Position numbers and translations under genes: made by a program
From: Bacilli bacterium
GTDB taxonomy: Bacteria; Bacillota_I; Bacilli_A; RF39; UBA660
DNA: 36,599 nt
Direction: 5' to 3'
NCBI GenBank assembly: GCA_017405445.1
Contig: JAFRAK010000029.1
Location: 1 to 36,599, forward strand
Shown here: positions 1 through 36,599 of the stretch, one piece after another
How the letters are laid out: every line of letters starts with the position of its first letter
How positions within the stretch are numbered: the first letter of the stretch is position 1
Notes under the pieces: generated by a model
Databases searched by the model: none
What the model was told of the DNA's origin: nothing
Seen by the model: only the letters and a program-made list of their open reading frames with translations

Positions 1-1965
1 AATTGAAGTTTCATAATTCTCAACTTCATCTTCTGTAATAGTATACTCAATTTCTACTCCAACTTGTCCAGCTACATATTTTTCTTTATCTTCAAATATG
101 TAAGCCCAATCTCCATTTTCATCTGGTGTAACTGTAACAGAATCTACTTCTGTTCCATCAGCGAATAAGTGAACTGTGATTGATTCTGGTCTCTTTCCAT
201 CTTGATCTTCAGCATCAACCCAAGTTTTCTCAACATGAATATCGATTAATTCTGGTTCATGTGTGTTTGTAATACTATATCCATCAATTTCAGTTGTATA
301 ATCAGTAACTTCATCTTCAGTAATAGTATATTCAACTTCTACTCCAACTTGTCCTTCAACATATTTAGGAACTTGTTCAAAGGTGTAAGCCCAATCTCCG
401 TTTTCATCTGGTGTAATTGTTGCAGAATCTACTTCTGTTCCATCAGCAAATAAGTGAACAGTGATTGACTCTGGTCTCTTACCATCTTGATCATTATTGT
501 CTGACCAAGTCTTCTCAACTGGAATATCGATTAATTCTGGTTCATGTGTATTTGTGATACTAAATCCATCAATTTCTGTTGTATAATCTGTAACTTCATC
601 TTCAGTAATTGTATATTCAATTTCTACTCCCTCTGCTCCAGCAGCAAATTTAGGGAATTTTTCAAATGTATATGACCAATTACCTTCTTCATCAGGTTTT
701 ACAGTTGCAGAAGATACTTCTGTTCCATCAGCGAATAAGTGAACAGTGATTGATTCTGGTCTCTTACCATCTTGGTCATTATTATCTGCCCAAGTCTTTT
801 CAACTGGAATGTCAATTAATTCTATTCCATGAGAGTTGGTAATTGTATATCCATTGATTGATGTTTCATATTCTGAAACTTCGTCTTCTGTAATAGTATA
901 CTCTATTTCTACTCCAACTTCTCCTTCAACATATTTAGGAACTTGTTCGAATGTGTAAGCCCAATCTCCATTTTCATCTGGTATTACTGTTGCAGAATCT
1001 ACTTCTGTTCCATCACCTAATAAATGAATTGTGATTGAATCAGGTCTAATACCATCTTGATTATCTGTATCATTCCATACTTTTTGTACTGGAATATCAA
1101 TTAGTTCTGGTTCATGTGTATTTGTGATACTAAAACCATCGATTTCAGTTGTATAATCAGTAACTTCATCTTCTGTAATAGTATACTCAATTTCTACTCC
1201 TACTTGTCCAGCTACATATTTTTCTTTATCTTCGAAAGTATATGCCCAGTCACCATTTTCATCTGGTGTAATTGTTGCAGAATCTACTTCTGTTCCATCA
1301 GCGAATAAGTGAACAGTAATTGATTCAGGTCTCTTACCATCTTGATCTCCGGCATCAACCCAAGTTTTTTCAACTGGAATATCGATTAATTCTGGCTCGT
1401 GAGTATTTGTAATACTAAATCCATCAATTGAAGTTTCATAATTCTCAACTTCATCTTCTGTAATAGTATATTCTACTTCTACTCCAACTTGTCCAGCTGC
1501 ATATTTTTCTTTATCTTCAAAAATATATGACCATTCACCATTATCATCTGGTGTAATTGTAGCTGAATCTACCTCAGTTCCATCAGCAAATAAGTGAACA
1601 GTGATTGATTCAGGTCTCTTACCATCTTGGTCGTTATTATCTGCCCAAGTCTTCTCAACTGGAATATCAATTAATTCTTTTTCATGTGTATTTGTAATAC
1701 TATATCCATCTATTTCAGTTGTATAATCTGTTACTTCATCTTCTGTGATTGTATATTCAATTTCAGTTCCAACTTCACCTTCTAAGAATTTAGGTAAGTC
1801 TTCAAATGTATGTGACCAATTACCTTCTTCATCTGGTGTTATTGTAGCAGAATCAATTTCTGTACCATCAGCGAATAAGTGAACAGTGATTGATTCTGGT
1901 CTCTTACCATCTTGGTCATTATTATCTGCCCAAATCTTTTCAACTGGAATGTCGATTAATTCTGG
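1..1965 (-). repeat. Tandem 285-bp (95-residue) Cna_B repeats, about 7 copies
   Basis: Equivalent positions recur at 241, 526, 811, 1096, 1381, 1666 and 1951, exactly 285 bp apart, so every unit keeps frame. Six units are complete and a seventh is cut by the window edge. Core segments such as DGKRPESITVHLFADGTE are nearly invariant. Three sub-segments alternate between copies: the residues after VEKTW, the FEDKEKY versus FEQVPKY stretch, and the DYTTEIDG versus NYETSIDG stretch. The unit at 812-1096 is the most diverged (VQKVW, GIRPDS, LLGDGTE). More copies probably lie to the left. Confidence 0.95.
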
Positions 1966-4900
1966 CTCATGAGTGTTTACAACTGTAATTGTATATTCTT
2001 GATCACCTAATGTGCTTGTTGGCTCTTCTGGTGATATAACAGGTTCTGATTGTGTATAGTTACTATCAGCAGATACTTCTACAACTGAGTAAACAATATC
2101 TTGTCCAGCTGCTTTACGAGGTAAACCAGTCTTTGTAATTGTCCAATTATTACCTTCATTTAAAGTAAGTGTTGTTCCATCTGTTACTGATGGGATCATT
2201 AATCCTTTATTATCAGTTAATTTGAATGTTACACTTGCTGGTCTTACTCCATCTCTGTTATTATCATCATTCCATGTTTTAACAACTGTAATTGTTGTTT
2301 CAAATGGAGTATGTGTATTTGTTACATCAAATCCATCAATTTCAGTTTCATATTCCGAAACTTCATCTTCAGTTACGGTATATTCAATTTCTATGTAACT
2401 TTCTGATGCTTCATCATATTTATACTTATCTAGATTTTCAAATGAATATTCCCAATTACCAGTTTCATCTGGTGTTACTGTAGTATCATCAATTTCAGTG
2501 CCATCTGCGAATAAGTGAATTGTAATTGATGTTGGTCTTAAATTATCTTGGTTTTCTTCATCTTCCCAAGTCTTAGTTCCTTCTACGTTAACTTTTTCTT
2601 CATTTGTAATTGTATTTGTTTTATTTGTTAATGCATAGTGAATTGTTGCACTACTTGTTGATTGTACTGAAACAGACTTAATTGTTCCATCATCATTTAT
2701 GTAGTCAACTTCTGGTATTGTTACTCTCCAGTTGTTTTCTTTATTTAATGTTACAACTTGTGTTTCTGTACCGATAATTACATTTACATCTATTGATTCA
2801 GTATTAGCTGGAATATCTGTAGCACTTACTATAATATTTTCTTTTCCATCATAAGTTGTTACATAGATTCCTCCTGTAATTTCTGATTCTTCTGTAAAGT
2901 AATCATAGACATTGTTATTTGCATCATATAAATCTAATTTATCAAATACATGTGTCCATTCATTTTCAGCATTTAGTACTGCTGGATTAACCAATCCAGT
3001 TTGTATTACTTTTTCTTTTGTTCCACCATTAACTGATCTATATAATGTAACTTCAACTGCTTTTTTAGCATCTTCTGCTACATGCCAATCTTTTGTTACA
3101 GTTAAGTGTGTTTTTGGATATGTATTTATATAAGTTACTTCATATGTGTTGTTAGGTGCAACAATTGAACCTGAGATTGTTCTATTTTGAACATTAATTT
3201 CTGGTTCATATGTATATTGGTAAACAGTTCTTGCAACTCCTGCTGCATCTGTTTCTGTTACTCTTCTATATTCTACACCATTAACATCATATACTCCATC
3301 TGCTGTTTCTACAGCATTAGCTGGTAACTCTGGAACACTAACTAGTACTGCTCCGTCAATTCTTGTTAATTCAAATGGTGATTCTGGTACACCTTCAACA
3401 ACTGTATAAGTTGAACCTGTTCCAATATTTGTAACACGTACATTCCATCCATCTTTCATTTTTAATGTAATGTTTGTATTATCTGGTGCATAGTAATAAC
3501 CAGTGTCTCCTGCTTCTGGAGTAGCTGATGTTACAACATCTTTTTCATAATATTGCCATGCATCATCATCTGCACATGATTTTCCCATTGCAGATAATTT
3601 ATTTGAATCACAAACTGAGAACCAAACAGAGTAATTATTCATTCTGTCTTCATCTGTTATATCAGATGGGATATTTGTCTCATCAATATTTGCATCATTA
3701 ATTTTGAATGTAAAATCGAAAGTTTCTCCACCTACTGGATCTCCTTCAACTTTCTTTGCAATATTAAAGTTACTCTTACGAATATTATAAGCATTTAATT
3801 GTGCGTTTGTTTGTGCTTGTCCCTCTGTTGGAACTATCTTGTCATAATATACTTTTCCATTGAATCTATAGAAAGTATGATCATTATTTGTATAAACTTC
3901 ATCAGTTGAATTCATTCCTTGTGGTATTTCATTTGTTGGAACTTCAATTAATGTTGTTAGTTGTCCATTGATTATCATTGGGTGAACTGTTTCAATTTCA
4001 AGTTCCCATTGATATGATTTTATACTTCCTGTAATAACTGGCTCTGTTAAAGTATAGTCATGTCCTTCATCTAATACTTCAATAACAGTTTTACCGTTAA
4101 CAACTTTTGTTCTCATTAATCCAGTCGCAATAACTGAACTATCAGTCCAATTATCATTATTATTTAACTCTAATTCTATACCTGTATCAATTGTATCTCT
4201 AATAAGATGCATTTTTACAGATAAATCATTAGGTACAAATTTTTTATCTTCTTTATTTAACCAAACTTTTTCAACATCCATTTTAGATGAAACGGTTACA
4301 ACTCTAGGCGGATTTTTGTATGTCTTTGTTGTTGGTGTTGTATTTCCATCTCTATTGTCTGTATATGTTAAAGTAGCTTGTTTATTTGTTTCAAGAGTTA
4401 CTTCTCCATTTTCATATTTTAGATATTTCTTTTCATTTTCATCTAGTGCATCATATACTGCTTGTCCATCTGCAGCATTCTTGATTGCTGCAACTGTATC
4501 ATATGTGTATTGAGATGGGTATACATCAAAATAAACAGTGTATTTAACATCATCTAGTAAAGTTCCAACTGTTTCTCTTGGTAATTTCCACTCTACTTGT
4601 CCTGTTTCAGTACTATATGAAGCAGCTGGTGGTGCAACATTATAGAAATCATTAGCTTCAGTCCATTTATAAGTAAATTTACCTAAATTAATTGTACCTT
4701 CTAATTGTACACTATTTGTTCCCCATGTTGCTTGATATGATCCATCTTCATTTTTTGTTAATGTAATATCATAATTTTGTCCCAAACTATTCTTTCTAGT
4801 TATAGTATAGGTGTCTGTTTCTCCTGCTACAGCACTTACTGGGAATGTCATCGAATATTCGAATGAAGAACTATCTACATTTAATAATTGAGATATTTCT

Positions 4901-6135
4901 CCAGAAGTTGTTTCAACATTACTTGTTGTACCATCATTAATTGTTACTTCACCAATACCTAAAGCATTAGTTAATTGGCTGAAAATATCATTTATAGCAT
5001 CTTCTAGTGCTGATGTATCTGTAGCACTATAATAGTTACTTACTGGGCTTGTTCCCTCATATACAACAGCTTCTTGATTCACAGTTCTGTCCACACCAGT
5101 ATATGCATAGTTAATTAAATCATCTAATGTATTGGCTTCATTACCGAAAGCATATATTCCATAGATATTTGTTTTAGCACTAGTATCTTGGATTTTTTTT
5201 GCATCATCCATTGCATTTCTATAGTTTTCTATATCAAATGCAGAACCAGTACCTGAACCATTTGATAATCTATATGTTGGTGCACCATCCGTAACGAAAA
5301 TTACAAATGTATCATAACTTTTACGATCATTAGGTAAAGCATCTACAACATCTTTTCCTCTTTGTAAAGCAGCTTCCCAGTTAGTTCCACCACCATAAGT
5401 GATTCTTAAATTCTGCGCTGGTCTAGTTGTACCATCTGCAGTTAAATGTTGAGATATATTTGTAAGATTAGTTGTCCATGCTGTTGCATTTGATGTTCCG
5501 TGCACTAACCAAGTAGCATTGTTCTTTGTTCCTGCTCCCCAAGAATGATTTTGAGATGAGAAAGTAATCATTGCCATTGAAACTGTATTTGGTGTAATGT
5601 CATTATACGCTTTTAAAGCAGTTGTAAAATCATATACAACCTTTTCAGCTTTCATATATCTGTCTGCTGCTTCAATAGATCTGGTAAATCTTTCGCCAGT
5701 ATATTCAGTACTTGTTCCAGAATAATACCATCTACCATTCGATCTATTTAATTCTACATATCTACCATATCTCAAACCATATTGAGTACCACTGTTACTC
5801 GTTGTCTTTGTATATTTGTATGCATTATCTTCCATACTACCAGATACGTCATAAATAATTAAAACGTTTGCATTTCCTTTGATTTCTGGAACTGTGGAAG
5901 CATCACCTGTAACACTCAATGATAGTTTGTATGTACCATCCCCGTTATCTGTTCTTTCCTTTCCGTCGATTTCTTCATTCTCTGCTAATCTTTTTTGTAA
6001 ATCAACTATTGTAGATTGAACTAAGTTCCATCCACTAAAAGCAAAAAAGGCAGTACTTAAAATAGTTATAAGTGCAAGTATTATAACTCTGTAATTTAAG
6101 TGTTTTTTAATGTTCTTCTTTCCTTTCCCTTTCAT
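1..6135 (-). CDS. Giant VWA / Cna_B-repeat surface adhesin (C-terminus beyond window)
   Basis: Predicted cell-wall adhesin or pilus-tip-like protein; 2045 codons are visible and the frame runs open off the left edge. The start ATG (6133-6135) follows a GGGAGGTG ribosome site. Residues about 12-35 form one hydrophobic signal or anchor segment after a Lys-rich start. A VWA domain follows, with MIDAS residues DVSGSM (96-101), a Thr in GGGTNW (251) and TDG (Asp 283), so metal-dependent ligand binding is expected. Several diverged Cna_B/prealbumin-like domains come next, then from about residue 1395 near-identical 95-residue modules. Each module shows the Lys of VEKTW, the Glu of YTITEDE and the Asn of ITNTH, the residues that make intramolecular isopeptide bonds in Cna_B folds. 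A sortase motif is expected but not visible. It resembles the RrgA/GBS104 type in architecture only. A consensus promoter and a leader hairpin lie upstream. Confidence 0.93.
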   Translation of the reverse strand, partial: MKGKGKKNIKKHLNYRVIILALITILSTAFFAFSGWNLVQSTIVDLQKRLAENEEIDGKERTDNGDGTYKLSLSVTGDASTVPEIKGNANVLIIYDVSGSMEDNAYKYTKTTSNSGTQYGLRYGRYVELNRSNGRWYYSGTSTEYTGERFTRSIEAADRYMKAEKVVYDFTTALKAYNDITPNTVSMAMITFSSQNHSWGAGTKNNATWLVHGTSNATAWTTNLTNISQHLTADGTTRPAQNLRITYGGGTNWEAALQRGKDVVDALPNDRKSYDTFVIFVTDGAPTYRLSNGSGTGSAFDIENYRNAMDDAKKIQDTSAKTNIYGIYAFGNEANTLDDLINYAYTGVDRTVNQEAVVYEGTSPVSNYYSATDTSALEDAINDIFSQLTNALGIGEVTINDGTTSNVETTSGEISQLLNVDSSSFEYSMTFPVSAVAGETDTYTITRKNSLGQNYDITLTKNEDGSYQATWGTNSVQLEGTINLGKFTYKWTEANDFYNVAPPAASYSTETGQVEWKLPRETVGTLLDDVKYTVYFDVYPSQYTYDTVAAIKNAADGQAVYDALDENEKKYLKYENGEVTLETNKQATLTYTDNRDGNTTPTTKTYKNPPRVVTVSSKMDVEKVWLNKEDKKFVPNDLSVKMHLIRDTIDTGIELELNNNDNWTDSSVIATGLMRTKVVNGKTVIEVLDEGHDYTLTEPVITGSIKSYQWELEIETVHPMIINGQLTTLIEVPTNEIPQGMNSTDEVYTNNDHTFYRFNGKVYYDKIVPTEGQAQTNAQLNAYNIRKSNFNIAKKVEGDPVGGETFDFTFKINDANIDETNIPSDITDEDRMNNYSVWFSVCDSNKLSAMGKSCADDDAWQYYEKDVVTSATPEAGDTGYYYAPDNTNITLKMKDGWNVRVTNIGTGSTYTVVEGVPESPFELTRIDGAVLVSVPELPANAVETADGVYDVNGVEYRRVTETDAAGVARTVYQYTYEPEINVQNRTISGSIVAPNNTYEVTYINTYPKTHLTVTKDWHVAEDAKKAVEVTLYRSVNGGTKEKVIQTGLVNPAVLNAENEWTHVFDKLDLYDANNNVYDYFTEESEITGGIYVTTYDGKENIIVSATDIPANTESIDVNVIIGTETQVVTLNKENNWRVTIPEVDYINDDGTIKSVSVQSTSSATIHYALTNKTNTITNEEKVNVEGTKTWEDEENQDNLRPTSITIHLFADGTEIDDTTVTPDETGNWEYSFENLDKYKYDEASESYIEIEYTVTEDEVSEYETEIDGFDVTNTHTPFETTITVVKTWNDDNNRDGVRPASVTFKLTDNKGLMIPSVTDGTTLTLNEGNNWTITKTGLPRKAAGQDIVYSVVEVSADSNYTQSEPVISPEEPTSTLGDQEYTITVVNTHEPELIDIPVEKIWADNNDQDGKRPESITVHLFADGTEIDSATITPDEEGNWSHTFEDLPKFLEGEVGTEIEYTITEDEVTDYTTEIDGYSITNTHEKELIDIPVEKTWADNNDQDGKRPESITVHLFADGTEVDSATITPDDNGEWSYIFEDKEKYAAGQVGVEVEYTITEDEVENYETSIDGFSITNTHEPELIDIPVEKTWVDAGDQDGKRPESITVHLFADGTEVDSATITPDENGDWAYTFEDKEKYVAGQVGVEIEYTITEDEVTDYTTEIDGFSITNTHEPELIDIPVQKVWNDTDNQDGIRPDSITIHLLGDGTEVDSATVIPDENGDWAYTFEQVPKYVEGEVGVEIEYTITEDEVSEYETSINGYTITNSHGIELIDIPVEKTWADNNDQDGKRPESITVHLFADGTEVSSATVKPDEEGNWSYTFEKFPKFAAGAEGVEIEYTITEDEVTDYTTEIDGFSITNTHEPELIDIPVEKTWSDNNDQDGKRPESITVHLFADGTEVDSATITPDENGDWAYTFEQVPKYVEGQVGVEVEYTITEDEVTDYTTEIDGYSITNTHEPELIDIHVEKTWVDAEDQDGKRPESITVHLFADGTEVDSVTVTPDENGDWAYIFEDKEKYVAGQVGVEIEYTITEDEVENYETSI

Positions 6136-6149
6136 TTAAACACCTCCCG

Positions 6150-6164
6150 AGGCAAAAATTGCCT
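6150..6164 (-). promoter_or_regulatory. Leader hairpin of the adhesin gene
   Basis: A perfect inverted repeat AGGCAA/TTGCCT with a 3-base loop lies between the predicted transcription start (about 6171) and the ribosome site (GGGAGGTG, 6142-6149). It would form close to the 5' end of the mRNA and directly abut the Shine-Dalgarno. It could stabilise the transcript or tune initiation; no T-tract follows, so it is not a terminator. Confidence 0.5.
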
Positions 6165-6177
6165 TAGTTGACTTACT

Positions 6178-6206
6178 ATACTAACAACTTTTAATTTTCG
6201 TGTCAA
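6178..6206 (-). promoter_or_regulatory. Promoter of the adhesin gene
   Basis: On the minus strand a perfect -35 TTGACA (6201-6206) is separated by exactly 17 bases from TAGTAT (6178-6183), a good -10. The inferred start near 6171 gives a leader of about 36 nt. This is among the most consensus-like promoters in the window. Confidence 0.75.
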
Positions 6207-6270
6207 CAAAAAATTCATTTTATTTTGTGATTTTTTTCCATTTTTTTAAATCTATAATTATTTTTACAAA

Positions 6271-6305
6271 ATTACTTTAAAATAATCCCACAAAGTAGTT
6301 TTTTT
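6271..6305 (+). terminator. Possible plus-strand terminator
   Basis: ATTACTTT and AAAGTAGT can pair (one G-U) across a 13-base loop, followed by seven T on the plus strand. There is no plus-strand gene to end here, so it may block antisense transcription out of the adhesin promoter region or be chance. Confidence 0.3.
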
Positions 6306-6322
6306 GTAGGACATTTTTAGAC

Positions 6323-6347
6323 AAAAAAAACTCACCTTATGATGAGT
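6323..6347 (-). terminator. Terminator downstream of the ABC permease
   Basis: On the minus strand ACTCA pairs with TGAGT around an 8-base loop and is followed by eight T. It lies about 200 bases after the permease stop, so it closes the ABC operon transcript before the adhesin promoter. Confidence 0.7.
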
Positions 6348-6349
6348 TA

Positions 6350-6548
6350 TTCATTGTTTTTTATTTCTTTTATATCCAAATTTTTCTCTACTTTTACTTG
6401 GTGTTTTTTTATTGTTGTTAGCTCTCCTATTATAAAATTTATACACTTAAATTGATGGTTATGTTTCCTATTTTTAATCCTTTAAAAACATCTTTTCTTA
6501 CATAACTTTCAATAATTTGTATTTTTTAATATATTGAAATGTTTACCC
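6350..6548 (-). other. Gap with a possible decayed coding remnant
   Basis: No intact gene is visible between the permease stop and the terminator. On the minus strand short open stretches in different frames look protein-like: one ends with KIGNITINLSV then TAA, an overlapping one contains GELTTIKKHQVKVEKN and stops just before the terminator. Both lack a start codon and ribosome site. This fits a frameshifted gene tail or a long 3' untranslated region; I cannot identify a family. Confidence 0.3.
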
Positions 6549-6549
6549 T

Positions 6550-8160
6550 TTACACAGTCAATTTATTAAATATTCTTACACTTGTTTTTATTAAATACCA
6601 GTATAGTATTAGATTAACAATTAAGAAGAATCCTGTTACTAATAAAAGCAGTAATAAAGGTGTCATGATATGAGATAATCCATTTATTAGAATTATAGAA
6701 ATAACCATAAAGATCATTCCTAACATTGTTGCAGCAAAAGAACTAGTACTTTGCTTTACCACTTCTGCACTGTTTTCTGCATCTAACTTTGGATTTTGGA
6801 TATTGATGATTATTCCAATATTATGAGATACGAGAGGTATTATAATTGATAAAACAATTAATAGAATCATTTCTAAAATACCAATCTTAAATTTTATAAA
6901 TAAAATAATCAATCCAACTACTAATACAGGTGTAGTAATTACCAAACCAGATAGTATTTTTGAAAATAGTATTGTTTCTGTTTTTAATGGAAGAGATTTT
7001 AATATATTAATATTTCTTCCTTCTAAACTAATGACAGAACTTGTAATTGATGTCATAAAACCAGTTATGATGATTAAGACAAGAATTAGTACTGTATGAT
7101 TATCAAATAGGCCACTATCTGGCACAAAGTCATTCATTGCTTTAACAAAGCCATCATATTTAATCACAATTGATACTGTTGCGATTAAATATAATACTAA
7201 TCCAAATCCAGCATTTACAATGAATACTGGTGTTTTAAAAAATGTGTTTAATTCTTTTCTTACAAGAGACTGATAAACAGATCTTGTTTTTATTGTCATA
7301 TCTTCTATTTTTGTTTTCTTTCCTGTAGTAACTTTTTTAACTCTAGAATTTACTTGGAAATAATATTTATTAATAATTAAGATAGTTATTATTAGTACTA
7401 TACAATTTACAAATATAAATAATAATAATTGTAATAGATCAAATTTTTCAACTAAAGAAACATAAACTCCTGCAGGGTAATAAATTTTTGTTATTAAATC
7501 ATTGACACTTGTTGCGTGTTGTGCAAGATATTCAATTGAATTATCCATATTATAAGATACAAATAACATTCCTAATAATACAATAGTAGTCATTATGATT
7601 TGTACTAAGTTTTTATATTTAAATCTACTAGAAATACTCATTGATATGGCACCAATTAGACAAGATATCGCGATTGGTATAATAGGAAGTAATATTATCA
7701 TAAAAATACTTGCGATATAAAAACTGAACCCAACATTTTCACCCCATCTAATATAAGGCAAAATCATTGGAATGAAGAATAATGAATTAAAGATTAATTC
7801 AAAAACATAAAATTTAAATATTCTAATAAATATAATTGTTTTTCTTTCGATTGGAAGTGAAAGTAATAATTGATCATCTTTACAATTGAATAATAAAGGT
7901 CCTGATTTATAAATACCTTCTACAATTGTAAAAATTGACACACCAAATACAAATAATGATAAAACGATTGTTTCTAGATGCATTGGTGCAAGCTTTTCAA
8001 AAAATTGATTTGAAAGCCCCCACATCATAAACATGATACAACAAGCTAGAAAAAAAGGTAATGATTTATTTGATTTATTATTTCCTTTGGCTTGTTTTAT
8101 CTTAAAGATATTCATGTCTGATGACATAGCAGCTTTTATTAGAGATATTATTTTTTTCAT
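6550..8160 (-). CDS. ABC-type exporter permease, polytopic membrane protein
   Basis: Integral membrane subunit of an ABC-2-like exporter, 536 residues. About 12 hydrophobic segments alternate with short basic loops; the first half holds LLFNCKDDQLLLSLPIE, a segment typical of large bacterial ABC permeases of the putative-exporter type in which the loop precedes conserved membrane helices. The ATG overlaps the TGA stop of the ATPase gene (ATGA, 8157-8160), so the two are translationally coupled. Substrate cannot be read from sequence; bacteriocin, peptide or lipid export are all possible. Since the coupled ATPase carries an internal stop, function of the permease is uncertain, although its own frame is intact. 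Confidence 0.85.
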   Translation of the reverse strand: MKKIISLIKAAMSSDMNIFKIKQAKGNNKSNKSLPFFLACCIMFMMWGLSNQFFEKLAPMHLETIVLSLFVFGVSIFTIVEGIYKSGPLLFNCKDDQLLLSLPIERKTIIFIRIFKFYVFELIFNSLFFIPMILPYIRWGENVGFSFYIASIFMIILLPIIPIAISCLIGAISMSISSRFKYKNLVQIIMTTIVLLGMLFVSYNMDNSIEYLAQHATSVNDLITKIYYPAGVYVSLVEKFDLLQLLLFIFVNCIVLIITILIINKYYFQVNSRVKKVTTGKKTKIEDMTIKTRSVYQSLVRKELNTFFKTPVFIVNAGFGLVLYLIATVSIVIKYDGFVKAMNDFVPDSGLFDNHTVLILVLIIITGFMTSITSSVISLEGRNINILKSLPLKTETILFSKILSGLVITTPVLVVGLIILFIKFKIGILEMILLIVLSIIIPLVSHNIGIIINIQNPKLDAENSAEVVKQSTSSFAATMLGMIFMVISIILINGLSHIMTPLLLLLLVTGFFLIVNLILYWYLIKTSVRIFNKLTV

Positions 8161-8867
8161 TTGTTTTCTTCTAACTCCATAAATACATTTTCTAGAGATT
8201 TATCTCCTTTTATTTCTTTCATACTTCCACTTTTTACTAGTTTTCCATTCTTAATAATCGCAACTCTTGAACAAAGTTTTTCTGCTACATCTAAGATATG
8301 TGTTGAATAAAAAACAATTTTTCCATCTTTAATCATTTCATTTAATACTTCTTTAATATCAAAAACTGCTTTTGGATCAAGTCCTACAAATGGTTCATCC
8401 ATAATTAATATTTTAGGATCATGCGCAAGAGCAGATATTAGTACCACTTTTTGTTTCATACCATGAGAATAACTATCAATAGTATCATTTAATTTATCTT
8501 CCATTTCAAATAGTTTAGCATACTTTTTAATGTTCTTTTTTCTCTTTTCTAGATCTGTTTAATACATATCACAAATAAAATTAATATAATCAATTGCCTT
8601 CATATGTTCATATGTTTCAGGATTATCTGGTACATAAGCCATAAGTTTTTTACATTCTACTGGTTTTTCTTTAATAGACATTCCATTAATTAAGATATCT
8701 CCTTCATCAAAATCGTGAATTCCTACAATTGATTTGATTAGAGTTGTTTTTCCTGCACCATTGTGTCCAATAAAAGCAAAAATCTCTCCATCTTCTACAG
8801 TAAATGAAACATTATCTACTGCTTTTTTATTTCCATATTTTTTGGTTACATTTTTAATCTCTATCAT
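8157..8867 (-). pseudogene. ABC transporter ATP-binding subunit interrupted by one in-frame TAA
   Basis: Together the two pieces make one 237-codon ABC ATPase. The N-terminal piece (8559-8867) has Walker A GHNGAGKTT and a Q-loop region and ends at TAA (8559-8561) after FICDMY. The C-terminal piece (first Met at 8504) has the signature SHGMKQK, Walker B ILIMDEP, the D-loop GLDP and the switch His in YSTH. Both lie in the same frame, with 18 readable codons between the TAA and that Met, so a single base change creates the break. The Met at 8504 has no good ribosome site. The gene starts at ATG 8867 with AAAGGAG upstream. Options are a recent nonsense mutation, a sequencing error, readthrough, or two polypeptides that reassemble. 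Confidence 0.75.
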
Positions 8868-8905
8868 AAATACTCCTTTTTTTTATTATACTATCTTTTA
8901 TTCCT

Positions 8906-9022
8906 TTATACTAATTCTTTTTTTTGGTAGTGTAGATATGATGCACTTATTAATACTAAAGTAATTAAAATACTTATCATAATCATTATAGATATTTCTC
9001 CAAATACATTTAATAGAGACAT
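8906..9022 (-). CDS. 38-residue membrane microprotein at the head of the ABC operon
   Basis: Small open frame beginning MSLLNVFGEI, with one hydrophobic helix of about 20 residues (rich in Ile, Met, Leu) and a basic tail YQKKELV. The stop lies 38 bases before the ATPase start in the same direction, so it would be the first gene of the ABC operon, directly after the terminator at 9082-9108. The ribosome site is weak (GAAGTAGAAA). Small single-helix proteins often accompany ABC exporters as regulators or accessory subunits; that role here is inference. Confidence 0.5.
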   Translation of the reverse strand: MSLLNVFGEISIMIMISILITLVLISASYLHYQKKELV

Positions 9023-9081
9023 TTTCTACTTCATTATTAATATTATTTTATCATAGAATAATTGCTTATACCATTTTTTGT

Positions 9082-9108
9082 AAAAAAACTAGATTTTAAA
9101 TCTAGTTT
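9082..9108 (-). terminator. Terminator after the 133-residue membrane-anchored protein
   Basis: An 11-bp perfect stem (AAACTAGATTT with its complement, 1-base loop) is followed on the minus strand by a T-run. The stop codon TAA at 9107-9109 lies at its 5' edge. Confidence 0.8.
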
Positions 9109-9508
9109 ATTTCGTAATGGGTCTTATGATACATTCTTCTTCTGTTATTGCGATTTCATAATAATCAAAGACAAGTATTTCAGTATCTTTTTCTTTTCTT
9201 TTCTTTGTTGCATACTTTCTCCAATCATTAATGGATACTAATTCTTTTTCAAATGCTTCTTTCATGGATAAGTTTTCTGCATCTACTGTACGAAAGACTG
9301 TTTCATCCATTTTTAAATGATCAATATAAATATCATGATTGTCGAGTCTTCCAACATATTCTTTTCCTCTAGTTTCATCTATTGTAATTACTAAAAGATG
9401 ACTTACTCCATTAGAATTATATTGTTCTTTAAACGCATATTTTATTAAAGCAAATAATCCAATTCCTATTAATATAAATATTATAACTATTCCTAATCCT
9501 TTTTTCAT
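9107..9508 (-). CDS. Membrane-anchored protein of unknown function
   Basis: 133 residues. Residues 4-25 form a single hydrophobic helix after MKKG, consistent with a membrane anchor and an extracytoplasmic remainder; no lipobox Cys is present. The rest is a charged alpha/beta-like domain (LLVITIDETRG, then a basic stretch KKRKEKD near residue 104). The start ATG has AAAGGAAAT upstream. The gene stands alone between two terminators, with a TATAAT at 9571-9576 as its probable -10. I do not recognise a family. Confidence 0.75.
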   Translation of the reverse strand: MKKGLGIVIIFILIGIGLFALIKYAFKEQYNSNGVSHLLVITIDETRGKEYVGRLDNHDIYIDHLKMDETVFRTVDAENLSMKEAFEKELVSINDWRKYATKKRKEKDTEILVFDYYEIAITEEECIIRPITK

Positions 9509-9570
9509 ATATTATTTCCTTTCTTAATTCTTACCGAAAATATTACCTATATCTATTTTACAAAAAAATT

Positions 9571-9576
9571 ATTATA
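9571..9576 (-). promoter_or_regulatory. Probable -10 box for the gene at 9107-9508
   Basis: Perfect TATAAT on the minus strand about 60 bases before the start codon and just after the upstream terminator. No good -35 is visible at 17 bases. Confidence 0.4.
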
Positions 9577-9609
9577 AAATAAAGTACTCTGTCCAATTGT
9601 TTTTATCAT

Positions 9610-9637
9610 AAAAAAAGACTATTATCTAGTCTTTTTT
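9610..9637 (-). terminator. Terminator of the ATP-grasp gene, containing the stop codon
   Basis: AAAAAAGACTA pairs with TAGTCTTTTTT across a 5-base loop that contains the TAA stop (9622-9624); the 3' arm is itself T-rich. The last codons of the gene therefore form the 5' arm. It belongs to the GACTA-core family seen at five other places. Confidence 0.8.
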
Positions 9638-10671
9638 AATTTTAGTGATAAAGCTGTAGCACGAATTCTTCCATCTGCTTCTAATCTATCTTCTTTTGTA
9701 ATATAACTCATGCCTTGTCTTTTTGAATAATCTCCCAACATTGGTTTACTATGATATTCTAATAAATACCATTTTTCTTTTTCTTGATCATAGATATAAT
9801 CAAAGCCACAAATAATACCCAATTCCGGTTCAAATTCTTCATTAATATCTTGTGATGCTGATACAACTCTATCAAACTTCTCAGAATTAATATCATGCTT
9901 TTCTAATAATTCTTTTTCAAATTTACGATAATTTGTATCTCCAATTAAAATGTTTTTACCACCTGATAATGTGTTTGATACAATTGATTTTGTACTTAAT
10001 GGATATACATCATATAATAAATGTCCTAGTAATGTTGTATCATCTTTATATCTATCTTGAGCTTTATATTTTAATGCTGCATAAAGTAAATCATTAGATG
10101 ATGAAGTTAATACTCTTATTGTAGTATTATAATCAGATGGTGTATTAATATATTCTTGAATGACAAAGTTATCATTTATATAGTTTTTATAATTAATTAG
10201 GTATTTTTTATCAGATGATTCTATTGGATTAAAACGATAGATTTTTTTGTTCATTAATTGAGTACAAGTTTTAATTAAGTTTTCATAATCCTTTTCTGTT
10301 TCAATCAAGAATTTTTCTCTTCCTCCATTTTGATTTTCATTTTTGAATACAAATGGAAGTGTATATTGATGATTTATTAAATCTTCATAATTAAATTTTA
10401 CTGTTTTTGGTTTTACTATTTCTTTTGCTTCTAATGAACTTTCAATTTTTTGATTAACTTTATCTCTATAATCTTCAAAAGAATAACTTCCATATGTTTG
10501 TCTAAGACCTGTTACATAGATTGTTTTAGAATCTCTATCTTTAATATTTTGAATTAATTTATATCCTTTTGACATTAAAGATAAATAAAGTTTTGGATCT
10601 GTTTCCATCTTTAAATAAAGTGTTTCTCCTCTAGATGATGGTAATTCATTATAATTAATAATTCTTTCCAT
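9622..10671 (-). CDS. ATP-grasp fold ligase-like protein
   Basis: 349 residues with ATP-grasp hallmarks. FVFKNENQNGG (107-117) is the ATP-binding lysine and glycine-rich loop; VIQEYINTPSDYNTTIRV (170-187) matches the adenine-binding hinge and following Arg; GFDYI (289-293) and YLLEYHSKP (302-310) give the Mg-binding acidic residues. Such enzymes join a carboxylate to an amine or thiol through an acyl phosphate; the substrates here are unknown. The N-terminal 90 residues are not recognisable. It has its own promoter (TTGAAA, 17 bases, TATAAT) and ribosome site GAAGGGG, and lies divergent from 10826-11869. It could be an amino-acid ligase or a peptide-modifying enzyme; no precursor peptide was found nearby. 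Confidence 0.75.
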   Translation of the reverse strand: MERIINYNELPSSRGETLYLKMETDPKLYLSLMSKGYKLIQNIKDRDSKTIYVTGLRQTYGSYSFEDYRDKVNQKIESSLEAKEIVKPKTVKFNYEDLINHQYTLPFVFKNENQNGGREKFLIETEKDYENLIKTCTQLMNKKIYRFNPIESSDKKYLINYKNYINDNFVIQEYINTPSDYNTTIRVLTSSSNDLLYAALKYKAQDRYKDDTTLLGHLLYDVYPLSTKSIVSNTLSGGKNILIGDTNYRKFEKELLEKHDINSEKFDRVVSASQDINEEFEPELGIICGFDYIYDQEKEKWYLLEYHSKPMLGDYSKRQGMSYITKEDRLEADGRIRATALSLKLKKTR

Positions 10672-10697
10672 AATACCCCTTCTTTTTTACAGGCTAT

Positions 10698-10726
10698 ATT
10701 ATATCATAGAATCGTTCTTTTTTCAA
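10698..10726 (-). promoter_or_regulatory. Promoter of the ATP-grasp gene
   Basis: -35 TTGAAA (10721-10726) and -10 TATAAT (10698-10703) with a 17-base spacer, on the minus strand, 27 bases before the start codon. Confidence 0.75.
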
Positions 10727-10731
10727 GGATA

Positions 10732-10750
10732 AAGACTAGTTTCTAGCCTT
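10732..10750 (-). other. Hairpin between divergent promoters
   Basis: On minus-strand RNA AAGGCUAG pairs completely with CUAGUCUU (one G-U) around AAA; the plus-strand RNA has an A-C mismatch. It resembles the GACTA terminators but has only three T after it and sits upstream of both promoters, where no gene ends. It is perhaps a relic of a removed gene or an antisense terminator. Confidence 0.4.
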
Positions 10751-10801
10751 ATTTTTCATTTTATGAATTGTTTTTCCTCACTATTCTTTTTTTATTTTGT
10801 T

Positions 10802-10810
10802 TGATATAAT
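10802..10810 (+). promoter_or_regulatory. Extended -10 promoter of the plus-strand gene
   Basis: TGATATAAT, i.e. TGn plus a perfect TATAAT. No recognisable -35. The predicted start near 10817 would leave a leader of only about 9 nt. Confidence 0.6.
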
Positions 10811-10825
10811 GATTATGGTGATAAT

Positions 10826-11869
10826 ATGTTTACAATCTATCAAAAATGTGAAAAATCTATTGATAATTTGTATGGAATAAAAGAGATTAAAGAACCTGAA
10901 AATCTTGATGAAGCTTTTTTATTATGTTTAACTGCTCAAGAAACTAATAAAAAATCTGTGTTTGGAGTAATTAGAGAAGGTGCTCAAGCGGCAAGAGTAC
11001 GTACTTCACAAGAACTTGCTGGTGGATTTAAAATTGAGGAAATGCCTATAGCGTTTTTAGGCGCATATTATGATAAAAAGGATGATTCTAAGACAGATTT
11101 ATTAGATGATTTTATCTATCCATATTTAAAAAAAGGAAATAATCTAGAAGGTATGATGAAACGTGCACGTATGATGAATTTTTTTACTTACTGTGATGCG
11201 ACTAAAGTTTATGTTAATTTAGAAGAACGTTTAAAAGATAAACTTAAAGAAGATGGATTAACAGATCAAGATGTTAAAAATATCTTATCGCAAATTGGAG
11301 TTATTTCTATTGCATCGAAAGTAGACATTTCAAATTTATATGCCAATACTGTATTATTTAAAGATTGTAATGATCGTGAAGTCTATGATTATATTTCAAA
11401 AAAAGCATTGAAGCAAATGGAACGTATCTCAAGAGAGACCATTATTGGAAATTTAAATAGTGAGGGAAATGTTCATACTTATGTTTATAATGGAAGTGGA
11501 GAACATGAATTAAAAGAATACTTAAAAGATGTTAATATTGTTAAAAGTTCATTATGTGCAGCAGTTGCTACATTACTGGAAAACTCTATAATGAATAAAA
11601 ATAGTGAAGAGTTAATTCCTCTTACTGGTAAGCAAATGTTACAAACAATCATCCGTTATAATGGTGAATTTAGAGGAACAGATGAATATTTAGAAAAACT
11701 CGATCAGGAATTATCTTATGGAGGAGTACCTAGATACACGGAAAAAGAACATGAAATATTATGTGATTTAGAAGCATCTTATAAAGATCTTGCTAATAGA
11801 AAAAGCAATGAATTAAATGATATGTTTAATCATCCAGAAGAGTTACAAGAATATGAAATTGTAAAATAA
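10826..11869 (+). CDS. Conserved-looking soluble protein of unknown function
   Basis: 347 residues, the only convincing plus-strand gene. There are no membrane segments or signal peptide. The composition is alpha-helical and charged, with motifs such as GVIREGAQAARVRTS (residues 47-61) and YNGSGEHELKEYL (around 220-232), but I recognise no catalytic signature. The transcript appears to start about 9 nt before the ATG, with GGTGA as a weak ribosome site, so initiation may be near-leaderless. It is divergent from the ATP-grasp gene and convergent with 11895-12566, sharing a bidirectional terminator. Orientation against all neighbours suggests an independent transcription unit. Confidence 0.8.
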   Translation: MFTIYQKCEKSIDNLYGIKEIKEPENLDEAFLLCLTAQETNKKSVFGVIREGAQAARVRTSQELAGGFKIEEMPIAFLGAYYDKKDDSKTDLLDDFIYPYLKKGNNLEGMMKRARMMNFFTYCDATKVYVNLEERLKDKLKEDGLTDQDVKNILSQIGVISIASKVDISNLYANTVLFKDCNDREVYDYISKKALKQMERISRETIIGNLNSEGNVHTYVYNGSGEHELKEYLKDVNIVKSSLCAAVATLLENSIMNKNSEELIPLTGKQMLQTIIRYNGEFRGTDEYLEKLDQELSYGGVPRYTEKEHEILCDLEASYKDLANRKSNELNDMFNHPEELQEYEIVK

Positions 11870-11896
11870 AAAAAGACTAGTTTATCTAGTCTTTTT
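11868..11896. terminator. Bidirectional terminator between convergent genes
   Basis: AAAAGACTAG pairs with CTAGTCTTTT around TTTAT; A-run and T-run flank both sides. It begins at the plus-gene stop and overlaps the minus-gene stop (11895-11897), serving both genes. Confidence 0.85.
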
Positions 11897-12566
11897 ATAG
11901 TGTTTTCTGTTTTGACAGTTCTTTTTCTTTTACCTCTATTTTAATACCTTCAAAATATGGAGTATCTTGATCAAAATAGTACCCTACTCTATGAACTCCT
12001 CCAATATATTTAAAGTCTTGTACTTCGTAGTTTGTTTGTTTTAACATATTATTAAAAATATATTTTAAATCTGCATCCGTTAATTTTGTTGCCACATCTT
12101 TTTTTATTCCATCATCATTATAATGATCTATTCTATAAAAAGTTATTTCTGGTTCATCATTTAATAATAATTCTGTCTCTACTGTAACCTTATAATCTTT
12201 TCCTTCACTATAAAAATTTATGATTGCTTGATTCACTTCATCTGGATTCATAAAAAATACATTATTTTCAACTTTAATATTATCAGTTGGTTCTTTCCAT
12301 TTGCCCTCAAGTAATAGATTATTATAAGAGTCTATGATTTCTTCTCTACTCCAACATTTATCTACTACATTTTCTACAAAATAGAATACATCTTCTAAAG
12401 TATAAAAATTATATTTTAATTCTTTCCTATTTTCATCAACTACTGTAACATGATAAAAAATGTAGTCATCGTTTTTTAGTACGTCAATAGTTACATGAAA
12501 TTTTAGCAATGAAATACTTAACTCATTTTCTTTAATATACCAGTGATCTTTTTTAATTTTTTTCAT
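11895..12566 (-). CDS. Hypothetical cytoplasmic protein
   Basis: 223 residues with no signal peptide or membrane helix. It is rich in aromatic and acidic residues with alternating beta-strand patterns (WYIKENELSISLLKF; YKVTVETELLL). The arrangement hints at two similar alpha/beta halves, but I recognise no family. The start ATG has AAGGAGT 7 bases upstream; this site lies in the 18-base space after the rhodanese gene, so it is the last gene of the block that starts upstream. Confidence 0.7.
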   Translation of the reverse strand: MKKIKKDHWYIKENELSISLLKFHVTIDVLKNDDYIFYHVTVVDENRKELKYNFYTLEDVFYFVENVVDKCWSREEIIDSYNNLLLEGKWKEPTDNIKVENNVFFMNPDEVNQAIINFYSEGKDYKVTVETELLLNDEPEITFYRIDHYNDDGIKKDVATKLTDADLKYIFNNMLKQTNYEVQDFKYIGGVHRVGYYFDQDTPYFEGIKIEVKEKELSKQKTL

Positions 12567-12584
12567 ATATACTCCTTAGTCTCC

Positions 12585-12923
12585 CTATTCTTTTTCTAAA
12601 TCTATTGAATCGAACGCTCCTAAGTCTAATACATCATAACCCAATTCTTTTAATATCAAATAGGCTCTATTACTTCTTACTCCACTCTTACAATATACTA
12701 ATATTGTTTTTGATTTATCTAACTCAATATTATTATCAATTTCATCAACTGGAATATTAATTGCTTTTTTTATGTGAGATTCTATATATTCAGAATTTGT
12801 TCTAACATCAACAATAATATAATTATCCTTTTCAATAATCTTCTCTAGTTCTGTTTTTTCTTTTTTAGTACATCCTACTATAAAACATAAACCTATGATT
12901 AATAATACTAATATTTTTTTCAT
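12585..12923 (-). CDS. Rhodanese-domain lipoprotein
   Basis: 112 residues. The N-terminal hydrophobic stretch ends in the lipobox FIVGC (Cys 18), so the protein is likely lipid-anchored outside the membrane. A single rhodanese domain follows: IIVDVRTNSEY (residues 36-46) and the active-site loop VYCKSGVRS with Cys 78. Single-domain rhodaneses move sulfur or handle persulfides; the extracytoplasmic location suggests a thiol-redox or sulfide role, which is inference. The ATG overlaps the stop of the GNAT gene by one base (TAATG at 12921-12925), so translation is coupled. Confidence 0.88.
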   Translation of the reverse strand: MKKILVLLIIGLCFIVGCTKKEKTELEKIIEKDNYIIVDVRTNSEYIESHIKKAINIPVDEIDNNIELDKSKTILVYCKSGVRSNRAYLILKELGYDVLDLGAFDSIDLEKE

Positions 12924-13669
12924 TATACTCTTCCTTTTGCTTTTAATGCATCAAAAATAAAATCTTCTCTTGCCAAATCATTTTTCTTAACATCATAATC
13001 TGGTAACATTTGAAAGTCTTTTTGTGTGTATGCACTTGATTTCTTTTTAAAGAATACAATCTCTACTGTTGAATGATCTGTTCCATCAAAACCAAATCCT
13101 TCACTCACTTCTTTAAATCCTAAACTGTGATATAGGTTTTTAGCAGGTAAATTATGCATTAAGCAATCAAATCCAATCTCATCAAATCCTGCTTCATGCA
13201 TTTGTTCTATAAAATAGGTTAACATTCTTTTACCTATATTGTTACTACGATATTCTACATCGACTGATACATTTACTAAATACATATATTTTTTCTTTTG
13301 TACTTCTTCAATTATTTCTTCTACATAATGTTCTATTGTGAATTTATAGTGGTCATTTACTGATTTTAATTTTGAATAATCATAATCTAGATCTGTTGTT
13401 GGATCTATTGCACAAACAACACCAACTATTTTATTCTTTTCAAAGTCATATGCAACATAGCAATTCTCATAATGATAGATAAATCCCGGTTTTTGCATTT
13501 CTCTTACTAATACCTTTACAGCTTCGTTAATATCATCATTAAACCAAAATGGATAAATATATGGATCTGTCTCGTATAATAATTTTGCAATTTCTTCCAT
13601 ATTATCATCTTTTTTTGCTCTTCTTAATATGATATCTTCAAAACCGACTTTATAATCTTTCTTTACCAA
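12923..13669 (-). CDS. GNAT-family N-acetyltransferase
   Basis: 248 residues. The GNAT core is visible: beta-4 VNVSVDVEYRSNNIGKRML carries the acetyl-CoA pyrophosphate loop (R-S-N-N-I-G-K), followed by FDEIGFDCLMHNLPAKNLYHSLGFKEV, the usual beta-5/beta-6 pair ending in YxxLGF. The N-terminal stretch (IILRRAKKDDNMEEI) is the standard first strand and helix. It probably acetylates a small amine or an N-terminus. The start is TTG (13667-13669) with GAGGTG 7 bases upstream; no ATG fits. It lies downstream of NUDIX with a 103-base gap that has no terminator, and is coupled to the rhodanese gene. Confidence 0.88.
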   Translation of the reverse strand: MVKKDYKVGFEDIILRRAKKDDNMEEIAKLLYETDPYIYPFWFNDDINEAVKVLVREMQKPGFIYHYENCYVAYDFEKNKIVGVVCAIDPTTDLDYDYSKLKSVNDHYKFTIEHYVEEIIEEVQKKKYMYLVNVSVDVEYRSNNIGKRMLTYFIEQMHEAGFDEIGFDCLMHNLPAKNLYHSLGFKEVSEGFGFDGTDHSTVEIVFFKKKSSAYTQKDFQMLPDYDVKKNDLAREDFIFDALKAKGRV

Positions 13670-13772
13670 AACTATTCACCTCTACTACTTTATCATCTAC
13701 ATAACTGGATTTTTCTTCGTACTTACTGCGGCTAAAAGGGCAATAAGTCTAGCCAATGGTACTTGATATGGT
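13650..13772 (-). other. Intergenic stretch with an orphan open frame
   Basis: The 103 bases between the NUDIX stop and the GNAT start are richer in G and C than other gaps. On the minus strand a 32-codon frame (13650-13748) contains TYCPFSRSKYEEK and runs past the GNAT start without an ATG, while another frame reads RPYQVPLARLIALLAAV after the NUDIX stop. This may be a decayed gene or a structured spacer. No terminator is seen, so the operon probably reads through. Confidence 0.25.
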
Positions 13773-14207
13773 CTACACTATCTTTTCATCTAAACTAATG
13801 TACTCTTTATTGAGTGCTTTTATTATAAGATTTTGTCCTAGTAAGTCTACGTTATATATTTCACTTAAAGGCAGTTTTCTTACTTCGTAATAGTTGTTTG
13901 GATTGTTTTGTTCTTTTTCTTCTCCACCTAATATAGGAGTTCCTTCTACAATACTACAATCAAAATAATATTCTACTGCAGTATCTGTTTCTCTTTTTCC
14001 AACATATCCTCTTACTATAACATCTACACTAAGTTCTTCTTTTAATTCTCGAATTACACTCTCTTCTATGGATTCATTTTCTTCTAATCCTCCTCCAGGA
14101 AGAGAATAATATTCCATTATTTTGTTATTTTTAAGTTTTCTTCTAAATAATGTAATCAAGTTATTATCTTCTATAATGACTCCTCTTGAACTTACTCTTT
14201 TATCCAT
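13773..14207 (-). CDS. NUDIX hydrolase
   Basis: 144 residues. The Nudix box fits Gx5Ex7REUxEE: Gly 39, Glu 45, Arg 53, Glu 54, Glu 57, Glu 58 (segment GGGLEENESIEESVIREL, then KEEL); the usual Gly after EE-x is Ser 60. Such enzymes hydrolyse nucleoside diphosphates linked to another group, such as (d)NTPs, nucleotide sugars or CoA. It overlaps the GtrB-like gene by 8 bases, so it is co-translated with the glycan genes; a role in nucleotide-sugar turnover is possible but unproven. Ribosome site AGAGGAAAAG precedes the ATG. Confidence 0.9.
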   Translation of the reverse strand: MDKRVSSRGVIIEDNNLITLFRRKLKNNKIMEYYSLPGGGLEENESIEESVIRELKEELSVDVIVRGYVGKRETDTAVEYYFDCSIVEGTPILGGEEKEQNNPNNYYEVRKLPLSEIYNVDLLGQNLIIKALNKEYISLDEKIV

Positions 14208-15159
14208 TCTTTTCCTCTAGGTTTTCTGAAACAATAAATCTAGGTCTATGTTTTGTTTCATTATACATTTTACCGATGTATTCTCCAATGATTCCAACAC
14301 TGATCATTTGAAGTCCTCCAATAAACCAAATGGAAATAGATAGGAATGTCCAACCACTTACTGTATTACCTTGTAGATGTCTTACTAAGGAATATATCAT
14401 AATACCAATACTAACAAGTAATATTAAGAATCCTAATGTACAAATAAATCTTAGTGGTTTTACAGAAAATGAAGTGATTCCATCCCAGGCAAAATTAAGC
14501 ATTTTCTTTAAAGGATATTTTGATTCTCCCGCAAAACGTTCAGCTCTTTCGTAATAGACTACATCTGATTTAAATCCAACAAGCGGAAACATTCCTCTTA
14601 AGAAAAGATTTACTTCTTTATAATTTTCAAATTCGTCTAATACTCTTTTTGATGTAAGGCGATAGTCTGCATGATTATAAACACAATCTACTCCTAAGAA
14701 TTTCATAAATTTATAAAATCCTTCAGCAGTAAATCTTTTAAAGAAAGTATCTGTTTTTCTCGCACTTCTTACTCCGTAGACAATATCACAACCTTGTTGG
14801 TATTTTTCCAACATTTCATCAATTGCGTTAATATCATCTTGTAGATCGGCATCCATAGAGATTACTACATCAGCATATTTTTTAGCAGTCATTAATCCTG
14901 CAAGTAAGGCATTTTGATGTCCTCTATTACGGGATAGTGTAATACCTGTAAATAATGTTTCTTTTTCATGAATTTCTTGAATTAGATCCCAAGTTTTATC
15001 TTTTGATCCATCATTTACATACATCACTTTACTTTTATTTGATATTATTTTATTTTTTATTAATTTATTAAATTTTTCTTTTAATCTTTTTGTTGTTTCT
15101 TTTAAAACTTCTTCTTCGTTATAACAAGGTACAACTAAGTATAATATATTATTCTTCAT
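14200..15159 (-). CDS. Polyprenyl-phosphate glycosyltransferase, GtrB/DPM1-like GT2
   Basis: 319 residues. The GT2 catalytic domain covers residues 1-230: LVVPCYNEEEV (8-18), YVNDGSKDKT (47-56) and DADLQDD (103-109), the metal and nucleotide-sugar binding site, then the FAGESKYPLKKM segment characteristic of the GtrB/DPM family. Two C-terminal membrane helices (about 238-260 and 272-295) are followed by IGEYIGKMYNETKHRP. These enzymes load a hexose onto undecaprenyl phosphate at the inner membrane face. Its direct upstream neighbour is a polytopic DUF6056-like protein, the expected partner that would use the lipid-linked sugar outside. Ribosome site TTGGAGGAAAT. Confidence 0.92.
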   Translation of the reverse strand: MKNNILYLVVPCYNEEEVLKETTKRLKEKFNKLIKNKIISNKSKVMYVNDGSKDKTWDLIQEIHEKETLFTGITLSRNRGHQNALLAGLMTAKKYADVVISMDADLQDDINAIDEMLEKYQQGCDIVYGVRSARKTDTFFKRFTAEGFYKFMKFLGVDCVYNHADYRLTSKRVLDEFENYKEVNLFLRGMFPLVGFKSDVVYYERAERFAGESKYPLKKMLNFAWDGITSFSVKPLRFICTLGFLILLVSIGIMIYSLVRHLQGNTVSGWTFLSISIWFIGGLQMISVGIIGEYIGKMYNETKHRPRFIVSENLEEKNG

Positions 15160-15176
15160 TTGATTTCCTCCAATTA

Positions 15177-16796
15177 CTATTCTTTAGCCCTTCCAATTAT
15201 TCTTTTTCCATTTTTCCAAGCATTTGGATCATTAAAATAATATTTTGTAACTTCAATATTAATCCATTCATAGTCTTTAGGGATTTTTCCTTCAATCTCT
15301 ATTGGAATTACCCATCTTTCTATAGATGCGGCATTATAATTATTCTTACTTTCAAGAGTATCTACATAGATGATTGTTTCACCAGCATTTATTTTTTCTT
15401 TAATTGTTGTAACAGTTCTTTCTTCCCATTTCTTTGCTTTATAAGTATCAATAAATGTTGCGCTATATATGATAGACGATAGAATTACCATTATAATAAA
15501 TACTCCTACGTATCCATTCTTTTTTGTTTTTGTAATTCTTTCATATATATAAATAATTGCGGTTATTAAAGTAATACTCATTCCCATATAAGATCTAGGC
15601 CAAGCTGTTGGAGTCATAATATAGGCAGAAACTCCAACTAAGCCTGATAAGACATAAATCAAAGATATATAATTTGTTGTTTTATCTGTATCTTTGAAGA
15701 ATTCTTTTCTATTCCATATTATTGTGAAAATCATTATTAATAATGAGCATCCAAGCAAGACAAGTACTACCCAGAATCTTTTATAGTGAGGATAGAACCA
15801 TTTCAAGAATTCTGCAACGCTTCCAGATAATACATATCCTATAAAAAAGTATAAGCAGCAAATAAATAATGCTGATGCAGTCATCACTAGAAGTGTTTTT
15901 TTACTAATACTCTTTTTTTCTGCAATAACATAGATACAATAAACAACTATTAATATTGTAATTAAAAGAAATATTTTAGAACGAACAATTCCATTGTAGA
16001 ACCATGGACCAGCACCAAAAATAATCTTTTCAATTAATCCACCTGATGTTCCCATTTGACCCATTCTGACAGCATTACCTGGTGAGAAAAAGTTCGTACA
16101 AGAACCTATTACAGAACCAATAAAACAAGTTATAGACCAAATTGGTAATTTTCTTTTTTCAAAGAAATGAAGATAAACAAGTGTTAAAAATAGAAAACAC
16201 AACAACACAATTGAATTTGTTTCAAATCCGTTTCCAGCTACAATACCTAGAATAAATAATAAAATATTATTTTTTAGGTTATCTTTTATTTTGGATTCTT
16301 TTTTTAAAAGATTTGTATAGAAATATATTAAAAGTAATACAAGAAAGAACATCCATAAGTAGATAACTGATCCTATTTGCCAAAAGATTACTTGTCCTAC
16401 AGCTGGTATAAATAACCATGTCATCATAAAGCAGCCAAGTGCAAGATAACCATTTGGTTGTTTATCTTTTTGTACGATTTTATAGATAATATATATTAAT
16501 CCAACATATACAGCTGGATTTATGATGTTATAAATCATTTTTGGGAAATATAATAATAGATAGTTCATAAATGTAGACAAAAATCTGCCTGTCCAAGTAA
16601 GGTAGAATACTTTGCTTCTAGTAAAGGCTCTTAGAATACTAAATTTATCTTCTCCTAACCATACATTATTATAAAAAGCATAATCATCAGCTGCCCATAT
16701 TGTATTTAAATTTATAAAAAACAGTAAGAAATATAATATGATAAATACGGTTATCAAACCTTTTTTACTCTTAAGAAAGTTATTTATTTTTTCCAT
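15177..16796 (-). CDS. Polytopic membrane protein, DUF6056-like (putative GT-C glycosyltransferase)
   Basis: About 540 residues, roughly 11-12 membrane helices. After the first helix comes the sequence AADDYAFYNNVW and then YLTWTGRFLS, an acidic pair plus WxGR signature that I associate from memory with DUF6056 and resembling the first extracytoplasmic loop of GT-C enzymes. The C-terminal 90 residues are soluble. I choose ATG 16796, since AGAGGTG lies right before it; an upstream in-frame ATG at 16829 would overlap the previous gene by 32 bases and lacks a good site. Placed before a GtrB-like gene, it probably transfers lipid-linked sugar to a surface polymer; this role is inference. Confidence 0.8.
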   Translation of the reverse strand: MEKINNFLKSKKGLITVFIILYFLLFFINLNTIWAADDYAFYNNVWLGEDKFSILRAFTRSKVFYLTWTGRFLSTFMNYLLLYFPKMIYNIINPAVYVGLIYIIYKIVQKDKQPNGYLALGCFMMTWLFIPAVGQVIFWQIGSVIYLWMFFLVLLLIYFYTNLLKKESKIKDNLKNNILLFILGIVAGNGFETNSIVLLCFLFLTLVYLHFFEKRKLPIWSITCFIGSVIGSCTNFFSPGNAVRMGQMGTSGGLIEKIIFGAGPWFYNGIVRSKIFLLITILIVVYCIYVIAEKKSISKKTLLVMTASALFICCLYFFIGYVLSGSVAEFLKWFYPHYKRFWVVLVLLGCSLLIMIFTIIWNRKEFFKDTDKTTNYISLIYVLSGLVGVSAYIMTPTAWPRSYMGMSITLITAIIYIYERITKTKKNGYVGVFIIMVILSSIIYSATFIDTYKAKKWEERTVTTIKEKINAGETIIYVDTLESKNNYNAASIERWVIPIEIEGKIPKDYEWINIEVTKYYFNDPNAWKNGKRIIGRAKE

Positions 16797-16797
16797 T

Positions 16798-19700
16798 CTA
16801 CACCTCTTCATCAAATAAGTTTTGTTCAATATTATCTTTTATTGGAATATTTTCTAAATTACTAAAAAATCTCTCTCTATTCTTATTTACAAAAGCTGGT
16901 TTTGTGATTGCTTTATTGTATTCTAATGCTTTTGATAAATCTGTTTCTTTAATCTCTAATAATTCTTGTTTTATTTTATTTAGTAATTTTTCTCCTTTTT
17001 TAGAATTAACTGTTACTAAACTTACTCCTTTATCATCATCAAATTCAGGATTAATTGTATCAATTCCCCAATAATCTCCAAGTGTTAAATCACTACCACT
17101 TGTAAAATTATTAGATGAACAAATATAACAACTTTTTCTTAAATAGATATTACGTAAAAATCCTCTCATATACATTTCTTCATTAAATGGAGTAGTAATT
17201 TCTTTTCCATTTTCAAATGTAATTTTTGTACTGAAAAGTTTCCATCCTTTATCTTTATCTCTAAATAAATAATCTTTTATTTTACTATTATTTTCTTTTT
17301 CTAAATGATTAACATATTCATGAAATACTCTTGTGCTTGGAACACCATGACATACGATATCAATTGTATATAGATTTTCATATTTCTTGTTTAAGAAACT
17401 CTTTAATCCTTTGACTTGACATGGAGTACCTGAGAACAATACTTCTTTTCCATCTTCTAAGTCCTTTTTTACATCTTTTAGTATCGTATTTATATTACTT
17501 TGTAAATACTTACTTCCTTGTAATTTTAAAAGATCATTTTTATTGGTTATTTTAATATGATTTAAATCTAGTTTATCATCAAATGCTGCTCCATAAACGA
17601 CACCTTTTTTGGATAATATTTCATTTGCCAACACTCCAAAAACTCCACCACTACTACTCTTCATTCTCATATTGTTATTTGCTTTTATTGCATAAGCTTT
17701 TATATCCTTTTGACTACAAGATTTATTATTAACTGGGCATATATTTACACACTTTCCGCAACGTATACATTTTTTGTAGTCAATAACAGGTCTTTTGAAA
17801 CCTTCTTTATCATCTAGAAATTTGATACAACCTACTGGACAAATGTTAAGACATGCTCCACATCCAGTACATCCATCATATGGTAAATGTTTTGCTACTT
17901 CTTGTTTTTCCAAATCTTCTATTATTTTTGAATAGTTTTCTATTGGTTTTACATATTCTGGTATTTTCTTAGATAAATGTTTTTTGATCTTATCATAGTT
18001 CTTTTCTATAAATAAGAATGAATTGGTTAAATCATTTTCTGTTTTAAAATCTTGAACACTAGTAACATAATTGTCATATTCTCCAAACAAATCTAATGCC
18101 ATTCCTTTTGATTTAATACTGTAACCTACTGCTAAAGCAGGAACACAACTACTATAAGCTGCAACTATAGAATGGGTTCTAGCTCCAACAAACATTTTAC
18201 ATCTTTTAATATAGCCTTTTAATTCCTCACATGAGTGTTTTCCAATAATAGCTATTCTATTCGTATAAGAGAACTCTTCATATAGTTTTTGTAATGCTTC
18301 CAAGTCATTTGTTTTATCCCAAAACACATGGGGAATTAATGCTATATTGTATTTTGTATCATTTAAGATATGTTTTACTAAATTAACATAATTTTTATAA
18401 ACTATATTATCTTCACTACTATAATCTAATACAAGTGGACTCATGTTGATGCCAATTGTTTCTCCTTCTATAAAATTATCTGGTAGTGGTAATTCTTTAC
18501 TTTCTAATAAGAAGGCTGTATCTGGTATTAGATGGGTGTTCTTGTTAATACCAGCTTTTATTAATGCATCATATGTTAGAGATTCTCTCGCAATAATTAA
18601 GTCATACATGTCTAAGTCTTTTAATAAAAATTTATCATTTAAAATCGAAGGTTCTATACTACAACCTAATAATGCTGTCTTTATTCCTTTTTCATGCATT
18701 AATCGGTTGTATTGAGCTAATAAAGAATTAATATATTCTCCATAACAATAATTATCTCCTCCTATAGAAAAAGCAATAGTATTATGATTTGTATTTTTAA
18801 TGTAATCTGTTATTCCCATATCATCATAATTAAATCTAACATTACCCATATATTCTACTTTTTTATTTCTATCTGTTAATTTGGGTTCAACAATATATTT
18901 AATACTATCATTAATATTATTATTAATATCTTCATTTTTTCTAAAAGTAATTAATGCTTGATTTTCTTTCTTTTTACCTGCACAAGCAGTTATTGTTTTT
19001 AATAGAGCTTCACAACCTTTATTATCACTTCCACTATGAAAATAGTATAGATATTTAACATCTCTATCATAATCATAGTTTAATTGTTTCTTGATATCAG
19101 TAAACTCTGCTTCACTTTTTCCTGTTAATTCTTTTAAATCATTAGAAATACTATCTATCTCACTTCTAATACTTTTAGATTTTGATCCAAAAGTTAATTC
19201 ATTTATTTTTGATTTTAATACTTCTATTTCTCCAGTTTGATAGTTCACAGTATTTTCTAAATCAATTACTTTCTTAACAGTCCTGGAAAAGGGAAATCGT
19301 ATATGTGATTTTAAATATCTTTTTACTTTTCCAGCAATTCTTCTTACTCTTCTAAGTATCCCTTTGATATTATGCTTCATATTATGAAAACCTTCAGGGT
19401 TTTTTAATAATCTTTTATTATATAAATAGTTAATATTCTTTTTTAAGATACAATATCTTCTTTTTATAGGATCAGTTACAAAAGGATGATTATTAATATC
19501 TTCATAAGAAAGGTTTGATAGGACATTATTTATATATTTTTTTAGTTTTATTTTTTCATCTTCATTTAATTCAATATCTGCTAGTTTATCTAAGACATAG
19601 TAATTAAATTCAAGAATAATAAATGTTTGTAAATAGGAAGGAATATTTTCATATTTTTGTTTATAAAAACTAATTAAATCTGGTAATAAAGCAGAAGACA

Positions 19701-20406
19701 TTTGAAATACATTATTCTTATGTTTAATATTTTGAGTAGCTGAAGTACCATTTCCTCTAATTCTATGCCAATATGTCGCATCAGATATCACTCCACAGAA
19801 TGGTTTGTCTCTAAAGATTTTATAAATATATTGACTATCTTCATGAATCTTTATATTTTCATCAAATCGATATTTAAGTGCTTTTTCTCCTCTAATAAAA
19901 GATGCTCCAACTTGACATTGCATAAAGTGTTTTTCTTTTTCCATATCAATTAATTGTGTTTTTTCAAAATATTTTCCATTTACCCATGAACCACTTGAAT
20001 TTTCAAAATTAATTAGATTTATGGCTACTACATCTGTTTTATTACCGTATTCATCAAAGAAGTTTTTTACTTTTTCAAATGCATTTTCTGTAAAGTAATC
20101 ATCACTATCTAAAAAATTAATATATTCTCCTGTTGCCACTTCAAGTCCAGCATTTCTGGCACTACTTACTCCACCATTTTCTTTTTCGATATAGATAATA
20201 TTATTTGGATATAGATTTTTATATTTTTTACAAATATCCCCACTATTATCTGGACTTCCATCATTTACTAGTATTAATTGAATATGATCTTCAAATGATA
20301 ATGATTGATTGATTACACTTACAATAGCTTCCTCTATAAATTTTTCAGTATTATAGATTGCGATAATTACTGAAAAAGTAAATTCCTTATTCATCTTTTT
20401 TTTCAT
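16798..20406 (-). CDS. Three-domain fusion: GT2 - polysaccharide pyruvyl transferase - FrhB-like 4Fe-4S protein
   Basis: 1202 residues. Residues 1 to about 300 are a GT2 domain (SVIIAIYNTEKFI, LVNDGSPDNSG, INFLDSDDYF). About 350-445 is a basic, then coiled-coil-like linker. From about 450 comes a CsaB/PssM-type pyruvyl transferase: YYFHSGSDNKGCEALL, SIGGDNYCYGE, ARESLTYDAL, then MFVGARTHSIVAAYSS and YSIKSKGMALDL. From 846 two ferredoxin motifs (CTGCGACLNICP, CIRCGKCVNICP) lead into the F420-hydrogenase beta-like domain (FSGTPCQVKGL, IVCHGVPS, YLRKSCYIC, LTLGDYWGID). These are usually separate neighbouring genes. Pyruvylation of a surface glycan is likely; the iron-sulfur part is presumably a repurposed flavin oxidoreductase. 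Ribosome site GGGAGGTTT. Confidence 0.92.
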   Translation of the reverse strand: MKKKMNKEFTFSVIIAIYNTEKFIEEAIVSVINQSLSFEDHIQLILVNDGSPDNSGDICKKYKNLYPNNIIYIEKENGGVSSARNAGLEVATGEYINFLDSDDYFTENAFEKVKNFFDEYGNKTDVVAINLINFENSSGSWVNGKYFEKTQLIDMEKEKHFMQCQVGASFIRGEKALKYRFDENIKIHEDSQYIYKIFRDKPFCGVISDATYWHRIRGNGTSATQNIKHKNNVFQMSSALLPDLISFYKQKYENIPSYLQTFIILEFNYYVLDKLADIELNEDEKIKLKKYINNVLSNLSYEDINNHPFVTDPIKRRYCILKKNINYLYNKRLLKNPEGFHNMKHNIKGILRRVRRIAGKVKRYLKSHIRFPFSRTVKKVIDLENTVNYQTGEIEVLKSKINELTFGSKSKSIRSEIDSISNDLKELTGKSEAEFTDIKKQLNYDYDRDVKYLYYFHSGSDNKGCEALLKTITACAGKKKENQALITFRKNEDINNNINDSIKYIVEPKLTDRNKKVEYMGNVRFNYDDMGITDYIKNTNHNTIAFSIGGDNYCYGEYINSLLAQYNRLMHEKGIKTALLGCSIEPSILNDKFLLKDLDMYDLIIARESLTYDALIKAGINKNTHLIPDTAFLLESKELPLPDNFIEGETIGINMSPLVLDYSSEDNIVYKNYVNLVKHILNDTKYNIALIPHVFWDKTNDLEALQKLYEEFSYTNRIAIIGKHSCEELKGYIKRCKMFVGARTHSIVAAYSSCVPALAVGYSIKSKGMALDLFGEYDNYVTSVQDFKTENDLTNSFLFIEKNYDKIKKHLSKKIPEYVKPIENYSKIIEDLEKQEVAKHLPYDGCTGCGACLNICPVGCIKFLDDKEGFKRPVIDYKKCIRCGKCVNICPVNNKSCSQKDIKAYAIKANNNMRMKSSSGGVFGVLANEILSKKGVVYGAAFDDKLDLNHIKITNKNDLLKLQGSKYLQSNINTILKDVKKDLEDGKEVLFSGTPCQVKGLKSFLNKKYENLYTIDIVCHGVPSTRVFHEYVNHLEKENNSKIKDYLFRDKDKGWKLFSTKITFENGKEITTPFNEEMYMRGFLRNIYLRKSCYICSSNNFTSGSDLTLGDYWGIDTINPEFDDDKGVSLVTVNSKKGEKLLNKIKQELLEIKETDLSKALEYNKAITKPAFVNKNRERFFSNLENIPIKDNIEQNLFDEEV

Positions 20407-20431
20407 TATAAAACCTCCCTATTTGATCATA

Positions 20432-22717
20432 TTATTTTGATTTCTTTTTTTTCCTAACAAATATTTTCTTTAATACTTTTCGCATACTGTCATATAGATA
20501 TCTTATATATTTATTTCTACATAATATATTTTTTACTGTTTGTAGTGATACAATAATAAACTTTTTAAATCCAAATATTTTATAGCAATAATATAGTTTT
20601 TTTATTTTTGATATTCCTTTGATTTTATAATATGGATATTTAATTTTAATATTATATAACATATTAAAGTATGCAATTTTGTATTTTTTTTCTGAACAGT
20701 TTAGAAAGATGTATTCAATTATATTATATAGACCAATATTATTTACAATTTCTTGCATTTTCTTCTTTGCTTCATCTCTACCCAATTTATAATAATTTTT
20801 ATCAACTTTAATAAATTTATGACAATCATTATAAATATTGGATACCACTTGATAGATATGATCTTGAGTTTCACCTTCCAATAATTCTTTTAAGTCTTTC
20901 ATTCCATTTGTTAAATATTCGTTTGCTTTTTTTAGTGAATACTCTCTTGCACCTACATAATCATTATGAGAATAATCAGCAATCTCTTCTAAATATTTTT
21001 CCATACTACTGTAGAAATCATATAAACTATGAGACAATCTAATTTTGGTTTCGTCTGATGTTTCTTCTTGCATTTTTATCCATAAGAAATTGTTTTCTTC
21101 AATTACTTTTGGATTAACGTTTGTTACTTGTCCTGCATGAACTCTAGTTGAGTTTGTTACTAATGGAATATGAATAAATTTATATGTTTTCATAAAATTG
21201 AAGAATAATAAATAATCTTGAACACATCTATATTTTGTATCAAATACTCCATGTTCTTCAAATGCTGAAATTGGAATTAATAATGCTGTTCCTGATACTA
21301 ACCCTCTTAACATTGCTAATTCTGGTTTTTTATTTGGTTTATAATCTTCAAAATGAGTTTCACTTGTAACATTCGAATTTTCATCAATAACATCATAATT
21401 GGTATAAGTAATTACTTTTTTATTTAAAAGATTATTGTTTATTAAATAATTCATTTGAGTAGATATTTTATTCTTATAATATCTATCATCATGAGATAGC
21501 CATGAAAAGAAAACACCTTTCATTTTTTTGATACCATAATTAAGTGCTGTAGATACTCCACCATTTTCTTTTACATAATAAATGATTTTATCTCCATACG
21601 ATTTCGCAATTTCGTCTGTTTTTCCATCATCTTTACTACCATCATTTACTACAATAATTTCAAGATTTGGATAGTCTTGGGCCAAAGCACTATCAATTGC
21701 TTCTCTCATATAATTAGATCCGTTATATACTGGGATAATTATAGATACTAATGGATATTTATTTCTAACTTTTTTAAGTTCTAACTCATAAATATTATCT
21801 TTAGAAACAATTTTATTATATTGATCTTTATAATAACTAATATCTTTTTTATTATTGATTCTTGTAGCATATTCTAGTTTTTTTACAATATATTTTTGAT
21901 TAATCATTTTTTCTAGGTAATCATAATTATCTAGATTCATCTTTTTTAGAGTTGTTAAAATGATCTTTTTATATTCATCATACATTTCATATAATTTTCC
22001 TGGTTTTTCATTTTTGTAATTTCTAGATAAAGACTTACTTCTTTCTACAAAATAAATGCCTGGATCTACTATATAATTTGATTTATAATGATAAAACATT
22101 GGTAGTAAGATTTGATAGTTTTGTCCATCTCTTGATTCATAGATATCTCTATTAGGTACTACTTTATCGAATGAAGCTGTTCTTATTCCAACATATGTAA
22201 AATTATAATTTGCTTCTAATAACATGTTATAAAATAAATCTTCATCAAATGGATTAGTATTCCAATCAGAAATCATAGGAAATTCTTTTTCTCCTATATT
22301 ATCAATTTCATCTTCGGGTACCATATATCCATTTCTTTGAATAACATGTATATCTTTACTTTTACTAAAGAGTTTTACATATCTTTCAATATAATCATTA
22401 AAAATCATATCATCTGAATTAATATAGGTAAAATACTCTCCAGTAACTAGTTTTAAACCATCATTAATAGCTGCACCTAAACCTTCATTTTTTTTGTTTT
22501 TTATTATAACTTTAAAACTGGAAGTTTCTTTGAATTCTTCCATTATTTTTTTTGTATTATCTGTACTACCATCATTAATTAAAATGACTTCTAGATTATG
22601 ATAAGTTTGATTATTGATACAATTTAAAAGTCTTCCTAAATATTCTTCTGAATTATAGCAAGGTATTATTATACTAAAAAGAGGTTTTTCTTTTGCATTC
22701 ATATTCTTACGCTCCAT
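20432..22717 (-). CDS. Tandem-domain GT2 glycosyltransferase
   Basis: 761 residues with two complete GT2 domains. The first (about 11-260) shows SIIIPCYNSEEYLG, LINDGSTDNT and YINSDDM; the second (about 318-560) shows SIIIPVYNGSNYM, VVNDGSKDDG and WLSHDDRY. The C-terminal 200 residues are helical and strongly basic at the end (VRKKKKSK), suggesting peripheral membrane binding. Each domain probably adds one sugar to a lipid-linked acceptor on the cytoplasmic side. First gene of the glycan block, 25 bases before the fusion gene, with an extended -10 promoter at 22735-22743. The ATG six codons later (22702) has GGAG upstream and may be the true start. Confidence 0.88.
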   Translation of the reverse strand: MERKNMNAKEKPLFSIIIPCYNSEEYLGRLLNCINNQTYHNLEVILINDGSTDNTKKIMEEFKETSSFKVIIKNKKNEGLGAAINDGLKLVTGEYFTYINSDDMIFNDYIERYVKLFSKSKDIHVIQRNGYMVPEDEIDNIGEKEFPMISDWNTNPFDEDLFYNMLLEANYNFTYVGIRTASFDKVVPNRDIYESRDGQNYQILLPMFYHYKSNYIVDPGIYFVERSKSLSRNYKNEKPGKLYEMYDEYKKIILTTLKKMNLDNYDYLEKMINQKYIVKKLEYATRINNKKDISYYKDQYNKIVSKDNIYELELKKVRNKYPLVSIIIPVYNGSNYMREAIDSALAQDYPNLEIIVVNDGSKDDGKTDEIAKSYGDKIIYYVKENGGVSTALNYGIKKMKGVFFSWLSHDDRYYKNKISTQMNYLINNNLLNKKVITYTNYDVIDENSNVTSETHFEDYKPNKKPELAMLRGLVSGTALLIPISAFEEHGVFDTKYRCVQDYLLFFNFMKTYKFIHIPLVTNSTRVHAGQVTNVNPKVIEENNFLWIKMQEETSDETKIRLSHSLYDFYSSMEKYLEEIADYSHNDYVGAREYSLKKANEYLTNGMKDLKELLEGETQDHIYQVVSNIYNDCHKFIKVDKNYYKLGRDEAKKKMQEIVNNIGLYNIIEYIFLNCSEKKYKIAYFNMLYNIKIKYPYYKIKGISKIKKLYYCYKIFGFKKFIIVSLQTVKNILCRNKYIRYLYDSMRKVLKKIFVRKKKKSK

Positions 22718-22734
22718 TCTTATCTCTCATAATC

Positions 22735-22743
22735 ATTATAACA
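22735..22743 (-). promoter_or_regulatory. Extended -10 promoter of the glycan gene block
   Basis: TGTTATAAT on the minus strand, 18 bases before the first start codon of the tandem GT2 gene. No strong -35. The same nine bases occur before three other genes. Confidence 0.6.
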
Positions 22744-22796
22744 TAGTTGTCTATAAAGATAAAAGCAAAACACGTAATATCCTTAATATTTTTCAT

Positions 22797-22820
22797 AAAA
22801 AAAGAGTGTTTTAAACACTC
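22797..22820 (-). terminator. Terminator downstream of the H1-like gene
   Basis: GAGTGTTT pairs with AAACACTC, followed on the minus strand by seven T. The roughly 110 bases between it and the H1-like stop hold no gene that I can support. Confidence 0.8.
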
Positions 22821-22929
22821 TCTTTGATTATTTAATAATAAATGAACAAAACATTTCTATGATTAGTATTCCTATTATAATGTAAGATTAAATTATTACT
22901 ATATTATCTAATATTTGACATATTTCTTC

Positions 22930-23226
22930 TTATTTTTTCTTTGTAGTTTTCTTCTTTGTAGTAGTTTTCTTTTTTTCAGATTTATTCTTTGTTGTAGTTG
23001 TTTTCTTTTTATCTGTGGTTTTCTTTTTTGTAGTTGATTTTTTAGAAGTTGTTGCATCATCTACTACTTTAATAGCTTGATCAATCATTTTTTTCTTTTC
23101 ATTATCTTTCACTTTTTTCTTTACTTCTTTTAATACTCCTTCAATTGCATCTCCAACTTTTTCTTTTTTCTTTTTGTCTTTCATAATATTGTTTGCTTGT
23201 TTTTTTAGTTCTTTTACAACATCCAT
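22930..23226 (-). CDS. Lys/Thr-rich histone H1-like protein
   Basis: 98 residues. Residues 1-55 are a highly charged amphipathic helical region (KELKKQANNIMKD, VLKEVKKKVKDNEKK); residues 60-98 are a low-complexity tail of KKTT, TTKKK and DKKKTTT units resembling eukaryotic H1 and bacterial Hc1/AlgP-type tails. It probably binds DNA, RNA or another polyanion non-specifically. GGGAGTGA gives a clear ribosome site before the ATG. It lies 48 bases downstream of an XRE regulator in the same direction and before a strong terminator, so the two are probably co-transcribed. A cell-wall polymer-binding role is an alternative. Confidence 0.75.
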   Translation of the reverse strand: MDVVKELKKQANNIMKDKKKKEKVGDAIEGVLKEVKKKVKDNEKKKMIDQAIKVVDDATTSKKSTTKKKTTDKKKTTTTKNKSEKKKTTTKKKTTKKK

Positions 23227-23274
23227 CGAATCACTCCCATCTTATAATTCTTTATACCATTTTTTATATGATCA

Positions 23275-23868
23275 TTATTTATCTTTAACAGGTTTGTATT
23301 CACTTTTATTACAGGTACCACCATTGTTTTCTACATATGCATCAATAATATCTAAAGCCTGATAAACATCACTATAGTTATTTGCCCCAGTAATATTTAT
23401 TAAATATCCATCACCACCTGCTTCTATAATTTCTCCTGTTGTTTCATAATAATTAAATTCATAAGCATATGTTTTGTCATGTAATGTACACTTAATAGAA
23501 ACATTCATTAATCTTCCAGAATTGTGTTTATGTATATTTTTAAAAACAATTCTTAAAGTAATTAAAAGTATGGGTAATAAAATGATAAATACAATCACAA
23601 ATTTCATTAATTTTAATATTATTCCAGCTAATTTTTCTGTATTTGATGTTTTTTCTACTAAAATATTCTTTATATTATTATCTACCAATTCATCTAGGCT
23701 TACATTGAATATTTTTGATAATTCTTTTGCTTGTTTTAAATCTGGAGATGTTTCACCTAATTCCCATTTCGAAATAGTTTGTCTTGCGACTCCTACTTTT
23801 TCAGCTAATTCTTCTTGAGATAGACCTTTCTCTTTTCTTAGATTCATTATCTTTTTCCCAATTTCCAT
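23275..23868 (-). CDS. Membrane-anchored XRE-family transcriptional regulator
   Basis: About 197 residues. The N-terminal 60 residues are a helix-turn-helix: IMNLRKEKGLSQEELAEKV, ARQTISKWELGETSPD. A linker is followed by one long membrane helix (KFVIVFIILLPILLITLRIV) and an external C-terminal domain of about 90 residues containing two Cys (TLHDKTYAYEFNYYETTG and NNGGTCNKSE). Such one-component sensors couple an outside signal to DNA binding. I place the start at ATG 23868 because AGAAGGGA precedes it; an in-frame ATG 30 codons upstream (23958) lacks a good site. Downstream lies the H1-like gene. Confidence 0.85.
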   Translation of the reverse strand: MEIGKKIMNLRKEKGLSQEELAEKVGVARQTISKWELGETSPDLKQAKELSKIFNVSLDELVDNNIKNILVEKTSNTEKLAGIILKLMKFVIVFIILLPILLITLRIVFKNIHKHNSGRLMNVSIKCTLHDKTYAYEFNYYETTGEIIEAGGDGYLINITGANNYSDVYQALDIIDAYVENNGGTCNKSEYKPVKDK

Positions 23869-24014
23869 AATCATCCCTTCTTTCAAATACAATTCTATGA
23901 TATTTGAATTATCTTTTCTACCAATTTTAGCTGGAATATTTGCTCGTTTTATTAACATTTATATTATATCATAGAAAAAAGGAACTTTCGTTTCTAAGTT
24001 CTTACTAATTCTAT

Positions 24015-24554
24015 TTATATTACTTTCTTAATATCTTCTTCCATATCTTCTGGTTTGAATGTAGGAGAATATCTTTCTATTACTTTTCCTTCTCTATCTA
24101 CTAAAAACTTCGTAAAATTCCACTTGATATCACCATCTTTTTTTGTTGTTTTACTTATCTTTTCTACGGCTTTCATTGCCATTTTATTTTTCATTCCATT
24201 AATTTTATCTTCTTTTATTTGTTTTTTTAAGAAAGAATATAAAGGTAATTCATTTTCACCATTTACATCTGCTTTCTTAAATTGATCAAAAGAGGTATCA
24301 TATTTCAAAGCACAAAACTCATGTATTTCTTCATCAGTACCTGGTGCTTGATTACCAAATTGATTGCATGGAATGTCAATTATTTCTAATCCTTTTTCAT
24401 GATATTCTTTGTATAGTTTTTCTAATCCTTCATATTGAGGAGTAAAACCACAACCAGTTGCTGTATTAACTATTATTAATACTTTTCCTTTATATTCTTT
24501 TAAGCTTATTTCTTTTCCTTCTCTATTTACAACAGAGTAATCAAATACTGACAT
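24015..24554 (-). CDS. Thioredoxin-dependent glutathione-peroxidase-family thiol peroxidase
   Basis: 179 residues, the usual GPx length plus a short insertion. The catalytic tetrad is visible: peroxidatic Cys 35 in NTATGCGFT, Gln 69 in NQFGNQAPG, Trp 145 and Asn 146 in KWNFTKFL. Cys 81 (EFCALKYDTSF) matches the resolving Cys of yeast Gpx3-type enzymes, so the reductant is likely thioredoxin rather than glutathione. The active-site codon is Cys (TGT), not selenocysteine. It removes organic and hydrogen peroxides in the cytoplasm. It starts 11 bases after the CDF gene with a strong AAAGGAGGT site, so the two form an operon. Confidence 0.93.
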   Translation of the reverse strand: MSVFDYSVVNREGKEISLKEYKGKVLIIVNTATGCGFTPQYEGLEKLYKEYHEKGLEIIDIPCNQFGNQAPGTDEEIHEFCALKYDTSFDQFKKADVNGENELPLYSFLKKQIKEDKINGMKNKMAMKAVEKISKTTKKDGDIKWNFTKFLVDREGKVIERYSPTFKPEDMEEDIKKVI

Positions 24555-24565
24555 ATATACCTCCT

Positions 24566-25678
24566 TTAATCACTTACATCAATATCTAAAGTTATATTAA
24601 TCTTATAATCTTTATATTTCTTTTTAATTTCATCATATATTTCTTTATATAAGTCTTCTTTATCTTTTATTTTAAAATCAATAATAATATCAAAACTCAA
24701 ACTTTTATCTTCTTCATCTAAATAAAAGCCATGCATTTGTAATATACCTTTATGAGAAAAGACTATTTTAGTGATTTCTCTTTTGGCTTCAACAATATTT
24801 TTATCCTTACTATTTACCGAGTAAACTCCGATTGTATGTAATATTACTCCATATTTTTCTTGAATTATTTTTGTTATTCTTCTAGATATCTTATCAATAT
24901 CTGCAACAGATAATGTATCAGCTACCTCTATATGAACAGATCCTAAATACTTATCTGGTCCGTAGTCATTTAATATTAAATCATATGCTCCTTGAATATC
25001 TTTTTCTTTTGTAATATCTTTTTTTATTGATTTTGCTAAACTGCTTTCAACTCTTACTCCGAGGACATTATCGACTGATTCTTTAATTAACTCAAGACCA
25101 GCTTTAATGATAAAGATAGATAATAACACACCAACATATGCTTCCAAACTAATATTTGAGATCATATAAATAATTGCAGATACTAAAACTGAAATAGATA
25201 GTAATGCATCGTTTAGAGCATCTGATCCACTCGCAACCAAAGAATCAGAATTTACTTCTTTTCCTTTTTTCTTAACATATAATCCTAGAATTAATTTCAC
25301 TAATATACCTGAAATTAATATTACTAATGTTAATGTAGAATAGTCTGGAATATCAGGATGAATAACTTTCTTTATAGATTCTACTAAAGCTGTAATTCCA
25401 GCATATAAAACAATTCCAGATACGATAAAAGAGGTCATATATTCGATTCTTCCATAGCCATATGGATGGTTTTTATCAGGTGCTTTCCCTGCTAGTTTAG
25501 TACCAACAATCGTTATAATGCTTGATAAAGCATCACTTAGATTATTAACTGCATCTGATATAATTGCAATTGAATTGGATAATACTCCAACAAATGCTTT
25601 GAATCCAGCAAGTACAATATTTGATATGATACTTATTATGCTTGTTTTAATTACTTCTTTTTCACGTTTATCTATCAT
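24566..25678 (-). CDS. Cation diffusion facilitator (CDF) metal efflux protein
   Basis: 370 residues. Six membrane helices in the first 215 residues carry the CDF signatures: ISDAVNNLSDALSS in helix 2, the cytosolic HPYGYGRIEY loop, and SGSDALNDALLS in helix 5, with Asp pairs forming the transport site. The C-terminal 150 residues are a cytoplasmic ferredoxin-like dimerisation domain with VHIEVADTLSV and an extra C-terminal segment beyond the typical 290-300 residue length. Such proteins export Zn, Fe, Mn or Cd in exchange for protons. Pairing with a peroxidase in one operon suggests Fe or Mn export linked to oxidative stress (inference). GAGGTGTC is the ribosome site. Confidence 0.92.
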   Translation of the reverse strand: MIDKREKEVIKTSIISIISNIVLAGFKAFVGVLSNSIAIISDAVNNLSDALSSIITIVGTKLAGKAPDKNHPYGYGRIEYMTSFIVSGIVLYAGITALVESIKKVIHPDIPDYSTLTLVILISGILVKLILGLYVKKKGKEVNSDSLVASGSDALNDALLSISVLVSAIIYMISNISLEAYVGVLLSIFIIKAGLELIKESVDNVLGVRVESSLAKSIKKDITKEKDIQGAYDLILNDYGPDKYLGSVHIEVADTLSVADIDKISRRITKIIQEKYGVILHTIGVYSVNSKDKNIVEAKREITKIVFSHKGILQMHGFYLDEEDKSLSFDIIIDFKIKDKEDLYKEIYDEIKKKYKDYKINITLDIDVSD

Positions 25679-25718
25679 TCTGACACCTCATTTTACTTTA
25701 TTATTCTTTTTCTCATTT

Positions 25719-26048
25719 TTAATTGATTGTTTCTTTCGTTATTATATTTCTTATGTACCAATCAAATTTATTATGAAACATATTATATTTACCTTTTTCT
25801 TGAGCATACTCAAATGCTTCTGTTAAATCTATTATTTTTCCATTTGATTTTTTTATTAGTCTGTTTCTTTTTATAGTACTTAATGTGATTTTGATATATT
25901 TATCTTCATCTATTAGTTTATGATTTCCTTTTTTTATTATTATGTTATCTTGATCTTCAAATATAACTTGATATCCATCATTTCTATAGTTTTTTATTAA
26001 TTGTTCTTTTATATTATTTTCTAAATTATGTAGCAAAATATAATTCAA
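25719..26048 (-). CDS. Small hypothetical protein
   Basis: About 109 residues, cytoplasmic and charged, with no membrane helix and no recognisable motif; two repeated-looking stretches (GNHKLIDEDKYIKI and NGKIIDLTEAFEYAQEKGKY) suggest an alpha/beta fold. I prefer TTG (26048) as start because AAAGGTGA lies 5 bases before it; the GTG three codons upstream is part of that Shine-Dalgarno. It begins 22 bases after the stop of the gene at 26071-26505 and is probably co-transcribed with it. Confidence 0.6.
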   Translation of the reverse strand: MNYILLHNLENNIKEQLIKNYRNDGYQVIFEDQDNIIIKKGNHKLIDEDKYIKITLSTIKRNRLIKKSNGKIIDLTEAFEYAQEKGKYNMFHNKFDWYIRNIITKETIN

Positions 26049-26070
26049 ATTAATCACCTTTCATATACTA

Positions 26071-26505
26071 TTATTTATTAAACATATTATTAACTATTTC
26101 TTTCCAATATGTGTAGCAAGCTGCTCCAAATTTAAGATCATTTTCATAGTTTTCACTTATATTTTTCATTTTTTCTTCGGCTAATGGTTTAAAACTATCA
26201 AATACACTATTATCTATTCCTAAAAGATTCCCAAACCCCATATAAATAATCTTGTATTTTTCTGTTTCTTTCTTTTCACTATAATTCTTTAATGCTTCAT
26301 TCCATTTAGGAAATTGAGCATATATATTTCCTTTAAATTCATATATATTTTCTATTCTATAAAATGTAATCTTGTCATTTTTCTTAATTACAAATGAACA
26401 TCCATATATATCTCCCATTCTTCCAGGATATGTTATAAATAAAAGATCATCTTCCTGTAAATTATTTAGTTCTTCTACTGATAATTTTTTTTCTTCTATT
26501 CCCAT
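26071..26505 (-). CDS. Hypothetical cytoplasmic protein
   Basis: About 144 residues, with beta-rich patterns at the N-terminus (DLLFITYPGRMGDIYG, CSFVIKKNDKITFYRI) and a helical, acidic C-terminal third ending in YTYWKEIVNNMFNK. No family recognised. I choose ATG 26505, preceded by GGGAGAGG; the ATG at 26520 lies only about 3 bases from the predicted transcription start (TGTTATAAT at 26530-26538) and so is unlikely. First gene of a short unit with the 25719-26048 gene. Confidence 0.6.
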   Translation of the reverse strand: MGIEEKKLSVEELNNLQEDDLLFITYPGRMGDIYGCSFVIKKNDKITFYRIENIYEFKGNIYAQFPKWNEALKNYSEKKETEKYKIIYMGFGNLLGIDNSVFDSFKPLAEEKMKNISENYENDLKFGAACYTYWKEIVNNMFNK

Positions 26506-26529
26506 CGTAGCCTCTCCCATCTAATTATT

Positions 26530-26538
26530 ATTATAACA
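26530..26538 (-). promoter_or_regulatory. Extended -10 promoter
   Basis: TGTTATAAT on the minus strand directly after the CopA-operon terminator; drives the gene pair at 25719-26505. Confidence 0.55.
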
Positions 26539-26540
26539 TA

Positions 26541-26570
26541 AAAATGATTTAATCTAAGTTAAATCATTTT
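26541..26570 (-). terminator. Terminator of the CopA operon
   Basis: A perfect 12-bp stem (AAAATGATTTAA and complement) around a 6-base loop; the T-tail on the minus strand is short (TTTT then TATG), and the next promoter follows after two bases. Confidence 0.65.
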
Positions 26571-26594
26571 TAGTCTTTATTCATGCTTCCTTTA

Positions 26595-27074
26595 CTATTT
26601 TTCAAATTTAACGGTTATATTTCCATTCCCTAAATTTGTTATATTATCGATGCGACCAATTTTTGTGTAATGATATGATGTATCAAACGATTCATAGAAT
26701 ATTACTAAACAGTTATTGCCAAAAAGCATTACATCACCTTTTTCAATATGTTTAGGATTATATGTGTTTGTAGTTAAAGATTTGTCTAAATATACGTATT
26801 TTTCATTACCATTTAATTCACTCATTATATATTCTTGTGGTAATAAATCAAGAAATTCTTCTACAGTGTTATTTTTTTCTAATTTTAATGTATAGATTAC
26901 ATCATTGATGGTTACTTTTATGTCAGACACTTTTTCATCACTCCTGTTATTATCACTATTCTGAGTAGTAGTATTTTTAATTCTATTATTGTTCCCGCTT
27001 TCATTGTTATAAATGTTTTTGCAACCTGTAAAGAGTAATATACAGCAAATTATCATTAATAATACTTTTTTCAT
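26595..27074 (-). CDS. Cyclophilin-like-fold lipoprotein
   Basis: 159 residues. A signal peptide ends in a lipobox (CILLFTGCK, Cys 18), so the protein is probably anchored outside. An Asn/Ser-rich linker (about 20-50) precedes a domain from about 50 to 155 with IKVTINDVIYTLKLE, EFLDLLPQEYIM, KGDVMLFGNNCLVIFYESF and TKIGRI, which matches my memory of the small cyclophilin-like family (PF18050 type). No isomerase activity is implied. It starts inside the TAATG overlap with the hydrolase gene, making it the third gene of the CopA operon; in many bacteria this family neighbours alpha/beta hydrolases and reductases. Confidence 0.8.
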   Translation of the reverse strand: MKKVLLMIICCILLFTGCKNIYNNESGNNNRIKNTTTQNSDNNRSDEKVSDIKVTINDVIYTLKLEKNNTVEEFLDLLPQEYIMSELNGNEKYVYLDKSLTTNTYNPKHIEKGDVMLFGNNCLVIFYESFDTSYHYTKIGRIDNITNLGNGNITVKFEK

Positions 27075-28063
27075 TACTCTAAATTATCCTTTAAGAATTT
27101 TTCTATTTTATCGAATGGTATTTTATCTTTTTGATCATATAAATCAGTATGAGTAGCATTTGGAATAATAATTAATTCTTTATTTTCTATATATTTAGAA
27201 TCTTTAATCATATTAGCATAAGCATCTTTTCCCATATATAAGGAATGTGCTTTTTCTCCATGAATAATCATTACTGCATTTCTTATTTCATTTGCATAAT
27301 GGAATAATCTTACATTCATCATGGAAGTGCTAGATTGAATGGCCCATCCTCCATTAGAATTTAAACTTCTTTTATGATATCCTCTTGAAGTTTTATAATA
27401 TGCATGATAATCCTGTATGAATTCTGGAGCATTTTCTGGTAAAGGGTCAACTACTCCACCTGCTAGTTCATATCGTCCATTTTTATAATCTTCATTTCTT
27501 TGGTTATTTAAATTTACTCTTTGATTATATCTTGCTTCTTCTGTATCTTGTTCATCAAAATAACCATTTCCTGCAATCCTTGACATATCATACATCGTTG
27601 ATACTATAGTTGCTTTTATTCGGGTATCGATACATGCAGTTTGAAGTGCTATTCCACCCCATCCACAAATACCAATAATTCCTATTTTTTCACTGTTAAC
27701 ATTATCAAGACTAATTAGGTAATCTACTGCTGCTTGAAAATCTTCTACATTAAAATCAAAAGATGTCATATAACGTGGATTACCACTAGATTCACCTGTA
27801 AAAGATGGATCAAATGCTATTGTTAGAAATCCTCTTTCAGCCATCTCTTGCGCATATAATCCACTAGATTGTTCTTTAACAGCTCCATAAGGACCACAGA
27901 CTGCAAGTGCTGGAAGTTTTCCTGTATAATCTTTTGGCTCATATCTATCAGCTACCAATGTAATCCCAAAATGATTTTTATAAGTTACTTTTTTATGATT
28001 AACCTTATTACTTTTAGGAAATACTTTATCCCATTCATTTGTTATATTTAATTCATCTTTCAT
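27074..28063 (-). CDS. Alpha/beta hydrolase, dienelactone-hydrolase/YcjY-like
   Basis: 329 residues, cytoplasmic. The alpha/beta core shows the oxyanion-region strand ALAVCGPYGAVKEQSSG, AFDPSFTGES, the nucleophile-elbow equivalent IGICGWGGIAL, an acidic residue in MIIHGEKAHS and the candidate catalytic His in IPNATHTDLYD. The elbow has no Ser in the GxSxG position: it carries Cys-Gly-Trp-Gly-Gly, leaving Cys as the only possible nucleophile. Its start overlaps the CopA stop by one base (TAATG) and its stop overlaps the lipoprotein start likewise, so three genes are translationally coupled. Substrate unknown. Confidence 0.85.
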   Translation of the reverse strand: MKDELNITNEWDKVFPKSNKVNHKKVTYKNHFGITLVADRYEPKDYTGKLPALAVCGPYGAVKEQSSGLYAQEMAERGFLTIAFDPSFTGESSGNPRYMTSFDFNVEDFQAAVDYLISLDNVNSEKIGIIGICGWGGIALQTACIDTRIKATIVSTMYDMSRIAGNGYFDEQDTEEARYNQRVNLNNQRNEDYKNGRYELAGGVVDPLPENAPEFIQDYHAYYKTSRGYHKRSLNSNGGWAIQSSTSMMNVRLFHYANEIRNAVMIIHGEKAHSLYMGKDAYANMIKDSKYIENKELIIIPNATHTDLYDQKDKIPFDKIEKFLKDNLE

Positions 28064-30249
28064 TATTTATCTCTCCTTAATCTTAAAGAATTTAGTACAA
28101 CACATAAACTACTTAGTGTCATCGAAATACTTGCTACCATTGGTGTTATTGTTATTCCTAATGGTTTTAATAATCCTATAGCGATTGGAATCATTAAAAT
28201 ATTATAGATAAATGCCCAAAACAAGTTTTCTTTTATTATTCTTATTGTTTTCTTACTAATATTTAATAAAGTAATTATTTTAGACAAATCATCTTGTATT
28301 AAAATTACATCTGCTGAATCTCCTGCTATGTCAGTTCCCCCATTCATTGATACACCTATAGTTGAGGCAGCAAGAGATGGAGCGTCATTTATTCCGTCGC
28401 CTATCATCATTACTTTATGATTAGCAGTTAATAAATCTTTTATGACTTTGCTTTTTTCTTTTGGAAGTACATTAGCAATTACATTATCAATATCTAATTC
28501 TTTCGCAATTAATTTAGCAGTTACTTCATTATCTCCTGATAACATAATTACTTCTTTTCCAATAATCTTTAAATCTTTAATTACACTTTTAGCATTATCT
28601 CTAATAATATCTTTTACTCCTATTAAAGCAATTATATTCTTATTTTCTATTACATAAATAATACTATTTCCATTTTCTAGTAATTCTTTTTCATCTTTTT
28701 CTTTACTATTTTTAATATTCAATTTTTTAAATAACTTATTATTACCAATATATAGTTCTTTTTTATTAATTATTCCATATAATCCTATTCCTTCTATGTT
28801 TTTAAAATTATCTGCTTTTATTTTTGAATCATAATATTCTTTAAATGCATGAGCAATTGGATGAGTAGAATTGTTTTCTATGCTAGATACTATATTTAAT
28901 AGTTCGTTATCTTTATATTTCGAATAATTATACATTTTAGAAATTTTTAATGTACCATTTGTTAGTGTTCCTGTTTTGTCAAAAACTATTGTATCTACTC
29001 TATTTGCATTTTCAAGTATTTCACTTGTCTTTATTAATATTCCTTCTTTTGCACTTCTTCCGGCACTAACTACTATAGCAAGTGGAGTTGCGAGTCCAAG
29101 AGCACAAGGACAGGCTACTACTAATACTGTTACAAAAGATATTATACTTTCATTCAATGTTTTACCTAGTATCAAGTAAAAAATTAACGTAAGAATAGCA
29201 ATTATAAAAATACTAGGAACAAATACTCCTGATACTTTATCAGCTAATTTTTGTATAGGAGCTTTAGTACTTGTAGATTCTACTACTAATCTAACTATTT
29301 CTGATATTGTTGAATCTGGTCCAATACGTTCTGCTTTATATTCAATATAACCATCTAAGTTAATTGATCCTGCAATAACTTTATCATTTTTACATTTTTT
29401 AGAAGGAATTGATTCTCCTGTAATGAATGTTTCATCTAAGTGAGTTTCACCATCTACAATTACTCCATCTACTGCTACTTTCATTCCAGGTTTACAAATT
29501 AAAATATCTCCTTTTTTAACTTCATCTATTGTTACTTCTTTTTCTCCTGATTTCGTTTTTATAATTGCACTTTGTGGTGTAATTTGAACTAATTTTTTTA
29601 TCGCTTCTTTTGTTTTTTCTTTAGCATTTTGATCGATATACCTTCCTAATTTTATAAAATAGATAATCATTGCAGAACTTTCAAAATATAATTGTTCTAC
29701 TAGATTATTGTTCCCAAGAATGATTAAAATTAAATTAACTAAACTATATATAAAACTTGTAAGTACTCCTATAGTTACTAAAGAATCCATATTAGGAGAT
29801 TTATGTATTAATTTATTAATTCCACTTTTTATAATATCAAATCCAAATATAATAAATGGGATGGTAAGTATAAGTAAAGAAACACCATAATTGATTGGAT
29901 GTTTAACCATATGCAAAAATGGTATTATAGGAAGTCTTATCATGTGAGACATAGATATATACATCAATAATACAACTACAAAGGCTAAAATAATTAAATA
30001 ATACTTCGTATTATCTTTTTTTTCCTCTATTTCTTCATTATATACACCTAAACTTTTATAACCAGATTCTTCAACAAATCTTTCTAAATCTTCTGTACTT
30101 ACTTTTTCATCATCATATTCAATAAGTGCTTGTGCCATAACTAGATTAACTGATGCATTTACTCCATCTTGTTTATTTAGATACTTTTCTACTCTGTTTT
30201 GACAAGCACTACAACTCATACCATCAATTTTCAATATTACTTTTTTCAT
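28063..30249 (-). CDS. copA: Copper-exporting P1B-type ATPase
   Basis: 728 residues. One N-terminal heavy-metal domain with GMSCSACQNR (Cys 13, Cys 16); eight membrane helices; the actuator loop with TGES; the intramembrane metal site ACPCALGLATP; the phosphorylation site FDKTGTLTNG; the P1B-specific His-Pro in NSTHPIAH; and the hinge MIGDGINDAPSL. Membrane residues near the C-terminus (NILMIPIAIGLL; MVASISMTLSS) match Cu(I) ATPases. It exports Cu+ using ATP. Ribosome site AAGGTGG. No CsoR or CopY gene is adjacent, and the coupled downstream genes (hydrolase, lipoprotein) are unusual companions. Confidence 0.93.
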   Translation of the reverse strand: MKKVILKIDGMSCSACQNRVEKYLNKQDGVNASVNLVMAQALIEYDDEKVSTEDLERFVEESGYKSLGVYNEEIEEKKDNTKYYLIILAFVVVLLMYISMSHMIRLPIIPFLHMVKHPINYGVSLLILTIPFIIFGFDIIKSGINKLIHKSPNMDSLVTIGVLTSFIYSLVNLILIILGNNNLVEQLYFESSAMIIYFIKLGRYIDQNAKEKTKEAIKKLVQITPQSAIIKTKSGEKEVTIDEVKKGDILICKPGMKVAVDGVIVDGETHLDETFITGESIPSKKCKNDKVIAGSINLDGYIEYKAERIGPDSTISEIVRLVVESTSTKAPIQKLADKVSGVFVPSIFIIAILTLIFYLILGKTLNESIISFVTVLVVACPCALGLATPLAIVVSAGRSAKEGILIKTSEILENANRVDTIVFDKTGTLTNGTLKISKMYNYSKYKDNELLNIVSSIENNSTHPIAHAFKEYYDSKIKADNFKNIEGIGLYGIINKKELYIGNNKLFKKLNIKNSKEKDEKELLENGNSIIYVIENKNIIALIGVKDIIRDNAKSVIKDLKIIGKEVIMLSGDNEVTAKLIAKELDIDNVIANVLPKEKSKVIKDLLTANHKVMMIGDGINDAPSLAASTIGVSMNGGTDIAGDSADVILIQDDLSKIITLLNISKKTIRIIKENLFWAFIYNILMIPIAIGLLKPLGITITPMVASISMTLSSLCVVLNSLRLRRDK

Positions 30250-30339
30250 TATTTTCCACCTTCAAAATGCTTTTCTTGATTGCCACTTTTACTACAATTA
30301 TGTTATAAATAGGCACTACTAAAATAATTTATTTATCAC

Positions 30340-31266
30340 TTAATTCTTACTAACCAATATATTCATTTTACTTAATATTTTTTTATTAAAAAATAAAAAT
30401 ATTAATAAAATCAACGCAACTATTTTTACTAAATACCAAATAATACCTGATTTATCCATAGTTGCTCCTTCTTCATAGTAATCTTGAGGATTATTTTCAT
30501 TATATTTAATTTTTATTTCTTGTTGGGGCGTTTCATTTTTTGAAATACTGATAATTATTTCTTGTTGTTTTCCATTTTTATCAGTAAATCTATATATACA
30601 ATCATCAAATACAGTACTTTCTCCATCAGTCTTTCTCTCAACAAACATTGCTGTTGTTTCTAGATAGTTCTTTGACTCAATTGTCTGTTTAACAATTACC
30701 GTTTCAATTAATATAAAGAATAATAGAATAATAATAATTATTCCTATTATTACTCTTTTATAGATTAACTGCGCTTTTCCTATTATTCCAACAATCTTTT
30801 CAGCATTTTCTTGCTCAAATTGGTGCTGTCCTTCTATATCCCTTTCTTGTATTTGATTAAATTCTTCTGGTGTATTAGATGGCTTTTTTATAATGAAAAA
30901 ATAAACTATTATAGCTGTTACAATCAAACAAATTATTCCAGCAACATTGCCTGTTGATTTTTCATATTCAGTCTTACATTTTGTTGGATTTGTTGAATCA
31001 TAATATACTGTATTTTTGCTTTCACTAGGATAAAAACTACTACCAATTTTTGTTCTGCATTCGTATTCTTTTCCGTTTACTTTAAAATAATATATTGGTT
31101 TATATGTAGTACCATCATCACTATCGTAATTCTCATTGGGATCTATTCTATAGGCCTTTGCTTGACTATCATAATCATTAATATTTCTCGCAAAAAAAGT
31201 AAAATATACACCTAAACCACCAAATACTGCAATACAAATATAAATTATAATATTATTTTTCTTCAT
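30340..31266 (-). CDS. DUF3592-like membrane protein with two repeats
   Basis: 308 residues. Membrane helices lie near residues 7-25, 108-128, 170-195 and 280-298. Two extracytoplasmic beta domains follow the first and third helices and share a pattern: Y-x-F-x-(V/D)-(N/K)-G-K near the middle and a Y-(Y/N)-(D/E)-x-x-(N/T)-P-x near the end (VYYDSTNP and KYNENNPQ). This fits the DUF3592 family, whose function is not known. Ribosome site AAGGTGG overlaps the 3' repeat element that follows the flavin-reductase stop. It is probably co-transcribed with 31298-31849, 31 bases upstream. Confidence 0.75.
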   Translation of the reverse strand: MKKNNIIIYICIAVFGGLGVYFTFFARNINDYDSQAKAYRIDPNENYDSDDGTTYKPIYYFKVNGKEYECRTKIGSSFYPSESKNTVYYDSTNPTKCKTEYEKSTGNVAGIICLIVTAIIVYFFIIKKPSNTPEEFNQIQERDIEGQHQFEQENAEKIVGIIGKAQLIYKRVIIGIIIIILLFFILIETVIVKQTIESKNYLETTAMFVERKTDGESTVFDDCIYRFTDKNGKQQEIIISISKNETPQQEIKIKYNENNPQDYYEEGATMDKSGIIWYLVKIVALILLIFLFFNKKILSKMNILVSKN

Positions 31267-31280
31267 TTTTTACCACCTTT

Positions 31281-31305
31281 ATATCTTAATCTTCCGATTA
31301 TTTTA
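31281..31305 (-). repeat. 3'-end repeat copy A (25 bases)
   Basis: Contains GGAAGATTAAGATAT on the minus strand; all 25 bases are identical to 34016-34040. It supplies the TAA stop of the flavin-reductase gene and runs into the ribosome site of the next gene. TAATC/GATTA around GGAA can form a GNRA-capped hairpin. Confidence 0.85.
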
Positions 31306-31849
31306 ACTTAAGTCCATCTTTAAAAGCATTCCCTACTCTTTCTTCAACTTTATAGTATCCATGAGTATATGGATCAAAAGCTATTGCAGATACTTTAGTA
31401 ATATCTACATTATCACCATTCATTACACTTTCTAATGCAGTAGTATTAATTACTTTACCTAAAACTCCATAATCATTATATTCTATAAATTCACATTCTA
31501 AACATAGTGGAAATTCATTTATGATTGGTGCATCTACATGTTCTGATTTTGTAGTAGTTAGTCCGCTCTTTTCAAATTTATTTGGTGTATTATTTCCAGA
31601 TACAACTCCAAAGTAATCAGCTTCTTTAACATGTTTACTATCAGCAATACTTACTGTAAATGCTTTCCTCTTCTTGATATTTTTTACTGTTTTATGAGAT
31701 TCAGTTAGATTTAATATCACTTGATCTCTTTCATACATTGTCCCCCATGCAGCATTCATTACATTAACTGTACCATCTTCATTATATGTTGCAATCATTA
31801 ATACTGGCATAGGAAAAATTCCTTCTGTTGTCTTTATATTTTTTCTCAT
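31298..31849 (-). CDS. Flavin reductase-like FMN-binding protein
   Basis: About 183 residues, the split-barrel FMN-binding fold. Visible: MPVLMIATYNEDGTVNVMNAAWG at the N-terminus (FMN-phosphate side), DQVILNLTESHKTVKNIKKRKAFTVSI and the KEADYFGVVSGNN loop, then LECEFIEYNDYG and VEERVGNAFKDGLKLK. Likely an NAD(P)H:flavin oxidoreductase or flavoredoxin-type protein. I place the start at ATG 31849 with GGAGG upstream and an extended -10 at 31869-31877; the frame is open to 32023 only because it runs back into a decayed upstream gene. The stop codon lies in repeat copy A. Confidence 0.9.
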   Translation of the reverse strand: MRKNIKTTEGIFPMPVLMIATYNEDGTVNVMNAAWGTMYERDQVILNLTESHKTVKNIKKRKAFTVSIADSKHVKEADYFGVVSGNNTPNKFEKSGLTTTKSEHVDAPIINEFPLCLECEFIEYNDYGVLGKVINTTALESVMNGDNVDITKVSAIAFDPYTHGYYKVEERVGNAFKDGLKLK

Positions 31850-31868
31850 TTTTTCATCCTCCAAAAGA

Positions 31869-31877
31869 ATTATAACA
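31869..31877 (-). promoter_or_regulatory. Extended -10 promoter of the flavin-reductase gene
   Basis: TGTTATAAT on the minus strand, one base after the T-tract of the terminator at 31879-31902. The predicted start near 31862 leaves a leader of about 13 nt that contains the GGAGG site. Confidence 0.6.
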
Positions 31878-31878
31878 C

Positions 31879-31902
31879 AAAAAAGAGAATTTTTACATTC
31901 TC
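31879..31902 (-). terminator. Terminator inside the decayed gene's tail
   Basis: GAGAAT/ATTCTC stem, 6-base loop, six T on the minus strand. Nearly the same as the one at 33255-33280, including the flanking TTAGG on one side and GTGTTATAATT on the other. Confidence 0.75.
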
Positions 31903-31903
31903 C

Positions 31904-32147
31904 TAACATCTTAATAGTGTAATTACCTGTTATTGATTGTTCCAGATCATATTCAAAACTTAATATTGCTAAATCGTCTGATTTCTCTTGTATTTCATTA
32001 AATACTCTGTTTTTGCATTTTTTTCATTTATAATCAAAAAACCTTTTATCCCTACAAAAAAAGAAGTAACTATTACAATAACAGATAGTATTATAAGTAT
32101 TGTTTTTTGGTTTTCATTACATCTTTCCTCTTTTATAAAAATATTCC
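31904..32147 (-). pseudogene. Frameshifted small membrane-protein gene
   Basis: There is no intact gene from 31850 to 32208. On the minus strand one frame encodes a charged start (KEERCNENQKT) then a membrane helix (ILIILSVIVIVTSFFVG) and IINEKNAKTE, ending at TAG (31969-31971). A second frame, open from 32023, continues with VFNEIQEKSDDLAIL, SFEYDLEQSITGNYTI and then runs through the terminator into the flavin-reductase frame. Joined near position 32005 they make one plausible protein with a single helix and an outside domain, so a frameshift has broken the gene. No clear start codon or ribosome site remains. Confidence 0.55.
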
Positions 32148-32186
32148 ATACAAAAACGGATTTTTACATCTATTTTAAAGTATAGA

Positions 32187-32201
32187 ATATCTTAATCTTC
32201 C
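32187..32201 (-). repeat. 3'-end repeat copy B
   Basis: GGAAGATTAAGATAT on the minus strand, 8 bases after the TAA stop of the YjbR-EVE gene. Confidence 0.85.
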
Positions 32202-32208
32202 TATTCTT

Positions 32209-33225
32209 TTAGTTTAGTTTTTCACTTACTTCTTTTGTGATTTTTCTAGGACCTCTTATTGCTTTTATTCCTAATTTATTTAAATATTCAAAAGTATAAT
32301 TCTTGTTTTCTAACCTCTTTAATAATTTTATTTTCATAACATGACTCATTGAGACATTTTTATCTTTATATTCATATGGTATATTAACTTCTTTAGCTTT
32401 ACATTTATACATTATTTTAGAGTATGGATCTGCTACATATAAATAAATTATATCATTAGAATGAACATCACTTGATTGTTTCCAAATAATTTCATCTGTA
32501 TCATTAAAACAATTAATAACATCATAATATTTTGGATTTGCAGGAACTATCCATTCTTCAGGCTTATTTACTAGATCATAAGAATCATTAATTAAGGATA
32601 TTATTACTTCATCCTTTAAAGTGTCATTCAATATAATTGAAACCCAATCAGTTTTATTCATGTGATATGCTTTATAAAAACCTTTTTGTTTTAATAATTC
32701 TTGAATCTTGTTTTCATCTAATTTAACATTAATAATTTCTACTTCACCAGTACCATTATCTAATTTAGATAAATCTAAATTCATTATTATTCCATACCAT
32801 TTATTATTATCTTCATTTCTATAAACTCCATATCCTGGAAATTTTTTCCATAAGAATTCAGGTTCATTGTTATACTTTTCTTTAATATATTTATTAATCC
32901 TATTTGCTTGATTTGAAATAAAGTAATTTGTTTCACAACAATTCTTTCTTATATCCTCTAAAATTGATTTATATAATTCTCTAACTTTATTTATAAATTC
33001 ACCAGACATTTCAGTCCTAATATTTGTATACTCTTCACCAAGTTGCAAATCAATTACTTTACCACTAATAATACCTTTATTATCGATTGTAATAATTGCT
33101 TTAAAATCATTATTTAAAAATTGTTTTTCAAAAACATAATTATCTTTATTCTTTTTAAATCCATATTTTTCTAATTCTTTAAAATTAACATTGGTTCTTT
33201 TAAAAACTTCATTCTCTATATTCAA
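32209..33225 (-). CDS. YjbR/MmcQ domain fused to a C-terminal EVE (PUA-like) domain
   Basis: About 338 residues. Residues 1-95 are an extra N-terminal part (FKRTNVNFKELEKYGF); about 105-225 is a YjbR/MmcQ cytidine-like DNA-binding-fold domain (FLWKKFPGYGVYRNEDNNKW, IQELLKQKGFYKAYHMNK, SLINDSYDLV); about 230-330 is an EVE-type domain (EWIVPANPKYYDVI, WKQSSDVHSNDIIYLYVA, IMYKCKAKEVNIPY, LLKRLENKNYTFEYL). EVE domains read modified bases, so a nucleic-acid modification or defence role is possible. I prefer TTG 33225 as start, 5 bases after AGGTGAT; the GTG at 33234 lies within that site. It has its own extended -10 promoter and ends at repeat copy B. Confidence 0.85.
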   Translation of the reverse strand: MNIENEVFKRTNVNFKELEKYGFKKNKDNYVFEKQFLNNDFKAIITIDNKGIISGKVIDLQLGEEYTNIRTEMSGEFINKVRELYKSILEDIRKNCCETNYFISNQANRINKYIKEKYNNEPEFLWKKFPGYGVYRNEDNNKWYGIIMNLDLSKLDNGTGEVEIINVKLDENKIQELLKQKGFYKAYHMNKTDWVSIILNDTLKDEVIISLINDSYDLVNKPEEWIVPANPKYYDVINCFNDTDEIIWKQSSDVHSNDIIYLYVADPYSKIMYKCKAKEVNIPYEYKDKNVSMSHVMKIKLLKRLENKNYTFEYLNKLGIKAIRGPRKITKEVSEKLN

Positions 33226-33243
33226 AGTAATCACCTATAAGTA

Positions 33244-33252
33244 ATTATAACA
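33244..33252 (-). promoter_or_regulatory. Extended -10 promoter of the YjbR-EVE gene
   Basis: TGTTATAAT on the minus strand, two bases after a terminator T-tract and about 18 bases before the preferred TTG start. Confidence 0.6.
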
Positions 33253-33254
33253 CG

Positions 33255-33280
33255 AAAAAAGAGAATTATTTTACATTCTC
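33255..33280 (-). terminator. Second terminator between hsp20 and the YjbR-EVE gene
   Basis: GAGAAT/ATTCTC stem with an 8-base loop and six T. It lies directly after repeat copy C and after the separate hsp20 terminator, so it has no gene of its own. Confidence 0.7.
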
Positions 33281-33283
33281 CTA

Positions 33284-33298
33284 ATATCTTAATCTTCC
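33284..33298 (-). repeat. 3'-end repeat copy C
   Basis: GGAAGATTAAGATAT on the minus strand. Unlike the other copies it follows a terminator, not a stop codon; it is joined to TTAGGAGAATGTAAAA and the GAGAAT hairpin, and this longer version is partly shared with 31885-31912. Confidence 0.85.
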
Positions 33299-33312
33299 AA
33301 CTATCTTTTTAT

Positions 33313-33343
33313 AAAAAACAAAAGGATTAAACCAATCCTTTTG
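33313..33343 (-). terminator. Terminator of hsp20
   Basis: CAAAAGGATT pairs with AATCCTTTTG around a 5-base loop and is followed by TTTTTT on the minus strand, 8 bases after the stop. Confidence 0.85.
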
Positions 33344-33350
33344 CAATTCA

Positions 33351-33773
33351 TTATTTGATTTCGATATACTTTTTATTTTTGATTTGTTTGTTTTCTTTTT
33401 TAGGAACTTCAATCTTTAATGTTCCATCTTCAAATTTAGCTTTGATATCTTCTTCTGTAACTTCATCTCCAACATAGAAACTACGGGATGCTTCACCATA
33501 ATATCTTTCACGTCTAATATACTTACCATGTTTATCCTTTTCATTATTTTTACTTTCTTGTTTAGCATGAATTGTTAAATATCCATCTTCTAAACTTATT
33601 TTAACATTTTCTTTCTTCATTCCTGGTAAATCAATGGCAAGTTCATAGTTATTATCCTTTTCCTCAATATCTGTTCTCATCATCTTGTTGTCATTTTTGG
33701 GCATAAAGAATGAATCATCAAAGATATCATCAAACAAATCAAAATTTCTTCTTGGTACTAACATCATATTCAT
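33351..33773 (-). CDS. Hsp20 / alpha-crystallin small heat-shock protein
   Basis: 140 residues, the usual length. The N-terminal arm is short (VPRRNFDLFDDIFDDSFF). The alpha-crystallin domain spans about 35-130: DIEEKDNNYELAIDLPGMKKENVKISLEDGYLTI, the variable loop with YIRRERYYGEASRSFYV, and AKFEDGTLKIEVPK, the conserved A-x-x-x-(D/N)-G-x-L motif. The C-terminal extension ends KNKKYIEIK, with IEI as the I-x-I anchor that docks between dimers. It holds unfolding proteins. The start is ATG 33773 after AGGAAAGGAAG; a TTG three bases upstream is less likely. Expression is probably controlled by HrcA through a CIRCE-type operator overlapping its -35. Confidence 0.94.
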   Translation of the reverse strand: MNMMLVPRRNFDLFDDIFDDSFFMPKNDNKMMRTDIEEKDNNYELAIDLPGMKKENVKISLEDGYLTIHAKQESKNNEKDKHGKYIRRERYYGEASRSFYVGDEVTEEDIKAKFEDGTLKIEVPKKENKQIKNKKYIEIK

Positions 33774-33843
33774 CAACTTCCTTTCCTAAATGTGTTGAGC
33801 CATTTGAGGTAAGCACATATCAAATATATAATTTTAATACCAT

Positions 33844-33864
33844 AGTGAGTATCTTTTTCTCACT
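33844..33864 (-). promoter_or_regulatory. Hairpin at the 5' end of the hsp20 leader
   Basis: AGTGAG/CTCACT stem with a 9-base loop, within 5 bases of the predicted transcription start. It probably protects the long (about 95 nt) leader from 5'-end decay. It does not pair with the ribosome site, so I do not call it a thermosensor. Confidence 0.45.
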
Positions 33865-33873
33865 ACAATTATA

Positions 33874-33901
33874 ATTATACTCAAAAATTAGCACTTGTCA
33901 A
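33874..33901 (-). promoter_or_regulatory. Promoter of hsp20
   Basis: Perfect -35 TTGACA (33896-33901) and perfect -10 TATAAT (33874-33879), 16-base spacer, on the minus strand. The -35 lies within the CIRCE spacer. Confidence 0.85.
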
Positions 33902-33914
33902 TACAAAGTGCTAA
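33888..33914. promoter_or_regulatory. CIRCE-type operator (HrcA site)
   Basis: TTAGCACTT, nine bases, AAGTGCTAA: the exact CIRCE layout, differing from the consensus TTAGCACTC-N9-GAGTGCTAA only in the innermost base of each arm, and remaining a perfect palindrome. It overlaps the -35 of hsp20, so bound HrcA would block the polymerase; heat relieves this. hrcA is not in the window. Confidence 0.88.
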
Positions 33915-34015
33915 TTTTTATTCTTTTGGATATAGATTTAGAAATATTTAAATCCTAATATCTTAAAATTCAAAGCAATGAAAAAGGCTAAAATCTTCAT
34001 TCTAATCTTAACGGA

Positions 34016-34040
34016 ATATCTTAATCTTCCGATTATTTTA
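34016..34040 (-). repeat. 3'-end repeat copy D (25 bases)
   Basis: All 25 bases match copy A. It supplies the TAA stop of the cupin gene, in a different reading register from copy A. Downstream TTCCG extends a CGGAA/TTCCG hairpin, and the 10-mer TTAAGATATT occurs again 58 bases further on (33957-33966). Confidence 0.85.
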
Positions 34041-34463
34041 TAGATTATTATAAATATTATCAGCAACAGGTTCACACCATTCATTTGATGTGTTTTCTCC
34101 TGGAACTTCTACTGCAATATGACTAAACCAAGAATCTTTTTTAGCTTCATGCCAATGTTTAACATTTGCTGGTATTTGAATAACTTTTCCTGGCTTTAGA
34201 CTAACTGCTTCTTTACCCTCTTCTTGATACCATCCTTCTCCTGCTACACAAATTAGAATTTGACCTCCACCTTTTGTAGCATGATGAATATGCCAATTAT
34301 TTCTACATCCTGGTTCAAAAGTAACATTAAATAGACTTAATTTTGCTTCTTTGTCTATTGCAAGAGGATTTAAATAACTATTTCCAATAAAATATTGTGC
34401 AAAATTAACATTAGGTTCTCCTATTCCAAATACATTAATCTTATCAAATTCTTCTTTAGTCAT
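34038..34463 (-). CDS. Cupin-domain protein
   Basis: 141 residues, a single small beta-barrel. Cupin motif 1 is NNWHIHHATKGGGQILICVAGEG (metal-binding His pair and Glu-equivalent) and motif 2 is IPANVKHWHEAKKDSWFSHIAVE. It resembles cupins that pair with carboxymuconolactone-decarboxylase-like proteins. Its start overlaps the CMD gene by 8 bases and has GGAGGTATAT upstream, so the two are coupled. Activity is unknown; small metal-dependent oxidoreductase or lyase roles are common. The stop codon is provided by repeat copy D. Confidence 0.9.
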   Translation of the reverse strand: MTKEEFDKINVFGIGEPNVNFAQYFIGNSYLNPLAIDKEAKLSLFNVTFEPGCRNNWHIHHATKGGGQILICVAGEGWYQEEGKEAVSLKPGKVIQIPANVKHWHEAKKDSWFSHIAVEVPGENTSNEWCEPVADNIYNNL

Positions 34464-34773
34464 TATATACCTCCTCTATTAATGGGAATACACTCCATGC
34501 TTTAGGCCAACCACAGTAAAATGCTAATTGTGTAACAATTTCTACTACTTCTTCTTTTTTTAATCCATGTTCTTTTCCTAAAATTAAATGTGCTTTTACT
34601 TGAGGGTATAAGCCTTGTGCCATTAGTGCACTTATTGTAATCATTGACCTATCTCTTAAAGATAACTTATCTTCTCTTGACCATACTTCCCCAAATAATA
34701 CATCATCATTTAATTCTGCAAATTTAGGTGCTAGGTTGCCCAAATTATCTCTACCTGCTGTTTGTTTTTTCAT
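34456..34773 (-). CDS. Carboxymuconolactone decarboxylase-like (CMD/AhpD family) protein
   Basis: About 105 residues, all-helical. It shows APKFAELNDDVLFGEVWSRE, LSLRDRSMITISALMAQGLYPQ, and HLILGKEHGLKKEEVVEIVTQLAFYCGWPKAWS, the CMD pattern. It lacks the CxxC pair of AhpD and has only one Cys (in FYCGWP), so it is not a typical peroxidase reductase. I use ATG 34773 because GGAGGATG precedes it; an in-frame ATG 10 codons upstream lies within the terminator region. It forms a coupled pair with the cupin gene. Confidence 0.88.
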   Translation of the reverse strand: MKKQTAGRDNLGNLAPKFAELNDDVLFGEVWSREDKLSLRDRSMITISALMAQGLYPQVKAHLILGKEHGLKKEEVVEIVTQLAFYCGWPKAWSVFPLIEEVYND

Positions 34774-34803
34774 TTTATCATCCTCCATAAAACATCTTAA
34801 CAT

Positions 34804-34829
34804 AAAAAGACTAGAATTCTCTAGTCTTT
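34804..34829 (-). terminator. Terminator after the XRE regulator gene
   Basis: AAAGACTAG pairs with CTAGTCTTT around a 6-base loop, T-tail on the minus strand. GACTA-core family. It follows a 103-base stretch after the XRE stop that ends in a start-less open frame (QATIKAKNKKYLK then stop). Confidence 0.75.
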
Positions 34830-34932
34830 ATTATTTTAAGTACTTTTTGTTTTTTGCTTTGATTGTAGCTTGTACTGCTTTGGACTTAGGAGGTTATATA
34901 CAACTTCGTAATGTCTTAATATGACAATCCTT

Positions 34933-35403
34933 TTATTTATCAAATTTAAATAATTCAAGAACAATTGAAACTATAAATAGAGTAATACCACTATATAAAA
35001 ATGTATATCTAATTATATTCCAATGTCTATCATCAGGAAGTAGACGATTTAATATCATATTTAAAACAAATGCAATAATAATGATTGTCATAAATACATA
35101 TGAAATAATCGTTAATACCTTTTTTCTTTTATCAATTTGTTTTCTTAATTTAATCAAATTTTCTTCAGACTTATTCATATAATCATTCACCTTAATTTTT
35201 TCGGCAGATAATAATTCATTAACATTAATATCCAACTCATTACATAAATCTTTTAATAAAGAATAATCTGGCATGGTTTTACCATTTTCCCATCTACTAA
35301 TTGATTTACTTGTTACACCTAATTTTTCTGCTAACTGTTCTTGAGTTAAACCTTTTTCTTTTCTACAATTTAAAATAAATTTTCCTATTTTAATTTGATT
35401 CAT
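34933..35403 (-). CDS. XRE-family regulator with two membrane helices
   Basis: 156 residues. Residues 5-60 are a helix-turn-helix domain (FILNCRKEKGLTQEQLAEKL, SKSISRWENGKTMPDYSLL). A basic linker is followed by two hydrophobic helices (VLTIISYVFMTIIIIAFVL; YTFLYSGITLFIVSIVLEL) with a short loop between. This one-component type may be tethered to the membrane and respond to envelope signals. ATG 35403 has AAAGGAAGGA upstream. A palindrome near its -10 suggests self-regulation. It is followed by a short tail and terminator, so it is monocistronic. Confidence 0.88.
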   Translation of the reverse strand: MNQIKIGKFILNCRKEKGLTQEQLAEKLGVTSKSISRWENGKTMPDYSLLKDLCNELDINVNELLSAEKIKVNDYMNKSEENLIKLRKQIDKRKKVLTIISYVFMTIIIIAFVLNMILNRLLPDDRHWNIIRYTFLYSGITLFIVSIVLELFKFDK

Positions 35404-35425
35404 ATTATCCTTCCTTTCACGAATA

Positions 35426-35454
35426 ATTATATTATTGTTATTAATTATATAACA
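35426..35454 (-). promoter_or_regulatory. Probable promoter and operator of the XRE gene
   Basis: TATAAT (35426-35431) is the likely -10. Four bases upstream an inverted repeat TGTTAT-N7-ATAACA (35436-35454) covers the spacer and -35 region, the size expected for an XRE dimer. Confidence 0.35.
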
Positions 35455-35501
35455 GGACAGAACCTGAGAGTTTACTATTACATAATTATTTTATCATATA
35501 A

Positions 35502-35524
35502 AAAAGACTAATTCTTAGTCTTTT
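35502..35524 (-). terminator. Terminator of the BRO-like gene, containing the stop codon
   Basis: AAAAGACTAA pairs with TTAGTCTTTT around a 3-base loop, with further T. The TAA stop (35515-35517) lies in the 5' arm. GACTA-core family. Confidence 0.8.
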
Positions 35525-36345
35525 ATTTGTTTTAGATTTTTATTATTTGTATTTGTTACTATTTTTTTGCCTGTCTTTGCTTCTATCTGCTCTCTTGTGT
35601 TTTTTGCTATTGTACTTCCTTCTATTACTGACTCTTTTGCATTTTCTTTACTCTTTACATTGCTTGATTTAGATATTTCGGTTGAAGACACTTCTGCTAG
35701 CATGTTTAATACAAGTTCCATATTAGTCATATTATCTCTTAAATTTTCTTTCGTTAGTCCTTTATATGATTTGTATTCTTTTACTGAATATCCACTCCAT
35801 GTTTTTGTTAGAAGATTTGTTAAATCTGCAAACTCTTTACTACTTTCTATTCCATTATTTTTTAACTCATCAGTAAATTCTTTTCTAGCATCTATCACTT
35901 TTAATCTTTGATTAATCCAGTCATCTGAATACCCTTTTCTTCTATATGTCTCAAGTGCTCTATTAATGGTAATCTCCGGATCATATTCTTCATCTATTCT
36001 TTCTTTACCTAAGCGAGCAAGCCATAACTTTATTGGTTCTGCTTTCTTACTAGGAATAGATTCTATTATACGAAACATCCCTTCTAAATCAACGACATCC
36101 GTTAATCTATATTTACCATCCTTTGCAAGCAATTTCAACTGGTCACAATTTGTGACCGTTTCATTTCCTTCTTCTTTTAGTCTACCCTTTAATACATTCC
36201 AATAATGCCGAGGATTACTGCTTTCAGTTAATATTTCTACAATATCAACAACACTAATATAATACTTTTCTTCATCAGGATTCCATACTGTTCTTACTTT
36301 TTTATTTTCAAATGTTTTATTTAAGATTTGTAATTTATTATTCAT
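35515..36345 (-). CDS. BRO-N / DinD-like antirepressor-family protein
   Basis: 276 residues. Residues 5-115 are a Bro-N domain (VRTVWNPDEEKYYISVVDIVEIL, YWNVLKGRLKEEG, LEGMFRIIESIPSKKAEPIKLWLARLG). The C-terminal half matches the DinD-type extension (YRRKGYSDDWINQRLKVIDARKEFTDELKNNGI, YKGLTKENLRDNMTNMELVLNMLAE) and then a Lys/Ser/Thr-rich tail. These proteins occur in phages and chromosomes and are linked to antirepression or DNA-damage responses. It starts 8 bases inside the preceding small HTH gene with a strong GGAGGGG site, giving a two-gene unit that resembles an antitoxin-effector or repressor-antirepressor pair. Confidence 0.88.
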   Translation of the reverse strand: MNNKLQILNKTFENKKVRTVWNPDEEKYYISVVDIVEILTESSNPRHYWNVLKGRLKEEGNETVTNCDQLKLLAKDGKYRLTDVVDLEGMFRIIESIPSKKAEPIKLWLARLGKERIDEEYDPEITINRALETYRRKGYSDDWINQRLKVIDARKEFTDELKNNGIESSKEFADLTNLLTKTWSGYSVKEYKSYKGLTKENLRDNMTNMELVLNMLAEVSSTEISKSSNVKSKENAKESVIEGSTIAKNTREQIEAKTGKKIVTNTNNKNLKQIKD

Positions 36346-36586
36346 TTTTCCCCTCCTTTTTTACAATATCTAATTCATATCCTAAAGCAGATAATAATTT
36401 ACAAAAATTACCAACTGACATAGAGTGCATATTCTTCTCCATTCTAGCAATCGTAGATTGGGCAATTCCAATTCTATTTGCTAACTCTCTTTGACTTAAA
36501 TTTGATTCATATCTAATCTTTAAATATTTACATATTAAATCAAATTCTTCATTATTAATTACTTCTTTATTGATATTTTTCATCAT
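36338..36586 (-). CDS. Small HTH (XRE) protein upstream of the BRO-like gene
   Basis: 82 residues, cytoplasmic. A helix-turn-helix covers about 28-80: YESNLSQRELANRIGIAQSTIARMEKNMHSMSVGNFCKLLSALGYEL, ending with the I-V-K-K tail common in HigA-type antitoxins. The ATG (36586, or the next one at 36583) follows AGAGGTGATAC. It overlaps the BRO-like gene by 8 bases. A toxin gene could lie upstream beyond the right edge, or the BRO-like protein could be its functional partner; the window cannot decide. Confidence 0.85.
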   Translation of the reverse strand: MMKNINKEVINNEEFDLICKYLKIRYESNLSQRELANRIGIAQSTIARMEKNMHSMSVGNFCKLLSALGYELDIVKKEGKNE

Positions 36587-36599
36587 GTATCACCTCTAA

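Follow-up and report, generated by a model that had tools for sequence, protein, structure and literature searches.

Why should a single polypeptide carry a glycosyltransferase, a pyruvyl transferase and a reductase named after coenzyme F420, and what might the three do together? The question is raised by one gene in the window, by which we mean the whole 36,599-nucleotide stretch of gut-bacterial DNA analysed here.

Gene structure and domain organization

The gene occupies positions 16798–20406 on the minus strand (as do all features described below) and encodes a protein of 1202 amino acids, referred to here as the triple fusion, in which a single open frame and its Pfam domains reveal the order GT2, linker, polysaccharide pyruvyl transferase (PPT), ferredoxin and FrhB. 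The initial annotation gave the correct coordinates but no strand, and its description of a genuine frame with a strong ribosome site holds: 1202 stop-free codons run from 20406 to 16798, the plus strand there is full of stops, and a Shine-Dalgarno sequence, GGGAGG (20414–20419), lies 7 nt ahead of the ATG. Because the sole in-frame start within codons 380–480 is GTG387, which has no Shine-Dalgarno sequence, the PPT-FrhB portion is not expected to be translated separately. GC3 is 0.12–0.13 in each of the GT2, linker, PPT and FrhB parts, and there is therefore no sign of a chimeric join. The genome assembly is 1.74 Mb in 57 contigs and is 72% complete, and within it the triple-fusion protein is the single match for each of PF04230 and PF04432.

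All of the Pfam domains called on the protein score beyond their curated cut-offs, and the key motifs previously said to be kept (GT2 LDSDD, PPT R743-T-H745 and the two ferredoxin cysteine sets) were each located in the sequence. The GT2 glycosyltransferase domain (residues 1–300; 19507–20406), which contains the LDSDD motif, belongs to Glycos_transf_2 (PF00535, 5e-33, residues 12–169, 114.9 bits against a cut-off of 23.3) and has solved relatives in 5hea and 3bcv. To its C-terminal side are a basic amphipathic helix (residues 346–363, net charge +8; 19318–19371) with the highest hydrophobic moment in the whole protein, which is likely to be a membrane tether, and a coiled-coil-like linker (residues 375–447; 19066–19284) that leads into the PPT domain.

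The PPT domain (residues 448–815; 17962–19065) belongs to PS_pyruv_trans (PF04230, 4e-27, residues 492–763, 96.3 bits against a cut-off of 25.3). In CsaB, phosphoenolpyruvate (PEP) is bound by R148, R306, H308 and K328 (PMC10435577), and these are matched by R607, R743, H745 and K765, as judged by motif and spacing (the same R-x-H, with the lysine 20 residues beyond the histidine) rather than by direct alignment to CsaB. All four residues are invariant across 18 compared PPTs, including that of G498, a related genome whose operon lacks FrhB (see below). The CsaB equivalog TIGR03609 matches with 56.9 bits (2e-15), below its cut-off of 213, and on sequence grounds the domain is a relative of CsaB and not CsaB itself. 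No relative by sequence emerged when the PDB was searched with a PPT profile, and a combined PPT-FrhB profile search matched mainly ferredoxins.

Beyond the PPT lies a 2[4Fe-4S] ferredoxin module (residues 843–893; 17728–17880), recognized by Fer4_7 (residues 846–893) among other models and with all eight cysteines present (846/849/852/856 and 880/883/886/890). The FrhB-type flavin/[4Fe-4S] reductase core (residues 906–1202; 16801–17691) completes the protein and contains both FrhB_FdhB_N (PF04422, residues 906–977, 29.5 bits against a cut-off of 22) and FrhB_FdhB_C (PF04432, residues 987–1155, 3e-26, 92.5 bits against a cut-off of 23.3). Four further cysteines that had gone unnoticed, C996, C1019, C1093 and C1096, are invariant in 51/51 FrhB homologues and presumably ligate the FrhB [4Fe-4S] cluster. 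The FrhB core profile aligns over both halves with 7-hydroxymethyl chlorophyll a reductase (5dqr), the four invariant cysteines included; this enzyme is a ferredoxin-dependent reductase.

An AlphaFold model of the PPT-FrhB portion is of good quality, with a mean pLDDT of 86.9 and a pTM of 0.61, the placement of the PPT and FrhB active sites relative to each other being uncertain. The FrhB part matches F420-linked subunits (8riu_B, Z 25.9; 8rja_E, Z 24.4; Fsr, Z 22.9). Modelling of the entire protein gave a poor result, with the GT2 part mostly at pLDDT < 50 and inter-domain contacts unreadable. The PPT part adopts a predicted GT-B fold with Z ~24 to UDP-GlcNAc 2-epimerases, and glycosyltransferases also match. 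PF04230 is a broad, GT-B-like family, and in other FrhB-linked PPTs the R-x-H is replaced by S-[FY]-H; it is conceivable on these grounds that the domain in the window is some other GT-B-type transferase, not dependent on PEP, whose product FrhB reduces. However, all four of the CsaB PEP-binding positions are kept, and the CsaB model matches at 2e-15 although below its curated cut-off, and we regard this alternative as improbable.

Operon organization and sister loci

The triple-fusion gene lies in a four-gene operon. Upstream is a gene for a 761-amino acid protein with two GT2 domains (20432–22717; the G498 orthologue, in the same order, scores 1063 bits). Downstream are genes for a DUF6056 membrane protein, likely of GT-C type (15177–16829; PF19528, 9e-73; G498 orthologue 570 bits), whose listed start is a TTG although an ATG just past the stop of the triple fusion is the likelier start, and for a PgfS/ArnC-like polyprenyl-phosphate sugar synthase (14200–15159; NCBIfam PgfS, 1e-72, below the curated cut-off; G498 orthologue 491 bits). 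G498, from another genus of the same family, has the matching operon order of bi-GT2, GT2-linker-PPT, DUF6056 and PgfS/ArnC-like genes. Its GT2-linker-PPT protein (850 amino acids) is 60% identical to the triple fusion across residues 5–835 and stops where the ferredoxin would start, with DUF6056 directly after; FrhB is absent from the G498 operon (elsewhere in G498, 2/10 candidates were scored). A third arrangement is seen in G523, which keeps the linker tail ahead of PPT-FrhB (47% identity) with no GT2 in frame, and in G218 the layout is unfused, with a GT2 gene ending 13 nt ahead of a PPT-FrhB gene in a locus that also carries DUF6056-like and ArnC-like genes.

These loci bear on whether the fusion is real. 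A single assembly, 72% complete and in 57 contigs, offers no second copy of the triple fusion for comparison, and an assembly artefact might have brought a GT2 gene and a PPT-FrhB gene together. Against this, the GT2-linker-PPT join is seen independently in G498 at 60% identity and in the same operon, the PPT-FrhB join is present in G523 and many others, and GC3 is uniform; we consider an artefact highly improbable.

The PPT of G498 is the closest relative of the window PPT (62% identity), and the two are sisters in a PPT tree (100/99), in which they form one group (97/96) together with G523 and two phage-contig PPTs with adjoining FrhB. An FrhB tree leaves the position of the window protein unresolved. 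The idea that the triple fusion is the usual double fusion of its genus plus a GT2 was rejected, as its nearest PPTs are those of G498, G523 and the two phage contigs and not those of genus members. The simplest reading is that GT2 became fused in front of a PPT-FrhB ancestor and that FrhB was then lost in G498; alternatively, FrhB may have been gained in G000. Because FrhB is missing from the G498 operon in spite of the close PPT relationship, one might suppose that the FrhB part of the window protein is a dispensable or decaying leftover of a double-fusion ancestor. This is very improbable, given that none of the eight ferredoxin cysteines, the four invariant FrhB cysteines or the other conserved positions has been lost, and that the FrhB core still shares 32–48% identity with distant homologues.

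Distribution of the fusions

The triple fusion was initially considered unusual, and it is: searches using the whole protein (59 relatives; 386 family genomes) or its PPT-FrhB part (395 class genomes) find it in the window's genome only, making it one case among the 386 family genomes. Searches of phages and plasmids gave no record covering 80% of the query, and hence no triple fusion there. The associated view that PPT and FrhB are separate neighbours was too narrow, as fused PPT-FrhB proteins are widespread and also occur in reversed order. Within the genus, FrhB is present in 14/39 genomes at 17 loci, comprising the triple fusion, 13 PPT-FrhB fusions and three stand-alone genes. The double fusions are ~730–830 amino acids long and start just ahead of the PPT domain, immediately past the position of the linker; others are found in further genera and families (G058, G218, G718, G649, G693, G598, G692 and more) and in a Lachnospiraceae genome (SVDZ01000005). 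Fusions of glycosyltransferases to PPT also recur, with examples in G498 (850 amino acids), G259 (992 amino acids) and G361 (1039 amino acids), the last two being GT8-GT2-PPT proteins, and G422 has an O-antigen ligase/polymerase domain joined to PPT.

Since both PPT-FrhB and GT-PPT fusions are recurrent, the triple fusion combines recurrent modules in a rare way and is not an isolated new enzyme, and its earlier billing as the best candidate in the window for an undescribed enzyme must be revised accordingly. It is a recurrent PPT-FrhB module of putative function joined to a GT2 from its own operon, and the interest lies in the partnership of PPT and FrhB, not in the fusion as such.

Association of PPT with FrhB

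Among 395 genomes sampled from the class, 18 have FrhB_C over its cut-off, and PPT is present in 15/18 of these versus 27/377 of the others (Fisher p 1.3e-13, which overstates the case as related genomes are not independent). PPT is fused to FrhB or lies ≤5 kb away at 17/20 FrhB loci. The remaining three have no PPT, are in a LicD context (with a cytidylyltransferase where checked) and form one FrhB clade (99/99), indicating that FrhB does not act solely on PPT products. A similar picture emerges from eight viral contigs retrieved using the FrhB core alone, where PPT is adjacent, nearby or fused at 7/8 FrhB loci: L095, L098 and L099 encode reversed FrhB-PPT fusions, PPT is adjacent in L092 and L093 and within the FrhB cluster in L096 (by Pfam) and L097 (by resemblance), and one contig has none. 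The same PPT/FrhB pairing is found on annotated plasmids, and cultured bacteria that have it include Pseudobutyrivibrio xylanivorans MA3014 and Bacteroides finegoldii. Several of the phage-contig FrhB forms are missing the ferredoxin module, and this module is thus probably an accessory that supplies electrons, with no part in the active site.

The occurrence of fusions in both orders points to PPT and FrhB as consecutive steps. Together, co-occurrence (15/18), co-localization (17/20) and fusion in both orders make it very probable that FrhB and the pyruvyl transferase are coupled. The initial annotation had suggested a redox chemistry perhaps tied to the modification of pyruvyl groups or sugars; its link to PPT stands, and the nature of the chemistry is what we infer below.

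Is coenzyme F420 involved?

The Pfam name of the FrhB domain suggests the use of coenzyme F420, and its closest folds are indeed F420-linked subunits. PF01996 paralogues are present in 11/25 FrhB-bearing genomes. However, their presence does not track that of FrhB, and neither CofE nor PF01996 was found in the window's own genome (72% complete). PF01933 (CofD) proved uninformative as a marker, as its matches include non-F420 relatives from E. coli and Lactococcus. With the results for PF01996 mixed, CofH (Fo synthase) was chosen as the F420 marker, and no CofH over its curated cut-off was found in the 25 FrhB-bearing genomes. The expectation that F420 would not be used in such an organism is therefore well supported; we consider use of F420 by the triple fusion very improbable, and a ferredoxin-fed flavin reductase is the likelier alternative.

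A possible route to lactyl ethers

We propose, with a probability of roughly 0.4, that the triple fusion is a fused glycan-decorating enzyme of the four-gene operon, in which PPT and FrhB together yield a lactyl (1-carboxyethyl) ether. In this scheme the GT2 domain, anchored to the membrane through the basic amphipathic helix, would add a sugar to a lipid-linked glycan, and PPT would move a three-carbon unit from PEP onto that sugar. The ferredoxin module would receive low-potential electrons and deliver them to the flavin by way of the FrhB [4Fe-4S] cluster, and the flavin would reduce the fresh enolpyruvyl group to a stable lactyl ether and forestall closure of a pyruvate ketal. The logic would be that of MurA followed by MurB, carried out by unrelated proteins. 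We further offer, as a tentative generalization, that PPT and FrhB constitute a two-step route to lactyl ethers in bacterial and phage-encoded glycans, an analogue of MurA/MurB built from different folds; if so, integration goes furthest in the window protein, whose single chain also includes the enzyme for adding the sugar.

A lactyl ether occurs in Klebsiella K66, and 1-carboxyethyl sugars are constituents of polysaccharides from Butyrivibrio fibrisolvens. In Klebsiella K22 and K37 a pyruvyl transferase gene is present and the capsule is not pyruvylated (PMC4616057); a second report describes 4-O-[(S)-1-carboxyethyl]-D-glucuronic acid in the capsule of K22, from which K37 differs by O-acetyl only (PMC3857182). 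A PPT gene thus accompanies a lactyl ether in these strains. Several enterobacterial O-antigens are also reported with lactyl ethers (PMC10609480). The literature backs only the PPT half of the proposal. Across 79 Klebsiella loci an F420 hydrogenase is annotated on one coding sequence only, and the K22 and K37 loci are identical save for one frameshift; FrhB therefore cannot be the reductase in both. Distant blastn searches of E. coli genomes with five FrhB/PPT queries found no FrhB, only chance or acetyltransferase matches, and thus tie no E. coli serotype of known lactyl antigen to FrhB.

A different account is that PPT forms a pyruvate ketal of the usual kind and that the target of FrhB is another group (a keto or an unsaturated sugar, for example) on that glycan or on its nucleotide-sugar precursor. 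The characterized members of PF04230 make ketals (reviewed in PMC6801904; for CsaB, PMC10435577), FrhB is also found without PPT beside a cytidylyltransferase and LicD, and the otherwise identical G498 operon has a PPT without FrhB that keeps all its catalytic residues, indicating that PPT makes sense on its own. The fusion would be explained on this account by both activities decorating one residue. Yet the two fusion orders and the co-localization at 17/20 loci suggest that what FrhB requires is the PPT step and not a particular sugar, and we view this account as somewhat less likely than reduction to a lactyl ether.

FrhB-like proteins annotated as 'coenzyme F420 hydrogenase' are common in polysaccharide loci of gut bacteria that are without F420, and no described function for them was found in the literature searched. 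To our knowledge, the pathway to lactyl ether sugars has not so far been assigned. The near-constant partnership with PPT, including fusion in both orders, leads to a testable hypothesis for the synthesis of these sugars, and the triple fusion and the FrhB-less G498 operon provide a natural pair with and without the reductase.

Comparison with known systems

The nearest counterparts of the triple fusion are the PPT-FrhB double fusions (G058, G218, the Lachnospiraceae SVDZ01000005 and the 13 genus loci), which share the PPT-ferredoxin-FrhB order with 32–40% identity across the shared part but are without GT2, most genus members having a C-terminal coiled or basic tail and lying beside or near a GT2-GT4 protein. 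The G498 protein shares the GT2-linker-PPT arrangement and the four-gene operon, but ends ahead of the ferredoxin. CsaB, Pvg1p and WcaK (PF04230) have in common with the window PPT the R, R-x-H and K PEP-binding residues and the GT-B fold, but are single-function makers of pyruvate ketals, whereas the window protein is fused to a GT2 and a reductase. 7-Hydroxymethyl chlorophyll a reductase and the FrhB, Fsr and F420-linked CODH subunits share the flavin/[4Fe-4S] reductase fold and cysteine pattern; the substrate of the window FrhB is instead presumably a glycan-bound C3 group, and the F420 pathway was not found in these genomes. MurA and MurB resemble the proposed route in its two-step logic, with enolpyruvyl transfer from PEP followed by flavin-dependent reduction to a lactyl ether, but are not homologous to it, and differ in acting on UDP-GlcNAc as opposed to a polysaccharide acceptor and in drawing electrons from NADPH where the window protein would probably use ferredoxin.

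Genomic partners of FrhB and PPT

Three loci carry an FrhB-type reductase without a polysaccharide pyruvyl transferase (PPT) in a LicD context (L062, L063 and L064, from genomes G275, G330 and G153, respectively), with GT2 genes nearby and a further gene of about 150 aa that is cytidylyltransferase-like; the Pfam basis for these assignments is LicD in L063 and L064, and the cytidylyltransferase in L063. The FrhB proteins of all three loci form a single supported clade in the FrhB tree. The LicD context is a second partnership of FrhB, distinct from that with PPT.

In the window's genus, the PPT-FrhB fusions at L075, L078 and L084 are adjoined by genes for choline-binding-repeat proteins that carry GH25 or C39-like domains, and these neighbors suggest wall polymers with phosphocholine in this genus. 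PPT is found in other fusions as well, including two GT8-GT2-PPT proteins of 992 aa (L069:6232-9210) and 1039 aa (L085:75-3194), and a Wzy_C-PPT protein of 797 aa (L056:5352-7745). Proteins of about 870–900 aa at L123-L127 and L131 (genomes G738, G445, G238, G062, G556 and G135) contain a GT2 that is 37–43% identical to the one at the N terminus of the window protein, and no PPT or FrhB match was found in the C-terminal halves of these relatives.

PF01996 proteins

Proteins of about 400 aa with a full F420_ligase domain (PF01996) occur in 11 of the 25 FrhB-bearing genomes screened (e.g. G001, G008, G028 and G147), all without the Fo synthase CofH over the cut-off, and because of this they probably have a role other than in F420.

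Other genes of the window

At 8559-8561, an in-frame TAA splits the gene for an ABC transporter ATPase (8157-8867, minus strand) into two halves that are well formed apart from this stop; it is likely a broken gene or a sequence error. The minus-strand frame at 1-6135, which resembles a surface protein, runs off the window end; it spans 2045 aa or more and holds many near-identical repeats of about 80–90 aa.

Plasmid and viral loci

The PPT genes on Ruminococcus albus 7 plasmid pRUMAL02 (L048:5209-8936) and P. xylanivorans plasmid pNP95 (L047:10912-11965) are each annotated in two pieces, as is the ferredoxin-FrhB region of pRUMAL02; the split annotations suggest that the loci are decayed or frameshifted. 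Among the IMG/VR contigs L091-L099, viral by classification, PPT and FrhB occur adjacent or joined as FrhB-PPT, and phages may therefore use the pair to remodel host glycans.
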